Assembly: GCF_014207655.1 (NCBI RefSeq)
Contig: NZ_JACHHJ010000002.1
Coordinates: 404,185-468,184 of the forward strand
From: Geomicrobium halophilum
Lineage (GTDB): Bacteria; Bacillota; Bacilli; Bacillales; Marinococcaceae
DNA length: 64,000 nt
Reading direction: 5' to 3'
A program made the translations under genes and the position numbers. The notes under the pieces are model-generated. The model was not told the DNA's origin, did not search any database, and was given only the letters and a program-made list of their open reading frames with translations. This document shows positions 1-64,000 of this stretch, piece by piece (within the stretch, counting starts at the first letter, position 1; every line of letters starts with the position of its first letter).

Positions 1-1127
1 TGCCCTTTCACCCCCTTTCCAACAGCCATATCCCTGCCATTGAATTAGCAGAAAAGCTCAATCAATGGCTAAGAGGTGATTATCGTATTTTCTTTTCAAA
101 TAGTGGTTCGGAAGCAAACGAGACCGCATTTAAAATTGCCAGGCAATATCATTATCAAAATGGAGAACCTGGGCGATTTAAATTTATATCCCGGTATCGG
201 GGTTATCACGGAAATACACTTGGAGCTCTAGCGGCGACAGGGCAAGCTCAGCGTAAGTATCGTTATGAGCCACTTCCTCCTGGTTTTATCCATGTCCATG
301 CACCTGATGAGTACAGAGTTCCTTCTGGGCAAACATTTGAGGAATGGAGTCAGGAATGTGCAAAAATGATGGAAGATACCATCCTTTGGGAGCGCCCCGA
401 AACTGTTGCTGGCGTTATTATGGAACCGATCATCACTGGCGGTGGTATTCTTATCCCTCATCCCTCTTACGTTCATGCAGTTGAAGAAATTTGCAAAAAA
501 TATGGTATTCTTTTGATTAATGACGAGGTGATTTGTGGGTTCGGACGTACGGGGGAAAATTTCGGTTATCAAAATTATGGGATTGAACCGGACATTGTAA
601 CGATGGCAAAAGGAATTACTAGTGGTTATTTACCATTAGCTGCAACGGCTGTGAAACAAGAACTGTATGAACCTTTTAAAAAGGAGGAAGAAAGTGATCA
701 CTTTAGACAAGTGAACACTTTTGGCGGTAATCCTGCTGCTTGTAAGTTGGCGATTAAAAATCTGGAAATTATAGAAGAGGAGAACCTTGTTGCTCGTTCT
801 AAAGATTTAGGTGCCAAGATCAGGGAAGGGATTGCCCACTTGGAGAGCTACCCCAACATTGGAAATATACGTCAGAAAGGCTTGCTTATAGGGATTGAGC
901 TCGTCAATGATAAAGGAACGAAAGAACCTATTTCTCAGGAAGCGATTGGAAGCATTATAGCCCAGTGTAAATCGAGAGGGTTAATCATAGGAAAAAATGC
1001 AGACACTGTTGCCGGTTACAGTAATATATTAACGTTAGCTCCTCCTTTGAGTATGACGGATGACGATTGCCATATGATTATTCAGACTTTGCAAGAGGTT
1101 CTACAGGGATCAGTTTATCATCCATAG
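1..1127 (+). CDS. Class-III (omega) aminotransferase, 5' end outside window
   Basis: PLP-dependent class-III aminotransferase. The reading frame is open to the first base, so the N-terminus is missing. Visible family marks are the PLP-phosphate region FSNSGSEANE near base 100, the acidic INDEV motif near base 519, and the Schiff-base lysine in MAKGITSG (codon about 609-611). The C-terminal domain is complete. It belongs to the branch annotated as taurine-, beta-alanine- or omega-amino-acid:pyruvate aminotransferases; substrate cannot be fixed from sequence. The pyrimidine-degradation genes and alanine dehydrogenase downstream suggest beta-alanine (or beta-aminoisobutyrate):pyruvate transamination, which is inference. 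It lies 22 bp before the next gene, probably in one operon. Confidence 0.88.
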   Translation, partial: PFHPLSNSHIPAIELAEKLNQWLRGDYRIFFSNSGSEANETAFKIARQYHYQNGEPGRFKFISRYRGYHGNTLGALAATGQAQRKYRYEPLPPGFIHVHAPDEYRVPSGQTFEEWSQECAKMMEDTILWERPETVAGVIMEPIITGGGILIPHPSYVHAVEEICKKYGILLINDEVICGFGRTGENFGYQNYGIEPDIVTMAKGITSGYLPLAATAVKQELYEPFKKEEESDHFRQVNTFGGNPAACKLAIKNLEIIEEENLVARSKDLGAKIREGIAHLESYPNIGNIRQKGLLIGIELVNDKGTKEPISQEAIGSIIAQCKSRGLIIGKNADTVAGYSNILTLAPPLSMTDDDCHMIIQTLQEVLQGSVYHP

Positions 1128-1149
1128 AGTCTTAGAAAGGAGAATCACT

Positions 1150-1371
1150 TTGATAAGCTCCAAGAGTCGTTTCTTCCTTATCTCAGCTACCGTGGTTGGC
1201 TTAGCAATGCTGGAGAGCCCAATAATTTTATTGGCCAATAGAATTGAACCAACTATTTTCGGCCTCCCTTTTCTAATAGCATGGGTCCTTATTTGGTGGA
1301 GTTTTTGTACGATTATCTTTTTTATTGCTTATAAACTTAATTGGGGTAGAGGTAAAAAGCATATACCCTGA
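1150..1371 (+). CDS. Small two-helix membrane protein, DUF3311-like, partner of SSS symporter
   Basis: A 73-residue protein starting at TTG 1150, preceded by a good ribosome binding site (GAAAGGAG). It has two hydrophobic segments, roughly residues 8-29 and 37-62, and a basic C-terminal tail (WGRGKKH). Size, topology and position directly before an SSS-family symporter match the DUF3311 family, which accompanies sodium:solute symporters such as Bacillus YhjB with YhjC. Probable role is assembly or stability of the adjacent transporter; that role is inference. Only 23 bp separate it from the symporter. Confidence 0.75.
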   Translation: MISSKSRFFLISATVVGLAMLESPIILLANRIEPTIFGLPFLIAWVLIWWSFCTIIFFIAYKLNWGRGKKHIP

Positions 1372-1394
1372 GAAATAGAAAAGGAGGTGAGTCT

Positions 1395-2903
1395 GTGATT
1401 GCTGGTGTTGTTATCATCTTATTATTTATGATAATCCCTCTTTTCATCGGATTTTACGCTGCTTCAAGGGCTAAATCTTCAAGTGCCGATTACTTTATCC
1501 AAGGAAGAGGAATGGGATCTGTTGCTACATTTTTCACTGTTTCAGCTACGTGGTGGAGTGCGTTTGCTTTTTTGGGATCAAACGCTTCTTTTTATACAGA
1601 AGGGCCCATTTATTTAACGGCATTTGCCTGGAATATATTATTTGGGTTTTTATATTTTATTGTGGGCAAAAGGATTTGGTATTTAGGAAAAAAATTTAAT
1701 TACATCACCCCTTCTGATATGCTTGGTGATTTCTATAATAATGAAAAAGTTCGAATTCTAGTTGGTCTAGTGGTCATCATTTTTACAATTCCATATTTAC
1801 AGATTCAGTTAACCGGAGGGGCTTACCTTATTGAAGTTGCTTCTGGAGGTATAATCCCTTTTTGGCTAGCTGCACTTATGTTTTATGTAGTGATCCTTGT
1901 ATATGTATGGGTCGGGGGGATTAGAGCAGTCGCATGGACAGATATTGTGTATGGAGCAGTATTATTATTTGGCCTTCTTTTTGCTGGTATTTATCTTTCG
2001 GGAATCGTTGGTGGACCTACTGCGATGTTTGAACAACTTCAACAATACAATCCGGATCATCTTACCTTGCCTGGGCCTGATGGGGAGTCGGGCTATGCTG
2101 CATGGATATCCTTATGTTTTATTACAGCTATCGGTGCTCTGATGGGCCCTCAACTATGGCTCCGTATGTATGCCGTTAAAAATGGACAATTATTTAATTT
2201 AATGCCTTTTTTACTATCAGTAATTGCATTCACATATATTGGTTCTTTACTCGTAAGCTGGACGGCCGTATTAGTGATGCCGGGGGTGGAGAATGCTGAT
2301 CAAATTCTTCCTTTAATGCTTGTAGAATATGCTCCGTTTATTATAACTGCTTTAATACTAGCTGCTGGTGCGTCTGCAGCTATGTCAACAGCAAACAGTC
2401 AGATACACGCTGTTTCTACCGTGATGACAAAAGATTTTTATCAACGATACACGAATCCATCTGCCTCACATCATCAATTAATTCAGGTAGGGAGGTACTT
2501 TCTGGTTGTATTTTCTGCTTTAGCCTATTTTTTAGCTCTTTTTGCACCGGGACTATTGGTGACAGTAGGTTTAATTGCTTTTGGAGGTACAGCACAACTT
2601 ATTGTACCGACGATAGGAGCCCTATTTTGGAAAAGATCGAATGCTTATGGTGCGATGACGGGTTTATTAGGTGGGATAGGTATAACTGTCTTATTTACCT
2701 TTGTGCCGGGTTTCGTTAGTCCATTAGGTCTTGATCCAGCAATGTGGGGTCTTGTCGTAAATGCTACCCTTTTTGTCGCAGTAAGTCTCAGCACTGCACC
2801 ACGTAACCAAGAGGTCGTTAACAGATTTGAAGAAGCCCTTTTTGATTTCAGAGATTATGAAGCTGGAGGAATAGAAGAACAAAAGTACTTCAAATCAAGT
2901 TGA
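1395..2903 (+). CDS. Sodium:solute symporter (SSS family)
   Basis: A 502-residue integral membrane protein with about 13 hydrophobic segments, typical of the SSS family (PutP/PanF/SGLT fold). GTG start at 1395 follows AAGGAGGTGAG. Family features include the N-terminal SSADYFIQGRGMGS region and the MSTANSQIHAVSTVMTKDFY stretch typical of the cytoplasmic loop after TM8. It probably imports an organic solute with Na+; the substrate is not readable from sequence. It forms a pair with the preceding DUF3311-like protein and is followed by an M20 peptidase whose start is 45 bp downstream, so the imported compound may be an amide or acylated amino compound hydrolysed by that enzyme (inference). Confidence 0.87.
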   Translation: MIAGVVIILLFMIIPLFIGFYAASRAKSSSADYFIQGRGMGSVATFFTVSATWWSAFAFLGSNASFYTEGPIYLTAFAWNILFGFLYFIVGKRIWYLGKKFNYITPSDMLGDFYNNEKVRILVGLVVIIFTIPYLQIQLTGGAYLIEVASGGIIPFWLAALMFYVVILVYVWVGGIRAVAWTDIVYGAVLLFGLLFAGIYLSGIVGGPTAMFEQLQQYNPDHLTLPGPDGESGYAAWISLCFITAIGALMGPQLWLRMYAVKNGQLFNLMPFLLSVIAFTYIGSLLVSWTAVLVMPGVENADQILPLMLVEYAPFIITALILAAGASAAMSTANSQIHAVSTVMTKDFYQRYTNPSASHHQLIQVGRYFLVVFSALAYFLALFAPGLLVTVGLIAFGGTAQLIVPTIGALFWKRSNAYGAMTGLLGGIGITVLFTFVPGFVSPLGLDPAMWGLVVNATLFVAVSLSTAPRNQEVVNRFEEALFDFRDYEAGGIEEQKYFKSS

Positions 2904-2947
2904 TATTGGTTAAATATTATTTTAGAAGGCAATGGAGGAGAACTATT

Positions 2948-4102
2948 ATGGCAGAATATCACGAAGCGATTCAGCTTGCACAGAAACTTGTCCAAATTCC
3001 TTCCGAAAATCCAACAGGAAATGAAGACTCTTGCTCAAGATTCGTTGAAAATTGGTTCTCTGGACTAGAAAATGTCAAGGTAACCACCCAAATGGTTGAG
3101 CCGGGACGAACGAATGTGATCGCAAAATATAAAAGTGGTTCTCAAAACTTAGCTCCTCTTGTGATCATTGGTCATATGGACACAGTACCCGTAGAAGGGA
3201 CTTGGTCGAAAGATCCTTTTGGTGGTGAAATTGAAAACGGGAAGCTATATGGCCGAGGTTCCTGTGATATGAAAAGTGGGCTCGCTTCAGCAATGGTTAC
3301 TCTCAAAGAAGTTTCTCAGAAGGAAGTTAAATTAAAACGAGATTTGTTCGTAATTGCGAGCATCGATGAAGAGGGTCCTTATATGAAAGGTTCAGTAGCT
3401 CTGGTAGAAGAAGGTCTAATCCCGGAAAATGCTCACCTCATCGCTACGGAGCCCACAAATTTAACGCTCTCTACTGTACACAAAGGCACGATCTGGTATG
3501 AGATTAATATTCAAGGAAAAAGCGCTCATGGGGGAAACGCTCACTTAGGTGCAGACGCAGGTCACGCTGCGGCTGAAGTTATTACACGACTTAAAAAGCA
3601 AGTAAATAATCTTCCATACAATCATGAGATTTTTGGTCGTCCTGCAATTTCGGTTGGAATAATTCAAGGTGGGCAAAAAACGAACATGGTGACCGGCTCA
3701 GTTCGTATAGAGTTAGATTTTCGTTTAGTTCCTCCAATGACGAAAGAAGAAGCCAATGACATTGTCCGAGAAGCAGTTAAACAGGGATGCAGAGAGGTAA
3801 CAGGCACTTCTGCAGAAGTCAAACATTATGGTTGGGAACGTCCTCCTTTAGAATCATCGCCGGATACTCCACTTATCCAAGCAACTGAGAAAGGGTATAT
3901 GGAAGTTATGGGAGAAGATATTAAAAATAGTGGTTTTCCAGCATATACCGATGTATCAATGATCGGTCTAAAGACTGGTAATAGAAACCTTATAGTTTTT
4001 GGGCCGGGTCATCTTGATCAAGCCCATGCCATTGACGAATTTGTAGATATCCAGCAGATTGAGCAATGTACCAATGTTCTTTTTAAGGTGGTTCAGAATT
4101 AA
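2948..4102 (+). CDS. M20-family metallopeptidase (ArgE/DapE-type deacylase)
   Basis: A 384-residue cytoplasmic zinc hydrolase. I chose ATG 2948 because GGAGG lies just upstream and the family N-terminus begins there; an upstream start at 2900 would overlap the symporter. Metal ligands are recognisable: H76 and D78 in GHMDT, D107 in GRGSCDMK, the E141/E142 pair in SIDEEG and a late histidine in GPGHLDQAHA. The insertion domain with KGKSAHGG-type residues binds substrate. The family includes acetylornithine deacetylase, succinyl-diaminopimelate desuccinylase and many amidases. The exact substrate is unknown; the neighbouring symporters suggest catabolic use of an imported acylated compound. Confidence 0.85.
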   Translation: MAEYHEAIQLAQKLVQIPSENPTGNEDSCSRFVENWFSGLENVKVTTQMVEPGRTNVIAKYKSGSQNLAPLVIIGHMDTVPVEGTWSKDPFGGEIENGKLYGRGSCDMKSGLASAMVTLKEVSQKEVKLKRDLFVIASIDEEGPYMKGSVALVEEGLIPENAHLIATEPTNLTLSTVHKGTIWYEINIQGKSAHGGNAHLGADAGHAAAEVITRLKKQVNNLPYNHEIFGRPAISVGIIQGGQKTNMVTGSVRIELDFRLVPPMTKEEANDIVREAVKQGCREVTGTSAEVKHYGWERPPLESSPDTPLIQATEKGYMEVMGEDIKNSGFPAYTDVSMIGLKTGNRNLIVFGPGHLDQAHAIDEFVDIQQIEQCTNVLFKVVQN

Positions 4103-4122
4103 GTGATTTAAAGGGGGCAAAA

Positions 4123-4269
4123 ATGTTTAATTTACCGGTAGAAACCACCTGGTTGATGCTACCGTGGCCGTTTATTTGGATAACGTTAGCTTTGGTTATG
4201 TTCTTTAAATTTAGGCGAGATGATAAGCTCGAAGAGCAATGGGAAAATGGTGAAAATGAAAGGGGTTGA
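4123..4269 (+). CDS. Tiny single-pass membrane protein preceding second symporter
   Basis: A 48-residue ORF starting ATG 4123 after AAAGGGGGC. It has one hydrophobic stretch (about residues 10-29, Trp/Pro-rich start) followed by a positively then negatively charged tail (FRRDDKLEEQWENGENE). It ends at 4269, six bases before the likely start of the next symporter, whose alternative start overlaps its stop. The arrangement parallels the DUF3311/symporter pair just upstream and resembles the small accessory proteins seen with other SSS transporters. I infer an accessory subunit; no homologue is recognised with certainty. Confidence 0.65.
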   Translation: MFNLPVETTWLMLPWPFIWITLALVMFFKFRRDDKLEEQWENGENERG

Positions 4270-4274
4270 GGCTA

Positions 4275-5864
4275 GTGAATCTGGATATTACAATATTTTT
4301 TATTTATTTACTTGGGATGCTAGCAATCGGATTGTATTTTACCAGACGAGCTTCAACTTCCGTAGATCATTATTTGCTAGGAAATCGTAAAATAGGAGCT
4401 CCTGTAACAGCTGTAAGTATGCAGAGCACCTCAATGAGTGGTTTCATGTTTATGGGGGGACCTGCACAGGCATTTCAAGAAGGTTGGCATGCCTTATGGT
4501 ACGCAATAGGGGATGCAGGAGGCTCTATTGTCAATTTATCGGTGTTAGGAAAACGCATGAGGCGACTATCCCAACTAATCGGAGCTTTATCCCCGATTGA
4601 ATATCTAGAGAAACGATACGAAAGCGCTAGTGTACGTGTTGTGGGGTCAGTTATAGCCATCATATTTTTGTTCGCTTATGCTTTTGCTCAATTTATTGCT
4701 GCTGGTAAAGCTTTAGAGTCTTTATCAGGTTTTTCATATGAATTAGCCCTCATCATCGGTGTAGGTGTGATTATCATTTATACCGTTGCCGGCGGTTATC
4801 TAGCTGTTGCGGTAAGTGGTTTTATCCAAGGGATTATTATGCTCATAGGTGTTACAGCTATTGGGGTGATGGCCATTCCGTACGTAGGAGGCATTTCAGG
4901 GTTAAATGAATCCCTTAGGGCTATTGATCCTACGTACTTAAGTATTTGGGGAAGAGATTTAATTTATTACGGTCAATGGGGAGTGATTTTAGGCGCAGTT
5001 TTAATTTATGCCATCGGTTATATGGGTCTTCCCCATGTGACTGTAAGACATATGTCAATGCAGAGCCCAAAAACGGTAAAAAATGCAATCATCTGGTCAG
5101 CAGCTTTCAATCAATTATTTACTTTTACCCCTTATATATTAGGGTTGTCTGCGATTGTTTTATTACCTACGATATCTGACCCTGAAATGGTTATACCAGA
5201 ATTAGCATATACGTTCTTCCCTGGTGTTTTAGCTGCTTTACTGCTTTCAGCCATTATGGCGGCCATTATGTCTACTTGTGATTCTTTACTTATGCAGGCG
5301 GGTACAACTCTTTCGCGTGATGTATATCATCGTTTTATTAATCCCAAGGCCAGTCATAAACAAGTTTTACTGGTGTCTAGGTTGTGTATTCTAGTTGGCG
5401 GAATCATTGGCATTGTTTTGGCGACATATGAGCCTCCGGCGGTATTTACGCTTGTAGTCTTTGCATTTGGTGTATTAGGTAACACTTTTTTAGTGCCGTA
5501 TGTTGCCTCTGTGTATTCGAAGAAGGCCAATAAAGGAGGGGTATTATGTGCCATGATTGGTGGTGCTGGTACGAATATCGTATGGGAGACATTTACCTTA
5601 CAAAATGTTACTGGTTTACATCCATTTTTGGCTGGATTACTCATTTCCATTATCGGCATGGTCATTGGCAATACTTTTGGGCGTACTCCTTCACCACCCA
5701 TTTTAGAGTCTTTTGAACTTGCCAAGTATAATCATAGAATCCCGAAGAACCTTGAAAAAGGCATTTCCGATGACATTGCACCTGAAGCGAAAAATATCTC
5801 ACGATTTATAAATTCTTCTTTCAGGCCTAGGTCTCGAGGGGAGGCAAAGATACTTGAGGAATAA
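4275..5864 (+). CDS. Sodium:solute symporter (SSS family), second copy
   Basis: About 529 residues with roughly 13 transmembrane segments. GTG 4275 is preferred over TTG 4266 because AAAGGGG lies nine bases before it, whereas the TTG would sit directly on the Shine-Dalgarno. SSS hallmarks are VDHYLLGNRKIG near residue 27, the AVSMQSTSMSGFMFMG stretch of TM2, and MSTCDSLLMQAGTTLSRD after TM8. It is divergent from the symporter at 1395, so the two likely carry different substrates. Paired with the 48-residue protein upstream; its 3' end overlaps the next gene by 11 bases, implying translational coupling. Confidence 0.87.
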   Translation: MNLDITIFFIYLLGMLAIGLYFTRRASTSVDHYLLGNRKIGAPVTAVSMQSTSMSGFMFMGGPAQAFQEGWHALWYAIGDAGGSIVNLSVLGKRMRRLSQLIGALSPIEYLEKRYESASVRVVGSVIAIIFLFAYAFAQFIAAGKALESLSGFSYELALIIGVGVIIIYTVAGGYLAVAVSGFIQGIIMLIGVTAIGVMAIPYVGGISGLNESLRAIDPTYLSIWGRDLIYYGQWGVILGAVLIYAIGYMGLPHVTVRHMSMQSPKTVKNAIIWSAAFNQLFTFTPYILGLSAIVLLPTISDPEMVIPELAYTFFPGVLAALLLSAIMAAIMSTCDSLLMQAGTTLSRDVYHRFINPKASHKQVLLVSRLCILVGGIIGIVLATYEPPAVFTLVVFAFGVLGNTFLVPYVASVYSKKANKGGVLCAMIGGAGTNIVWETFTLQNVTGLHPFLAGLLISIIGMVIGNTFGRTPSPPILESFELAKYNHRIPKNLEKGISDDIAPEAKNISRFINSSFRPRSRGEAKILEE

Positions 5865-6342
5865 AGTGTTAGCCCAATCTATTACGTTTACAGAGGAAAA
5901 ACTTAAATCAAGTCTTAAGAAAATACAGTCAAATATAAATTTTGCCGTCCATAGTGTGATTTATTATCCTTATCATTTTTTCCATTATGATGTTAAGGCT
6001 AAGCGAATTTTTCTACCCAAGAATGAAGAGGTGGGGTGCACGGTAGAGCCTGTTAGTGGTATAGGATCGCTTATTGATTACACCCCAAAGCTAAGTTCTG
6101 TAGAAATTTCGATAGAAAAACAAGTTCCTCAAACATATACCCTTGAAGAATGCCGAACGATCTCTGAATCATTTATCTATCAATCTATATCTTTAAAAAT
6201 GAAAATGTTATCTATTTCCGAGTTAATATTTAAATATCATGAATTCTTTTATCGGCCGTATTGGGTTGTGACCAGTAATAATCCAAAAGAAGTACCTGAT
6301 TTTATTGTGGATGCTGTTACAGGCCAATATCATCCACTTTAA
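5854..6342 (+). CDS. Hypothetical protein, 162 aa, coupled to symporter
   Basis: Starts at TTG 5854 within the end of the symporter gene, nine bases after GGGGAGG; a GTG at 5866 is an alternative. Soluble by composition, no signal peptide or transmembrane helix. It contains an aromatic N-terminal section (YYPYHFFHYD), a central segment rich in beta-forming residues, and ends FIVDAVTGQYHPL, which loosely recalls the C-terminal strand of PepSY-like domains. I do not recognise the family. Tight overlap with the symporter suggests it supports transport or sensing of the same solute. Confidence 0.6.
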   Translation: MRNKVLAQSITFTEEKLKSSLKKIQSNINFAVHSVIYYPYHFFHYDVKAKRIFLPKNEEVGCTVEPVSGIGSLIDYTPKLSSVEISIEKQVPQTYTLEECRTISESFIYQSISLKMKMLSISELIFKYHEFFYRPYWVVTSNNPKEVPDFIVDAVTGQYHPL

Positions 6343-6373
6343 TTTTATTTAAACTGTATAGGAGGCGGTCGTA

Positions 6374-7498
6374 GTGAAGATCGGAATTCCAAAAGAAATC
6401 AAGAATAATGAAAATAGAGTTGCGGTAACGCCTGCGGAAGTAATGCAACTTCATCAGGCGGGGCATTTCGTTACAATTGAAGCCGGAGCCGGGATTGACG
6501 CAGGGTTTACTGATGACGAATATGAAAACGCTGGAGCTATTATTAGTGATCGTACAAAAGATATTTGGAACAGTGAAATGGTAATAAAGGTAAAGGAACC
6601 ATTACCCGAGGAATATGAGTACTTGTACGAAGGGTTAATCTTATTCGCGTATTTACATCTTGCGGCAGATGAACGGCTGACAAAAGTTCTCATTGATAAA
6701 AAAGTTGTTGGCATTGCGTACGAAACGATACAGCTAAAGGATGGAAGTCTGCCTCTATTAACCCCCATGAGTGAAGTAGCGGGACGTATCGCTTCACAGA
6801 TTGGTGCTCAGTTTCTAGAGAAAATGAAGGGAGGGCGAGGGATCCTTCTTAGTGGACTGCCTGGAGTTCAACGGGGAAAAGTGTGCATTATTGGAGGAGG
6901 TGTAGTAGGCACAAACGCCGCGAAGATTGCCGTAGGACTTGGAGCAGACGTTACAGTCCTTGATCTTAGCCCAAGAAGGCTCAGGGAATTAGAGAATATT
7001 TTTGGAACCGGAGTACAAACTTTAACATCTAATCACGTGAATATAGCTAGCACAGTTAAAGAAGCAGATCTTGTAATTGGGGCCGTGTTAATTCCGGGAG
7101 CAAAGGCTCCTAAGGTTGTAACAGAAGAGATGGTGAAATCAATGAAAGACGGTGCTGTTATTATTGATGTTGCAATTGACCAAGGCGGAGTGGTAGAAAC
7201 TATTGATACAATCACTACCCATGATGACCCTATCTATTATAGATATGGTGTCGTCCATTATGCAGTGGCAAACATGCCGAGTACTGTTCCGAGAACTTCT
7301 ACCCTTGGCTTGACAAATACCACGATTTCATATGTTTTACAAATCGCTAACAAAGGATATGTAAAAGCTAGTTTAAACGATGTAACGATAAAAAAGGGTA
7401 TGAATACGTTCAATGGATATGTTACGCATAAAGCTGTGGCAGACGCACATGGATATAAATATGTAAACGTCGATGAACTAATGATCGAAAAAGTTTAG
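6374..7498 (+). CDS. ald: Alanine dehydrogenase
   Basis: NAD-dependent interconversion of L-alanine with pyruvate plus ammonium. The 374-residue length and residues match Bacillus Ald: substrate-site K74 in IKVKEP and H95 in AYLHLAADE, and the Rossmann glycine motif [10 protein letters not shown] near residue 176. GTG start 6374 follows AGGAGGCGG. In this operon it would regenerate pyruvate from the alanine formed by a pyruvate-dependent aminotransferase, releasing ammonium; that coupling is inference from gene order. Its last base is 218 bp before the next gene, a stretch with no clear gene or terminator. Confidence 0.95.
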
Positions 7499-7716
7499 AC
7501 AAAATGCCATGGTGCTTTTAAACGGGGCGAAGAAACGGCTAAGGATATCCCATGCTTAGACACTTTGACTGATAAATTTAATGATAAATTAACATTATGT
7601 CAGAAGAGAAGTATAAAGGAACAGTGTAATATTTGATTTAAATACAAAAATCAATAAATTCAAAACAGAAGATCGGTACCGTTGTGGTTTTTTTATTTAA
7701 GAGGGAGTGTAAAAAA

Positions 7717-8952
7717 GTGAAAAATCAGAAATTACTAATTAATGGAGAGAGGTTAAAACACTCGTTAGAGGAATTCGCTGATTTTGGACGGACAGATAAT
7801 AACGGAGTCACACGTTTGGCATTATCGGAGGAAGACCGGCAAGCTAGAGATTACTTTCGTTCCTGCTGCGAAGACCTGGGGATGACAGTAAAAGTTGATG
7901 ATATGGGAAATATGTATGCTACTCTTTTCGGGGTAGAAAACGACAAACCTCCTGTTGTAGTGGGATCTCATTTAGATTCAGTAAAAAAAGGTGGGCGTTT
8001 TGATGGTGCACTCGGTGTATTGGCTGGTTTAGAAGTTGTGCGGACATTGGTGGATCATGATATTAAGCCGGAGGTTCCTGTTATGATTGCCAACATCACA
8101 AACGAAGAAGGGGCTAGATTTGAACCATCTATGATGTCATCTGGGGTTCTTTCAGGTAAGTTCGAGAGATCTGTCATGTTACAAAAAGAAGATTCAGAAG
8201 GAATTACATTTGAAAGAGCATTAAACGGAATAGGATACGAAGGAGAAATACAGAATCGGTTAAATGAAGCCAAGTCCTTTTTGGAATTACACATCGAACA
8301 AGGCCCTGTTCTTGAAAGGGAGGATCTTAAGATTGGTGTGGTGGAATGTGTGGTTGGAATGGTTTGCTATGAAATAGAAGTAATCGGAGAGTCTGATCAT
8401 GCAGGAACTACGCCAATGAATATGCGAAAAGATGCTTTGTTTGCGGCAAATGATTTAATTACTGAAGCGCGTGAGAAATTGAGCAGGCTAGATCATGAGT
8501 TGGTGTATACCATGGGTCGCATGAATATGGTTCCGAACATACACACGGTCATTCCTAAAAAAGTCGTATTTTCACTAGAAGCCAGACATCAAGACCCAGA
8601 AACGATTCAGCAAGTGGAAGAAATTATACATGGTCTTACTCATTCATCCGGAAATGAGGAATGTGAAGTGAAAATCACAAAGCTATGGGGGAGGGATACA
8701 GTATGGTTTGATCAAAGGGTTGTTGATACATTAGAACAATCTGCAACATCATTAGGGTATCCTCACAAAAAAATGGTAAGCGGGGCAGGCCATGATGCTC
8801 AATTTATTGCAAATTATATCCCGTCCGCGATGATATTCGTTCCAAGTGTAAATGGGAGAAGTCATGATGAAGATGAGTTAACTTCATGGGAAGATTGTGA
8901 AAAAGGGGTGAATGTTATATTAGAAGCTGTTTTAGCAATGGCAATAAAGTAA
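7717..8952 (+). CDS. N-carbamoyl amidohydrolase (hydantoinase/carbamoylase family, probable beta-ureidopropionase)
   Basis: A 411-residue M20-type amidase. GTG 7717 is taken as the start because GAGGGAGTG precedes it and it yields the family length; GTG 7684 is less likely. Metal-site motifs are GSHLDSVKKGGRFDG, ITNEEGARF, LHIEQGPVLE and SGAGHDAQF. The family includes N-carbamoyl-L-amino-acid hydrolase, allantoate amidohydrolase and bacterial beta-ureidopropionase. With PreT, PreA and dihydropyrimidinase next to it, hydrolysis of N-carbamoyl-beta-alanine to beta-alanine, CO2 and ammonia is the likely role. Allantoate is less likely because no other ureide genes are present. Confidence 0.88.
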   Translation: MKNQKLLINGERLKHSLEEFADFGRTDNNGVTRLALSEEDRQARDYFRSCCEDLGMTVKVDDMGNMYATLFGVENDKPPVVVGSHLDSVKKGGRFDGALGVLAGLEVVRTLVDHDIKPEVPVMIANITNEEGARFEPSMMSSGVLSGKFERSVMLQKEDSEGITFERALNGIGYEGEIQNRLNEAKSFLELHIEQGPVLEREDLKIGVVECVVGMVCYEIEVIGESDHAGTTPMNMRKDALFAANDLITEAREKLSRLDHELVYTMGRMNMVPNIHTVIPKKVVFSLEARHQDPETIQQVEEIIHGLTHSSGNEECEVKITKLWGRDTVWFDQRVVDTLEQSATSLGYPHKKMVSGAGHDAQFIANYIPSAMIFVPSVNGRSHDEDELTSWEDCEKGVNVILEAVLAMAIK

Positions 8953-8990
8953 GTCCTCAAAAAAAACTATAGGAATTAAATATTTTAAAC

Positions 8991-9011
8991 AATATAAATA
9001 TTATTTATATT
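8991..9011. promoter_or_regulatory. 21-bp perfect A/T palindrome upstream of preT
   Basis: The arms AATATAAATA and TATTTATATT surround a single T, giving a perfect 21-bp dyad in the 144-bp gap before preT. It lies 86 bp before the start codon, where an operator or AT-rich promoter element would be expected. No regulator is identified. Confidence 0.4.
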
Positions 9012-9096
9012 ATCTTAAAAGAAAGCTAACGTAAAAAATAAGACGTTATTCGTCAAAAACTGATCATTATTTTGATAGGAAAGCAGGTGAAATCAT

Positions 9097-10467
9097 ATGA
9101 GAAAAGGATATCAAAATCTGCTAGATAAATTGCAGGCGAACTTTGAGGAAGTCGAACCACCACTGTCTCATCAAGAGGCTTTTGAAGAGGCAAGCCGTTG
9201 TTTGTATTGTTATGATGCCCCATGTATTACTGCTTGTCCAACCGGGATTGATATACCATCCTATATTAAAAAAATTACAACAAAAAATCTTCACGGCTCG
9301 GCCCGAACTATTATGGAGGCTAATCCAGTTGGTGCAAGCTGTGCCCGTGTATGTCCAACAGAAGAGTTATGTGAAGGGGCATGTGTTCTTAATGATTCGA
9401 CCCAGCCCATTTTAATCGGTAAATTACAGCGGTACGCAACGGATTGGGCGATTCATAACGAGAAGGTTCTTTTTAAGGCAGGTAAGCCTAACGGAAAATC
9501 TGTCGCGATCATTGGGTCTGGACCTGCAGGACTGGCAGCTGGACGTGAACTTGGAATGATGGGATACAAAGTGACTATTTATGAGGCAGAGCCTGAGGCT
9601 GGAGGGCTAAACACATACGGAATTGTCTCGTTCCGTTTACCCAAGCGCGTTTCTTTTTGGGAGGTCGATCAGGTAAAGCAGGTAGGTGTGGAAATCAGGA
9701 CGAATACTCGAATAGGAACAGACATTGGCATAGAGGAACTGAAGAAAAACTATGATGCGGTTGTGTTAGCGATTGGAATGTCAGGTGTGCCTATGCTTGA
9801 TATTCCTGGTGAAGAACTTGAAGAGGTCCACGATGCGATTGATTTTGTAAAAAGTACAAAGAGTGGCAAGTTATCTAAAGACTATGTTGGAAAAACAGGA
9901 GTGGTTATTGGAGCCGGGAATACAGCGATTGATGGAGCTACTTGTGCCATTCGCCTTGGTGCCGAAAATGTGAAAATTCTGTACAGGCGTTCAGAGCAAG
10001 AAATGACTGCCTATGACTTTGAGTATGAGTTTGCTAAGCAGGACGGAGTCGAATTTCGCTGGCTTACATCCCCGACGAAGATAATTAGTAATGAAGAAGG
10101 CAAGGTGTGTGCCATTGAATGTATAAGGATGAAACTTGCTGAACCAGATGCGGACGGTAGAAGAAAACCAGTGCCCCTGCCAGGCTCGTCTTTTACGATC
10201 GACGTTGATTTTGTCATTAAAGCGATAGGTCAATCGCGTTATACAGAACTTCTTGAGCAATTCGGAATTCAACATGAAGGTGGAGTTGTCAAGCTTAAGG
10301 AGGATCGTTTTGAAACGTCTGTAGAGCATGTGTTTGCCTGTGGAGATGTGATGTTTGGTAAAAATCAGGGCGAAGCAATGGTGGTATCGGCTGCAGAACA
10401 AGGCAAGCAAACGGCCTATGAGGTGCATAAAAAAATTTCAGACATAAACGCTGAATCTACAGCATAG
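9097..10467 (+). CDS. preT: NAD(P)-dependent dihydropyrimidine dehydrogenase, subunit PreT
   Basis: A 456-residue flavoprotein of the glutamate-synthase small-subunit type. It passes electrons from NAD(P)H to PreA for reduction of uracil or thymine. N-terminal cysteines for Fe-S clusters occur in CLYCYDAPCITACPTG and CARVCPTEELCEGAC (residues about 33-95). The FAD motif GSGPAG lies near residue 141 and the NAD(P) motif GAGNTA near 272; the protein ends with the GEAMVVSAAEQGK FAD segment. Start ATG 9097 follows AGCAGGTG. It is 10 bp before preA, the usual PreT-PreA pair corresponding to the two halves of eukaryotic DPD. Confidence 0.93.
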   Translation: MRKGYQNLLDKLQANFEEVEPPLSHQEAFEEASRCLYCYDAPCITACPTGIDIPSYIKKITTKNLHGSARTIMEANPVGASCARVCPTEELCEGACVLNDSTQPILIGKLQRYATDWAIHNEKVLFKAGKPNGKSVAIIGSGPAGLAAGRELGMMGYKVTIYEAEPEAGGLNTYGIVSFRLPKRVSFWEVDQVKQVGVEIRTNTRIGTDIGIEELKKNYDAVVLAIGMSGVPMLDIPGEELEEVHDAIDFVKSTKSGKLSKDYVGKTGVVIGAGNTAIDGATCAIRLGAENVKILYRRSEQEMTAYDFEYEFAKQDGVEFRWLTSPTKIISNEEGKVCAIECIRMKLAEPDADGRRKPVPLPGSSFTIDVDFVIKAIGQSRYTELLEQFGIQHEGGVVKLKEDRFETSVEHVFACGDVMFGKNQGEAMVVSAAEQGKQTAYEVHKKISDINAESTA

Positions 10468-10477
10468 GAGGGATAGG

Positions 10478-11752
10478 ATGGCTGACTTGTATACCGATGT
10501 GGCAGGCATTTCATCGCCGAACCCGTTTTGGCTTGCAAGTGCACCGCCAACCAACTCTGGCTATCAAGTGCAACGTGCATTTGAAGCAGGATGGGGAGGA
10601 GCAGTATGGAAAACGTTAGGAGAACCAATCATCAATACGACCTCACGATTTGCAAGTGTTTCCTATAATGGGCAGAGGGTTGCAGGTTTTAATAATATTG
10701 AATTGATTACCGACCGTCCGCTAGAAGAAAACTTGCGTGAAATTGAGCAGACAAAACAACGCTTTCCAGATAGAGCCATTGTGGCTTCGTTAATGGTTGA
10801 GCCAGAACAGGAGAAATGGCATGAGATCGTAAAACGGGTCGAGGCTGTAGGCGTAGATGGTCTTGAGCTTAACTTTGGTTGTCCTCATGGTATGGCTGAA
10901 AGGGGAATGGGCTCGGCCTCTGGACAGGTACCGGAATTGGTAGAAAAACAGACGTGTTGGGTTAAAGAGGTGGCAGCCACGCCTGTCATCGTTAAGCTAA
11001 CCCCCAATATTACAGATATCACCGCAACAGCTGAAGCGGCGGTTCAAGGTGGAGCGGATTCCGTAAGCATGATCAATACCATTAATAGTTTGGCAGGTGT
11101 TGATATTCATACTTGGAATACTATTCCACATGTGGATGGGAAAGGGGCACATGGTGGTTATTGTGGACCAGCGGTAAAGCCCATTGCTCTTAATATGGTT
11201 GCCGAATGTGCAAAAAACCCGCGAATTAATGTTCCGATTTCCGGTATTGGAGGCATATCAGATTGGCAAAACGCGGTGGAATATATGTTGATGGGAGCTT
11301 CAGGGGTACAAGTGTGTACAGCTGCTATGCACCATGGTTTTAGCATTGTTGAGGATATGATTGATGGCCTCAATAACTATTTGGATGATAAAGGAATTGA
11401 ATCTCTCCGTGATATCGTTGGGCAATCGGTATCCAAATACTCAGAATGGGGAGATATGGATCTTAATTATCAAACCGTTGCACGTATCAATAATGATATC
11501 TGCATTAACTGCAATAAGTGCCATATTGCCTGCGAAGATACGGCTCATCAGTGTATTGATATGTTGAAAGGGGAGGATGGCAAACCTATTTTACAAGTAC
11601 GTGAAGAAGAGTGCGTAGGATGTAACCTCTGTGCAATTGTCTGCCCAGTCGAGGGAGCGATTGATATGGTGGAAAAGCAAAATGATTTACCGCCCCTCAC
11701 CTGGAATAACCGCCAAAACGCGATAAAAGAGAAAAGTATAACGAATTCGTAG
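10478..11752 (+). CDS. preA: Dihydropyrimidine dehydrogenase, catalytic subunit PreA
   Basis: A 424-residue FMN protein reducing the C5-C6 double bond of uracil/thymine. Residues 1-320 form a dihydroorotate-dehydrogenase-like barrel (LASAPPTNSG, LELNFGCPHGM, KLTPNITD, SGIGGI). Residues about 341-400 carry two [4Fe-4S] motifs, CINCNKCHIAC and CVGCNLCAIVC. In the active-site loop, residue 148 is Ser (GMGSASGQ) where mammalian DPD has its catalytic Cys (GMGLACGQ). Start ATG 10478 follows GGAGGGATAGG. Cotranscribed with preT and hydA. Confidence 0.94.
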   Translation: MADLYTDVAGISSPNPFWLASAPPTNSGYQVQRAFEAGWGGAVWKTLGEPIINTTSRFASVSYNGQRVAGFNNIELITDRPLEENLREIEQTKQRFPDRAIVASLMVEPEQEKWHEIVKRVEAVGVDGLELNFGCPHGMAERGMGSASGQVPELVEKQTCWVKEVAATPVIVKLTPNITDITATAEAAVQGGADSVSMINTINSLAGVDIHTWNTIPHVDGKGAHGGYCGPAVKPIALNMVAECAKNPRINVPISGIGGISDWQNAVEYMLMGASGVQVCTAAMHHGFSIVEDMIDGLNNYLDDKGIESLRDIVGQSVSKYSEWGDMDLNYQTVARINNDICINCNKCHIACEDTAHQCIDMLKGEDGKPILQVREEECVGCNLCAIVCPVEGAIDMVEKQNDLPPLTWNNRQNAIKEKSITNS

Positions 11753-11769
11753 AAAAGGATGGATTGCCA

Positions 11770-13179
11770 ATGAAAAAATTGATTCGTAATGGAACGATTG
11801 TAACAGCTTCAGAAACATATAAAGGTGATATTCTCATAGATAACGAAAAAATTGTAGCATTAGGTAAGGATTTTAAGGAAGAAGATGTAGCTGAAGTCAT
11901 TGACGCCAGTGGCTGTTTCATTTTCCCAGGAGGGGTTGATCCGCATACTCATCTTGACATGCCTTTTGGCGGGACGGTAACGAGGGATGATTTTGATTCC
12001 GGGACTGTTGCTGCTGCCCATGGTGGAACGACAACCGTGATTGATTTTTGCCTTTCAGAAAAGGGGAAGTCGCTGAACAATGCAATTAACACCTGGCATG
12101 AAAAATCACAGGATAAAGCAGTCATTGATTACAGTTTCCACTTAATGATTGGTGAGATCACAGCTGAAGTATTGGATGAACTGCCTTCAGTCATTGAGGA
12201 GGAAGGAATCACGTCTTTTAAAGTATTCATGGCTTATAAAAATGTCTTTCAAGCGGATGATGCTACCCTTTTCCACACCCTTATAAAAGCGAAAGAGTTA
12301 GGTGCGCTCGTCATGGTACATGCTGAAAATGGGGATGTGATTGACTATTTAACCAAAGAAGCTCTGGCGAAAGGGCAGACGGAGCCGATCCATCATGCTC
12401 TCACACGTCCACCAGCTGCAGAAGGAGAGGCAACAGGACGCGCTTGTCAGTTAACTTCGCTTGCTGATTCCCAACTTTACGTGGTGCATGTCACTTGTGA
12501 ACAAGCAGTAAAGCAGATAGACGAAGCTCGTAAATCAGGTGCAGATATCTGGGGAGAGACATGTCCACAATACTTGGTGCTTGATCAAGAAGTAATGAGG
12601 CAGTCTAATTTTGAAGGTGCAAAGTATGTATGGTCACCTCCACTTAGAGATAAAGAGCATCAAGAGGTACTTTGGAATGCGCTGAAGATTGGAGCACTCC
12701 AAACGATTGGTAGTGACCAGTGTTCTTTTGATTTTCAAGGTCAGAAGGATTTAGGTCGAGAAGATTTCACGAAAATTCCGAATGGTGGTCCGATGATTGA
12801 GGATCGTATGAGTATTCTTTTTTCTGAAGGTGTAGCAAAAGGGCGGTTGTCTCTCAATCAGTTTGTAGACATTACTTCAACACGTGCTGCTAAGCTCTTT
12901 GGGATTTATCCGAAAAAAGGAACCATTTCTGTTGGCGCAGATGCTGATCTAGTTATTTTTGATCCCGAAGTGAAACGAACGATTTCAGCAGATACTCATC
13001 ATCTTGCGGTTGACTATAATGCTTTTGAGGGAATGGAAGTTAAAGGTCAACCGAAAACTGTTTTATCTCGAGGAAAAACAATTATTAATGATCAAATATT
13101 TGTCGGTTCCAACGGTGATGGCCAGTTTATTAAACGCGCAAAATATGGAGAGGTGCTTCAGGAACAGACAGTGCAGTAA
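11770..13179 (+). CDS. hydA: Dihydropyrimidinase (D-hydantoinase family)
   Basis: A 469-residue amidohydrolase-fold enzyme that opens dihydrouracil to N-carbamoyl-beta-alanine. Zinc ligands H59 and H61 lie in GVDPHTHLD; the carboxylated lysine is K151 in ITSFKVFMAYK; later ligands are in VMVHAENG and YVVHVT, and the catalytic Asp in QTIGSDQCSF. ATG 11770 is chosen because AAAGGATGG precedes it and it gives the family N-terminus. It is 17 bp after preA and 69 bp before the permease. Bacillus D-hydantoinases are the nearest remembered relatives; the pathway context favours dihydropyrimidine as physiological substrate. Confidence 0.93.
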   Translation: MKKLIRNGTIVTASETYKGDILIDNEKIVALGKDFKEEDVAEVIDASGCFIFPGGVDPHTHLDMPFGGTVTRDDFDSGTVAAAHGGTTTVIDFCLSEKGKSLNNAINTWHEKSQDKAVIDYSFHLMIGEITAEVLDELPSVIEEEGITSFKVFMAYKNVFQADDATLFHTLIKAKELGALVMVHAENGDVIDYLTKEALAKGQTEPIHHALTRPPAAEGEATGRACQLTSLADSQLYVVHVTCEQAVKQIDEARKSGADIWGETCPQYLVLDQEVMRQSNFEGAKYVWSPPLRDKEHQEVLWNALKIGALQTIGSDQCSFDFQGQKDLGREDFTKIPNGGPMIEDRMSILFSEGVAKGRLSLNQFVDITSTRAAKLFGIYPKKGTISVGADADLVIFDPEVKRTISADTHHLAVDYNAFEGMEVKGQPKTVLSRGKTIINDQIFVGSNGDGQFIKRAKYGEVLQEQTVQ

Positions 13180-13248
13180 ATAAAACATTATAGAGAGATC
13201 TCGGAGCAAACCATTCTTGTGGAATTTTAAAATGGAAGGGAGAACATT

Positions 13249-14715
13249 ATGAGCGCAAAAGGCCGTTATTTAAAATCCCCCGATTTGTTTCCGATCTCTC
13301 AGCTTAAACGAAAAATGAATACGATTGGCTTTGCCATACTTTGGGTCAGTATGGCCGTGGTCCTTGCTGCATTTGCCATCGGTGGAGATGGGATTCAAAA
13401 CTTGCCCCTTTATCTTGTTATTATCGCTACGATCATTGGGTCTGTAAGTATTGGGATTTGTATGACACTTACAGGTGATATTGGAATAGAGCATGGCCTT
13501 TCGTTTCCCGTCTATATGAGAGCTCCATTCGGTACGATTGGGACCCATATACCGTCAGTCGTACGTGGATTTGTAGCCTCTTGCTGGTTCGGGGTAAACA
13601 CCTTTTTTGGAGCTACTGGTATTAATGCCATTTTATTCATGATGTTTGGGATTGATCAGTGGTTTCTCTGTTTTCTGTTATTTGCCGCTTTTCAATTATT
13701 GAATACAGCTTTTGGGATTAAAGCGGTTGAGCGATTTGCAAATTTAGCGGCTCCGATCATTGTGATCATTTCTGGTTGGATGTATATTACGTTGTCGAAT
13801 CAGGCAAGCGATGCTGGTCGACACGTTTGGGTTTGGGTAGAGAACCCAGCCACAGGAATAACAGCAGTGAGTGCGTTTTTCGTCGTGGTAATGTCAACAA
13901 TGGGATTCTGGGGAACGCTAGCTGCTGATATGCCTTCGTTATCTCGTTTTATTAAGGCGCCAAAATTCGAGCGAAACTGGTTTAAGCGAAATAAAGGTCA
14001 ATTAATCGGCAGTTTAGTTGCGATGCCAGTGGTTCATACATTTATGGTTATTGTCGGCGCCGTTTCTTATGCGGCAGTGTTTAATTCAAATCCAGTAGAG
14101 GCGCTTTTAGAAACGACCTCCCAAGGCTTATTACTTGGTTTATTGATGCTTATGATTGCTTTGGCTCAGTGGTCGACGAACACTTCATCAAATGTTATAC
14201 CGGCGGCTACCATCTTTTCGAATGTCGGAGGACCACGAATCCCGTTTTGGGTTGGAGTTATGATTGCAGGAACAATAGGTGTGCTCGTACAACCTTGGAA
14301 TGTCTTTGAGATTATGGTTCCTGCTTTATTAGTTGTTGGGGGAATATTGGCGGCCATAGTAGGCATACTTGTCGTTGATTATTATGTGATACGAAAGCGT
14401 CGTGTGAATGTTACTGATCTTTACGAAGAAACAGGACAGTATCACTATTGGAAAGGTATTAATGTTGCGGGTCTTCTTGCATGGGTATCTGGGGGAGCAG
14501 TATCCATTTTCTTTCCTTCGTATTCGTTTATTGTCGGTTTTCTAGTAGGTGGCTTTGTATATTATATACTTGCGAAGTATTGGTGGTTTGAGGTTTATAA
14601 ACAGGCGGAACTTGAAAACCCGAATGATGAAATGTACCTAGGCTTAACCGTTGGCAGGGATTGGACGATTGAATCAGATAACGATGAAAAGCAGGAATTA
14701 AAGGAAGCCAATTAA
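13249..14715 (+). CDS. NCS1-family nucleobase permease
   Basis: A 488-residue membrane protein with about 12 transmembrane segments, of the nucleobase:cation symporter-1 family (cytosine, uracil, allantoin, hydantoin). Family features include the N-terminal SQLKRKMNTIGFA, the GIEHGLSFPVYMRAPFG loop, and NTSSNVIPAA in the second half. It ends with a charged cytoplasmic tail. As the last large gene of the preT-preA-hydA operon it most likely brings in uracil, thymine or a hydantoin. ATG 13249 follows GGAAGGGAG. Confidence 0.9.
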   Translation: MSAKGRYLKSPDLFPISQLKRKMNTIGFAILWVSMAVVLAAFAIGGDGIQNLPLYLVIIATIIGSVSIGICMTLTGDIGIEHGLSFPVYMRAPFGTIGTHIPSVVRGFVASCWFGVNTFFGATGINAILFMMFGIDQWFLCFLLFAAFQLLNTAFGIKAVERFANLAAPIIVIISGWMYITLSNQASDAGRHVWVWVENPATGITAVSAFFVVVMSTMGFWGTLAADMPSLSRFIKAPKFERNWFKRNKGQLIGSLVAMPVVHTFMVIVGAVSYAAVFNSNPVEALLETTSQGLLLGLLMLMIALAQWSTNTSSNVIPAATIFSNVGGPRIPFWVGVMIAGTIGVLVQPWNVFEIMVPALLVVGGILAAIVGILVVDYYVIRKRRVNVTDLYEETGQYHYWKGINVAGLLAWVSGGAVSIFFPSYSFIVGFLVGGFVYYILAKYWWFEVYKQAELENPNDEMYLGLTVGRDWTIESDNDEKQELKEAN

Positions 14716-14771
14716 CATTATTTAGAAAAGAGGTGAGTAACCTGTTCTATGTGAGAGCAGTGTGAGACCAT

Positions 14772-14987
14772 ATGGAACAGACAAAAATGTCTGAATACAA
14801 TAATTATATAGCAGAAAAAGAAAAAATCGATCGATATGTCAATGAGGGGTACCGTATAACGGATGTTTCAGAAGATTTAAGTGGAGCATTGCTTACTTTG
14901 ATGGATAAACGAGGGAAAAGTGAGACACTACGTATAGGTAATGCTGATGCTAGGAAGTATTTTTCAGTGCTGCTCCTTCAACAGTAA
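14772..14987 (+). CDS. Hypothetical small protein, 71 aa
   Basis: The first in-frame ATG after a stop is 14772, and the ribosome binding site is weak, so the start is uncertain. The product is soluble, charged and probably mixed alpha/beta (KEKIDRYVNEGYRITDVSED, then a hydrophobic stretch and RIGNADARKYFS). It is 56 bp downstream of the permease and just before a terminator, so it is likely the last gene of the pyrimidine operon. No family recognised. Confidence 0.5.
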   Translation: MEQTKMSEYNNYIAEKEKIDRYVNEGYRITDVSEDLSGALLTLMDKRGKSETLRIGNADARKYFSVLLLQQ

Positions 14988-15060
14988 CAGAGGATGTTAA
15001 GGACCTTCGGCTAAATTCCGAAATGCGCTGATTGTTTGGGGGAGTTAACATATCTGGCTT

Positions 15061-15095
15061 AGCGGCTTTTCTTATTTAATAAATGAAAAGCCGCT
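15061..15095 (+). terminator. Rho-independent terminator after pyrimidine operon
   Basis: An 11-bp perfect stem, AGCGGCTTTTC with GAAAAGCCGCT, around a 13-base AT-rich loop, followed by GTTTTG. It sits between the convergent 71-aa gene and nnr and may work in both directions. Confidence 0.7.
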
Positions 15096-15110
15096 GTTTT
15101 GTATGTCAAT

Positions 15111-15147
15111 GAGAAATAAGGTGAACGGACCTTTCACCTTATTTCTC
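15111..15147. terminator. 15-bp perfect hairpin overlapping the nnr stop codon
   Basis: The arms GAGAAATAAGGTGAA and TTCACCTTATTTCTC surround a 7-base loop. The right arm contains the last codons and stop of nnr on the minus strand. There is no strong T-run on either side, so it may be a terminator assisted by the neighbouring hairpin or an mRNA 3'-end stabiliser. Confidence 0.5.
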
Positions 15148-16621
15148 TAAAAGAATTCGGTAGTGCCTGGATCATCTCCATGGCATTCATTGTTTCCATG
15201 GGCACTCCCCGTTCGAGCAGATAATCCGCGGTATATCCGTGCATATAAACAGCTGAAGAAATCGCCGGCTGGATATTGTTAGTCTTGGTAACAAAAGCAA
15301 GAACTATGCCGGTGAGTACATCGCCAGAACCGCCTTTAGCAAGGCCGGCATTGCCGGAGTCGTTGATCCAGATTTCGCCTTCGGGTGTTGCGACGAGCGT
15401 ATAAGGTCCCTTGAGAACGACGTAAATGCCGTGTTCTTGTGCAAAGGATGCCGCGACTTCAAAGCGGCGGCTGTTTACATCTCTTGGTGAAGAGCCGATC
15501 AACGCTGCCATTTCCCCGGGGTGCGGGGTGATGATGAGGGGGTGCTTCCGAGCGCGTACTCTATCAAGCATCTCCGCGAGTTGATGCAGACCATCAGCGT
15601 CGACGACGAGTGGTCCCTCAAAATTTTCGATGAGCTCCGTCAATATTTCAGGTCCATCAGTGTCGAATCCGGTGCCGGGGCCGACGGCAATGCCATCTTT
15701 ATTTTCATAAAATGATGATATCTCATTTTCGCGAGGAAAATAAGTCGCTTCGGGTACGTGGGCGGCGACCATTGGAATTACTGATTGAGGTGTCGCGATA
15801 GTGGTGAGGCCAGCACCGCTTTTCACTGCTGCTCCTGCTGCTATTGCGGCCGCGCCTGGCATTGTCTCGCTTCCTGCGATGATGCCTACTTTTCCGTGGT
15901 TTCCTTTGTGTGAGGAAGCAGCCCATGGCTGCCAATGGTTGGCGGTCTCGCTGGCGCTCCATACGTTTCGTTTCGTTTTCACTGTGTGTTCAAACGCGGT
16001 TGGTGGAATGCCGATGGGTACCACTTCCGTCTCCCCGTAATAGTCACGGGCGGGGTACGTATAATAGCTTAACTTTGGTTGCTGCAAAGTAATCGTGCGA
16101 TCTGCTTGAAGTGAACCTTCCGGGACCGTTGTTTCATCCCCGGGTATTCCACTCGGCAAGTCCACAGAGACAACGGTTTTCTCGGCATTAGTGATTGCTT
16201 CAATAACGTTGCTGTACGGTTCCCGGATGTCTCCAGAGATCCCAGTACCTAATAATGCATCAATGACGATGTCAGCCTTTTGAAAATAAATCGGGTCATA
16301 ACTTGTCCACGTGTAGCCGGCATTTTCGTAGAGGTTTTTATGCAGCTTCGCATCCCCTTTAAATTTTTCCTCAGGGGGAATGAGACATACATGGACTTCC
16401 CGCTTTGCATCCTTGAGGGTCCGTGCAATGACGAAGCCGTCGCCGCCATTATTTCCGCTCCCGATTAATATCAGGAAGCGTTCACCGGTGTGGTAATAAT
16501 GGAGTAATCGTTCAGTAACCGCACGTCCTGCGTTTTCCATCAACATTGCACCAGGGTATCCAAGTGTTTCGATCACGTAGCGATCAACGGCTCCCATTTC
16601 TTCTCCGGTTACGGCTTGCAT
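15134..16621 (-). CDS. nnr: Bifunctional NAD(P)H-hydrate epimerase / ADP-dependent dehydratase
   Basis: A 495-residue repair enzyme for damaged NAD(P)H. Residues 1-210 are the YjeF-N epimerase (MLMENAGRAV, GSGNNGGDGFV, DALLGTG, DLPSG). Residues about 230-490 are the ribokinase-fold dehydratase (ITPHPGEMA, NAGLAKGGSGDVLTG). The start ATG has AGGAGG eight bases upstream. It lies downstream of niaR on the same strand, so all four transcription units nearby concern NAD. The C-terminal YjeF-C motif GGSGDVLTG is intact, indicating an active kinase-fold hydratase. Confidence 0.94.
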   Translation of the reverse strand: MQAVTGEEMGAVDRYVIETLGYPGAMLMENAGRAVTERLLHYYHTGERFLILIGSGNNGGDGFVIARTLKDAKREVHVCLIPPEEKFKGDAKLHKNLYENAGYTWTSYDPIYFQKADIVIDALLGTGISGDIREPYSNVIEAITNAEKTVVSVDLPSGIPGDETTVPEGSLQADRTITLQQPKLSYYTYPARDYYGETEVVPIGIPPTAFEHTVKTKRNVWSASETANHWQPWAASSHKGNHGKVGIIAGSETMPGAAAIAAGAAVKSGAGLTTIATPQSVIPMVAAHVPEATYFPRENEISSFYENKDGIAVGPGTGFDTDGPEILTELIENFEGPLVVDADGLHQLAEMLDRVRARKHPLIITPHPGEMAALIGSSPRDVNSRRFEVAASFAQEHGIYVVLKGPYTLVATPEGEIWINDSGNAGLAKGGSGDVLTGIVLAFVTKTNNIQPAISSAVYMHGYTADYLLERGVPMETMNAMEMIQALPNSFREIR

Positions 16622-16689
16622 GTGGTTAACCTCCTAGACTTTCTTTCTATCATATCATTAGATCTGAAAATTAAAGGGATACTCGTAAT

Positions 16690-16760
16690 GAAACGGACTG
16701 AATCTGCAAATAAATCGAGGACCACAAAAAAGAGGGGCTTCACTAGATTCAATCCGTTTC
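16690..16760. repeat. Inverted repeat across the end of niaR
   Basis: GAAACGGACTGAATC at 16690-16704 pairs with GATTCAATCCGTTTC at 16746-16760 (14 of 15 positions, with a 41-base loop). The right arm contains the last codons and stop of niaR. On the minus strand the loop contains CCCCTCTTTTTT. It may end the niaR transcript before nnr. Confidence 0.45.
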
Positions 16761-17297
16761 TTCTTCGACGAGAATACCGCTTTTTTGTAAAGCTTGTTTC
16801 GCTTCGATAAGTGCGTGCTCGTCTTCGGCTTCAAGTGTATGAAGATGAATCCCCTCGGTTAAATCGGCTAGTAAGGAGGCTTGTTTTTCTTCCATCAGTT
16901 GGCAAAAACGCTCGACGTCTTTTCGGTTTTTAATCATTAATTGCCCGGATATTTCCCCGTACACCGCGTGTTCGACAGTAACATCTTTGATAACAACCCC
17001 ATGGTCGACGAGGATAATTAACTCTTCCTCCATGTCCGCTTTTGTATGTCGACATGCAATGATGCTTGTATATTTATCTTCTGGTCCTTGCGGTTGATTG
17101 TATAAATAGCCCTGCGGGGTTGCTAAAATCGGGTGTTTGGCCGCTTTCAACAAGGAAATATCCTGCACAATGACCTGACGACTTACCTGATGAATTTCTG
17201 CCAGTCTTCCTCCTTTTTGCGGTTGGGTCTCTGATTTTAAAAATTCAAGTATCTGTTGGCGACGTTCCTCCCCGCTTAATTTTTTTTGATTTTGCAT
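16749..17297 (-). CDS. niaR: Niacin-responsive transcriptional repressor
   Basis: A 182-residue regulator of the YrxA/NiaR family. The N-terminal winged helix-turn-helix (RRQQILEFLKSE ... LAEIHQVSRQVIVQDISLL, residues about 10-52) is followed by a 3H domain with conserved histidines (IIACRHTKADM, VDHGVVI, VEHAVYGEI, GIHLHTLE) that bind metal and nicotinate. ATG 17297 is chosen because AAAGGAGG lies seven bases upstream; this start is inside the end of nifS (53-bp overlap). In Bacillus the protein represses nadBCA and nifS-niaR when niacin is plentiful. Confidence 0.93.
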   Translation of the reverse strand: MQNQKKLSGEERRQQILEFLKSETQPQKGGRLAEIHQVSRQVIVQDISLLKAAKHPILATPQGYLYNQPQGPEDKYTSIIACRHTKADMEEELIILVDHGVVIKDVTVEHAVYGEISGQLMIKNRKDVERFCQLMEEKQASLLADLTEGIHLHTLEAEDEHALIEAKQALQKSGILVEEETD

Positions 17298-18411
17298 TAG
17301 CGGTCCTCCTTTTAACGGTGGGAATATCATCACGGATATTCCTCAGGCAGGCAGCGGTTTGTTCGATGTCTGTCATGCTTGTATCTTTCCCAAAAGAAAG
17401 GCGGATAAATGTGCGAGCGGTGTCTGGGGTATTTCCGAGGGCAAGCAACGTCTCTGAAGGTTCGTGATCTCCGCTGCGGCAGGCACTACCGGTTGCGATG
17501 GCGATCCCTTGCCGGTCACAAGCCAGCATGGCCTCTTGCCCTTCAATTCCCGGTAACAGTAGTCCAAGTATATACGGGGAACATTGCTGTTCTCCGAGAA
17601 TACGAAAATGAGAAGGTAAACGTTCTATCATTTTAGCACGCAACTCCCTGATATGTGTAATGGCTTCTTCTGATTTTTTAAACTGGATTTCAGCTGCTGC
17701 TGCGAAAGCTGCAATCGAAGCGACATCGATGGTTCCGGTGGGAATTTCGTCAGTGGCCTGAACGGATGTAGGAAAAAAAACAGCACCAAGTGCTTTCGGT
17801 CCATGGATTTTATGAGCGGCGGTACTTATTGCCTTTAAACCGGATTCTTTAACTGGAATCGGAATTTTTCCATAGGATTGTACACAGTCACTATGAAAAG
17901 GAACCTTGGCTTGAGCCAGGACGTTTCCGATCGCTGTAATATCTCGAATCGTTCCAATTTCGTGCTGTACATGGGCGAAAGTAGCAAGAATGGTGTCACT
18001 ACGCAGACGTTTTTCAACTTCAAAAGGATGGACTTGTCCTTGACCATCTGCAGGAACATCCTCGATTCTCAAACCAGGGTGTATCTGGACAAGGTGCTCT
18101 AAATGCTGCCGTAGCGAAGGGTGCTCCGTTCGACATGTAAGAATATGTCCCTGATAATGATTGATTTTTAACAATTCATTGAGGGCGTGTTGATTGGCTT
18201 CTGTGCCACTCCTTGTTAAATGTACGCTTGTTTCGATTTCTTTTATCGTATGGCGTAACGTGTGAATCGCCGACGTTAAGACGTTTGAAGCATTGGTTCC
18301 TTTTGTGTGAAGGCTGTTTGCATTTCCATAATAAGTCGTGGCGATCTCCTCATACACTTGGATGACTTCAGCGGCCATGGGCGTTGTTGCTGCATAATCC
18401 AAATAGACCAT
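17245..18411 (-). CDS. nifS: NifS-type cysteine desulfurase for NadA maturation
   Basis: A 388-residue PLP enzyme. The start MVYLDYAATTP at 18411 matches Bacillus NifS; two more ATGs lie directly upstream in the same frame. The PLP lysine is in STAAHKIHGPKALG and the catalytic cysteine in GSACRSGDHEP. It is divergent from nadB and overlaps niaR, the standard Bacillus arrangement in which NifS supplies sulfur for the [4Fe-4S] cluster of quinolinate synthase NadA. Confidence 0.94.
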   Translation of the reverse strand: MVYLDYAATTPMAAEVIQVYEEIATTYYGNANSLHTKGTNASNVLTSAIHTLRHTIKEIETSVHLTRSGTEANQHALNELLKINHYQGHILTCRTEHPSLRQHLEHLVQIHPGLRIEDVPADGQGQVHPFEVEKRLRSDTILATFAHVQHEIGTIRDITAIGNVLAQAKVPFHSDCVQSYGKIPIPVKESGLKAISTAAHKIHGPKALGAVFFPTSVQATDEIPTGTIDVASIAAFAAAAEIQFKKSEEAITHIRELRAKMIERLPSHFRILGEQQCSPYILGLLLPGIEGQEAMLACDRQGIAIATGSACRSGDHEPSETLLALGNTPDTARTFIRLSFGKDTSMTDIEQTAACLRNIRDDIPTVKRRTANAKSKKIKRGGTSPTDT

Positions 18412-18469
18412 CATCATATTCCTTTCTCTTTCTTGTATTCCTATTTTTATCTTGTCATAGAGCACATTT

Positions 18470-18505
18470 TATGTAAAGATATATGTAAAGACATATGTAA
18501 AATCA
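18470..18505. promoter_or_regulatory. Three 12-bp direct repeats between nifS and nadB, candidate NiaR operator
   Basis: TATGTAAAGATA, TATGTAAAGACA and TATGTAAAATCA follow one another without gap (period 12). They lie centrally in the 162-bp divergent intergenic region. The position fits control of both nifS-niaR and nadBCA by NiaR, whose gene is adjacent. The assignment is inference. Confidence 0.5.
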
Positions 18506-18573
18506 ATTGATGGAGTCATTAGGAATTTATTGCGGTGAAGAACGTGAATCATTGAGCAAAGGGGGGTGCGGAG

Positions 18574-20133
18574 GTGGAAACAAGAGAAATCGATGTCTTG
18601 ATCATCGGCAGTGGACTTGCGGGGATGGTTGTGGCAGAAACTATTGCTCATAAGTTAAATGTGGCTGTTTTGTCGAAAGGGGACATCACCGATAGCAATT
18701 CGCAAAAGGCTCAAGGTGGAATTGCAGCTGCTATTGCAGCAGGTGACCATTGGGAAAATCATCTAAGCGACACTCTAGGGGCGGGTGATGATCATAATTG
18801 CCTAACGAATACATCCATTTTGACAAAGAACGGACAGGATGCTGTAAAAATGCTGACTGACTGGGGTGTTTCCTTTGATGAAGGACTCGGTCGCGAAGGA
18901 GCACATGGATATCCGCGAATTGTACATGCGGGTGGAGATCAGACAGGTAAGGCGCTGGTTCAGACGTTACATGAACGAACTCGCTCCTACGTCCATTTTT
19001 TTACTAAGGAGACTGTTCTTTCCTTGTTAAAAGAAAATGGGCGCTGTATTGGAGCGAAAACAGTGGACGGGGCAGGGAGAATGACATTATGGTATGCCTC
19101 ATATACTGTGCTCGCTACCGGCGGTGCTGGTCAGTTGTTTTCGAAAACGACGAACCACTCCTTTGCGACCGGGGACGGCTATGCCCTCGCTTATCGTGCC
19201 GGTGCGATCTTACGTGATATGGAGTTTATCCAATTTCATCCGACTTTATTGATGAAAAATAAAAAGGAAGCGGCAGGTCTAATTACAGAAGCGACCCGTG
19301 GTGCAGGAGCGCAGTTGGTGACGTCGGACAACCGGCGGATAATGGCTGGACATCCACAACAAGATTTGGCAAGCCGTGATGTTGTCGCGCGTGCAATTGC
19401 GGCAGCTAGAACTGATGAAAAAGAGGTTTTTCTTGATCTCTCTGCTGTTTCCCACTTGGCTGATCGTTTTCCTGGTGTTACTTCGCTTTATAAAGCATTC
19501 GACTTTAAGAAGCAGCGTGTACCTGTTGCTCCTGGTGCTCATTTTATGATGGGCGGCGTTGCGGCAACAACCGAAGGGGAGACGAACGTTCCAGGCTTGT
19601 ATGCCATCGGCGAAGTAGCTGCGACCGGGGTCCATGGAGCCAATCGTCTTGCTAGCAATTCTTTATTGGAAGCTGTTGTTTTTAGCCGTAATCTTGGCCG
19701 GAAAATATTGAACAGCCCAAGAATAGGTCCATCACACAGAAGCGATCAACATCGGACGGCTATACCATCTTCCCTGCCAACAAAACAAGTGATAAGGGAA
19801 GTCATGGATCAAGCATGTGGCGTGATTCGAAATGAACAGACACTCAAGGAAGCCGATGATTTTTTTCAAGCGTACTTGTCATTGGCAGGTATCAGTGATG
19901 ATCCGGAGATTCAGGAACGCAGTAATATGACTCTTGTTGCAGCATTGATGACAAAAGCTGCACTAAAGCGCACAGAGTCACGAGGGAGTCATTATCGGGG
20001 AGATCATCCAATGAAAGTGAAATCTTGGGAGGGTGTGACACTTGCTTGGAGCCAGCAAGAATATGGTAAACGCTATCCGGTCTCAGCAGATCCCACTCAA
20101 ATGGTCGTGGAAGGAGGGCTCAGAGCAACATGA
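18574..20133 (+). CDS. nadB: L-aspartate oxidase
   Basis: A 519-residue FAD enzyme oxidising L-aspartate to iminoaspartate, first step of de novo NAD synthesis. The N-terminal FAD motif GSGLAGM lies at about residues 13-19; SQKAQGGIAAA, LATGGAGQLFS, the active-site region THFxxG-like HFMMGGVAATTEG and the second FAD segment GANRLASNSLLEA follow. The C-terminal helical domain is present. GTG 18574 follows a GGGGGG/GGAGG-rich region. Its end overlaps nadC by four bases (ATGA). Confidence 0.95.
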   Translation: METREIDVLIIGSGLAGMVVAETIAHKLNVAVLSKGDITDSNSQKAQGGIAAAIAAGDHWENHLSDTLGAGDDHNCLTNTSILTKNGQDAVKMLTDWGVSFDEGLGREGAHGYPRIVHAGGDQTGKALVQTLHERTRSYVHFFTKETVLSLLKENGRCIGAKTVDGAGRMTLWYASYTVLATGGAGQLFSKTTNHSFATGDGYALAYRAGAILRDMEFIQFHPTLLMKNKKEAAGLITEATRGAGAQLVTSDNRRIMAGHPQQDLASRDVVARAIAAARTDEKEVFLDLSAVSHLADRFPGVTSLYKAFDFKKQRVPVAPGAHFMMGGVAATTEGETNVPGLYAIGEVAATGVHGANRLASNSLLEAVVFSRNLGRKILNSPRIGPSHRSDQHRTAIPSSLPTKQVIREVMDQACGVIRNEQTLKEADDFFQAYLSLAGISDDPEIQERSNMTLVAALMTKAALKRTESRGSHYRGDHPMKVKSWEGVTLAWSQQEYGKRYPVSADPTQMVVEGGLRAT

Positions 20134-20984
20134 ACGACTTAAAGGTAAAAGAAAAATTGCAATCCTTTTTTCTAGAGGATATCGGGGATCGTGATTTATC
20201 CACAAATGGGTTTCAGGAAGAAAAAACAACCGTTACCGTTGTTGCTAAACAAGCTGGAACAATGGCTGGTATTGATCTATTGAGAATAGGGTATCAACTT
20301 TTGGATGATCGCATTGAGGTAATATATTATAAGAAAGATGGTGATGACCTAGGGGAAGGGGATCTGATCGCACGAATCACCGGCCCAATTGCTCCCATTC
20401 TTAGTGGGGAACGGGTTCTCCTCAATCTCATTCAACGGATGAGTGGAATCGCGACAGCCACAAATGCAGCCATAAGGAAGTTGAACGATCCCAGTATCCA
20501 AATAACCGACACACGCAAGACGACCCCTGGTTTACGAATATTCGAAAAGTATTCGGTTCGTTGCGGGGGCGGTGTCAATCATCGTTATGGTCTTTATGAT
20601 GCCATTATGATTAAAGACAACCATGTTGATGCTAGTGGGGGTTCCATTCATGATGCTATGCAAAGAGCGAAAGCAGTGGCCGGACCACTCGTTAAAATTG
20701 AAGTTGAAGTTCGTAACGAACAGGAAGGCATCGAAGCTGTCTCCGCAGAGGCTGATGTTATCATGTTCGATAATGTAGACCCAACCATGATTCGATCTTG
20801 GCGTGAATGGGTTCCGAAAACGATCATCACCGAAGCATCTGGGGGCATTCATTCTGATTCGCTCCCTCATTATCAAGGCTGTGGTGTTAATTATATATCA
20901 TTAGGATATTTAACTCATTCTGCTAAAGCCCTTGATATCAGCATGATCCATTCAAAGGAGGAGAAGCTCCATGTCTTTTCTTGA
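20130..20984 (+). CDS. nadC: Nicotinate-nucleotide pyrophosphorylase (quinolinate phosphoribosyltransferase)
   Basis: A 284-residue enzyme making nicotinate mononucleotide from quinolinate and PRPP. Recognisable segments are EDIGDRDLS near the N-terminus, [39 protein letters not shown] with [14 protein letters not shown], and EASGGI. Length is normal. Start overlaps nadB by ATGA and the end overlaps nadA by 14 bases, so the three genes are translationally coupled. Confidence 0.95.
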
Positions 20985-22071
20985 TGCTCTCAAAAAAGAA
21001 GCCATGCCCGACACCTATCAAAAACTAAGCGAACAAAAGCTGAAGGAGCGTGCACAAGTTGCACGGGAAAAACTTGGCGAACGCTTATTCATCCCGGGTC
21101 ATCACTACCAACGCGATGAAATTATTGAGTTTGCTGACGAAACCGGGGACTCATTACAGTTGGCCCAAAGCTCAGCGAAAACCACAGCAGATTATATCGT
21201 TTTTTGCGGTGTTCACTTTATGGCAGAAACAGCTGATATTTTAACAACATCCGACCAGAAAGTCATCTTACCCGATATGAGGGCTGGGTGTTCCATGGCG
21301 GACATGGCGGATATCACTCAGACGGAGCGTGCTTGGGAAACGCTCACTGCACAGTTTGGTGATACAATCCTGCCGCTTACGTACGTGAACAGTACAGCGG
21401 CCATTAAAGCTTTTTGCGGGCGTCATGGGGGAGCGACTGTTACATCTTCGAACGCATCTGAAATGATCAAAGACGCCTTGCAGCAAAAAGAGCGACTGTT
21501 ATTTTTGCCAGATCAACACCTGGGGAGAAACACTGCGTATGATTTAGGAATTCCTTTGGAACAAATGATTGTTTGGAATCCAATCCAGGAGAAATTTGAG
21601 GGCGAGGTCAGTGATGATATCAAAATTATTCTTTGGAAAGGTCACTGTTCTGTACATGAGAAGTTTACAGTTGATTATATGGAAAAGCTACGGTCGGAGC
21701 ATGCAGACTTGCAGGTGATTGTGCATCCAGAATGCAGCTGGGAAGTCGTACAAGCAGCCGATATGGACGGATCAACGAAAAAAATTATTAATACTATTGA
21801 CGATGCCCCTTCCGGTACAACATGGGCTATTGGTACGGAGATGAATCTCGTGCATCGGCTGGCGAACACCTACAAGGATAAAACGATTATGTCACTCAAT
21901 CCGAATATGTGTCCTTGCTTAACCATGAACCGCATTGATCTTGCCCATTTCACCTGGTGCCTGGAAGAGCTTGTTGAGGGCAGGGTTGTCAATCAAATTA
22001 GTGTGGATGAAGTGATAACTGCTGAAGCGCGCACAGCTCTTGATCGTATGCTATATTCATTCGCGATATAG
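20971..22071 (+). CDS. nadA: Quinolinate synthase
   Basis: A 366-residue [4Fe-4S] enzyme condensing iminoaspartate with dihydroxyacetone phosphate. The three cluster cysteines typical of the long Bacillus-type NadA are visible in [21 protein letters not shown] and [13 protein letters not shown]. The ribosome binding site AAAGGAGGAG lies inside the end of nadC. Last gene of nadBCA, followed by a strong terminator. Confidence 0.96.
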
Positions 22072-22077
22072 GTGTAA

Positions 22078-22113
22078 AATCCCTCGATATTTCCCGGGAA
22101 ATGTCGAGGGATT
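22078..22113 (+). terminator. Terminator of nadBCA
   Basis: AATCCCTCGA pairs with TCGAGGGATT, and the loop is itself the palindrome ATTTCCCGGGAAAT, so the hairpin is nearly continuous. It begins seven bases after the nadA stop. The following sequence ATTTATG is a weak T-tract. Confidence 0.7.
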
Positions 22114-22125
22114 ATTTATGATAGT

Positions 22126-22335
22126 GCGTGTTCAAAAAGGGGGACAAAAAGAGCCGAGTAGGTCGAGAAGACAAAGTTTCATCCTGATGGCACCACGAAA
22201 GCATTCCCCTTCTCACGAAGGAAAAGGAGGTTTCTTTTTCGAGGATTTGGTTTTCATACGTGAGGAACCTTAGAAACAAGACGACAAAGTGATACAAAAG
22301 CTATTTTTTCCGGGGCTTTTTGAACAACCTCTTAT
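22126..22335 (+). repeat. Dispersed MITE-like repeat, copy 1
   Basis: About 210 bp with imperfect terminal inverted repeats: GTTCAAAAAG at 22130 and CTTTTTGAAC at 22316-22325. Internal landmarks are ACAAAAAGAGCCGAG, CACGAAAGCATTC, CTCACGAAGGAAAAGG and TTTTCATACGTGAG. The same blocks occur in the same order near 46011-46210 and, reversed, at 61345-61635. There is no coding frame shared by the copies, so it is a non-autonomous repeat. It lies just after the nadA terminator. Confidence 0.8.
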
Positions 22336-22422
22336 AGGAAGCCAAACAGATAGGGTACAATTACCTAAGGGATAACACACTTATCATCATATGGAAAGTC
22401 ATGAAAGGTGGCCTTCAGGCTA

Positions 22423-22569
22423 ATGAATGAGTTTCGGAGTTTCCTTTATAAATTGGCACGGATTCTTGGTGATGTAAATGCGGTGAAGCGTGGCAAGGTA
22501 GGTAGACTTATCGGTCGTCGTGCGGCTGGACGGGTGACGGGGCAGGCAATGAGGAAGCTGTTTAAATAA
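22423..22569 (+). CDS. Small basic conserved protein, 48 aa
   Basis: ATG 22423, with AAAGGTGG about twelve bases upstream. The product is strongly basic and glycine-rich in its second half (VKRGKVGRLIGRRAAGRVTG), with an amphipathic N-terminal helix (EFRSFLYKLARILGDV). I recall similar 45-50-residue basic proteins in Bacillaceae genomes, so it is probably a real gene, but no function is known to me. It could bind nucleic acid or membranes. Confidence 0.6.
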   Translation: MNEFRSFLYKLARILGDVNAVKRGKVGRLIGRRAAGRVTGQAMRKLFK

Positions 22570-22719
22570 CAGAGTTTTCATCAATGCGTATAATATATCG
22601 TTAAATCAATCATTCATTTATTTCTGTATTATGGTAAGGGGGGAGCACGATTATAAAGTCTAATGAGCTCTGCCTTCTTATTTCTCACTTATTAGCTTTT
22701 CCCCTACCATAAAACACTT

Positions 22720-23200
22720 TCATTCTTCTTCAAGAACAAGTGATCCTCTTGTGGCCGTGAAATGTGTGGCAGCTGAAGGCTCCATTTTAAATCCTTCTGT
22801 ATCCATTCATAATGCAAGAAATTTGAACAGCTCGTCATCCTTACTAATGTCAGTGGCAAAACAGGAGAACCTACCAACGACGAGTCCGTCTGGGCGCTGC
22901 ACTTATGATACCAATACTAAGCTTAAATTACCGGCGGACGCTACACCTAAGGAGTACTTTTTAATAATTATCCTCTTTCGTTATAAGTTGGTGTTCAATC
23001 GCTAATGTTTCCGCATATTTTAACACTTCGTAAACCCCTCCCGCGAGTTTTAGTTAAACCCACAAGACAATTCAGTATCGTATTTTACATAAAGGTAACC
23101 ATTCATATGATTTTAATAATGTTTATCCAACGCCCTTTGCATTTTCGGGATTGTTTAAAGTGGTGGTCCGACGATTCTATTGTTCGCTTTTATTCCGCTT
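22720..23200 (-). pseudogene. dsdA: Decayed D-serine dehydratase (dsdA remnant)
   Basis: Pieces of a DsdA-type protein are readable in order on the minus strand in shifting frames: YVKYDTEL, then [16 protein letters not shown] (about 23040-22985), then KYSLGVASAGN, LSIGIISA, then RPDGLVVGRFSCFATDISKD and an end fragment MDTEGFKMEPSAATHFTA. The known order of the D-serine dehydratase family is respected, but there are stops (TAA, TGA), frameshifts and a large central deletion joining the GNLGLSIG region to the C-terminal DGLAVGR region. Clearly non-functional. Two plus-strand ORFs over this stretch are antisense artefacts. Confidence 0.82.
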
Positions 23201-23225
23201 AGGTTATAAGTTGTCTTCTATGATA

Positions 23226-23288
23226 TTGACAGAATAGATAAGGAATATTAGTATTATTGTTAACGTAAATATTTATTAGGTTAACAAT
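23226..23288 (+). promoter_or_regulatory. Biotin operon control region: TTGACA -35 and BirA operator
   Basis: ATTGTTAAC-N15-GTTAACAAT at 23256-23288 is a perfect BirA-type dyad. A TTGACA hexamer at 23226-23231 lies upstream, with AT-rich -10 candidates overlapping the left BirA arm. Biotinyl-AMP-bound BirA would block transcription of the bio genes. The site is 33 bp before the remnant bioW start. Confidence 0.88.
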
Positions 23289-23320
23289 TTATCGATAGAA
23301 GGGAGAATCGATAAAAAGGA

Positions 23321-23887
23321 ATGCAAGACGGAAAGTATAATAGCGTGAGAATGAGGGCCAGTAAGAGTGCATCTCATAATGGAAAACGGCAGTCTAATTT
23401 TATGTAGGATACAATTTGAACGGGACGAGGCAAGAAAAGTGGAATCACCAAAAATAGGGCAAAGATTAGCTAAGGAGCTTTTGGATAAAACAGGTATATC
23501 GAAAAGTCTGAAAGATGAGGCACATATAATAATCACAGAAGATTCAGAGTTAGGGGAGCTATTTTAATTCTTGGAGGACTGGTTAGCCTCTGATTTTGGA
23601 AAATAGCCAAATTACTATCAAATGTTTCAAAAAAAAGACACTTGCTCTAGCCGCTAAGGTGTGTGTGAACATCCGGCAGCCGTCGCAGGGATGTTGGTTA
23701 AGTAACCCTGATTACATAACCGGATATGGTGTGCAGGTATAAATCTAGACTATCAACGAATCACGAAGTTAAAGGAATACGGAGCGAACAGAGAGGCCAT
23801 ATTTTCTTTACGAATAGCTTAGAAGATTTGAATGCGTATATAAATGATCTTGAAAAGCAACCGATCTTTGTTCAATGGGGGAAGAGC
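23321..23887 (+). pseudogene. bioW: Decayed 6-carboxyhexanoate-CoA ligase (bioW)
   Basis: BioW makes pimeloyl-CoA. The N-terminus (MQDGKYNSVRMRAS) is followed by a stop at 23405. The frame resumes as RIQFERDEARKV and GQRLAKELLDKTGIS, ends in another stop at 23565, and later LALAAKV plus NPDYITGY (about 23645-23715) and [20 protein letters not shown] (about 23800) reappear in other frames. These match Bacillus BioW in order, with at least two internal losses and several frameshifts. The final fragment runs in frame straight into bioA without a stop. Confidence 0.88.
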
Positions 23888-25237
23888 ATGACACAAAATT
23901 TAATTGAAAAGAGTAAAAACCATCTTTGGCTGCCTTTTACTCAAATGAAAGATTATGATAATGATCCGTTGATTATTGATAGTGGCAATGGCATTAAGGT
24001 GAAAGACATTGATGGGAATGAATATTATGACGGGTTTTCTTCTGTATGGCTCAATGTCCATGGCCATAGAAAAAAGGAGCTCGATCATGCCATTAAATTA
24101 CAGCTTGAGAAAATCTCCCACTCGACATTGTTAGGCATGACGAACGTCCCAGCAACGGAGCTTGCAGAAAAACTTATTAACATAAGTCCAGAACAGTTGA
24201 CACGTGTCTTTTATTCAGATAGTGGAGCAGAAGCAATGGAAATTGCTCTTAAAATGGCGTTTCAATATTGGAAAAATATTGGTAAACCAGACAAACATAA
24301 ATTTATCTCCATGCAAAATGGCTATCATGGCGACACGATTGGCGCTGTAAGTGTCGGCTCAATTGATCTCTTCCATCATGTATATGGCCCATTAATGTTT
24401 GATAGTTTCAAGTCGCCTATTCCTTATGTATATCGTTCTAAAAGTGGTAATCCAGCACAATGCCGCGATGAATGCTTATATGAACTTGAACAGTTGCTTA
24501 TTGCAAACCACGGAGAAATTGCAGCACTATCCATTGAATCGATGGTCCAAGGGGCCTCCGGCATGATTGTTATGCCAACTGGATTTTTATCAGGTGTACG
24601 TGAACTATGCACAAAATATGATGTCTTGATGATTGTTGATGAAGTGGCAACAGGCTTTGGTCGTACAGGGAAAATGTTTGCTTGCGAATACGAGAGTGTG
24701 CAGCCAGACCTGATGGCCGCTGGGAAAGGAATAACTGGCGGGTATCTGCCCATTGCTGCAACATTAACAACAGAGGAAATCTATGAAGCATTCTATGATG
24801 ATTACGAGACGCTAAAAACGTTTTTCCACGGTCATTCTTATACAGGAAATCAGCTTGGTTGTGCAGTTGCGATTGAAAATTTGCGTTTATTTGAAACAGA
24901 AACAATCATTGAACAGGTGGCCGAAAAGGCTGAAGGTCTACATTTGCTCTTGAATGAATTAGAATCCCTCCCTCATGTGGGAGATATTAGGCAGTTGGGC
25001 TTTATGTGCGGAATCGAGCTCGTACAATCAAAGGAAACAAAATTGCCGTTTCCTGCTGAAAAACGAGTGGGATATCAAGTTTCTTTAAAAATGAGAGAGC
25101 TTGGCATGCTAACGAGACCAATGGGAGATGTCATTGTTTTTATGCCTCCTCTTGCCAGTACAAGGGATGAACTAGAAGCGATGGTATCGATTATGAAGGA
25201 CGCAATCAGTGAGGTAACAAGTGTCACACTTAAGTGA
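23888..25237 (+). CDS. bioA: Adenosylmethionine-8-amino-7-oxononanoate aminotransferase (lysine-dependent Bacillus type)
   Basis: A 449-residue PLP aminotransferase making 7,8-diaminononanoate. ATG 23888 gives [19 protein letters not shown], matching the N-terminus of Bacillus subtilis BioA; upstream codons in frame are bioW debris. Marks include [40 protein letters not shown] and the PLP lysine in [12 protein letters not shown]. In B. subtilis this enzyme uses lysine rather than SAM as amino donor. Overlaps bioF by 17 bases. Confidence 0.95.
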
Positions 25238-26396
25238 ATGGCTGGAAACGCGAATAGAAAATACGAAAAAAGCAGGTTTGTATCGGGAGTTACGAACCAT
25301 GAATATGGCCCCTGAACCAGAGATGTTTATAGATGGGTGGAAACAAATCGTCTTTTCGTCCAACAATTATTTAGGATTAGCAAATGATGAACGATTGCTC
25401 GGGGAAGCCAATAAGGCTCTACTTGATTTTGGAGTCGGAAGCAGCGGATCAAGATTAACAACCGGCAACACCGAATGGCATGAACGTCTTGAAGAGAAAA
25501 TCGCAAGCTTTAAGCAAACGGAATCAGCTTTATTATTTTCTAATGGTTATTTAGCGAATGTCGGTGTACTGTCATCGTTACCTGAAAAAGGGGATGTACT
25601 TTTAAGCGATCAATTAAATCACGCGAGTATTATCGACGGCTGCCGGCTATCAAAAGCTAAAACGATTATTTATGACCATTGCGATCTAAGTGATCTTGAA
25701 GTAAAGCTGAAAGAAACAGAGCGTTATCATCGACGTTTTATTGTAACGGATGGAGTATTTAGTATGGATGGTACCATCGCACCTCTTGATAAAATCATCT
25801 CACTTGCTAAGCGTTATCATGCCTACGTAATTGTTGATGATGCCCATGCGACAGGTGTTTTGGGGGAAAATGGAAAAGGGACAAGTGAATATTTCGGAGT
25901 CTCTCCTGATATAGTCATTGGTACCTTAAGTAAAGCCGTTGGTACAGAAGGCGGTTTTGTCGCGGGATCGAAGGCATTGATTGACTTTCTGTTAAACCAT
26001 GCCAGAACGTTTATCTTTCAAACAGCTATCCCGCCAGCCAGCTGTGCCGCTTCCTTTGCAGCCTTGGAGGTGATGGAACATAGTAAGGAAAAGCGCAACC
26101 TGCTGTTTTCACATGTCAAAAAGATACAAGCTAGCTTAAAACAAATGGGATATAACGTGAAGGGGGAGATTACCCCTATTATTCCTGTGATCATTGGGGA
26201 CGCCGAAAAAGCTGTCAAATTTGCGGAAGGGCTGCAGGCAAAAGGAATATACGCCTCAGCTATTCGTCCACCAACTGTTGCAAAAGGAGAAAGTCGTATC
26301 CGGTTAACAATCACTACTGACCATGATTCCAAAGAGATCGATTACCTGGTAGAGGTATTTAATTTAATCGGAAAAGAGTTGAACTTGATTAAATGA
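25221..26396 (+). CDS. bioF: 8-amino-7-oxononanoate synthase
   Basis: A 391-residue alpha-oxoamine synthase joining pimeloyl-CoA (or -ACP) and alanine. GTG 25221 follows GTGAGGTAAC inside bioA. Conserved blocks are [44 protein letters not shown] and the PLP lysine in [12 protein letters not shown]. Normal length. It would depend on a pimeloyl donor not made by the dead bioW. Confidence 0.95.
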
Positions 26397-27094
26397 ATGG
26401 CATTTTTGTAACAGGCACTGATACTGGAGTTGGAAAAACCATTATATCTTGTGGACTTGCAGCTGTATTTAAAGAAAAAAAGATGGATACTGGTGTGTTT
26501 AAACCATTTTTAAGCGGTATTTCTCGTTACGATCCAGAAAGCGATACCTATTTAATGAAGCAAATGTCACAAACACCTCTTTCCATAGAGGACATTACCC
26601 CTTTTGAATTCAAGGAACCACTTGCTCCGTACGTTGCTGGGAAATTGGAAGGGAAGGAAGTTCGCATTGAGGAAGTATTGTGTCACTGCGAGAGAATCAG
26701 TAAAAGACACGAGTATTTTATTGTAGAAGGTGCTGGCGGGATCTCAGTACCGCTAGCTGAAAGTCTCTTAGTCAGTGATTTAATCAAAGCTTTGCAGATG
26801 CCAATTCTTATAGTAGCTCGACCCGATCTTGGGACGATTAATCACACGTTTCTAACCGTTCAATATGCAACAAGCATAGGTCTGAAGATCGCAGGAATCG
26901 TGATAAACGGAATGAGTGATCGTCTCGACCTCGCTGTAGAAACAAACCCAAGAATAATAGAAGAGTTATGCGGTGTGCCCATTGTAGGTATAACACCAAA
27001 GCTTGAAGAGCTAACAAAAGAAAGTGTTCAAAAAATGGTTAGTGATAATCTTGACATTACATTACTGATGGATCAGTGGGGGGTAGGAAAATGA
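26393..27094 (+). CDS. bioD: Dethiobiotin synthetase
   Basis: A 233-residue ATP-dependent carboxylase closing the ureido ring. The P-loop GTDTGVGKT is at residues about 6-14, the KPFLSG substrate loop near 38-43, and EGAGGISVPL near 115. ATG overlaps the bioF stop (ATGA), and its own end overlaps the bioB start by four bases. Confidence 0.95.
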   Translation: MNGIFVTGTDTGVGKTIISCGLAAVFKEKKMDTGVFKPFLSGISRYDPESDTYLMKQMSQTPLSIEDITPFEFKEPLAPYVAGKLEGKEVRIEEVLCHCERISKRHEYFIVEGAGGISVPLAESLLVSDLIKALQMPILIVARPDLGTINHTFLTVQYATSIGLKIAGIVINGMSDRLDLAVETNPRIIEELCGVPIVGITPKLEELTKESVQKMVSDNLDITLLMDQWGVGK

Positions 27095-28095
27095 ATCAAT
27101 GGATGGAACTTGCAGATCGAGTGTTGGATGGTGGGGAAGTAAAAAATGAAGAAGCACTTTCAATTTTGGAATGCCCAGATGAAAATATTCTTCTGCTTAT
27201 GCACGCTGCTTTCCAAATTAGAAAGCAGTTTTACGGAAAAAAAGTAAAACTTAATATGATTATGAATGCGAAGTCTGGATTATGTCCGGAAAATTGCGGC
27301 TATTGTGCTCAGTCTATAATTTCAAAGGCAGCGATTGATTCCTATAGATTTGTAGATAAGGATACTCTTTTAGAAGGTGCAAAGCGTGCGCATGATTTAA
27401 ATATAGGAACGTACTGTATCGTTGCTAGCGGCAGAGGACCATCTAATAGAGAAGTTGACAAAGTGGTTGAAGCAGTAAAAGAAATCAAGGACACATATGG
27501 ATTAAAAATTTGTGCATGTCTTGGATTGTTAAACCCTGAGCAAGCGAACAGACTAAAAGAAGCCGGGATCGATCGTTACAATCATAATATTAATACATCA
27601 AAGAGCAACCATCCAAACATTACAACTTCCCATACATACGATGACCGAGTTAATACAGTGGAAGTAGCGAAAGACTCCGGAATGTCTCCATGTTCAGGTG
27701 TCATTGTAGGTATGAAAGAAACAAAGCAAGAGGTAGTCGATATGGCTAACAGTTTAAAACTTCTTAATGCAGACTCAATTCCAGTAAATTTTTTATATGC
27801 TATTGATGGGACTCCGCTAGAAGGAGTGAATGAATTAAATCCCCTCTATTGCCTGAAAGTTTTGGCGTTATTCCGTTTTATCAATCCAACTAAAGAAATT
27901 CGAATTTCAGGCGGACGTGAAGTAAATCTTCGTTCCCTACAGCCATTGGGCCTATATGCGGCCAATTCCATCTTCGTTGGCGATTACTTAACAACAGGGG
28001 GACAAGAAGAAACCAAAGATCATAAAATGTTACTTGACTTAGGGTTTGAGGTGGAGTCCGTAGAAGAAATGAAAGCCAGCTTAGCAGAAAAATAA
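27091..28095 (+). CDS. bioB: Biotin synthase
   Basis: A 334-residue radical-SAM enzyme inserting sulfur into dethiobiotin. The [4Fe-4S]-SAM motif is CPENCGYCAQS near residue 68. [2Fe-2S] ligands include the later Cys residues in CACLGLL and SPCSGVIVGM, and the Arg of RISGGREVNLR is present. ATG 27091 is used (MNQWMELADRVLDGG, as in B. subtilis) rather than GTG 27076. Last gene of the operon; bioI, which follows in B. subtilis, is not seen downstream. Confidence 0.95.
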   Translation: MNQWMELADRVLDGGEVKNEEALSILECPDENILLLMHAAFQIRKQFYGKKVKLNMIMNAKSGLCPENCGYCAQSIISKAAIDSYRFVDKDTLLEGAKRAHDLNIGTYCIVASGRGPSNREVDKVVEAVKEIKDTYGLKICACLGLLNPEQANRLKEAGIDRYNHNINTSKSNHPNITTSHTYDDRVNTVEVAKDSGMSPCSGVIVGMKETKQEVVDMANSLKLLNADSIPVNFLYAIDGTPLEGVNELNPLYCLKVLALFRFINPTKEIRISGGREVNLRSLQPLGLYAANSIFVGDYLTTGGQEETKDHKMLLDLGFEVESVEEMKASLAEK

Positions 28096-28359
28096 GGTAT
28101 GTATTTGAATGAGGCTATACATCCTCTGTAAAAACAAACAATATCATTTTAATAGATCCAACAGATTTTAAAATAGGTTTATGGTTCGCCCAAGAATTGT
28201 TGAAATTCTTGAATGAATCATGCGTTGGCATTACGAAAGTTTCCAATAAGACAGACCATAAGAAGATATAAGTTAAGGACTGCTTATGACCGGCAGCTTA
28301 ACGGATTTTTCTACTTGAAGAGGCTGTCCTATAAGCAGTTGGTTTAATCCTAAAAAGTA
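28096..28359. other. Gene-free stretch after bioB with an inverted repeat
   Basis: I see no credible coding frame. ACTGCTTAT at 28279-28287 pairs with ATAAGCAGT at 28331-28339, and adjacent bases GGCAGC / GGCTGTCC extend the symmetry partly. It may be an extra terminator or the footprint of a lost mobile element. Confidence 0.4.
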
Positions 28360-28400
28360 ATCCCGTATCACTGTAAAAGTGGTACGGGATCGCTTTTTTA
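28360..28400. terminator. Bidirectional terminator between bioB and the M4 protease gene
   Basis: ATCCCGTATCACT pairs with AGTGGTACGGGAT (one G-T wobble) around a 5-base loop, followed by CGCTTTTTTA on the plus strand and ATTACTTTTTA on the minus strand. The two flanking genes converge here. Confidence 0.85.
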
Positions 28401-28469
28401 GAGGCGATTTTAGCTATTATAGCGGGTTGAAATTATAAGGACTTTGGATAGCCCCTATGCATTAAAGCT

Positions 28470-30260
28470 TTATTCAATCCCCACACCATCAAAGCCAGAT
28501 CTGGTAGCCTCTGTTTGTTCACTATCTTCTCCGTAGAGGTCGATAGCTGACTGAACGAAGGCAAAGCGGGTATCATCAAAGTCGGACAAAGGAGCTAAAT
28601 AAGTGGTTAAGGCACGATAGGTGATTTGTCCAAGATCCTCACGTCCGATGTCTTGTCCGATGAGGTAAGCGGCATGGTTAATAATGGATGAGTTGGTATG
28701 AACCCCGCCTCTATCTAGCGTAATTGGCAAGTCATAATATTCGTCCATGTGTGAAGGATATCCCCCTGATCCATCTCCATATTCCCAATAATCCTCATCT
28801 ACTTCAAATTGGCCGGGATCTTCAAGACTCCTCAACGCAAAACGGCCGTCTTCAATAGCAGCTGGCGCCATCACGTCTTCACCGACGTGCCAGCTGGAAT
28901 CATCGACGAGTACTCCAAATATGTCGGACATGGCTTCATTTACTGCACCGGATTGAAAACGATAAACCAGTCCAGCTGTATGGGTTGTAACACCGTGAGT
29001 AATTTCATGGGCAGCAACATCAAGACCCGCTGAAAGGGGAATAAAAAATTCTCCGTCACCATCCCCATAGGTCATCTGATTTCCGTTCCAAAAAGCATTA
29101 CCAAAGTCTTCGCCGTAATGGACGGTAGATACAAGGGCCATCCCTTCATCATCGATGGAGTTTCGGTCATGTTCTTCTAAGAAATATTCATAGACTTTAG
29201 TTGAATTATAATGGGCATCTACCGCAGCAGCATGGGATTCATCTCTAAAGTTAAATGCAGCATTGACATTGGAATAAGGAACACCCGGCAAATTGAAATC
29301 CTCGCTTGGCCATTGATGTTTAAAATCGTAAGTAAAGATTCCGTCTAAGTCAGGAACAGAAAAATCTAGCAAACTGAACGTTCTGCCCTGCCTTTCTTCT
29401 GCTGGTTTATGGGAAATGTTCAACACGCGATTATCGCCATGTACGCCTATTCCGGGCCCGGACGCGGATTGATATTGCTCAGGGTCTAGTTCGTCTGGAG
29501 ATTGTGCAGCAAAAGCCTCTATTTGTTGCTCTTGGTTATTTTCCTCGTTTGACATTTGCTCGGTTTCTAGTCCTGCTGATTCAGCCAAATCGGAAATGGT
29601 ATCGTATTTGTCAAGCACTTCTCCATCCATTGCATCAACAAAAACAAACCAATTCCCTGGATCTTCCGTCAAGTAATTAATGTTTACTTTATAAACGAGG
29701 TGTCCCTCTCCATCTAATGGATACACCACTAACTCTGAAGTGGGCTCTTCTTCTAACGTTTCAGGAGCTGAAACGGCATTGCGAGCGATATCGAAGGCTT
29801 GATTCTCTGAAACACTTGCATCTGTATCCATTTCCATTTGATCGATGTGTGTATGGAAATGGCCGTTCACTGTTTGAACACGATTTTCTTCATTAAAATG
29901 GACAATAACTTGGTGCCCTTCAACAGGTACGCCATCTTTCAATTGCTGTAAGCGAACGTGAGTCATTTCTTCGTCATCGGTCCATTCCTCTAATACTTTA
30001 AAGTCCTCGGATGGGTTCTGCATGTCAAAGAGACTTTTGTTTGTTTCTAAAAAATTCTTAGCCGCATCAGCATCACTTGCTTGACTCCTGAGCGAGCGCT
30101 GCATTTGAAAAGCAGTGTCCTCTTGTTGGTAAAGAATTCTGGAATCTTCACTGTTTTCTTCCGGAACTTCTTTTTCTGACTCAGCAAAAGCTCCATTGCC
30201 CATTATAAGCCCCATTACTAACGTCATCGATAAACAGCTTGTCCACTTCTTTTTAGACAT
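28470..30260 (-). CDS. Secreted M4-family zinc metalloprotease (bacillolysin/thermolysin type)
   Basis: A 596-residue preproprotein. A signal peptide with basic start and hydrophobic core ends near AFA26. An FTP/PepSY propeptide covers roughly residues 45-215. The catalytic domain contains the zinc motif HEITH (about residue 417), the third ligand in GAVNEAMSD and the catalytic His in DRGGVHTNSSI. The mature region is rich in Asp and Glu, as in halophile exoenzymes. The chain has the full M4 domain order. ATG is preceded by AGGAGGAGAG. A dyad overlapping a TTGACA lies 110-130 bp upstream. Confidence 0.93.
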   Translation of the reverse strand: MSKKKWTSCLSMTLVMGLIMGNGAFAESEKEVPEENSEDSRILYQQEDTAFQMQRSLRSQASDADAAKNFLETNKSLFDMQNPSEDFKVLEEWTDDEEMTHVRLQQLKDGVPVEGHQVIVHFNEENRVQTVNGHFHTHIDQMEMDTDASVSENQAFDIARNAVSAPETLEEEPTSELVVYPLDGEGHLVYKVNINYLTEDPGNWFVFVDAMDGEVLDKYDTISDLAESAGLETEQMSNEENNQEQQIEAFAAQSPDELDPEQYQSASGPGIGVHGDNRVLNISHKPAEERQGRTFSLLDFSVPDLDGIFTYDFKHQWPSEDFNLPGVPYSNVNAAFNFRDESHAAAVDAHYNSTKVYEYFLEEHDRNSIDDEGMALVSTVHYGEDFGNAFWNGNQMTYGDGDGEFFIPLSAGLDVAAHEITHGVTTHTAGLVYRFQSGAVNEAMSDIFGVLVDDSSWHVGEDVMAPAAIEDGRFALRSLEDPGQFEVDEDYWEYGDGSGGYPSHMDEYYDLPITLDRGGVHTNSSIINHAAYLIGQDIGREDLGQITYRALTTYLAPLSDFDDTRFAFVQSAIDLYGEDSEQTEATRSGFDGVGIE

Positions 30261-30372
30261 TTCGTCTCTCCTCCTTATAAAAGCTTGTCAATATTTTGTC
30301 ACACGAAGTAATAAAATGCTACCCAACAAACGTAACATTATAAAAATTCAAATAATTAAAATCATACCTTTT

Positions 30373-30393
30373 ATCCTAATGTCAAGTTAGGAT
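30373..30393 (-). promoter_or_regulatory. Operator-like dyad over a TTGACA hexamer upstream of the M4 protease gene
   Basis: ATCCTAA-N7-TTAGGAT is a perfect 7-bp dyad. Read on the minus strand the centre holds TTGACA (CTTGACA), a good -35. A repressor binding here would shut the protease promoter. No regulator is named. Confidence 0.45.
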
Positions 30394-30565
30394 CATCTCA
30401 CATAAAACATTCAATTGTTTTCGACCCCAGAAAGAACGATAAGATAAATAGCTTTTAATACTTTTAACGAAAGGGAAGAATCAGGAACTACTTGTTAATG
30501 AAATGGAAATTTGAAATAATTGTTATAAAATTATATGGCTGGATTGTGAAGGAAAGTGGTTCTTA

Positions 30566-31019
30566 ATGTTAATTAGAGAGAGAACCTGGAGATGCAGAAC
30601 GTTTTTTAACTCTAATGAAGCAAATGGATACGGAAACAGATTTTATGCTTATGGAACCAGGAGAAAGACTTCCCTTCAACAACAACGTAAACAACTAGAA
30701 ATTATGCAACAGTAGAGCAATCAAACAATCTTTATTGCAGAAAAAGAAGGAAGGTTCGTTGGTTACCTTATTGTTTATTGGGGGAAGTGTAAAGCGGACA
30801 AAGCACGCTGCTTATCTTGTCATTGGTATCGTAAAGGAGTACCGAGGTCAAGGGGGAGGAACAGCCTTATTTCAACGGATAGAAAATCGGGCAATCAATC
30901 ATTCTATTACATGATTAGAGCTCACGGTGGTCATTCAAAATAAGCCAGCTCTAACTCTATATGAGAAATGCGGTTTTAAAATAGAGGGAGCCAAAAGAAG
31001 CTCACTTATGATGCGATGA
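30566..31019 (+). pseudogene. Decayed GNAT-family N-acetyltransferase
   Basis: The acetyl-CoA-binding motif is readable as VIGIVKEYRGQGGGTALFQR (about 30815-30875), and the C-terminal part as NKPALTLYEKCGFKIEGAKR, ending at TGA 31019. Upstream, LIRER, then DAERFLTLMKQMDTETDFM, then IFIAEKEGRFVGYLIVYWG appear in changing frames with an in-frame TAG near 30713. At least three frameshifts separate the blocks. This is a dead gene resembling Bacillus GNAT acetyltransferases of about 170 residues. Confidence 0.8.
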
Positions 31020-31070
31020 AATGATCTTTAACAAAAGGCGATTGCGAGTAATCGTTTAAAAATTTTTAAC

Positions 31071-31099
31071 AGCCGCATTTTGGATGGAAGAATGCGGCT
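31071..31099. terminator. Hairpin after the GNAT remnant
   Basis: AGCCGCATT pairs with AATGCGGCT around an 11-base loop. The T-run is short (TTTC). Probably the old terminator of the decayed acetyltransferase gene. Confidence 0.5.
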
Positions 31100-31255
31100 T
31101 TCGATCGTTAAAAGTAATAAGCTTGATTTTCATTGAACAGGTGTGGCAATGATCGTTTCTCGGCTTGATTTAGAGACTCGTAATCTTTTTATTTTTATTG
31201 GTATAATTCCTACGATCCTCTAGCACTCAATCGTAAGATAAAGGCAGGTCCTATC

Positions 31256-32638
31256 ATGAGTTCAAATAATCTATCTTCTTTACATCGACGTTTGATTGTT
31301 GCCATTGCACTTTCAGGTTCTTTTTTATCTGTACTTACTCAGTTTCTCCTTATTACCGCGTTTCCACGAATCATGGTTGAATTCGATGTAAACGCAAGTG
31401 AAGTTCAGTGGCTGACGACCAGCTTTATGTTGACGATTGCTGTTCTTATTCCAATAACGGCGTTTTTGATCGATACTTTTAAAACAAGAACATTAATGAT
31501 GAGTGCGATGTTTTTATTTTTTATAGGGACGCTGCTTGGATTGTTTGCGCCAACATTTGAAATTTTACTTGCGGGGCGCATTTTTCAAGGGGCTGGATCT
31601 GGCATTATGATGCCGCTCATGCAGACGATTCTGCTGCTCATTTATCCGCGGGAAAAACGGGGGTTTGCGATGGGGATGGCGGGGCTTGTGATTAACGTTG
31701 CACCTGCGATTGGTCCCCCAATCTCTGGCGTTATTATTAACAGTTTCGAATGGCGTGCGGTTTTCTTATTAACGCTTTTGATTGCTGCGCTGATTATGCT
31801 TTTTATTTTCCTGTTTATGCGTAATGTCACTGAGCAAAGAGAGTCAAATATTGATGTTCTTTCAATTCTTTTATCAAGCATAGGCTTTGGCGGTATCCTT
31901 TATGGTTTTAACACAATGGAAGCGGCGGGTGCAGAAACTGGAATTGCCATCTTCATCATGAGTGCAGGAATTGTATCTCTATGTTTGTTTGTGGTAAGAC
32001 AGTTTCGGCTACAAACCCCTATTCTGGAATTACATGTTCTCAAGGTGCCTATATTTGCTCTAGTTACGATCATTTCAATCCTTTCTTTTAGTTTATTGAT
32101 TTCTACCGAAACGATCTTGCCGATGTACGTGCAAAATGTTCAGGGACTTTCGGCTCTACACGCAGGAATTATTGTTTTCCCCGGGGCTATGACACTCGCG
32201 GTCATGTCGCTTTTGGCAGGAAAACTATTCGACAAGTACGGAGGGAAACGTATGGCTAAGATTGGTTTTCTCCTGCTTGCTGTAACTACACTGTGTTATT
32301 ATTTGATGCTTGATGTGGATACACCTCTCGTTTTCGTAGCGATAGTATTCATGTTTGTCATGGGCGGTGTTGCTCTGATCAATATGCCGATCATGACCGC
32401 GGGTATCAACGCTTTGCCGGATTCATTAGTTGCCCATGGAACGGCGATTGTAAATACTGCTCGTCAATTTGGAGGATCGCTAGGTTTAACGTTTATTATT
32501 TCATTTATTACTCTAGAAACTGCTGAAAATGGTGCCGTGGATGCACTAAGCTTTTTGGACGGAGTCTTACATGCTTTTTTTGTAGCCTTTCTGTTTGCGG
32601 TTGCAGGATTTCTTTTCTCTTTAATGATAAAAAAATAG
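31256..32638 (+). CDS. MFS drug exporter, DHA2 family
   Basis: A 460-residue membrane protein with about 14 hydrophobic segments, the count typical of the DHA2 (EmrB/QacA/LmrB) group of proton-coupled efflux pumps. Early motif GRIFQGAGSGIMMPLMQ near residue 105 and the motif-C stretch GPPISG near 155 support this. ATG 31256 follows AAAGGCAGG. Its substrate is unknown. It stands alone between a dead acetyltransferase and the acidic lipoprotein. Confidence 0.88.
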   Translation: MSSNNLSSLHRRLIVAIALSGSFLSVLTQFLLITAFPRIMVEFDVNASEVQWLTTSFMLTIAVLIPITAFLIDTFKTRTLMMSAMFLFFIGTLLGLFAPTFEILLAGRIFQGAGSGIMMPLMQTILLLIYPREKRGFAMGMAGLVINVAPAIGPPISGVIINSFEWRAVFLLTLLIAALIMLFIFLFMRNVTEQRESNIDVLSILLSSIGFGGILYGFNTMEAAGAETGIAIFIMSAGIVSLCLFVVRQFRLQTPILELHVLKVPIFALVTIISILSFSLLISTETILPMYVQNVQGLSALHAGIIVFPGAMTLAVMSLLAGKLFDKYGGKRMAKIGFLLLAVTTLCYYLMLDVDTPLVFVAIVFMFVMGGVALINMPIMTAGINALPDSLVAHGTAIVNTARQFGGSLGLTFIISFITLETAENGAVDALSFLDGVLHAFFVAFLFAVAGFLFSLMIKK

Positions 32639-32728
32639 AAGTAACGAGTGGTAATCATTTCATCTAGTTTAAAAAAACATCCGAGTGGGAATGCGAATAG
32701 AGGAATTATTGACTTGGAGGTTTTTAAC

Positions 32729-33340
32729 ATGAAAAAATTTGGAATGATGGCGTTATCTGCAGTGTTTGCCACAGGTGTAGCCGCTTGCGGAGTCGGTGGT
32801 GAAGATGATGATGCTGCGGGCGATAACGGCGGAGCCACGAACGGAGATGATCCTGCAGAAGAAACGGATGACGATGACGACACAGATGCGGACAATGGAG
32901 ACGAAGGCGAAGACGAAGATGATGAAGGCGAAGACGAAGATGATGAAGGCGAAGATGACATGGACGAGGATACAGGTGATGAAGAGGCAAACGGTGATGA
33001 AGACTGGTTTGAATCGCTCTCATTTGATGAATTTGAAATAGAAGCTGAGTATAGCGACGGAGAATATGAAGCTCAATATGAGTATGAAGACGGCAATCCA
33101 GAAGCAGAAATTGAAGACACTCGTGATGGCGAAGATATCGAAATGGAAGGCGAAGAGGCTTTAGATGAACTTTCCGGTATTCTTCCAGAAATGGATGTTA
33201 ACGAAGACTCTAGTGACGATGAAGTACTAGATGCTGCCATTGATGCCTTTGAACTCGATGAAGACTACGACGAGTTGGAAGTGGAAATTGAGTTCCTTGA
33301 TAACGATGAACAAATTGAAGTGGAAGATGAAAACGACTAA
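32729..33340 (+). CDS. Extremely acidic lipoprotein
   Basis: A 203-residue protein with a lipoprotein signal (MKKFGMMALSAVFATGVAAC, lipobox Cys20), so it is predicted to be anchored on the outer face of the membrane. The chain after Cys20 is dominated by Asp, Glu and Gly, almost lacks Lys and Arg, and holds a GEDEDDE tandem repeat at about residues 60-76. The C-terminal half has a regular alternation (FEIEAEYSDGEYEAQYEYEDG) suggesting beta strands of a PepSY-like or DUF-type fold. ATG 32729 follows TTGGAGG. Function unknown; acidity suggests high external salt or cation binding. Confidence 0.8.
   Translation: MKKFGMMALSAVFATGVAACGVGGEDDDAAGDNGGATNGDDPAEETDDDDDTDADNGDEGEDEDDEGEDEDDEGEDDMDEDTGDEEANGDEDWFESLSFDEFEIEAEYSDGEYEAQYEYEDGNPEAEIEDTRDGEDIEMEGEEALDELSGILPEMDVNEDSSDDEVLDAAIDAFELDEDYDELEVEIEFLDNDEQIEVEDEND
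32903..32959 (+). repeat. 21-bp in-frame tandem repeat in the acidic lipoprotein gene
   Basis: Two identical 21-bp units beginning GAAGGCGAAGACGAAGATG, followed by a partial third unit, encode (E)GEDEDD repeats. The perfect identity suggests recent slippage. Confidence 0.8.
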
Positions 33341-33349
33341 TTTTTCAAC

Positions 33350-33386
33350 AGGTGCTGTGCTTTTACCAAAGCCAGCATCTTTTTTA
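33350..33386 (+). terminator. Terminator of the acidic lipoprotein gene
   Basis: AGGTGCTG with inner GCTTT pairs with AAAGC and CAGCATCT, followed by TTTTTTA. It begins nine bases after the stop codon. Confidence 0.8.
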
Positions 33387-33489
33387 TCGGAGATGTTAAT
33401 TAGAAAACATAAGTCCCGAAGCATTCCAACGCAACTTAAGGATTCGTACTTCGGCTAAAGTGAACGATCGGAATATAGAGATTGTACGA

Positions 33490-33818
33490 TTTTATGGTTA
33501 ACTCTTCGGGCCGTGTGCCTCTGAAAAGATAGAAGGTCGTTTTTACAGCTCTACGGGTGGCCAATCAGACTTTGTTCAAGGTGCTGCTTTTACAAATTTC
33601 AGCAGAAGCTATATTGGTTCATCTGACTCCAGGGTCAGCGGTAACGCAAAAAATGATGTTCACTATATTGTGACTGAATACGGGGTAGTCAACCTTAAAG
33701 GAAAAGTATTGTAGAACGGGCTAAGTTGTTAATGAGCATTGCCCGCTCTAAAATTCGGAATGAACTTACGCGAGAAGCCCGAGAGTTGAATGTCATCAAC
33801 GGATCCGAAGTTGAATGA
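33490..33818 (+). pseudogene. C-terminal remnant of an acetyl-CoA hydrolase / CoA-transferase
   Basis: Readable blocks are SEKIEGRFYSSTGGQSDFVQ (about 33520-33580), NDVHYIVTEYGVVNLKGK (33651-33704), then, after a one-base frameshift, VERAKLLMSIARSKIRNELT ending at TGA 33818. These are the characteristic C-terminal motifs of the acetate/4-hydroxybutyrate CoA-transferase family (GGQxDF, NDVHYVVTEYG, LKGKS). The first three hundred residues are gone and there is a frameshift, so it is dead. Confidence 0.85.
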
Positions 33819-33855
33819 TGTATTGATTCCAGACATGTGAGGTTCACATTTTATC

Positions 33856-34353
33856 TTATTCCCCAGCCCGCCTTGGATGTGCAAAATCACCGCTTTTCCC
33901 GCCGGTTTTTTGGATCAGTAATGTTTCTTTAATGATCATGGATTTGTCGATAGCTTTACACATGTCATAAAATGTCAAAGCAGCAGCAGTGACAGCGGTT
34001 AAGGCTTCCATTTCCACGCCTGTGTTGCTTTTTACCGTGACTGTAGCTTGAATGATGAGTTCGTAACCATCATCGGCTTCTTGGTAATCAAAGGATAGAT
34101 CGGTGCCTTGAAGTGGAATCGGGTGGCACATGGGGATCCAGTCCGGTGTTTTCTTGGCACCCATCACACCAGCGATTTGTGCGGCTTGTAAAGGGTCTCC
34201 TTTTTTCAGTCCTTGACGTTGAATAGCTTGGTATAATTCCTCGGACATTAAGATTCGGCTTTCAGCGGTCGCCGTTCGCGTTGACTCTTCTTTATGCGAG
34301 ATATCGACCATTTTCGAACGACCTTCATCATTGTAATGGGAAAACTCACTCAC
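33856..34353 (-). CDS. moaC: Cyclic pyranopterin monophosphate synthase
   Basis: A 165-residue second enzyme of molybdenum cofactor synthesis, turning the MoaA product into cPMP. Conserved blocks are MVDISHKEESTRTA, KGDPLQAAQIAGVMGAKKT, IPMCHPIPL, TGVEMEALTAV and MCKAIDK. Last gene of moaB-mobA-moaC on the minus strand; its start is 3 bp after the mobA stop. Confidence 0.96.
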   Translation of the reverse strand: MSEFSHYNDEGRSKMVDISHKEESTRTATAESRILMSEELYQAIQRQGLKKGDPLQAAQIAGVMGAKKTPDWIPMCHPIPLQGTDLSFDYQEADDGYELIIQATVTVKSNTGVEMEALTAVTAAALTFYDMCKAIDKSMIIKETLLIQKTGGKSGDFAHPRRAGE

Positions 34354-34356
34354 GAT

Positions 34357-34929
34357 TTATTCCTCCTTCAGATGCCAGTCTTCTGGCTGATTAATGTTAA
34401 TAAAAGCTGGATGATTCGGTGAAAAAGATAATGTATATGTGTTTACAGTTTCGTATAAAGCTTTCATACTGCTTTCTTTTTTTATCAATTCTCTTAAACG
34501 AGGCAAGAGGCGCATATGATAGGCGGCGTGAAGCGGCTGATAACGTTTAGCCGTCGGCAGGATGATATCAGCGGATGGAAGGCTGTTGGCCGCTCGAAGA
34601 TTGGCCTGCACAATGTCTTTGGACATGTAAGGGAGGTCCCCGGCTAATATTTGCAGCCAGTCGAAAGGGTGGGAAGACAATTCTTCCATTGCGGTATATA
34701 AAGCAGATAAGGGGCCTCCGTGAGCGTTTGGCTCAATGATCACATTGGCATGATTAAAAGCACAGGCAAGCTCTTGATTGGTTACGATATAGATTGAAGG
34801 AATGCCGGCGTTTGTCATTGCAGTGATGCTTTGCTGATAGAGGGGGGCTCCATTATATTCTTCAAAAAGTTTTTGTTTACCGTAGCGCGATGAACGCCCT
34901 CCAGCAAGTATAACACCAGCTGTTTTCAT
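34357..34929 (-). CDS. mobA: Molybdenum cofactor guanylyltransferase
   Basis: A 190-residue nucleotidyltransferase making Mo-bis-MGD, the form needed by the NasC nitrate reductase. The N-terminal loop LAGGRSSRYGKQK binds GTP, and LAGDLPYM contains the metal-binding Asp. Start overlaps the moaB stop (ATGA). Confidence 0.94.
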   Translation of the reverse strand: MKTAGVILAGGRSSRYGKQKLFEEYNGAPLYQQSITAMTNAGIPSIYIVTNQELACAFNHANVIIEPNAHGGPLSALYTAMEELSSHPFDWLQILAGDLPYMSKDIVQANLRAANSLPSADIILPTAKRYQPLHAAYHMRLLPRLRELIKKESSMKALYETVNTYTLSFSPNHPAFININQPEDWHLKEE

Positions 34930-35417
34930 TTGCGCAGCTCTCCTACAATATGGGGAAGCACTGGTAAAATCAGCTCTTTCATTGCGAGACGAACGGCGTT
35001 CGAGGATCCTGGAAGGGCGAAAAGAGCAGTTTGATCCCGCGTGCCGGCTAAAGCTCGGCTGAGCATAGCTTTTGCACCGATTTCCTCGTAGCTTTTCATT
35101 CGAAACAGCTCTCCGAATCCTTCCATTTCCTTATGGATAATGCTTTTCATGGCTTGGTAGGTGACGTCTTTGCCGCTAATACCGGTACCGCCATTGGTAA
35201 TGATGGCATCGATCCCACCTTTGCTCGTCCATTCCGTAAGCATGTTTTGAATCGCTTCGTGATCATCCTGTATCAATTGATAGGCGGCGATTTTGTGATC
35301 ATGTCCCTCAAGATAGGAACCAATAAGGGCGCCGCTTTTATCTTCGTCCTCCGTTCGCGTATCTGACATCGTCAGGATCGCCGCCTGAACTGTAGAAGCA
35401 TCTCGCTCATGATGCAT
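34926..35417 (-). CDS. moaB: Molybdopterin adenylyltransferase, MoaB/MogA family
   Basis: A 163-residue protein with the MoCF_biosynth domain: LTMSDTRTEDEDKSG, NGGTGISGKDVTYQA and LFALPGSSNAVRLAM. It adenylates molybdopterin before metal insertion by MoeA. First gene of the minus-strand moa operon, divergent from moaA. Confidence 0.93.
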   Translation of the reverse strand: MHHERDASTVQAAILTMSDTRTEDEDKSGALIGSYLEGHDHKIAAYQLIQDDHEAIQNMLTEWTSKGGIDAIITNGGTGISGKDVTYQAMKSIIHKEMEGFGELFRMKSYEEIGAKAMLSRALAGTRDQTALFALPGSSNAVRLAMKELILPVLPHIVGELRK

Positions 35418-35435
35418 TTTTTTCTTCCTCCCTCT

Positions 35436-35477
35436 ACCTGTGTTAAAATTAGAGTAATATTATTCATTTTAACAGGT
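35436..35477. promoter_or_regulatory. Inverted repeat in the moaB/moaA divergent promoter region
   Basis: ACCTGTGTTAAAAT at 35436-35449 and ATTTTAACAGGT at 35466-35477 form a dyad with a two-base bulge. The 101-bp region separates the two Moco operons, and each arm contains a TTAAAAT that could be a -10 on opposite strands. Candidate shared operator; regulator unknown. Confidence 0.5.
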
Positions 35478-35518
35478 TAATGCCTTTCATCAAGATGCAT
35501 GCAAAAAAGGAGGACTCG

Positions 35519-36535
35519 ATGATAAGACAAGAAGTTAATGATCAATTGTCTCGCCCTCTTCAAGATTTACGAATTTCTATTATGGACCGTTGCAATTTTC
35601 GCTGTTCGTATTGCATGCCGGCTGAAATATTTGGGCCAGACCATGTATTTATGTCAGAAGAAGAACTGCTTTCTTTTGACGAAATTATCCGATCAGCAGA
35701 ACAATTTGCAGCCCTTGGGGTTAAAAAAATACGCTTAACAGGCGGGGAGCCTTTGCTCCGCAAAGATGTTCCGGAGCTTGTCGCTTCCTTGAGAACGATC
35801 GAAGGCATTGAAGATGTTGCATTAACGACGAACGCTGTTCTACTCACGAAGCAAGCGAAATCTTTATATGATGCAGGACTTGAACGTGTGAATGTCAGCC
35901 TGGATGCTCTTGATCCGGAAGTTTTTCAAACGATGAGCGGACGAAAAACAAAGCCAGACGCTGTCTTGCATGGGATCGACGCTGCCACCGATGCCGGCCT
36001 TGGTGTCAAAGTCAATATGGTTGTTAAAAAAGGTGTCAACGATGGAGAAGTGATTCCCATGGCGCGTTATTGTAAGCAAAAAGGGATCACTCTGCGTTTT
36101 ATTGAATTTATGGACGTCGGACAGACGAACGGTTGGGAGTTTTCCCAAGTTGTATCGAAAAAAGAACTCTATGAGCAAGTCTCCCAAATCGCGCTGCTGG
36201 AACCCGTTGAACGTGATTATTTCGGCGAAGTGGCCTCACGATATCGCTATGTGGGCTCGGACGTAGAAGTTGGTTTTATTTCCTCGGTCACGGAAACGTT
36301 TTGCGGATCGTGCACGCGGGCACGTCTTTCCGCTGACGGAAAACTCTTCACTTGTTTATTTTCAGAAAGTGGTTTTGACTTACGTGCGTTATTGAGAGAA
36401 GGTGTGACCGATTCGCAGATTCGAGACTGGATTCGTGCTGTTTGGGAAAAGAGAGAGGATCGGTACTCTGAGCTGCGGACAGAGGAAACGGCGAAAAACC
36501 GCAACAAAATAGAGATGTCCTATATCGGTGGATAA
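35519..36535 (+). CDS. moaA: GTP 3',8-cyclase
   Basis: A 338-residue radical-SAM enzyme starting Moco synthesis. C25, C29 and C32 in CNFRCSYC bind the N-terminal cluster; the C-terminal cluster motif is in [20 protein letters not shown], and the protein ends in the conserved GG. ATG 35519 follows AAAGGAGG, which rules out the upstream ATG at 35480. First gene of a six-gene Moco operon. Confidence 0.96.
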
Positions 36536-36548
36536 CGGAGGAAAGTGT

Positions 36549-37568
36549 ATGACGGACAGATACTCAAGGCAAACGCTGTTCAGTCCTATAGGCACGGCAG
36601 GTCAAAACCAATTGGCAAAAGCCCATGTCCTTATTGTCGGGGCAGGGGCGCTGGGAAGCTCCAACGCGGAAATGTTGACGAGGGCTGGTGTTGGCACGCT
36701 CACATTGATTGATCGTGATTATGTGGAAAGCAGCAACCTCCACCGGCAACAGCTGTATACGGAGGCGGACGCGTTGAATCAGATGCCAAAGACTGTGGCC
36801 GCGAAAGAGCATTTACAATTGATCAATGGGGACACTGATATTCGAGCGTATATTTTGGACGCGAAAGCTTCCAACCTTGAGCCGCTGTTGGACGCTTCCG
36901 TTGATCTTATGATTGACGCTACGGACAATTTTGATATTCGTTTTATTATGAATGATCTATCTGCTAAGTATGAAATTCCGTGGTTGTTCGGGGCCTGTGC
37001 CGGAAGCTACGGTATGGCTTATATGGTACGCCCCTGGGAAGGCCCATGTTTGAACTGCTTACTGTCATCGATTCCGTCCTCGGTAATGACGTGCGAAAGT
37101 GATGGTGTGATCGCTCCTGTTGTTCAACAGACGACGCTATTGCAGTCGGTGGAAGCGATGAAATGGCTAAGCGGCAACCGCACGGTGGTGGAAGACAAGC
37201 TGGTTATATATGATGTTTGGCGCGGCGATCATCAACGCCTGGGTGTTCAGCGGGCGAAGGTAAAAGAATGCTCAACGTGTGGGGATACGCCGGTGTATCC
37301 TTATTTGATAGCAGAAGAAAATACGAAAACAGCAGTTCTTTGTGGACGTGAAACGGTGCAAATCCGTCCGGACCATCAACGCTCTTTTGACTTGACGCAC
37401 ATGGCAGCCAAGCTGCAGCCCTATGGAAAAATTAAGCGGAATCCGTATTTAGTGTCGTGTGAGCTGAACGAACATCGCTTGGCTATTTTTCAGGACGGAC
37501 GTGTCCTTGTACATGGAACCAAGGACATTGAGCAAGCACGGGGTCTGTATGAGGCATATGTGTTATGA
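36549..37568 (+). CDS. moeB: Molybdopterin-synthase adenylyltransferase, MoeB/ThiF family
   Basis: A 339-residue E1-like enzyme that adenylates the C-terminal Gly of MoaD. The nucleotide loop GAGALGSSNAEMLTRAGVG is at residues about 31-49, DRDYVESSNLHRQ follows, and CLNCLL and CSTCGD provide the zinc cysteines. After residue 240 a further segment of about 95 residues is present, as in the longer Bacillus MoeB/ThiF proteins. ATG 36549 follows ACGGAGG. In a Moco operon the MoaD partner is likely, though ThiS cannot be excluded. Confidence 0.92.
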   Translation: MTDRYSRQTLFSPIGTAGQNQLAKAHVLIVGAGALGSSNAEMLTRAGVGTLTLIDRDYVESSNLHRQQLYTEADALNQMPKTVAAKEHLQLINGDTDIRAYILDAKASNLEPLLDASVDLMIDATDNFDIRFIMNDLSAKYEIPWLFGACAGSYGMAYMVRPWEGPCLNCLLSSIPSSVMTCESDGVIAPVVQQTTLLQSVEAMKWLSGNRTVVEDKLVIYDVWRGDHQRLGVQRAKVKECSTCGDTPVYPYLIAEENTKTAVLCGRETVQIRPDHQRSFDLTHMAAKLQPYGKIKRNPYLVSCELNEHRLAIFQDGRVLVHGTKDIEQARGLYEAYVL

Positions 37569-37648
37569 ACGTGTAGTATGAAGCCGCAAATAAAATATCT
37601 GAAAACGATGAAACTACGAAAAGTAGCAAGTGTGGAAGGAGCCGAAAT

Positions 37649-38932
37649 ATGGTAGAAAAAAGGAAGCCGATGGCCGTAAGAGAGGCGGTACAATCGGTGA
37701 TGAACGTCGAATATACGCCGAGACAGGAATATGTTCCGCTAGAAAATAGTTATGGGCGAGTATTGGCGGAGGACCTTGTCGCTGATCATGATGTTCCGTC
37801 GTTTGACCGTTCGCCATATGACGGTTTCGCCATTCGCGCCGAAGATAGTGCAGGGGCCAATCGGAACAACCCGGTACATTTGCACGTCGTTGGAGAAATT
37901 GGTGCGGGGACAGTGTTCGATGGAGAGGTGAAGCCTGGACAAACGGTTCGGATTATGACGGGGGCGAAGATTCCAGCCGGTTGTGACGCGGTCGTCATGC
38001 TCGAGTTAGTCCATGAACATAGTGATGAAGAGATTTCTATTAAGCGTTCGTTTTCACCGAATGATAATATTTCGTTCCAGGGTGAGGACACGAAAAAAGG
38101 TTCTTCCCTCGTGGCGAAAGGGACGACGATTAACCCGGGCGTTACTGCTTTGCTTGCAACGTTTGGTTACGCAGAGGTGCCCGTGGCACTTCGTCCCCGG
38201 GTAGGAATTCTCGCGACAGGAAGTGAGTTGCTTGAGGTTCATGAACCGCTGAAGCCAGGAAAAATCCGTAACAGTAATGCTTACATGATGGCGGCCCAAG
38301 TCGAGCGGGCCGGCGGGGAACCGGTTCTTTTAGGGAATCTACCGGATGATTTAGAAGCGTGTACGGAAGCGGCTAAAGACGCGCTCAAAAAGGTAGACAT
38401 ACTGATTACAACCGGAGGTGCGTCTGTCGGAGACTATGATTATGTTCCTAATATACTACGGGAACTTAAAGCAACTACGTTGTTTAATAAAGTCGCTATG
38501 CGGCCAGGTAGCGTGACGACGGTTGGGGAAACGAATGGACAACTATTTTTCGGCCTATCTGGGAACCCTAGTGCCTGTTTCGTCGGTTTTGAGCTATTTG
38601 TGCGTCCGATTTTAAGGAGAGCTCTTTTTTCACAAAAACCTCATTTAAGAAAAACAAAAGCGGTGCTTGGCATGGACTTTCCGAAGCCTAACCCATTCAC
38701 CCGTCTCGTTCGTGCAAGTCTGGATGATGCTGATGGACATTTTGTCGTTGAACCCGCCGGCCTCGATAAATCGGGATCCGTTACCTCGATTGCTGGTGCG
38801 GATGTTCTTATTGTTCTCCCGGGAGGAACAAGAGGCTATGAAAAAGGGATGTCCGTTGATATTTTAATGCTAGAAGATCACAAAGGAAGCGAATGGCCAT
38901 GGGAAAACATTGTCGCGTCTTACAGGTCGTAG
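37649..38932 (+). CDS. moeA: Molybdopterin molybdenumtransferase
   Basis: A 427-residue enzyme inserting molybdate into adenylated molybdopterin. Conserved segments are DHDVPSFDRSPYDGFA, IMTGAKIPAGCDAVVMLE, ILATGSELLE, ITTGGASVGDYD and GLSGNPSACF. Domain order and length are normal. ATG 37649 follows AAGGAG. The gene overlaps mobB by over 30 bases. Confidence 0.95.
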   Translation: MVEKRKPMAVREAVQSVMNVEYTPRQEYVPLENSYGRVLAEDLVADHDVPSFDRSPYDGFAIRAEDSAGANRNNPVHLHVVGEIGAGTVFDGEVKPGQTVRIMTGAKIPAGCDAVVMLELVHEHSDEEISIKRSFSPNDNISFQGEDTKKGSSLVAKGTTINPGVTALLATFGYAEVPVALRPRVGILATGSELLEVHEPLKPGKIRNSNAYMMAAQVERAGGEPVLLGNLPDDLEACTEAAKDALKKVDILITTGGASVGDYDYVPNILRELKATTLFNKVAMRPGSVTTVGETNGQLFFGLSGNPSACFVGFELFVRPILRRALFSQKPHLRKTKAVLGMDFPKPNPFTRLVRASLDDADGHFVVEPAGLDKSGSVTSIAGADVLIVLPGGTRGYEKGMSVDILMLEDHKGSEWPWENIVASYRS

Positions 38933-39429
38933 GCTTTAAACATGCTGGAAAAACGACAGTAATGGAACGGCTCGTTCAAGCGTTATCGATGAAAGACATG
39001 CGCGTAGCTACGTTGAAACATCACGGTCATGGTGGGGAACTTGTCCCCCCCGAGCCGCAAACGGATAGCGAACGTCTGAAACAGGCGGGTGCCGTTTCTT
39101 CTGCTGTTGAAGGAGAAGGTATGCTTCAGCTTTCAGCAAAGACAAACACGTGGTCGCTTAACCAGCTATTGCGCTTGCAGGCTCGAATGGAACCTGATGT
39201 CGTACTCGTTGAAGGCTGGAAACATGAAGATTATAAAAAGGTTGTCTTGTTACGCGGACGAGAGGATGAAGAATTATTAGCGCAGGTTAGAAATATCTGT
39301 TGTGTGCTCTATTGGGGAGATCATCCGCAGACGACGCTGCCTTCTTTTTCCCTCGACGAAGATCCGGATGTATACATGCGTTTTATCGTCAGCCAGGTGG
39401 AGGATAGTTATGAATTCAAATTTATTTAA
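38899..39429 (+). CDS. mobB: Molybdopterin-guanine dinucleotide biosynthesis adaptor MobB
   Basis: A 176-residue P-loop GTPase (VGFKHAGKTTVMERL near the N-terminus; DVVLVEGWKHEDYKK near the middle). ATG 38899 is preferred over ATG 38893 because AAAGGAAG then lies nine bases upstream. It assists MobA in MGD formation. Overlaps moaE by 20 bases. Confidence 0.92.
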   Translation: MGKHCRVLQVVGFKHAGKTTVMERLVQALSMKDMRVATLKHHGHGGELVPPEPQTDSERLKQAGAVSSAVEGEGMLQLSAKTNTWSLNQLLRLQARMEPDVVLVEGWKHEDYKKVVLLRGREDEELLAQVRNICCVLYWGDHPQTTLPSFSLDEDPDVYMRFIVSQVEDSYEFKFI

Positions 39430-39865
39430 ATTATCGAGAGAGCCTCTCCATGTTCAGGAAGTCATTGATAAAGTGGTTCACCGTAATTGCGGGGCTATTA
39501 CGACCTTTGTCGGAACGGTGCGCGAGATGACAGCAGGCAAAAAAACGCTGCAGTTAGAATATCAGGCTTATGAACCCATGGCCGTAAAGACCCTCGCAAA
39601 GATTGGTGAGGAAGTGCAAACGAAATGGCCAGACACAACAATCGCGATCACCCATCGTCTAGGAACGCTTGGCATTTCGGATATCGCAGTGATTATTGCC
39701 GTCTCTTCTCCTCATCGCAAAGCGGCTTATGAGGCGAATGAATACACGATGGAAAGAATCAAAGAGATGGTTCCGATATGGAAAAAAGAATTCTGGGAGG
39801 ACGGGACGCAATGGATTGGCGATCAACTGGAAGAGACGTCGTATGAAGAGGAGGAGCGATCATGA
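39410..39865 (+). CDS. moaE: Molybdopterin synthase catalytic subunit
   Basis: A 151-residue large subunit of MPT synthase. Blocks are GAITTFVGTVREMTAGK, LEYQAYEPMAVK, HRLGTLGISDIAVIIAVSSPHR and IKEMVPIWKKEFWEDGTQWI with the catalytic lysine region. ATG 39410 follows GGAGGATAGTT. Overlaps moaD by four bases. Confidence 0.95.
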   Translation: MNSNLFKLSREPLHVQEVIDKVVHRNCGAITTFVGTVREMTAGKKTLQLEYQAYEPMAVKTLAKIGEEVQTKWPDTTIAITHRLGTLGISDIAVIIAVSSPHRKAAYEANEYTMERIKEMVPIWKKEFWEDGTQWIGDQLEETSYEEEERS

Positions 39866-40095
39866 TACAAGTGCTGCTTTTTGCCCGGATTCAGGATGAA
39901 GTGGGCCAAGAACGGCTTGAAGCCGATTTTGCTGGAAAATCAATCAAAGAATTAAAGCGCTGGGTTGAAGATAACTATGCTGTATCTTCGCTTACCCGTA
40001 CCATGACCGCTGTTAATGAAGAATTTGCGGCGGATGAAGATCAATTAAAAGAAGGGGACACGGTTGCGTTTATTCCTCCGGTTAGCGGAGGGTAG
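39862..40095 (+). CDS. moaD: Molybdopterin synthase sulfur-carrier subunit
   Basis: A 77-residue ubiquitin-like protein ending in the required GG (FIPPVSGG). The C-terminal glycine is adenylated by MoeB and thiocarboxylated to deliver sulfur to MoaE. Last gene of the plus-strand Moco operon; only 8 bp separate it from the convergent treR stop. Confidence 0.95.
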   Translation: MIQVLLFARIQDEVGQERLEADFAGKSIKELKRWVEDNYAVSSLTRTMTAVNEEFAADEDQLKEGDTVAFIPPVSGG

Positions 40096-40103
40096 GAGTT
40101 GGT

Positions 40104-40805
40104 TCATGTTTGCACCCGCCTGGCGAAATCGACAAATCGAAATTTATCAGGCCGGTGCCTCGACTCTGTATATTGAAAAAGCGTAGCATCCTCTAAATAA
40201 GTAAAGCTTCGGATCACAACAATGTTATGAGAACCATTCAGGTCAAGCAAGTGCTGATCTTCTTCCGAGGGTTCTTCAATAACGATTTCCTTATGAGCAA
40301 AACTGATGGTGAGCCCAAGATTATTCTCAATAAAATCATAAATGCTATTTTCACATATTTCATTTGTCAAATGGGGAACGGCTTGTACTGAAAAGACATC
40401 TTTATCCAAAATAATCCGTTCTCCATCAATATGTCGCACTCGGTGGACACGCCAAACCCTTTCCTCGCCCTTTAGTTGATGATCCGTTGCATGTTCCTTT
40501 TTAAGATAAACAACCTCGGTTTTCGTGCGCGTGCCTAGCTTCTGGCTAAGCTCTTGGAAGCTGATAACCCCGGAAAAAGGGAAATTAATTCTCGACATGT
40601 CGAGAACAATCGACCCCTTCCCTTGAACTTTTTGGATATACCCGTGCTCCGATAACATATTTAAAGCTTTACGGATCGTTTCTCGGGAGGCATTGTAGTT
40701 TTCGGCCAATTCATTTTCCGATGGCAGTGTCGTTCCTGTTTGAAAGGTACCGGCTTCAATGCTTTCACTTAATTGTTTATAAATATCTTGGAACTTTCTC
40801 TTCAT
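40104..40805 (-). CDS. treR: Trehalose operon repressor (GntR family)
   Basis: A 233-residue GntR/HutC-type regulator. Winged HTH at residues about 5-70 (LPSENELAENYNASRETIRKAL), UTRA ligand domain from about 85 to the end. In Bacillus it binds palindromes with core TTGTATATACAA and is released by trehalose-6-phosphate. Three such palindromes occur in this operon. Last gene of treP-treA-treR, 13 bp after treA. Confidence 0.94.
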   Translation of the reverse strand: MKRKFQDIYKQLSESIEAGTFQTGTTLPSENELAENYNASRETIRKALNMLSEHGYIQKVQGKGSIVLDMSRINFPFSGVISFQELSQKLGTRTKTEVVYLKKEHATDHQLKGEERVWRVHRVRHIDGERIILDKDVFSVQAVPHLTNEICENSIYDFIENNLGLTISFAHKEIVIEEPSEEDQHLLDLNGSHNIVVIRSFTYLEDATLFQYTESRHRPDKFRFVDFARRVQT

Positions 40806-40818
40806 TTGTTCTCCCCAC

Positions 40819-42492
40819 TTATTCAGTTACATAAAAAACAAGTGATTCATAAGGATTCAACATCATTCGTGGTTCTAATTCCCTATTATGGTCATTGCTA
40901 ATGAGTAATTCTGTCTTTTTTCCAAGGAGCTCTTCAGGACAAGCATACTCTACTTCTTCCTCATAAAAATTATTAATAACAAGAAGTGTTTTATTACGAT
41001 ACGTACGTTTATAAACAAAAAGACGTTTGTCATGCGGAGTCAGAAGTTCATAATCCCCATACGTAATAATGTCATATTCCTTGCGTAAATGAATCAATTT
41101 TTTATAGTGATAGAAGATCGAGTTTGGGTTCTTAAGGGCCTCTTTTGCATTGATTTCCTTATAATCCTTATTTATATCGATCCACGGAGTCCCTGTGGTG
41201 AATCCGGCATTTTTATGATCGTCCCATTGTACAGGTGTACGTGAATTATCTCGAGACTTTTCTTTTAAAATAGCCATGACTGTGTCTTCATCCAGTCCGT
41301 CATCTTTAAGTTTTTTGTACATATTGTGAGATTCTACGTCTCGATACTGTGAAATATCTTCGAATTTTGGGTTCGTCATGCCAAATTCTTCACCTTGATA
41401 GATGTAAGGGGTTCCTTGCATCATGTGAATCGTTGTGGCTAACATCTTCGCGGATTTGCTGTGATATTTACCATCATTTCCGTAACGGCTAACCACACGC
41501 GGCTGGTCATGATTGCACCAGAAAAGCGCATTCCAGCCTCCACCTTCGTGCATGCGGACTTGCCACTCTGAAAGGATTCGTTTCAGCTCTACGAAATCGA
41601 AATCAGCAAGGGCCCATTTCTCACCATTTGGATAATCGACTTTTAAATGATGAAACTGAAAGGTCATACTCAGCTCATGGCGATCGGGGTTGGAATATTT
41701 AATACAATGGTCAATAGACGTTGATGACATTTCCCCAACCGTCATACTATCATATTTAGACAAAACTTCCCTATTCATTTCGTGTAAAAATTCATGCACT
41801 CGAGGACCATCGGTGTAGAATTTCCGTCCATCTCCAGGGGCAACTGAACCGTCATCGTTAGGAAAACGTTGATCTTTGGATATAAGATTAATCACGTCTA
41901 GTCGAAAGCCGTCAATGCCCTTGTCAAACCAAAATTTCATCATTTCGTAAACCTGCTGGCGGAGTTCTCGATTCTCCCAGTTCAGATCTGCCTGTGTAAC
42001 ATCAAATAAGTGCAAATAATAATCACCGGTAGCTTCGTTATATTTCCAAGCATTTCCCCCAAACTTTGATTGCCAATTCGTAGGCTCAGCCCCATTAACG
42101 CCATCTTTCCAAATATAAAAATCACGGTAACGTGCGTCTTTTGATTGCTGAGCATTTTGAAACCAGGGATGCTCAGTCGAGGTATGATTGACGACGAGAT
42201 CCATGATGAGTTTCATGCCACGGCGATGGGTCTCCTGTAACAGCTGATCAAAATCTTCCATCGTTCCGTATTCAGGATGAATGGAATAATAGTCAGAGAT
42301 GTCATAGCCGTGATCATTTTGTGGGGATGCATAAATAGGTGTGATCCATATGACATCTATGCCCAAGTGTTGAAGATAATCGAGCTTCTCTATAATGCCT
42401 TGGAGATCACCCTTGCCGTTACCGGTAGTATCATTGAAACTTTTAGGATAAATCTGATAGACGGTCGATGTTCTCCACCATTCGTTCATCAT
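40819..42492 (-). CDS. treA: Trehalose-6-phosphate hydrolase
   Basis: A 557-residue GH13 enzyme splitting trehalose-6-phosphate to glucose and glucose-6-phosphate. GH13 regions: DLVVNHTS, GFRLDVINL (nucleophile Asp), VGEMSS (acid Glu) and NHDQPR. Two adjacent ATGs at 42492 and 42489 are possible starts. It is separated from treP by a terminator-like hairpin and a third TreR box, suggesting separate tuning. Confidence 0.95.
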   Translation of the reverse strand: MMNEWWRTSTVYQIYPKSFNDTTGNGKGDLQGIIEKLDYLQHLGIDVIWITPIYASPQNDHGYDISDYYSIHPEYGTMEDFDQLLQETHRRGMKLIMDLVVNHTSTEHPWFQNAQQSKDARYRDFYIWKDGVNGAEPTNWQSKFGGNAWKYNEATGDYYLHLFDVTQADLNWENRELRQQVYEMMKFWFDKGIDGFRLDVINLISKDQRFPNDDGSVAPGDGRKFYTDGPRVHEFLHEMNREVLSKYDSMTVGEMSSTSIDHCIKYSNPDRHELSMTFQFHHLKVDYPNGEKWALADFDFVELKRILSEWQVRMHEGGGWNALFWCNHDQPRVVSRYGNDGKYHSKSAKMLATTIHMMQGTPYIYQGEEFGMTNPKFEDISQYRDVESHNMYKKLKDDGLDEDTVMAILKEKSRDNSRTPVQWDDHKNAGFTTGTPWIDINKDYKEINAKEALKNPNSIFYHYKKLIHLRKEYDIITYGDYELLTPHDKRLFVYKRTYRNKTLLVINNFYEEEVEYACPEELLGKKTELLISNDHNRELEPRMMLNPYESLVFYVTE

Positions 42493-42515
42493 TGTTCACC
42501 ACTTTCCTGTAAAAC

Positions 42516-42527
42516 TTGTATATACAA
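42516..42527 (-). promoter_or_regulatory. TreR operator between treP and treA
   Basis: The perfect palindrome TTGTATATACAA, identical in core to the two sites upstream of treP, lies 24 bp before treA. Confidence 0.75.
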
Positions 42528-42539
42528 GTATAAAATAAA

Positions 42540-42565
42540 GAAGCTGCAGTCTCAACTACAGCTTC
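42540..42565 (-). terminator. Attenuator-like hairpin between treP and treA
   Basis: On the minus strand GAAGCTGTAGT pairs with ACTGCAGCTTC (one wobble) around a 4-base loop, followed by TTTATTTTA. It begins 13 bases after the treP stop, so it may reduce read-through into treA. Confidence 0.7.
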
Positions 42566-42577
42566 TTTTTCCTTTGT

Positions 42578-44008
42578 TTATTCGTTCAAACTTTTTGGTT
42601 TCATGACACGCCCAACTAAGAGTGTAGAAATAAATGGAACGATGATCACGATGACCATGCCAATGGCAAAGGCTCCCCAGCTGCCAATTTGAATAGAGAA
42701 GATTCCAGGAACCCCTCCTACGCCTACCGTCGTTGCTAGAACTTGATTGATCGTGATATACATTCCGGCAATCGAGGAACCAATAATGGCACAAAGGAAA
42801 GGGAAACGAAAACGTAAGTTTACACCAAATAGGGCAGGCTCGGTAACTCCCAGCCAAGCAGTAAGTCCTGAAGTTCCAGATAATCCTTTAAGATTTTGGT
42901 TTTTAAGAACAAAGTACATGGCAAAGGCAGCCGAACCTTGAGCAATATTAGACAATGCTAAGATGGGCCATAAAAATGTGCCATCTGCTGTTGTTGTTAA
43001 CTGTAAATCTACAGCGAGGAACGTATGATGCATACCGGTAATGACAAGAGGAGCGTAAAGCGCACCATATAATAACCCGGCCAACATAGGCAATGTTCCA
43101 AACAACCAAATAAACCCATCTATGATCCAATTCCCGATGGCAAATGTGATCGGGCCGATAAAGATAAATGCAAGGAAACCTGTGAGAAGAAGTGCGATCG
43201 GAGCAACTAATAACAACTGAAGGGAGTTAGGGATATATTTCCGTAAGAACACTTCCAGTTTAGCTAATATAATCCCCGCCACAAAAATAGGCAGAACTTG
43301 TCCTTGATAACCTATGGCTTCAATTTCTAATCCAAATATGCTCCAAGTTGGAATATCTTCTCCAGCAGCAACTGCATCTCCGTATGCATGGGCATTCATT
43401 AAATCTGGATGGACCAAAATGAGACCTAATACAATTCCCAACAATGGACTTCCGCCAAACCGCTTAACCACTGACCAACCGATTAACGCTGGTAAAAAGA
43501 CAAAAGCAGTACTGGCAATTACATTAATAATCTCTGCAAAATCAGCCCATTGAGGATAAACATCGATGACCGATGCCCCGTCAAAAAAGATTCCTTCGCC
43601 CGTTAAGATATTATTAATACCAAGTAAGAGTCCTGCGGTAACAATGGCCGGAAGAATGGGAATAAAGACATCTGCCAAAACTTTAATGGCACGCTGCAGA
43701 GGATTCCCCCTATTAGCCGCATCCTCTTTGGCTTCATCTTTGGTTTGTTCTTCTCTTCCAGTTATCTCCATTAATTCTTTATAGACTTTATCAACCACCC
43801 CGTTTCCAAGGATGATTTGTAGCTGACCATTCGAGTAAAAAGAGCCTTTGACAGCTTCAACACGTTCAAGTTCTTCTGTGTTAACCTGATCTGTATCGTT
43901 TAGAACGATACGAAGGCGTGTCACACAATGAGTCGCAGAGGATATGTTCTCTTCCCCGCCGATCAACTCAAGAACCTGTTGTGCTGTTTTGCGGTAATTG
44001 ATACTCAT
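42578..44008 (-). CDS. treP: PTS trehalose-specific EIIBC
   Basis: A 476-residue transporter that imports and phosphorylates trehalose. EIIB domain at residues 1-85 with phosphorylation cysteine in SATHCVTRLR; EIIC of about 10 transmembrane segments from residue 110 to the end, including ITGMHHTFLAVDLQL and LGVTEPALFGVNLR. No EIIA domain is fused, so a separate EIIA (usually the glucose type) is needed. A cre-like site and two TreR boxes precede it. Confidence 0.94.
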   Translation of the reverse strand: MSINYRKTAQQVLELIGGEENISSATHCVTRLRIVLNDTDQVNTEELERVEAVKGSFYSNGQLQIILGNGVVDKVYKELMEITGREEQTKDEAKEDAANRGNPLQRAIKVLADVFIPILPAIVTAGLLLGINNILTGEGIFFDGASVIDVYPQWADFAEIINVIASTAFVFLPALIGWSVVKRFGGSPLLGIVLGLILVHPDLMNAHAYGDAVAAGEDIPTWSIFGLEIEAIGYQGQVLPIFVAGIILAKLEVFLRKYIPNSLQLLLVAPIALLLTGFLAFIFIGPITFAIGNWIIDGFIWLFGTLPMLAGLLYGALYAPLVITGMHHTFLAVDLQLTTTADGTFLWPILALSNIAQGSAAFAMYFVLKNQNLKGLSGTSGLTAWLGVTEPALFGVNLRFRFPFLCAIIGSSIAGMYITINQVLATTVGVGGVPGIFSIQIGSWGAFAIGMVIVIIVPFISTLLVGRVMKPKSLNE

Positions 44009-44027
44009 GTTTCTTCCCCCTATATTC

Positions 44028-44041
44028 AGAAAACGTTTACA
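44028..44041 (-). promoter_or_regulatory. cre-like catabolite repression site upstream of treP
   Basis: AGAAAACGTTTACA matches the CcpA-binding consensus TGNAANCGNWNNCA except for its first base. It lies 20 bp upstream of the treP start, between promoter and gene, a usual road-block position. Confidence 0.65.
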
Positions 44042-44058
44042 ATTAGACGAACATAAAT

Positions 44059-44106
44059 TTGTATATACAAGTTATAATGCGCTTTCATTTTAGCTTGTAT
44101 ATACAA
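44059..44106 (-). promoter_or_regulatory. treP promoter region with two TreR operators
   Basis: Two perfect TTGTATATACAA palindromes at 44059-44070 and 44095-44106 are 36 bp apart centre to centre. A TATAAC -10-like hexamer (minus strand) lies between them. The spacing would put them on similar faces of the helix, allowing cooperative TreR binding. Confidence 0.85.
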
Positions 44107-44164
44107 ATCCGTCAATAAAAAAGGGAATAATAAAGAATAAAAAATTTACATCAATACCGAAAAA

Positions 44165-44186
44165 GAGAGCCTATTAAGAGGCTCTC
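44165..44186 (-). terminator. Terminator of modAB
   Basis: GAGAGCCT pairs with AGGCTCTC around a 6-base loop, followed on the minus strand by TTTTTCGG. It is about 80 bp after the modB stop. Confidence 0.8.
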
Positions 44187-44263
44187 ACAATTCCAAGGGA
44201 ATGATGCAGGATCCGCTCTGACCAGTTGATCCCACGTCTGGAGGTAGTGGGGATGCTTTTCCA

Positions 44264-44929
44264 TTAATCCGAAAACTTGCGCACAAAGAACAATAAACTA
44301 AACGACAGAAGAACAATTACGATGACCCAAGCCCAGGCAAGTGTTGTATCTCCGGCCTCCAGGGCTGTAAAGATCGCAATGGGCATGGTTTGTGTCGTTC
44401 CCGGAATATTTCCTGCAAACATGAAGGTGGCACCGAATTCACCGATGGCCCGTGAGAAACTAAGGATGACCCCGGTGACAAGCGAGCGAGCAATCATCGG
44501 CATCGAAATGTAAAAAAACACTTGCCATTCACTGGCACCACTCACTCGTGCGGCTTCTTCAATTTCGGGCTCGACCGCAGCAAGCCCTGTTTTCACCGAT
44601 TGATACATAAAAGGAAAACCGACGACAACTGCAACAATGACGGTGGCGCTCCATGTAAACATCAACGATTGTTGAAAGAAAAAGTCGATGACTTGACCTA
44701 GCCAACCATTCGCTCCCAACACTATGATGAGAAGAAAACCGATCACCGTTGGGGGGAGAACGGTAGGGAGGATGAACAGCGTTTCCACAATCGTTTTACC
44801 CGGGAAACGTGACCGAGACATAATCCGGCCAAGGAGGGTTCCGAGAATAAAAATCAATAGGAGAGCCGTAAACGCGGTTTGCAAAGAAATCAAAACAGGA
44901 TTCCAAAAGGATGTAAAAAGAATCATCAT
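44264..44929 (-). CDS. modB: Molybdate ABC transporter permease
   Basis: A 221-residue permease with about five transmembrane segments and the EAA loop EEAARVSGASEWQVFFYISMP that contacts the ATPase. Its start codon overlaps the modA stop (TAATG). No modC ATPase gene lies in the window, so the ATPase must come from elsewhere; Bacillus subtilis yvgL-yvgM is similarly without an adjacent modC. Confidence 0.92.
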   Translation of the reverse strand: MMILFTSFWNPVLISLQTAFTALLLIFILGTLLGRIMSRSRFPGKTIVETLFILPTVLPPTVIGFLLIIVLGANGWLGQVIDFFFQQSLMFTWSATVIVAVVVGFPFMYQSVKTGLAAVEPEIEEAARVSGASEWQVFFYISMPMIARSLVTGVILSFSRAIGEFGATFMFAGNIPGTTQTMPIAIFTALEAGDTTLAWAWVIVIVLLSFSLLFFVRKFSD

Positions 44930-45708
44930 TAGTCGGCCACCTCGTAGCCATTTTTTTCATATAAGGACTTTGCCTTATTACTGACAAGATACTCGAAAAC
45001 TTGAGCTGCAGCCGCTGGATGATCCGTATCTTCGATAACCCCAATCGGATATACAATGTTTGAGTGAAGGTGAGGATCAATGGTTTCAACCGTTTCCACA
45101 CTGTCCGTAGAGGCGGCATCGGTGGCATAAACAAAACCGGCGTCCACACTATTTTCTTCGGTATAAGTAAGCACTTGCCGTACGCTTCTTGCCTGAACCA
45201 TTTTATCTTCAACATCGTTCCACATATGTAATTGCTTCAATGTTTCTTTTGCGAACGTACCTGCGGGAACGCTTTCTGGGGTGCCAATGGCAATCGTCTC
45301 AATCGATCCTTCCTTCAATTCATCAACGTTAGCGATCGGCTTTTCTGTATCCGCCGGCTGTATTAAAACGAGTGAATTTGTGAATAGGCTCGTGGAGTTT
45401 TCTGGATCGATTTTTCCATCCTCTACTAATGCATCAAAATGGGCTTCCGATGCCGAAAGAAAAATATCAAAAGGGGCGCCCTGTTCAATTTGTCGCCGTA
45501 GTGACCCTGATCCACCAAATTGAAAAACGACATCCACGCCTTCAATAGTACTTTCCAGTTTTTCCTCCATTTCACCTAGAACATTTTGGAGACTGCTGGC
45601 AGCAGCGATCTGGATTTCCACAGGTTCTTCTGTTTCCTGTGAAGATGAGCAGGCAGAGGCCATGGTGATCGTTAAGGTGAGTATGAATAAGTAGATGGAT
45701 GTTTTCAT
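44929..45708 (-). CDS. modA: Molybdate-binding lipoprotein
   Basis: A 259-residue substrate-binding protein. The start at 45708 gives a short lipoprotein signal (MKTSIYLFILTLTITMASAC, lipobox ASAC). ModA marks include IAAASSLQNVLGEM, FQFGGSGSLRRQIEQGAPFDIFLSA and VLTYTEENSVDAGFVYATDA. It captures molybdate (and tungstate) for the Moco enzymes encoded nearby. Confidence 0.93.
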   Translation of the reverse strand: MKTSIYLFILTLTITMASACSSSQETEEPVEIQIAAASSLQNVLGEMEEKLESTIEGVDVVFQFGGSGSLRRQIEQGAPFDIFLSASEAHFDALVEDGKIDPENSTSLFTNSLVLIQPADTEKPIANVDELKEGSIETIAIGTPESVPAGTFAKETLKQLHMWNDVEDKMVQARSVRQVLTYTEENSVDAGFVYATDAASTDSVETVETIDPHLHSNIVYPIGVIEDTDHPAAAAQVFEYLVSNKAKSLYEKNGYEVAD

Positions 45709-45766
45709 GTGCAACGGCAACCTTTCTTCGGAATAAGAAAGAGAAGCCTCCAGCAGGAGAAGGCTT

Positions 45767-45991
45767 CTACGAAAGCTGTAATAGAGCTGAATTTCGTTGT
45801 TCCTGCTCTTGAGGCTCTGCAAGGTCGTATTTTTTTAATAAATGAAATAGCTCGTTTAATGTTTCTTGAGAGAGTTCTCTTTTTAAAAGCTGGTTGGCGT
45901 GCTCGTAAACCTCACTCGGTAAAAAGTTCTGCTGGCTTTCTAACTTTTCTTTCACTTGTTCGGGTGTGTGATCGATCGGACAAGATTCCAT
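45767..45991 (-). CDS. Small hypothetical protein upstream of modA, 74 aa
   Basis: The start ATG 45991 is preceded by GGAAAGGAGC. The product is soluble, alpha-helical by composition (PEQVKEKLESQQNFLPSEVYEH, LNELFHLLKKYDL), with one cysteine near the N-terminus. It lies 58 bp upstream of modA on the same strand and probably belongs to the mod transcript. Family not recognised. Confidence 0.6.
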   Translation of the reverse strand: MESCPIDHTPEQVKEKLESQQNFLPSEVYEHANQLLKRELSQETLNELFHLLKKYDLAEPQEQEQRNSALLQLS

Positions 45992-46010
45992 GAGATGTGC
46001 TCCTTTCCTA

Positions 46011-46210
46011 AATTGTGCAAAAGGAGGATAAAAAGATCCGAGGAGGTCGAGGAGATGTATATCTAAGCATCCTGCTTGTAACCACGAAAACATTCACTTC
46101 GCACGAAGGGAAAAGTGGGTTTCTTTTCCGGGGATATGCTTTCATACGTGAACAGCGGAGACGAAGAAATACGAAAGCGATTTTTCCCGGACTTTTTGAA
46201 CATCCTCTAA
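46011..46210 (+). repeat. Dispersed MITE-like repeat, copy 2
   Basis: About 200 bp matching copy 1 in order: GTGCAAAAGGAGG start, ATCCTGCTTGTAACCACGAAAACATTC, CGCACGAAGGGAAAAG, TTTCATACGTGA, and the end CCCGGACTTTTTGAACATCC. The TIR remnant is CTTTTTGAAC at 46192-46201. ORFs predicted through it on both strands are not genes. Confidence 0.8.
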
Positions 46211-46654
46211 ATATATTTATTGTCCCATATATAGGTAAGGATGAAAAGGCAACAAAGGCTTTTTGTCTAGAATTAGGGGGGGTTTCCAATACCCGAGCGA
46301 TCACTGTTGAGTTATGGAATATTCGTCCAAAAGAGTGGCACGACAGTAGAACTGGCGGTACCTCTAGAGAGCATGCTGTGAGAAAGGGGCTTTAGTGATT
46401 TTTTCCTGCCCTGAGCCCTGGGTTGCACTGAATCCACTATCGACTCCGCTGAATAAAGGGTGTTTACGATGAAAAAGTATGGAAAACCATCATTACACAA
46501 AAGATCGTCTGCAGATAGCTTTTGGAGTCGGTGTGGTTTGTATGTAAAGGAATGTACTGGAACGCATAAAAGGGGTGAACGCGACGAATCTTAAGGAAGG
46601 TAAGTCATGCAAATGCATGATTATTTCTCAATAAAAAGCACTGGAGGCGTTTTA
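46211..46654. other. Gene-poor stretch with possible coding remnant
   Basis: An open frame from about 46205 to 46395 (containing YIGKDEKATKAFCLELGG and WNIRPKEWHDSRTGG) lacks its own start and ribosome binding site and may be debris of a lost gene, family not recognised. The rest holds no clear feature up to the ribosome binding site of the next gene. Confidence 0.35.
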
Positions 46655-47170
46655 ATGAGTGATGTTCGTCGGGCTGAGGTAGAGGTTGCGGAATATGCAC
46701 TTGCAGAGGATGTAAGCGATATGAAACAACAACTTAATCAATTGAAGCAACAAATGTCTTCTCAGCAATCATCCAACCAACAATCATCAAGTCAACAACA
46801 ACCTTCAAACCAGCAGTTGAATTCATTGCTGCAGCAACTTCAACAATTTAGCGACCAAACGACTCAACAAAGTCAGCAAGCAGATCAGCAGCTTCAACAA
46901 TCCATGCAGCAAGCGGTTGATATTCTAACTCAAGGTTTGCAAACGGTGCAGTCCAATCAGGCTTTAAGTCAGGTTAATCAAGCGTTGAAGCAAGCTGAAC
47001 AGCAACTTGATCAGATTAATCAACAGTCCCAGCAACAACAGCAACAACAACAGCAACAAAATCAAATGAACCAACAAGGTTCACAAGGACAACAAGGCCA
47101 AATGGGACAACAACAGCAGCCCCAACAACAAGGTGCTCAAAGCCAGTCATCTCAAGGAAGCTTTCAATAA
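46655..47170 (+). CDS. Glutamine-rich low-complexity protein
   Basis: A 171-residue protein starting ATG 46655 after TGGAGG. Apart from a normal acidic N-terminus (SDVRRAEVEVAEYALAEDV) it is made mainly of Gln, Ser and Asn, with heptad-like stretches (LNQLKQQM, LLQQLQQF, LNQALKQAEQQL) that suggest coiled coil, and an uninterrupted run of ten Gln near residue 128. No signal peptide. Family and function unknown; the composition is prion-like. Ended by a strong terminator. Confidence 0.65.
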   Translation: MSDVRRAEVEVAEYALAEDVSDMKQQLNQLKQQMSSQQSSNQQSSSQQQPSNQQLNSLLQQLQQFSDQTTQQSQQADQQLQQSMQQAVDILTQGLQTVQSNQALSQVNQALKQAEQQLDQINQQSQQQQQQQQQQNQMNQQGSQGQQGQMGQQQQPQQQGAQSQSSQGSFQ

Positions 47171-47179
47171 AAACTCTTC

Positions 47180-47220
47180 GGTCATATAACGCCTGTTACG
47201 GCGTTGTATGACCTTTTCTT
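47180..47220 (+). terminator. Terminator after the Gln-rich gene
   Basis: GGTCATATAACGCC pairs with GGCGTTGTATGACC (13 of 14 positions) around a short loop, followed by TTTTCTTTTTCC. Confidence 0.88.
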
Positions 47221-47265
47221 TTTCCTTTAGGTACATTAAGATAGGGAATGATGGGGAGTGAGAAA

Positions 47266-48087
47266 ATGAAGAATCTAGAAGGAAAACACATTGCGTTAAC
47301 GGCTTCACGAAAGACTGATGAAATGCAGACTCTTTTACATAAACAAGGAGCAACAAGCGAAGTGCGTTCCATGCAGGGGACGGTTCAGCAGGATCAAGAA
47401 ACAGTGACCCGGTTAATGAAAGAAGGGTTGGCTGAGCGCGTTGACGGGTTTATTTTCACTACAGGCATCGGCGTCACTACTCTTTTGGATGATGCGAGCA
47501 AAGCGGGAATGGAAGATAAACTTGTAAAAAAAATTCAATCGTCATTTGTAGCTGCCCGGGGGTATAAAGCGGTTGCAGCGTTAAAAAAATTGGATATTAA
47601 TGTTGATATTCGCTCCGATGACGGGACGACTGAGGGTTTGAAAGAACAGTTGAAGGGAACGGATTTTTCCGGTAAGCGCTTGATTATTCAACAATATGGC
47701 CAGGCTTCACCAGCACTCGAACATTTTTTACAAGAGCAGGGAGCCATACTCACGACGTGGTTGCCCTACATTCATCATGCCCCTGACGATGAAGCGGTTG
47801 ATCGTTTTATCAAAGAATTATTGGATGAAAAAAAATACGACGGCGTTTGCTTTACGACGGCTTTGCAAGTGAAATCGCTGTTTCAGCGCGCAAGAAAAAC
47901 GGACAAGCATGCACAGCTAACGGAGCTTTTTGGAAACGAAACCATCGCAACAGCTGTAGGTAAGGTGACCGCGGAAGCACTATATGAAGAAGGAATAAAG
48001 CGAGTGGTAAGTCCAACGACCGAACGGATGGGCGCGATGATCGTGGAGCTTGGGCGGTATATCAGTGCTGAAGAGAAACAAAGCTGA
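47266..48087 (+). CDS. hemD: Uroporphyrinogen-III synthase (HemD-like)
   Basis: A 273-residue two-domain protein. ATG 47266 follows GGGGAGTGAG. HemD marks: GKHIALTASRK at the N-terminus, FTTGIGVTTLLDDA, FVAARGYKAVAAL, RLIIQQYGQASPAL, VCFTTALQVKSLFQ and TAVGKVTAEALYEEGI. It cyclises hydroxymethylbilane to uroporphyrinogen III, precursor of the siroheme used by NasD. It stands alone about 0.7 kb before nasF and may be a siroheme-dedicated copy in addition to a heme-operon copy elsewhere. Confidence 0.85.
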   Translation: MKNLEGKHIALTASRKTDEMQTLLHKQGATSEVRSMQGTVQQDQETVTRLMKEGLAERVDGFIFTTGIGVTTLLDDASKAGMEDKLVKKIQSSFVAARGYKAVAALKKLDINVDIRSDDGTTEGLKEQLKGTDFSGKRLIIQQYGQASPALEHFLQEQGAILTTWLPYIHHAPDDEAVDRFIKELLDEKKYDGVCFTTALQVKSLFQRARKTDKHAQLTELFGNETIATAVGKVTAEALYEEGIKRVVSPTTERMGAMIVELGRYISAEEKQS

Positions 48088-48653
48088 GGAATCTCTTCAG
48101 CTTTTTTAAGCTGGAGATTTTAAAAATTAATGGGAACACTCGTTTTGTTATTGTGATCTTTTATACTAAATATAGGATCCTAATCCTTGCCCAAAGCGAA
48201 CTCGTTCATGGTTTCTTCGTTTCTAAACCTTAAAAGACCACTTTTTTTAATCATAAGCGATTGAAATAAGCGACCTCCGTAATACAAATGTAGGCGGGAG
48301 CAAGATCACCGTAAAGGACTTCTTGACCCCAGGTTGTGTGTATTTGACGAGCTATTCGCAGACATTGATGAAGAAGGTAAGGAGCAGATGATAGGCCTTT
48401 CAACGATCTCTTAGATCAGAAAAGAGGCATAATTTTTACGTCTTACGAAATCCTTAATTTCGGTGATAACACGGAGTAACCACTTTCAGGATTGAGAATA
48501 AAAAGATTTCTGAATCACATATGGACGTAACAACACCACTTATCGCTAATGAATGAGTGGTGTTTTATTATGTGATGATTCATTTTAGCAGTAGTACTCG
48601 ACCTCGACAGTCATGGGCACATTTAAGGAGCTTTATTTATCCCAGAAAAAGTG
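48088..48653. other. Intergenic stretch with two hairpins, no clear gene
   Basis: A terminator-like hairpin at 48090-48119 (AATCTCTTCAGCTT / AAGCTGGAGATT) follows hemD. A second at 48532-48563 (AACACCACT / AGTGGTGTT, followed by TTATT) lies near the end. Between them a short frame reading FDELFADIDEEGKEQM is open for about 20 codons and may be debris of a lost gene. I see nothing else. Confidence 0.4.
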
Positions 48654-48670
48654 TGTTAATTTTCCTTACA
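48654..48670 (+). promoter_or_regulatory. TnrA box of the nitrate assimilation operon
   Basis: TGTTA-N7-TTACA matches the TnrA/GlnR consensus TGTNAN7TNACA perfectly. It is 88 bp before nasF, fitting activation by TnrA under nitrogen limitation. Confidence 0.88.
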
Positions 48671-48757
48671 TAACTCAACGACATGCTCCTTTTACCCTTT
48701 ACAGTAGTACTTAATTAAGAAATAAATAAAATACCACTGATCAAGGGGGGGTGAACA

Positions 48758-50125
48758 ATGGTCGAGCAAGGAACGGTTTATTTAGTTGGTGCAGGTCCTG
48801 GGGACAAGGAACTACTAACCGTCAAGGGTCTGCGGGTGTTACAAGTTGCAGACGTTGTTATTTATGACAGATTGGTCAACCCGTATTTGTTAACGGAACT
48901 TAAAGAAGACGTGAAACTCATCTATTGCGGCAAAGAGCCGTGCAAGCATATTCTTCGTCAAGAAGATATTCAGACGGAAATGTTGATTCATGCTAAAAAA
49001 GGCAAAACGGTTGTCCGGTTGAAGGGAGGCGACCCAGCGGTTTTTGGCAGAGTTGGTGAAGAAGCTGCCATGTTGAAGGCAAATGGTGTCCACTTTGAGA
49101 TTGTTCCGGGCGTTACTTCAGGAATTGCGGCTTCCATGTATGCGGGAGTGCCAATCACCCATCGGGATTATTCCGGTTCGTTCGCGGTCGTGACGGGGCA
49201 TCGGCGAAAGGATGATGGGAAGCCAGATGTGAATTGGAAGTCGCTTGCGGAATCGGTCGACTCCATCTTGTTTTATATGGGTGTAAAACAAATCAGAACC
49301 ATCACTTCCGAGCTCGTACGTTACGGAAAAGATAAAAATACACCTGTACTTGTTATTCAGTGGGGGACGTATAGCAGACAGCGATCGATAGAAGGAACTC
49401 TTTCAACGATCTCAAAAAAAATGGACAATCAGAAAATGGCGAATCCCGCGATGATTCTTGTTGGAGATGTAATCAAGATTCGGGATCAGGTGAATTGGTT
49501 CGAAAACCATCCGTTATCAGGGATGGGTATTCTCATACGAACGGATGATGAGAACGATTGGCTAAAACGAAATGGCGCAGATGTCTATATTCAGAAAAAT
49601 AAGGCGATGACGGTTACGGATCGGGAAATAGACCTTGCCTTAGGAGCTGGAGGTGATCAGGCACTCATTTTTCAAGAGACCAAGGACATATGGTTATTTT
49701 TACAAAAAATGGGGGAACGAGGACATGATATTCGTAAACTAGCCGGAGCACTCGTCGCCGGAAATAAAGATGTGCAACGAGAATTTTTACTCCTTGGCAT
49801 TCAAGTCCCGCTTTTCTCAGAGGGAATATGGTTGACCCCGCTGTTTATTGCTGGTGCTCAAGACAAACAACCGACGGCCGAAAAGGTGGCTATGACGAGG
49901 TTAATCGAGGAAGGTCATGTGAACGCCGCAATATGCAGAAACAAACGGGATGTGGACAGTATTTGTGAAACGTCGTTACACCTTTTTACAGCTAACAAAG
50001 ACGTCGAGAGTTATGCGCGCTCGCTCGGATTCGAAAGTGTAAAGGTGGTCGATTTCAATAAAAGTGAAACGGAGATCGTTGAACAAATGTCTGGATTACG
50101 AAACAAAGGAGCTGTTTTGTCATGA
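48758..50125 (+). CDS. nasF: Uroporphyrinogen-III C-methyltransferase with HemD-like C-terminal extension
   Basis: A 455-residue protein. Residues 1-245 are a complete SUMT/CobA domain (VGAGPGDKELLTVKG, VIYDRLV, KGGDPAVFGRVGEEA, VPGVTSGIAA, VTGHRR), making precorrin-2 for siroheme. Residues about 250-455 form a degenerate HemD-like half. Bacillus NasF has a similar long form. ATG 48758 follows AAGGGGGG. First gene behind the TnrA box and coupled to nasD (ATGA). Confidence 0.92.
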   Translation: MVEQGTVYLVGAGPGDKELLTVKGLRVLQVADVVIYDRLVNPYLLTELKEDVKLIYCGKEPCKHILRQEDIQTEMLIHAKKGKTVVRLKGGDPAVFGRVGEEAAMLKANGVHFEIVPGVTSGIAASMYAGVPITHRDYSGSFAVVTGHRRKDDGKPDVNWKSLAESVDSILFYMGVKQIRTITSELVRYGKDKNTPVLVIQWGTYSRQRSIEGTLSTISKKMDNQKMANPAMILVGDVIKIRDQVNWFENHPLSGMGILIRTDDENDWLKRNGADVYIQKNKAMTVTDREIDLALGAGGDQALIFQETKDIWLFLQKMGERGHDIRKLAGALVAGNKDVQREFLLLGIQVPLFSEGIWLTPLFIAGAQDKQPTAEKVAMTRLIEEGHVNAAICRNKRDVDSICETSLHLFTANKDVESYARSLGFESVKVVDFNKSETEIVEQMSGLRNKGAVLS

Positions 50126-52545
50126 AAGAGAAATTAGTAGTAATTGGAAATGGAATGGCTGGTATCCGCGCGCTTGAAGAACTTTTAAAGCAAGATGCTC
50201 ATCGTTACCAAATCACTGTATTCGGTAAGGAGCCGCACCCTAATTATAATCGCATTCTTCTCTCGTCGGTGCTTCAAGGGGATACTGAAGTTGAAGATAT
50301 TATTCTCAATAATTATGACTGGTATGACGAGAACAATATCGAGCTCGTTTCAGGCGATCCGGTGGCGTATGTCGATACAGACACGCAGACGGTTTACAGT
50401 GCGAAAGGCGTGGAACGTTCTTATGATCGCTTGATTTTTGCGACAGGCTCCAATCCGTTTATGCTGCCGCTTCCAGGTGCAGATAAAGAAGGAGTTATTG
50501 CATTTCGAAATATCCAGGATTGCGAAACGATGATCGACACTGCCAAGTCTTACAAAAAAGCAGCGGTCATAGGTGGAGGGCTTTTGGGACTTGAAGCAGC
50601 GCGCGGGTTGTTGAACCTGGGGATGAAAGTTGACGTGATTCATCTGTCTGACAGTTTAATGGAGCAGCAACTTGATGCTGAAGCAAGCAGGATGCTGAAG
50701 GAAGAACTCGAGACCCAAGGGATGAAAATTCACTTAAATAAGCAAACAGAAGAATTAGTGGGAGGCAATCGAGTAGAAGGGCTGAAATTTAAGGACGGCG
50801 ATAGTTTGGATGCTGATCTCGTCGTCATGGCAGTGGGTATCCGTCCGAATATAGAGCTGGCGAAAGAAACCGGGCTTGATGTCGGAAAAGCGATTCTTGT
50901 GAATGACCATATGGAAACAAGTCATAAAAACATTTACGCCGTGGGTGAATGTGCCGAGCACCGTGAGGTCGTCTACGGGCTTGTCACTCCCCTCTTTGAG
51001 CAAGCGAAAGTGCTTGCTTCACACCTCTGTACTGAAGATTGCGATGGTTATGAAGGTTCCATTGTCTCTACATCATTAAAGGTGTCTGGTGTTGATGTGT
51101 TTTCTGCCGGAGAATTTATGGACACCGAAGAAACGAAATCGATCCGCGTTCATGATGAGTTTGAAGATACCTTTAAAAAAGTGGTTGTAAGAGATAACCA
51201 AGTTGTTGGATCTGTGTTGTTCGGGGATACTTCTGATTCTCCTCGTATTCTTTCGATGATGCGGTCGGGTCAAGACGTTTCCGAGATGAATAAAGCAACG
51301 ATTCTCCCCTCTGAATCTGCTGAAGATAATGCGGGTTCAGCGGTTGAGCTCATGCCGGACGATGAAAATATTTGCGGATGTAACGGCGTAACCAAAGGAG
51401 AAATTGTTTCCGCCATTAAAGACCAAGGATTAACAACGGTAAACGAAGTAAAGCAGTGCACGAATGCTTCTCGCTCGTGCGGAGGATGTAAGCCGCAAGT
51501 CACTGAACTTTTATCGCTCGCGACAGGTGAAGATGCTACCCAGGCAAAAGAACCGATGTGTGAATGCACGGAGCATTCAGATGAAGAGGTTGTCGCTTCC
51601 ATTCGTGAAATGGGACTCACGCATATTAAGGAAGTGATGAATGTGCTCGGCTGGGAAACAGAAGATGGCTGTTCTAAATGCCGCCCGGCACTAAACTACT
51701 ATCTAGGTATGGTTAACCCGTTAGAATACGATGATGATGCGAACTCACGCTTTGTCAATGAGCGTGTCCATGCCAATATTCAAAATGATGGTACGTTTTC
51801 CGTGGTCCCGCGGATGTACGGCGGCGTAACAAATCCAGATCAACTCCGGACGATCGCTGATGTCGCCGATAAATATGAAGTGCCATTATTAAAAGTGACC
51901 GGCGGTCAGCGTATCGACCTACTGGGTATTGAAAAAGAAAATTTACCAGATGTATGGAATGATCTTGGCATGCGTTCCGGCTACGCCTATGGGAAGGGGA
52001 TGCGGACGGTTAAAACCTGTGTAGGGGAAGACTTCTGCCGCTTCGGCACCCAGGATTCCATTGGTCTCGGTATTGAGTTAGAGAAGAAATTTGAAGGACT
52101 CAATACGCCTCACAAAATCAAAATGGCTGTTTCCGCTTGTCCGCGTAACTGTGCAGAATCTGGTATTAAAGATGTGGGGATCGTCGGAGTCGAAGGTGCA
52201 TGGGAAGTTCATGTTGCCGGAAACGGCGGTGTAGACCTCAAAAAATCTGAACTTTTGTGTAAACTTGAAACGTCTAAAGAGGTTATTGATACAGTTGCGG
52301 CGTTCTTGCAACATTATCGGGAACAAGCGAAATACAAGGAACGCACTTCTCACTGGGTAGAACGTGTCGGGCTAGATGCGGTTAAAAAAGTGGTACTCGA
52401 GGATGAAGAAGAGAGAGCAGCACTCATCGAACGCATGGATATTGCATTAAGTGACCAACAGGACCCATGGGAAGACATTATTGACAATCACAAGAAACAA
52501 CAAGATCTAGGATTTGAAAAGAAAGAGGTCTCAATTACAACATAA
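50122..52545 (+). CDS. nasD: Assimilatory nitrite reductase large subunit
   Basis: An 807-residue NADH-dependent enzyme reducing nitrite to ammonium. Order: FAD/NAD reductase module (residues 1-400; GNGMAG, GGGLLGLEAARG), two BFD-like [2Fe-2S] motifs (CGCNGVTKGE ... CGGCKPQV; MCECTE ... CSKCRPAL), then the siroheme-[4Fe-4S] domain with TCVGEDFC and SACPRNC at about 633 and 673, both cysteine pairs intact. Followed by nasE. Confidence 0.96.
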   Translation: MKEKLVVIGNGMAGIRALEELLKQDAHRYQITVFGKEPHPNYNRILLSSVLQGDTEVEDIILNNYDWYDENNIELVSGDPVAYVDTDTQTVYSAKGVERSYDRLIFATGSNPFMLPLPGADKEGVIAFRNIQDCETMIDTAKSYKKAAVIGGGLLGLEAARGLLNLGMKVDVIHLSDSLMEQQLDAEASRMLKEELETQGMKIHLNKQTEELVGGNRVEGLKFKDGDSLDADLVVMAVGIRPNIELAKETGLDVGKAILVNDHMETSHKNIYAVGECAEHREVVYGLVTPLFEQAKVLASHLCTEDCDGYEGSIVSTSLKVSGVDVFSAGEFMDTEETKSIRVHDEFEDTFKKVVVRDNQVVGSVLFGDTSDSPRILSMMRSGQDVSEMNKATILPSESAEDNAGSAVELMPDDENICGCNGVTKGEIVSAIKDQGLTTVNEVKQCTNASRSCGGCKPQVTELLSLATGEDATQAKEPMCECTEHSDEEVVASIREMGLTHIKEVMNVLGWETEDGCSKCRPALNYYLGMVNPLEYDDDANSRFVNERVHANIQNDGTFSVVPRMYGGVTNPDQLRTIADVADKYEVPLLKVTGGQRIDLLGIEKENLPDVWNDLGMRSGYAYGKGMRTVKTCVGEDFCRFGTQDSIGLGIELEKKFEGLNTPHKIKMAVSACPRNCAESGIKDVGIVGVEGAWEVHVAGNGGVDLKKSELLCKLETSKEVIDTVAAFLQHYREQAKYKERTSHWVERVGLDAVKKVVLEDEEERAALIERMDIALSDQQDPWEDIIDNHKKQQDLGFEKKEVSITT

Positions 52546-52557
52546 GGAGGCATTTCG

Positions 52558-52893
52558 ATGGCACAAGTCGATACTAAGCATAAAGTTTTAGTAGCCAATC
52601 GTCATGAACTAGCCGTTGGGCTAGGAAAAAAAGTAGTCATTGAAGGGAAAGAACTAGCTTTATTTTTACAAAAAGATGGAGTAGTTTACGCGATCGAAGA
52701 TAGCTGTCCCCATCTCGGAGGCCCTCTATCAGAGGGGATGGTAAGTGGGGAGCACGTTTTCTGTCCCCTGCATGATTGGAAGATTAGTTTAAAAACCGGG
52801 GAAGCGGCCGGTGCGGATGAAGGCTGTGTCGCTCGATTTGATGTGGAGGTTGAGAATGAGCAGGTGTATGTTGTGATGCCGGGGAGCGTTTGA
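52558..52893 (+). CDS. nasE: Assimilatory nitrite reductase small subunit
   Basis: A 111-residue Rieske-like protein with intact ligands in SCPHLGGPLSEG and FCPLHDW. It partners NasD. ATG 52558 follows AAGGAGGC. Located 12 bp after nasD and 22 bp before nasB. Confidence 0.94.
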   Translation: MAQVDTKHKVLVANRHELAVGLGKKVVIEGKELALFLQKDGVVYAIEDSCPHLGGPLSEGMVSGEHVFCPLHDWKISLKTGEAAGADEGCVARFDVEVENEQVYVVMPGSV

Positions 52894-52915
52894 ATGAATG
52901 AGAAGGAGTGGGAGG

Positions 52916-55231
52916 ATGGCACAACAGAAACAGAGACTGGTGTTGATTGGCAACGGAATGGCGGGGCTTCGGTCAGTAGAAGAGGTGCTGAGCCATTCCT
53001 CGGATCAATTCGAGATTACGATTTTTGGCAGTGAACCACACCCGAGTTACAACCGGCTGCAATTATCCTCCGTCCTCCAAGGCAACCAATCGTTTGCGGA
53101 TATTGAAATCAATCAGCCTGACTGGTATCAGGAACATCAAATTAACTTGCGGACGGAAGAAACGGTGACGCAGATTGATACGAATACGAAAACGGTGCAG
53201 ACGGATCAACATGGGGAACTGTCTTATGACAAACTTGTAATCGCTACGGGGTCCAACCCTATTTTTATCCCCTTTCCAGGGGCGGATAAAGAAGGCGTGA
53301 TGGCTTTTCGGACGATCAATGATTGTAAGCAGATGATAGAGGCGGCAAAACATTACAAAAAAGCAGTGGTGATTGGTGGTGGCTTGCTTGGCTTAGAGGC
53401 GGCGAGAGGGCTTTTGAATCTAGGAATGGAAGTCGATGTTGTGCATTTGGCAGACCGTCTCATGGAACGGCAACTTGATCAGGATGCGGCTGTACTTTTG
53501 CAAGAAGAATTAACAGCCCAGGGGATGAATTTCTTTTTAGGAAAAGATACGAGCGAATTGGTTGGTGGAGAACGTGTCGAAGGGGTCTGCTTTAAAGACG
53601 GTACGCAGCTTACTGCAGACTTGGTCATTATGGCCGTTGGGGTTAAGCCGAACATAGAGCTTGCCAAAAACAGCGGAGTCACAGTGAATAAAGGGATCGT
53701 GGTGGATGATCAAATGAGGACCAATATCCCTGATGTTTACGCGGTCGGGGAGTGTGCCGAACATCGCGATACCGTTTATGCACTTGTAAAACCGTTATAT
53801 GAACAAGCAAAAGTCCTCGCAAAAGCCGTATGTGGAATCGGAGGATCTGTGTATCGGGGAACGACTCTTTCTACGCAATTGAAAGTCTCTGGTGTTGACG
53901 TGTTTTCAGCTGGAAGTTTTATGTCAGGCGGTGGCCAAAAGGCACTAACAGTTTTCGATGAATTGAATGGGCACTATAAGAAATTGGTGTTTGATGGTGA
54001 TCAGCTGTCAGGTGCGATTCTGTTTGGCGATACACGTGAGGGGATGCGCCTACTTCAGCTCGTCATTGAACAAAAAGAGCTAACAAATGAAGAAAAACAG
54101 GAACTTTTACAAGGTTCTTCTTCTAATCATGGAGTTGCCGAAATGTCACAGGCAGAAATGGTGTGTAACTGTAATGCCGTTTCGAAAGGAACGATCATTG
54201 AAGCAGCTCAATCCAATTGCCTAACTACCGTGGATCAAATAAAGGAAAACACAAAAGCTTCTAGTTCTTGTGGCAGCTGTAAACCAGTTGTGAGTGAGCT
54301 ACTTACCTACATGGAAAGTGATAATTTTAATGAAAAGATTGAAGTAACCTCCATGTGTGAGTGTACGGAGCTTACTGAAGAAGAAGTTGTGGAAGAGTTG
54401 CAAATCAGAGGATTGTCGAGCATTCATGAAGTGATGAGTGCGTTAGATTGGTCGAGCAACAATGGTTGTAAAACGTGCCGGCCCGCGCTCTCTTATTACC
54501 TAGGCATGATCCACTCGGAATATCACTTAACCCACCATCTAAAAAAGAATGCCGAGCAACAAGAAGACGGTACTTATATAGTAACCCCTCCATATCACGG
54601 GGGAGTCATAAGCGTTGATCAATTGCAGCGTTTAAGTTCGCTGACCCAACGATTGCACGTAGGCTATGTAGTTATGACCAGCGACCAGCGACTGCAATTG
54701 CAAGGGATTAAAGAAGAACATTTGTCAACTATATGGGCGCATTTAGACATGTCGAAACATTCGCTCGAGGGGTATCATGTTCAGCCTGTTGTTACCTCCC
54801 ATTCAAGCAATTGTCGTTGTGACCTGTATGAAATACAATCACTGGCGACACGATTAGACCAACAATTTGAACGTTTGCAAGTTCCATCATCTGTAAACAT
54901 CCAGGTGAAATGTAATCATGCCGAGCGTTTATTTAACGACCTTTCCGTCTTTTGGACGAGAGTGGGGCAAGAAATTTACATCGATACTTCGTTGTTTTAT
55001 GTAGCTGAACATACAGAGGAGACGTTTGAAATCGTAAGTGCTCTCCTCCAATACTACCGGCAGACGGCTCGTTTTCTTCAAAGCATGGAAGAATGGATCA
55101 CAAAAGTCGGGGTCGTCCATGTCCGTGAAATTGTTTTGGATACGGAATTTCGAGAACAGCTACTTGAACAATTACAGGAAGATGCCTTTCTTAATAAAAA
55201 AGCGATCGCGATCGAAGAGACGATCATGTAG
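52916..55231 (+). CDS. nasB: Assimilatory nitrate reductase electron-transfer subunit
   Basis: A 771-residue paralogue of NasD passing electrons from NADH to NasC. ATG 52916 is chosen after AAGGAGTGGGAGG; the upstream ATG 52898 has no ribosome binding site of its own. The FAD/NAD module (GNGMAG, GGGLLGLEAARG) and two BFD-like motifs (CNCNAVSKG ... CGSCKPVV; MCECTE ... CKTCRPAL) are intact. In the C-terminal siroheme-like domain two of the four cluster cysteines are lost (TSHSSNC for TCVGEDFC; KCNHAER for SACPRNC), so nitrite reduction is unlikely. Confidence 0.9.
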   Translation: MAQQKQRLVLIGNGMAGLRSVEEVLSHSSDQFEITIFGSEPHPSYNRLQLSSVLQGNQSFADIEINQPDWYQEHQINLRTEETVTQIDTNTKTVQTDQHGELSYDKLVIATGSNPIFIPFPGADKEGVMAFRTINDCKQMIEAAKHYKKAVVIGGGLLGLEAARGLLNLGMEVDVVHLADRLMERQLDQDAAVLLQEELTAQGMNFFLGKDTSELVGGERVEGVCFKDGTQLTADLVIMAVGVKPNIELAKNSGVTVNKGIVVDDQMRTNIPDVYAVGECAEHRDTVYALVKPLYEQAKVLAKAVCGIGGSVYRGTTLSTQLKVSGVDVFSAGSFMSGGGQKALTVFDELNGHYKKLVFDGDQLSGAILFGDTREGMRLLQLVIEQKELTNEEKQELLQGSSSNHGVAEMSQAEMVCNCNAVSKGTIIEAAQSNCLTTVDQIKENTKASSSCGSCKPVVSELLTYMESDNFNEKIEVTSMCECTELTEEEVVEELQIRGLSSIHEVMSALDWSSNNGCKTCRPALSYYLGMIHSEYHLTHHLKKNAEQQEDGTYIVTPPYHGGVISVDQLQRLSSLTQRLHVGYVVMTSDQRLQLQGIKEEHLSTIWAHLDMSKHSLEGYHVQPVVTSHSSNCRCDLYEIQSLATRLDQQFERLQVPSSVNIQVKCNHAERLFNDLSVFWTRVGQEIYIDTSLFYVAEHTEETFEIVSALLQYYRQTARFLQSMEEWITKVGVVHVREIVLDTEFREQLLEQLQEDAFLNKKAIAIEETIM

Positions 55232-55245
55232 GGAGGGGATGCGTC

Positions 55246-57405
55246 ATGACTGAAATGTTATTAAAGTACTTCCGAGAGAAAGAACGTCAAGTCCAGTCAG
55301 AAAAAGTATATAACACGCAATGCCCGTATTGCAGCGTTCAATGTCAAATGCAGCTTATTGAACAAAGGAGCGTAACTAGAAAAACGTATAAAACCGTCGG
55401 GAAAGATAACCCCACATCAAAAGGACGCCTCTGTGTAAAAGGAATGAATGCCCATCAACATGCCCTTCATAAAGACCGGATTACACAACCGTTAGTAAAA
55501 ATCGATGGGGAATTTATTCCGGTTTCTTGGAAGGAAGCACTTGAATGTATAAGGGAAAATGTCACAAACATACAAAAAGAAGATGGATATAACGCCATGT
55601 CGGTATATGGAAGTGCCTCGATTACAAATGAGGAAGCTTACTTAATGGGGAAATTTGCAAGAGTGGCGCTCAAGACGAAATACATCGATTATAATGGGCG
55701 TCTTTGCATGTCCTCGGCAGCTTCGGCAGCAAGTGCTGTGTTCGGAATGGATCGCGGACTAACGAACTCGATCGAGGAAATCCCGTATGCGGAAACGATC
55801 GTCTTGGCAGGTACAAACATCGCTGAATGCCAGCCGACGATAATGCATTATTTTGAACAGGCAAAAGAAAATGGTGCCTTTATCGTTGCCGTTGATCCTC
55901 GTGAAACGGCAACAACGCGTATGGCTGATCTTCATATTAAAATCAAACCTGGGACAGACGCCGCGTTTGCTAATGGTTTGCTAAAAGTCATTATCGATAA
56001 CGATTGGATCGACCGTTCTTTTATTGAAGAAAAATCAATTGGGTTTGAGGACGTGAAGGAGTACGTTGCTTCTTTAGAGTTAGAAGACATTTCCGCGCAA
56101 ACCGATGTCCCTGTAAAAGAGATTCGGCGTGTTGCTCTTTCATTAGGAGAAAAAGAAACTGGAATGATTTTTACAGCTCGGGGTGTGGAGCAGCAAACGG
56201 ACGGTTCAATGGCGGTTCGTAATTTGCTTAATATTCTTATCGCTACTGGTAAGCTAGGAAAACCTTCCTGCGGATACGGAGCGATCACTGGTCAAAGCAA
56301 TGGGCAAGGCGCGAGAGAACACGGCCAGAAAGCCGATCAACTTCCTGGCTATCGCTCGATTGAAAATGAAGAGCACCGTGCTCATATTTCGAATTTCTGG
56401 GGAATCGCTGAGAAAGACCTTCCACGCAAAGGCGCATCGGCTTTCGAGATGATAGAAAAAGTTGATCAAAGGGAGATCACCGGTATGTTTCTCCTTTGTT
56501 CCAACCCGGTCGTTTCCAATCCGAATGCACGATTTGTCAAACAGGCACTACAAAAATTAAAATTTCTCGTTGCCGTTGACCTATTTAAATCAGAAACCGC
56601 TCAGTTGGCAGACGTAATTCTACCGACTTCTTCCTATTTAGAAGACGAAGGGACGATGACGAATCTGGAAGGTAGAGTCACGCTTCGGGAAGCGAGTAAG
56701 AAAGTGCCTGGGGAGGCAAGGCACGACTGGGAAATCATTTGTGATGTTGCTAAGTCTCTTGGAAAAGAAGAGTATTTCTCGTTTTCGTCAGCAGAAGAGG
56801 TGTTTAACGAACTTCGAGAAGCGAGTAGAGGTGGTATCGCTGATTATTATGGCATGACATATGAGCGGCTACGGAAGAAACAAGGGATTTTGTGGCCGTG
56901 CCCGTCCCTAGATCACGGGGGGGCTGCCCGCATTTTCGAGGACTCCTTTGCCCACGCGGATGGGCGGGCGAAAATGACAGTCGTTCCTAGTGAACCTGTG
57001 GTCAAAAAAGAAGAAACATGTGAAAAATACCCGCTCTATTTAACGACTGGGCGTGTGATGGCTCATTATTTGACAGGCGTACAAACAAGAAAAAGCTCGG
57101 CATTAACAGCTAGAGAATTTGAATCGTTTTTGGAAATCCACCCACAAACGGCTCAACAGTATCATATTCGCAATGGAGAATTGGTTCGGATTGAGTCCAG
57201 GCGTGGAGGTATCGTTGTTCGTAGTAAATGTACGGAGACGATTCGGCAGGACACGGTATTTGTACCGTTTCATTGGGACGAAAAACAAAATGTAAACCGG
57301 CTTGTGGCCGAGGATCTTGACCCAAATTGCCGAATGCCGGGATTTAAAGTAAGTGCAGTGAAAGTAGCGCCGTATGATATAAACAGGCAGCGAAATATTA
57401 AATAA
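55246..57405 (+). CDS. nasC: Assimilatory nitrate reductase catalytic subunit
   Basis: A 719-residue Mo-bis-MGD enzyme reducing nitrate to nitrite in the cytoplasm. N-terminal [4Fe-4S] motif CPYCSVQC ... GRLCVKG (residues about 26-68); the Mo ligand cysteine is in GRLCMSSAASA near 156; later MGD segments include TGKLGKPSCGYG, GQSNGQGARE and the C-terminal TTGRVMAHYLTGVQTRKS. No Tat signal. ATG 55246, 14 bp after nasB. Confidence 0.95.
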   Translation: MTEMLLKYFREKERQVQSEKVYNTQCPYCSVQCQMQLIEQRSVTRKTYKTVGKDNPTSKGRLCVKGMNAHQHALHKDRITQPLVKIDGEFIPVSWKEALECIRENVTNIQKEDGYNAMSVYGSASITNEEAYLMGKFARVALKTKYIDYNGRLCMSSAASAASAVFGMDRGLTNSIEEIPYAETIVLAGTNIAECQPTIMHYFEQAKENGAFIVAVDPRETATTRMADLHIKIKPGTDAAFANGLLKVIIDNDWIDRSFIEEKSIGFEDVKEYVASLELEDISAQTDVPVKEIRRVALSLGEKETGMIFTARGVEQQTDGSMAVRNLLNILIATGKLGKPSCGYGAITGQSNGQGAREHGQKADQLPGYRSIENEEHRAHISNFWGIAEKDLPRKGASAFEMIEKVDQREITGMFLLCSNPVVSNPNARFVKQALQKLKFLVAVDLFKSETAQLADVILPTSSYLEDEGTMTNLEGRVTLREASKKVPGEARHDWEIICDVAKSLGKEEYFSFSSAEEVFNELREASRGGIADYYGMTYERLRKKQGILWPCPSLDHGGAARIFEDSFAHADGRAKMTVVPSEPVVKKEETCEKYPLYLTTGRVMAHYLTGVQTRKSSALTAREFESFLEIHPQTAQQYHIRNGELVRIESRRGGIVVRSKCTETIRQDTVFVPFHWDEKQNVNRLVAEDLDPNCRMPGFKVSAVKVAPYDINRQRNIK

Positions 57406-57421
57406 GAAAGGCGGATATTCC

Positions 57422-58921
57422 TTGAGAATAAGAGATATGTTCACATTTAAAGATGAAAAGGTTAAGATGCTGCATTTAACATGGTTCGCCTTTTTTGTTT
57501 CCTTTTTTGCTTGGTTTAATATGGCGCCTTTAGCATCTTCGATGATGAATGATATGGGCTGGTTCACAGAAGATCATATTGCTGCGCTAGGAATTATCAA
57601 CGTGGTATTAGCGATTCCTGCCCGTATCATTATTGGATCTTTGCTAGACCGATTTGGTCCAAGGGTCGTCTTCTCTGTATTATTAATTGTCATGTCGATT
57701 CCAACGTTTGTTTTTGCCTTTGGAGATACTTGGGCACAGCTCATGATTGCCCGGTTAATCTTAGGGAGTATTGGTGCGAGCTTTGTGGTAGGGATTCGTT
57801 TGGTAAGCGAATGGTTCCCACCTAAAAGTGTTGGCTTTGCTGAAGGCATCTACGGTGGTTGGGGGAACTTTGGCTCCTCAGCTGGCTCGATGATTCTGCC
57901 TTGGCTTGCTCTAACACTCTTTGGAGGCGATGACGGTTGGAGATATGCGATGGTTTTTACAGGTCTTGTCTGCTTTATTTATGGGTTCATTTATTATTTT
58001 AATGTAAGAGATACACCTGATGGCCGGCCATTAATAAAACCGAGAAAAGCAGGAGCTATGGAAGTAAGTTCATGGAAAGATATGATGCAGTTGATTCTAT
58101 GGACCATCCCCATAGGAGGAGCCGTTGCCCTTAGTTTTTGGAGAATCGAACAAATGGGGTTCATCTCCGTGGAAGTGTTGTATATCATATGGGGTATTGT
58201 CCTCTTAGCCTTTTTATTCCAGGTCTATAAAATTTTAAAAGTAAACGTGGCGATTTTGAAAAAAGGAGTTCCTGTGGAAGACCAATATAAGTTTAAAAAC
58301 GTAGGAGCGTTAAACAGCACCTACTTTGCTAATTTTGGGGCAGAACTCGCCATCGTTTCCATGCTCCCGATGTTTTTCATGACGACATTTTCATTATCTC
58401 CAACAGCAGCCGGTATCATTGCGGGAAGCTTTGCATTTATTAATCTGTTGGCGAGGCCATTAGGCGGAATTTTATCCGATCGAATGGGGAGCAGAAGGAA
58501 CGTCATGCTCATCTATATGCTGGGAATTTCCATAGGCCTTATTGGAATGAGTATGATTGATTCCAGCTGGCCGATTTTCCTGGCAGTTGCTGTAACTGTA
58601 TTGACCTCTTTGTTTGTTATGGGAGGTGAAGGGGCAACGTTTGCAATGGTTCCTATGGTAAAGAAAAGAGTTACAGGGCAAGCAGCAGGAATGGTTGGCG
58701 CATACGGGAACGTTGGCTCTACGATTTATTTAACACTGTATACATTTGTATCCCCGCAGCATTTTTTCTTTATACTGGCGGCAGGAGCGCTCGTAAGCTT
58801 TGTGATATGTTACTTTACATTAGAGGAGCCGGAAAATTCATTTGCGAATGAGTATTACTTAACACAGCAAGAAGCACAAACGTTGGCTGAAGCCGAAATG
58901 GCGACAACGAAAGACAAGTGA
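57422..58921 (+). CDS. narK: Nitrate/nitrite transporter, NarK/NasA type
   Basis: A 499-residue MFS protein with about 12 transmembrane segments. Nitrate-signature residues are seen in GGWGNFGSSAGSMILPW and GAYGNVGSTIYLTLY, and MFS motif A in GSLLDRFGPR and GILSDRMGSRR. TTG 57422 follows AAAGGCGG. It is longer than B. subtilis NasA, with a central loop around residues 270-300 and a charged tail. Last gene of the nas operon. Confidence 0.9.
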   Translation: MRIRDMFTFKDEKVKMLHLTWFAFFVSFFAWFNMAPLASSMMNDMGWFTEDHIAALGIINVVLAIPARIIIGSLLDRFGPRVVFSVLLIVMSIPTFVFAFGDTWAQLMIARLILGSIGASFVVGIRLVSEWFPPKSVGFAEGIYGGWGNFGSSAGSMILPWLALTLFGGDDGWRYAMVFTGLVCFIYGFIYYFNVRDTPDGRPLIKPRKAGAMEVSSWKDMMQLILWTIPIGGAVALSFWRIEQMGFISVEVLYIIWGIVLLAFLFQVYKILKVNVAILKKGVPVEDQYKFKNVGALNSTYFANFGAELAIVSMLPMFFMTTFSLSPTAAGIIAGSFAFINLLARPLGGILSDRMGSRRNVMLIYMLGISIGLIGMSMIDSSWPIFLAVAVTVLTSLFVMGGEGATFAMVPMVKKRVTGQAAGMVGAYGNVGSTIYLTLYTFVSPQHFFFILAAGALVSFVICYFTLEEPENSFANEYYLTQQEAQTLAEAEMATTKDK

Positions 58922-58929
58922 AAAACAGG

Positions 58930-58972
58930 AACGCCCCCTTAGAACAATTGATATTTGTTCCAAGGGGGCGTT
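58930..58972 (+). terminator. Terminator of the nas operon
   Basis: AACGCCCCCTT with GAACAA pairs with TTGTTC and AAGGGGGCGTT, followed by TTAAAATA. Directly after the narK stop. Confidence 0.85.
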
Positions 58973-59014
58973 TAAAATATAATAAGAGCTAACGAATAGA
59001 TTGGGGTGAGGGAT

Positions 59015-59779
59015 ATGCAGGCGATTTTATATGTCGGACACGGAAGTCGTGTAGCAGAAGGGAATGAACAGTTTAAACGCTTTATTCAAAGAGTAGAAGA
59101 TCGACATGATCATATTCAAGAAATTGCCTTTATTGAACTTTCATCTCCGACCATCATGGAAGGGGTTACGGCTTGCGTGGAGCGAGGTGCAGACCGGATC
59201 GCTGTTGTCCCGGTATTATTGTTGACTGCACACCATGCAAACGTGGATATCCCGAGGGAACTGGAAGCTGCTAAGGAAACGTTTCCGGAAGTTACGTTAT
59301 CCTATGGCCGTCCCTTTGGAGTTCAAGAAGACGTGATCGACGTAGCTGTAAGCCGATTGAAGGACGTGGGGCTGCCGGAATTGAAGGAGGGTCAAGAACG
59401 TGATGATTGCACGGTCTTGGTTGTAGGCAGAGGATCAAGTGATGGGAACCAGCCGAGCGATGTAGCTAAGGCCGCAAGACTTATCTATGAAAGGGTGGCA
59501 TGTAACAACGTGGAAACCTGCTTCCTGGCCGCAACGACACCGACGGTGGAGCAGGGGCTTGCGAAAGTGGAGAAACTGGAAGCGCCGCACGTGTACGTAC
59601 TGCCATATTTACTTTTCACAGGAGTGTTGATGAATGAGCTTGGTGACATGCTCCGTGAGCGCGTGGGAAAAACGAACACACGGTATACACTTTGTGATTT
59701 TCTTGGTTCAGATGGCGGATTAAGCGGCGTTTTGGCAAGACGGACGGATGAAACGCTGAGGCAGGAAGGGAGCGTGTAA
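59015..59779 (+). CDS. sirB: Sirohydrochlorin ferrochelatase (CbiX/SirB)
   Basis: A 254-residue protein with two tandem CbiX-like halves. The first starts ILYVGHGSRVAEGNEQF with the metal-binding histidine and AVVPVLLLTAHHANVDI; the second starts VLVVGRGSSDGNQP. ATG 59015 follows GGGGTGAGG. It inserts iron into sirohydrochlorin for siroheme. It is immediately followed by sirC (2 bp). Confidence 0.9.
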   Translation: MQAILYVGHGSRVAEGNEQFKRFIQRVEDRHDHIQEIAFIELSSPTIMEGVTACVERGADRIAVVPVLLLTAHHANVDIPRELEAAKETFPEVTLSYGRPFGVQEDVIDVAVSRLKDVGLPELKEGQERDDCTVLVVGRGSSDGNQPSDVAKAARLIYERVACNNVETCFLAATTPTVEQGLAKVEKLEAPHVYVLPYLLFTGVLMNELGDMLRERVGKTNTRYTLCDFLGSDGGLSGVLARRTDETLRQEGSV

Positions 59780-59781
59780 GC

Positions 59782-60408
59782 ATGAGTGCGCTCCCCTTCA
59801 TGCTTGAGATGAATGAGCTGAGTGCGGTTGTGGTAGGCGGAGGAGCAGTTGCTTGCCGCCGAGTGAAACCTTTGGTGGAAGTGGGGACGGCTGAAATTGT
59901 TGTGATCGCGCCTATGCTGAATGATGAGTTGTTACGGCTTGAGAAGGAAGGATGGTTGAGATGGGAGCAGCGGATGGCAATGGATACGGAAGTATTTTTG
60001 TGTGATTTGGTATTTTTATGCACGAATGAGCCCCAGCTACATGAAGGGATTAAGAAGAATAAAGCCCCCCGGCAGCTTGTTTATCGTAGTGATGATGCGC
60101 AAGCAGGGGATTTTTATGTTCCTGCACGGATGAATGATGGATTACTTACGGTGAGCGTATCTACTGCAGGAGCCAGCCCTTCTTATACGAAACGGGTGAA
60201 GGGAGAAGTGGAGCGTGTATTACCGGCGAATGCAGAAGAAGAGCTTGAATTCTTACAGGAAGCACGGCAGAGGGTATTACGGACCAACGCACCGCGAGAG
60301 AGGCAATTGGCGTTGTTGAAAGAACTGGCAACTCCTGAGTTTTTGCAGGATGAGAGGAGGGAGGAGAGATTGGAAGAGCGGTTGAGGGAGTTGGGGAGGA
60401 AAAATTAG
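59782..60408 (+). CDS. sirC: Precorrin-2 dehydrogenase (SirC/Met8 N-terminal type)
   Basis: A 208-residue NAD-binding protein (ELSAVVVGGGAVACRRVKPL, LCTNEP, VSTAGASPSYTKRVK). It oxidises precorrin-2 to sirohydrochlorin. With NasF and SirB it completes siroheme synthesis from uroporphyrinogen III. The C-terminal 25 residues are an Arg/Glu-rich helix (ERREERLEERLRELGRK). Confidence 0.92.
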   Translation: MSALPFMLEMNELSAVVVGGGAVACRRVKPLVEVGTAEIVVIAPMLNDELLRLEKEGWLRWEQRMAMDTEVFLCDLVFLCTNEPQLHEGIKKNKAPRQLVYRSDDAQAGDFYVPARMNDGLLTVSVSTAGASPSYTKRVKGEVERVLPANAEEELEFLQEARQRVLRTNAPRERQLALLKELATPEFLQDERREERLEERLRELGRKN

Positions 60409-60482
60409 TAGTAACATCATCATAATTGGAGTATAAGAAGTCGTCCTCTTAATAACTAACGTTACTATGGGGGTGGTAAGAC

Positions 60483-61271
60483 TTGGCCGGGATCGCGGGA
60501 TTTATATTGTATGTATTGATTTTATTAGTAGCTTTATTTACTTTATTATTTATATTAAAAAAGCTTATTTCTCCTTTTTTAACAAGAACAGCGTATAGAC
60601 TTGCTTCATTTATTTATATAAAAGTGACTCCTGTTAAAAATATCTTAGTAACAATGGAACTAGTATTCTTCCTTATGGCTATAGCTGAAGTTGTTGCTCT
60701 ATTTCTATTAAGCTTGGAACCTAGTAACCTGGCACTCATGGTATTTACGGCTGCCTTCTTTTTTCCGTTTTATTGGATGGGGCTAATTTTTAATTACTTG
60801 GTCATGATGACAAACCATTACCCGTATACAAGTAAAATGGGAAGTGCATTAGCAGGGATTCAAAAAAATGATAAGGTAGATTATATTTTAGACCGAATAA
60901 AACTTTTATTAAAAAATAGTGCCTTAAGTGCGATGGGGCACCTCATAGTGGTTTACGTATGTATTGTTGGGATGGTGGCTTTTGGTGATATGCCTGAGAG
61001 TTTTTCGTTTTTACTTTTATTGTCTATGCCTGTGAGCATGTTAACGTGGGTATATTTCACTAATCCTTCTAAAGAGGAACAGCGATTACGTAGAATAACC
61101 GTTTATTTTATGATAGCTGTTTTTACAATGTGTAACTATTATATGGAATTTATCGGAGGTAGCCATGATGACGCCGTAAATTATCTATTTCTTTTTATTC
61201 CAGCAGTATACTTGGCCTTAGACAGTTTTACTCAGAGTATTATCAAGGACTTTACAAGTTATAAAAGCTAA
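60483..61271 (+). CDS. Polytopic membrane protein of unknown function
   Basis: A 262-residue protein with about seven hydrophobic segments (first at residues 4-25). TTG 60483 follows GGGGGTGG. A short cytoplasmic linker (KNDKVDYILDRIKLLLKN) separates two membrane halves. No recognisable transporter or enzyme motif. AT-rich coding unlike the sirC gene before it. Not evidently linked to either neighbour. Confidence 0.65.
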   Translation: MAGIAGFILYVLILLVALFTLLFILKKLISPFLTRTAYRLASFIYIKVTPVKNILVTMELVFFLMAIAEVVALFLLSLEPSNLALMVFTAAFFFPFYWMGLIFNYLVMMTNHYPYTSKMGSALAGIQKNDKVDYILDRIKLLLKNSALSAMGHLIVVYVCIVGMVAFGDMPESFSFLLLLSMPVSMLTWVYFTNPSKEEQRLRRITVYFMIAVFTMCNYYMEFIGGSHDDAVNYLFLFIPAVYLALDSFTQSIIKDFTSYKS

Positions 61272-61344
61272 CAATAGGAATTGGTTAAGAATTTCTTTTT
61301 TGGCCGTTAGCGACCGAGAGTTTAATTCGCATATCAGCTGTATA

Positions 61345-61635
61345 CTTTTAGAGGATGTTCAATAAGTCCGGGGAAAAATAGCGGTCGTATTTCTTCGTTG
61401 ACTTGCTTCTGCGTGCTCACGTATGAAAACCATATCCTCAAAAAACCACTTTTTCGTCGTGAGAAGGAACGCTTACGAAGCAGCCAACTTGGCGCTTTGC
61501 TCTTCCGAAAAGAAACCCCCCTTTTCCTTCGTGAGAAGTGAATGCTTTCGTGGTGCAAGCAGGATGCTCACAGCTGCGTCTTCTTGAACAACTCGGCTCT
61601 TTTTGTCCTCCTTTTTGAACACGCACTTTTAGGTA
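61345..61635 (-). repeat. Dispersed MITE-like repeat, copy 3 (long form)
   Basis: About 290 bp in reverse orientation. Read on the minus strand it begins GTGCGTGTTCAAAAAGG, continues with ACAAAAAGAGCCGAG, CACGAAAGCATTC, CTCACGAAGGAAAAGG, TTTTCATACGTGAG and ends CCGGACTTATTGAACATCC. It has an extra segment of about 85 bp in which the CTCACGA...AAA..GTTT block is repeated, which explains its greater length. It lies between an unrelated gene and the urease operon. Confidence 0.8.
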
Positions 61636-61721
61636 ATGAATGCTTCTAGTCCCTCTTTTTTATATCAGAATATTAAAAAGAGTAAATTGATACCGCGCAC
61701 ACAAAATCTATTCACATCGTT

Positions 61722-61738
61722 TGTGAAGTATTCTAACA
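61722..61738 (+). promoter_or_regulatory. TnrA/GlnR box upstream of the urease operon
   Basis: TGTGA-N7-TAACA fits the consensus TGTNAN7TNACA perfectly. It is 71 bp before the ureAB start, as expected for nitrogen-source control of urease in Bacillus. Confidence 0.82.
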
Positions 61739-61808
61739 AAGAAGTGGTACACCATTGTGAATCAGTTTAAAGTTAAAGATACATTTCTTACTATTGGGGG
61801 CTGAATCA

Positions 61809-62507
61809 TTGAAGTTAACACCGGTTGAACAAGAAAAGCTGCAACTATTTTTAGCAGGAGAGCTGGCTACCAAACGGAGAGACCGGGGTGTGAAGCTCAA
61901 TTATCCAGAAGCAACAGCAATATTATCTTGTTTTGTTATGGAGGGCGCACGTGATGGGAAGAGCGTTCAGCAATTAATGGAAGAAGGGAAACACGTCCTT
62001 TCCTCTGATGAACTCATGGAAGGGGTGGCTGAGATGCTTGATTCCATTCAAGTTGAAGCTACGTTTCCGGATGGGGTGAAACTCGTAACCATCCATGATC
62101 CGGTTCAGATGGATCAGGATAGAGTCAAACCAGGAGCTTTTGATATTCAAGGTGGAACCATAGAAATTAACGAAGGAAGAGAATCTATTGATTTATTAGT
62201 ACAAAATGAAGGAGCTCGTTCAATACAAGTTGGTTCCCATTTTCATTTTGCTGAGGCAAATCTAGGGTTAACATTTAATAGAGAAAAAGCGATGGGTATG
62301 CGCCTTGATATTCCATCTGGAACGGCTGTGCGTTTTGAACCCGGTGAAGAAAAGACAATTACACTCGTTCCTTTTGGAGGGAAGCAACAAGTATACGGCT
62401 TTAATAATAAGGCAAATGGTTATATAGATGTACGGAGGAAACAGCAAATGGAAGAAAAGCTCGTGGCATGGCAAGAAGGGGGGAAAAAGCATGAAGTTAG
62501 ATCGTAA
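61809..62507 (+). CDS. ureAB: Fused urease gamma/beta subunit
   Basis: A 232-residue fusion. Residues 1-100 are UreA ([56 protein letters not shown]); residues about 106-215 are UreB ([25 protein letters not shown]-like [41 protein letters not shown]). TTG 61809 follows GGGGG. Separate ureA and ureB are usual in Bacillus; fused forms are known in Helicobacter. The end overlaps ureC by 17 bases. Confidence 0.93.
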
Positions 62508-64000
62508 AGAATATGCAGATTTGTTTGGACCAACAACAGGGGATCGTGTTCGTTTAGCTGATACAGATTTGTGGGTTGAAGTAGAATATGATTATACGAT
62601 CTATGGAGATGAAGTTGTTTTTGGTGGGGGGAAGACGATTCGAGATGGAATGGGTCAAAATGGAAGAGTGACTTCCCAGGAAGAAGCGCTAGACCTTGTT
62701 ATCACGAATGTATTGATTGTAGATTATACAGGCATCGTAAAGGCAGATGTCGGGGTTAAAGATGGCCGTATTGTCGATATTGGAAAAGCAGGTAACCCGG
62801 ATACAATGGATGGGGTAACGCCAAGTCTTGTGATCGGTACGGCTACAGAAGTAATGGCTGGAGAAGGAAAAATTTTAACGGCTGGGGGCGTAGATTCCCA
62901 TATTCATTTTATCGCTCCTCAACAAATGGAAACGGCTCTCTCTTCTGGTATTACAACGATGATTGGTGGAGGCACAGGGCCTGCAACGGGAAGTAAAGCT
63001 ACGACGAGCACCTCAGGACCTTGGCATATGCATCGTATGTTAGAAGCGGCAGAAGATTTTCCAGTGAATGTAGGGTTCTTAGGAAAAGGGAATGCTTCAA
63101 CGAAACAACCACTGGTAGAACAAGTAGAAGCTGGTGCTATAGGTCTGAAACTTCATGAAGATTGGGGAACAACACCGGCAGCCATTGATGCATGTATGAA
63201 TGTGGTTGAAGAGAATGATATTCAAGTGGCGATTCATACAGATACGTTAAATGAAGCAGGTTATCTAGAAAATACTTTGGAAGCGATTGGAGATCGCGTG
63301 ATTCATACCTACCATATTGAAGGAGCAGGCGGAGGTCACGCCCCGGATATCATGAAGCTCGCATCTTACGCCAATATTTTACCTTCGTCTACAACCCCCA
63401 CCCTGCCATATACTGAAAATACAATGACCGAGCATTTGGATATGATGATGGTGTGTCATCATCTGGATCCGAATGTTGAGGAGGATTTGGCATTTAGCTA
63501 TTCACGTATTCGGGCGGGTACGATCGCGGCCGAAGATATATTGCATGATATAGGCGCGGCAAGTATGACATCTTCAGATTCCCAAGCGATGGGTCGCGTA
63601 GGGGAAGTTCTCATTCGTACATGGCAAACAGCAGATAAAATGAAAAAACAACGGGGTCCACTTCGAGGAGACAACCAAAGTGATAACAACCGTGTGAAGC
63701 GGTATATCGCAAAATACACCGTTAATCCAGCCATTACACATGGAATCAGTCATGAAGTCGGTTCGATCGCACCTGGGAAACTTGCCGACCTTGTTTTATG
63801 GGACCCTGCATTTTTCGGAGCCAAGCCTGAACTTGTCTTCAAGGGAGGTCATATTGCAAGGGCGCAAATGGGCGATCCGAACGGGTCGATCCCGACGCCC
63901 CAACCTGTCTTTATGCGTCAAATGTATGCATCTTACGGAAAAGCAAATGCCTCAACATCACTTACTTTTATGTCACAAGCAGGTATTACCAATCAGGTGC
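62491..64000 (+). CDS. ureC: Urease alpha subunit, 3' end outside window
   Basis: 503 codons are present of about 570. ATG 62491 follows AAGGGGGG inside ureAB. Nickel ligands H137 and H139 in DSHIHF; the carbamylated lysine K220 in GLKLHEDWG; further ligands in [10 protein letters not shown] and [13 protein letters not shown]; the flap motif MVCHHLDP. All catalytic residues visible in this part are intact. It hydrolyses urea to ammonia and carbamate. The accessory ureEFGD genes would lie beyond the window. Confidence 0.96.

Follow-up and report, generated by a model that had tools for sequence, protein, structure and literature searches.

The biotin operon of Geomicrobium halophilum begins with a dead gene: its first position holds no functional bioW, and the remnant of pimeloyl-CoA synthetase that lies there is followed by intact bioA, bioF, bioD and bioB behind a BirA operator. 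BioF condenses a pimeloyl thioester with alanine, and the constraint on its protein sequence (12 changes at 470 invariant first and second codon positions) therefore points to a pimeloyl thioester inside the cell. On balance, this thioester probably comes from some source other than BioW. The activation step appears to have been lost long ago, and stably, while the remaining pathway was kept.

The window, the whole 64,000-nucleotide stretch that was analysed, lies on contig C2 of a 3.51 Mb assembly in 11 contigs (completeness 100%, contamination 2.34%). Comparisons were made across 101 genomes, namely G. halophilum itself and 100 relatives, none of which (0/100) belongs to its genus. The features around the operon are collected in the table below. 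Between nadA and the bio promoter, ~1.15 kb (22072–23225) hold short open reading frames only (≤84 aa); a Pfam scan of two of these frames returned nothing above cut-off, and the gap possibly contains a decayed gene. An Rfam search for leaders or riboswitches across 22000–28600 gave nothing at the gathering threshold.

Features of the biotin locus of G. halophilum, in positions of the window
Feature	Position	Strand	Basis or remark
nadB-nadC-nadA	5' of bio operon		profile matches
Promoter-like TTGACA-17-TAGTAT	23226–23254	+	consensus scan and position; abuts operator
BirA operator TTGTTAAC-N15-GTTAACAA	23257–23287	none	two 8-base arms, 0 mismatches
bioW pseudogene (pimeloyl-CoA synthetase)	23321–23887	+	13–17 indels by reference; in-frame TAG at 23604 and 23405
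bioA, intact, 449 aa	23888–25237	+	TIGR00508, 555.8 bits (cut-off 405)
bioF, intact, 391 aa, overlaps bioA end	25221–26396	+	TIGR00858, 490 bits (cut-off 426.45)
bioD, intact, 233 aa	26393–27094	+	TIGR00347, 195.6 bits (cut-off 83.3)
bioB, intact, 339 aa	27076–28095	+	TIGR00433, 405.2 bits (cut-off 225)
Terminator-like hairpin	28360–28390	+	3' of bioB
M4 metalloprotease gene	3' of bioB hairpin	opposite to bio operon	

The bioW relic is heavily damaged. Pairwise alignments with five intact bioW genes yield 13, 15, 16, 16 and 17 indels, including a 77-nt deletion (four of the five comparisons), −11, +2, −2, +2, −1 and others; the TAG at 23604 is in frame in all five comparisons and the one at 23405 in four, so the stops, frameshifts and deletions that the preliminary description ascribed to bioW are borne out. 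Its descent remains recognizable, as tblastn with 13 intact BioW proteins gives a match at E ≤ 1e-3 for 12 of them, while a PF03744 search of the genome found no match, the relic being too broken to register. Substitutions were counted over 442 alignment columns from reference codon 81 onward. At columns invariant in 11 relatives, the changes in the relic number 11/68, 12/87 and 2/14 for the first, second and third codon positions (16, 14 and 14%), against 0–8%, 0–5% and 0–26%, respectively, when each of 11 intact bioW genes is left out in turn. Such position-equal rates, with a small count at the third position, are the mark of neutral drift, and they indicate that bioW was inactivated long ago.

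The four genes downstream, described beforehand as intact and found open, in order and all above their NCBIfam equivalog cut-offs, tell a different story. Their 4.2 kb contain zero frame-breaking indels. At positions invariant in the relatives (11 for bioA, 10 for bioF and bioD and 8 for bioB, with copies away from bioA or too short left out), 27/874 first, 17/1095 second and 24/171 third positions are changed (3.1, 1.6 and 14.0%). For first and second positions together, the relic (23/155) differs sharply from bioAFDB (44/1969; Fisher, p = 5e-11); judged from these counts, the relic changes about as fast as silent positions do, and bioAFDB more slowly. The dN/dS values agree, rough as they are with synonymous sites near saturation in the more distant pairs: against three named relatives, G. 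halophilum gives 0.08–0.09 for bioA, 0.14–0.20 for bioF and 0.18–0.22 for bioD, and against one relative 0.07 for bioB. Pairs without G. halophilum and its relative G016 give 0.06–0.10, 0.13–0.16, 0.11–0.23 and 0.04–0.07 for the same genes; one of these pairs (L018–L016) contains Peribacillus cavernae, itself without a working bioW. G. halophilum does top the first-plus-second-position rates in three genes, narrowly in bioF (12/470 versus a maximum of 12/482) and bioD (10/277 versus 10/287) and more clearly in bioB (14/545 versus 10/556). Its summed rate is 2.2%, beside 2.1% in Bacillus spizizenii, 1.8% in Metabacillus arenae and 1.7% in Niallia endozanthoxylica. Relaxation of bioAFDB thus appears to be little or none, mild relaxation being possible, and the substitution patterns indicate that all four genes, BioF included, stayed under purifying selection after bioW had died.

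The control region is preserved as well. The operator had been called perfect, which stands for its two 8-base arms but fails at the next inner base, where the dyad is broken (G/G), leaving 8 of 9 positions matched per arm. A search allowing up to two mismatches returned this single match, where 0.02 would be expected in the window by chance. With a looser pattern, 23257–23287 is the sole site in the whole genome (seen on both strands; the reversed control pattern gave 0), and a still looser one adds a site 5' of a distant bioY. G016 carries similar arms (TTGTAAAC and GTTTACAA) with identical N15 spacing immediately 5' of bioA. The first of these looser patterns lies 5' of bioA or its operon in G. 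halophilum, G016, P. cavernae, Thalassobacillus cyri and G040, and none was found 5' of bioA in G035, G079 or Halobacillus karajensis. In G079, where bioA-F-D runs divergently from bioB-bioY (L137:7150-12491), a less strict pattern gives a site between bioA and bioB. As a control, the first looser pattern matched 15 times on both strands of nine genomes and its backwards reading 5 times, so lone matches far from bio genes carry little weight. One further BirA-like site in G016 (L198:6188) stands just 5' of an apparent ECF transporter energy module, named by eye, near ribosomal protein genes; the genes upstream of bioA in G016 are, by their look, presumably a thiamine-type ECF cluster. Rodionov and others reportedly made a comparative study of the BirA regulon (Genome Research, 2002). 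For the promoter-like sequence it is the place that counts, because 19 such sites turned up in the scanned stretch, where 17.0 were expected; at the corresponding place, P. cavernae has TTGACA-17-TAATAT (read by eye). The terminator scan returned 7 terminator-like sites versus 5.1 expected in the scanned stretch.

The preliminary description had suggested looking through the genome for a second bioW, bioI, bioC or bioZ, and the search turned up no BioW, no BioI, no BioC above cut-off and no second full FabH. The reported absence of bioI is upheld: none lies between bioB and the next gene, and BioI had no match anywhere in the G. halophilum genome, while the control, M. arenae, gave a 65% identical match. 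A P450 signature is present in 34 of 80 named BioA loci, and BioI-like P450s of 39–42% identity occur in G035, H. karajensis and T. cyri. The G. halophilum genome has none of these P450s. The best BioC match in G. halophilum reached 80.6 bits, against a TIGR02072 cut-off of 184.95 that 12 of the 101 genomes pass. BioZ was judged by the general FabH model TIGR00747 rather than a BioZ-specific one, and a single protein exceeded its cut-off (393.3 bits), the others scoring 49.7, 33.2 and 22.5 bits. A further pimelate route, through the diiron oxygenase BioE, is described in the available excerpt of PMC12915131. Inspection by eye of BioW-less genomes (L135–L139, L018, L050 and L069) found no replacement gene adjoining bioAFDB. 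A BioF-like protein on contig C4 of G. halophilum (L196:3736-6011) scores 419.9 bits, below the BioF cut-off, and adjoins an epimerase-like gene; by eye, the two are probably glycine C-acetyltransferase and threonine dehydrogenase.

G. halophilum is not alone in this state. Among the 101 genomes, BioW is above cut-off in 13, BioC in 12, BioF in 48 and BioB in 68; BioA was defined as matches of at least 418 bits (33 genomes; the next match has 285), and BioD was kept outside the tally. By a hand tally, BioA, BioF and BioB occur together in 29 genomes, with BioW in 13, BioC in 11, both in none and neither in five (G. halophilum, G016, G035, G040 and G079). P. cavernae L5 carries a bioW relic of its own, with lesions of +1, −1, −4 and −419 nt against two of three references; it lies at L018:9676-9984, 5' of intact bioA, bioF and bioD. 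No BioW was found in H. karajensis or T. cyri, and no BioC above cut-off in these two or in P. cavernae. BioW is intact in M. arenae and Domibacillus mangrovi.

In the BioA tree, P. cavernae groups with BioW-bearing genera in a starred clade that excludes G. halophilum, whose sister is G016 with weak support (83/73), and the label 'relic' requires two changes. Around Halobacillus and Thalassobacillus, the pattern is compatible either with several losses or with one loss and a regain. Taken together, bioW was probably lost more than once while the other pathway genes were kept. A single relic common to G. halophilum and P. cavernae is disfavoured, as the BioA tree separates the two. Of the lesions themselves, those near codons 203, 221 and 253 are found in the G. 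halophilum relic only and the 4-nt deletion at codon 48 in the P. cavernae relic only; elsewhere, each relic lacks the stretch that bears the other's lesions, so that by the lesions alone a shared first lesion is possible. A loss common to G. halophilum and G016, which has no relic, is possible.

We also considered the genes next to bioY, which is present in all 12 genomes examined and in two copies in G. halophilum. One G. halophilum copy heads a row (L194 7570–10827) that continues with an acyl-CoA ligase of the AMP-forming kind (510 aa) and then a thiolase (383 aa). A BirA-like site, TGTTAAC-N15-GTTAAC, lies 5' of this bioY (L194 7538) and is weaker than the bio operator; with the same pattern, G. 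halophilum is the only one of eight such rows to have it, none being found before the other seven. Other bioY genes have BirA-like sites 5' of them in T. cyri, G040, G079 and M. arenae. The row occurs in four of eight BioW-less genomes (G. halophilum, T. cyri, G079 and P. cavernae), with an SDR dehydrogenase 3' of the thiolase in T. cyri and G079. In the surroundings of bioY, save for one short BioY fragment of H. karajensis, it is absent from G016, G040, H. karajensis and G035. All four BioW-bearing genomes viewed (M. arenae, G030, G002 and G078) have the row with its ligase-thiolase pair. Two more distant ligases were seen: one in G035 (L218:2946-6321; 129 bits), 1.2 kb from bioY and without a thiolase, and an upstream ligase in Thalassobacillus (L069 6534–8117) that scores 181 bits to the G. 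halophilum ligase.

The G. halophilum ligase is below the PRK07638 cut-off (437 versus 518 bits), which the P. cavernae ligase exceeds (662), and the thiolase is below that of PRK06690 (443.8 versus 498 bits) while passing the general thiolase model TIGR01930. We take PRK07638 and PRK06690 to be models for YhfT and YhfS, and from order and kind we infer that the row corresponds to yhfT and yhfS. In an alignment of eight ligases S161, G162, T164 and K484 are invariant, and these are presumably residues of the catalytic motifs. The thiolase (L194:9676-10827) keeps C86, and all eight copies have glycine at position 369, where three solved thiolases align a cysteine; we take this position to be the site of the second catalytic cysteine. 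The chemistry of the bioY-linked thiolase may therefore differ from that of an ordinary thiolase, and the enzyme may transfer an acyl group rather than cleave or condense, for example moving pimeloyl from ACP to CoA. In S. aureus yhfS-yhfT is BirA-repressed with a putative function (excerpt of PMC6391492). B. subtilis has the pair yet still requires BioW (excerpt of PMC11089781), so the pair alone is no general substitute for BioW, and for it to serve, a change of substrate or expression would be needed. That a pair of the yhfT-yhfS type forms a second pimeloyl-thioester route of Bacillales, which let bioW die repeatedly while BioF was still needed, has in our judgement a slim chance of being right, made slightly slimmer because only G. 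halophilum among the eight copies has the BirA-like site.

Several other explanations of the locus were weighed. An assembly or sequencing error within an intact bioW, raised only by the preliminary description, found no support and has a negligible chance of being right: the relic combines large deletions and 13–17 indels with conserved-site substitutions spread evenly over codon positions, and the adjacent genes on the same contig are clean. A more serious competitor, with a real if minor chance, is salvage, in which neighbouring cells supply 7-keto-8-aminopelargonate, diaminopelargonate or desthiobiotin for import, BioA, BioD and BioB finish the synthesis and BioF is a passenger. Nasal bacteria whose pathways are broken have been suggested to release and take up intermediates (excerpt of PMC12642757), and bioF overlaps both bioA and bioD, so that a lesion in it could harm its neighbours. 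Against this, an importer of 7-keto-8-aminopelargonate or anything later would have no use for BioF, which ought then to decay like bioW; the observed constraint, 12/470 against 23/155 in the relic at invariant first and second positions, is at the level of the protein. Moreover, Roseburia intestinalis, a proposed user of later precursors, is without bioF as well as bioW in the excerpt of PMC7478625, and natto strains of B. subtilis have defects in the two genes together (excerpt of PMC4624242). The earlier suggestion of exogenous 7-keto-type intermediates is accordingly disfavoured.

The pathway as a whole might instead be decaying, with imported biotin sufficing, bioW gone first and bioAFDB about to follow. 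G. halophilum has two BioY genes, its conserved-position rates rank highest in bioF, bioD and bioB, and natto strains of B. subtilis with defects in bioW and bioF are auxotrophic (excerpt of PMC4624242). But while the relic has changed at ~15% of its conserved positions, four genes over 4.2 kb have stayed without a frame break and with dN/dS near normal, and the bio operator is intact; we consider this explanation improbable, more so than salvage. Nor does the idea of evolution caught between prototrophy and auxotrophy sit well with a relic that has long been neutral, with bioAFDB barely or not relaxed and with the recurrence of this state in other lineages. What fits best is the other proposal made at the outset, that the pimeloyl group is obtained another way: no BioW, no BioI, no above-cut-off BioC and no second full FabH was found in the genome, and the constraint on bioF is similar to that in BioW-bearing relatives.

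Under this preferred reading, supply of the pimeloyl group by another route, the operon would have descended from one of the B. subtilis type, bioWAFDBI, in which bioW was inactivated long ago and survives in the leader as a neutrally drifting remnant, and bioI was lost. Transcription of bioA, bioF, bioD and bioB would start from the BirA-controlled promoter, and their products would make biotin when biotin is scarce. The cell would hold pimeloyl-CoA, or pimeloyl-ACP if BioF accepts the ACP form, and this thioester would come neither from BioW nor from BioC/BioH nor, by the FabH search, from BioZ. The likeliest kind of source would be a different acyl-CoA ligase whose substrate is pimelate or some longer diacid, and the best candidate, by its presumed identity, the ligase of the separate bioY-ligase-thiolase row with its BirA-like site. 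BioW-less lineages with a constrained BioF would then be natural knock-outs that could reveal the enzyme making the pimeloyl thioester without BioW. They also make bioW or bioC alone an unsafe score for biotin prototrophy or auxotrophy, for example in community models.

The closest known system is bioWAFDBI of B. subtilis, which has the same W-A-F-D-B order and, ahead of bioW, a BirA operator; BioA identity between G. halophilum and loci of the B. subtilis group is 81–85%, but in G. halophilum bioW is a relic and bioI was not found in the genome. According to the excerpt of PMC11089781, the BioF of B. subtilis accepts no thioester but pimeloyl-CoA, the species needs BioW but can do without BioI, and the origin of Bacillus pimelic acid is still open. 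B. subtilis natto resembles G. halophilum in a natural inactivation of bioW with other bio genes kept, but there the loss is a single nonsense mutation accompanied by a large bioF deletion, whereas here the relic is old and bioF intact and constrained (excerpt of PMC4624242). The same excerpt has strain ThaB as prototrophic despite a bioW nonsense mutation while all eight strains have the bioF deletion, and we place no weight on it. R. intestinalis likewise has bioA, bioD and bioB without BioW; in the excerpted account it is also without bioF, as precursor use predicts, whereas G. halophilum keeps the gene (PMC7478625). Nitrososphaera gargensis bioFADB is, like the G. halophilum operon, a complete lower pathway with, as far as the excerpt of PMC6138646 goes, no annotated bioW or bioC. 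A BioH-like esterase is proposed there, while in G. halophilum no BioC was found and the corpse of bioW remains. BirA-controlled bioY and yhfS-yhfT are described in the excerpts on S. aureus (PMC6391492) and B. subtilis (PMC11089781), and G. halophilum likewise has such genes, in one row with a BirA-like site; its ligase and thiolase fall under the PRK07638 and PRK06690 cut-offs and are likened by order and kind, with no S. aureus or B. subtilis copy aligned. Among the matches listed in a search of CC-licensed full texts, no loss of bioW with bioF kept was reported for Bacillales. The parts of the G. halophilum system are all of known kinds; what is new is their combination and its implication.
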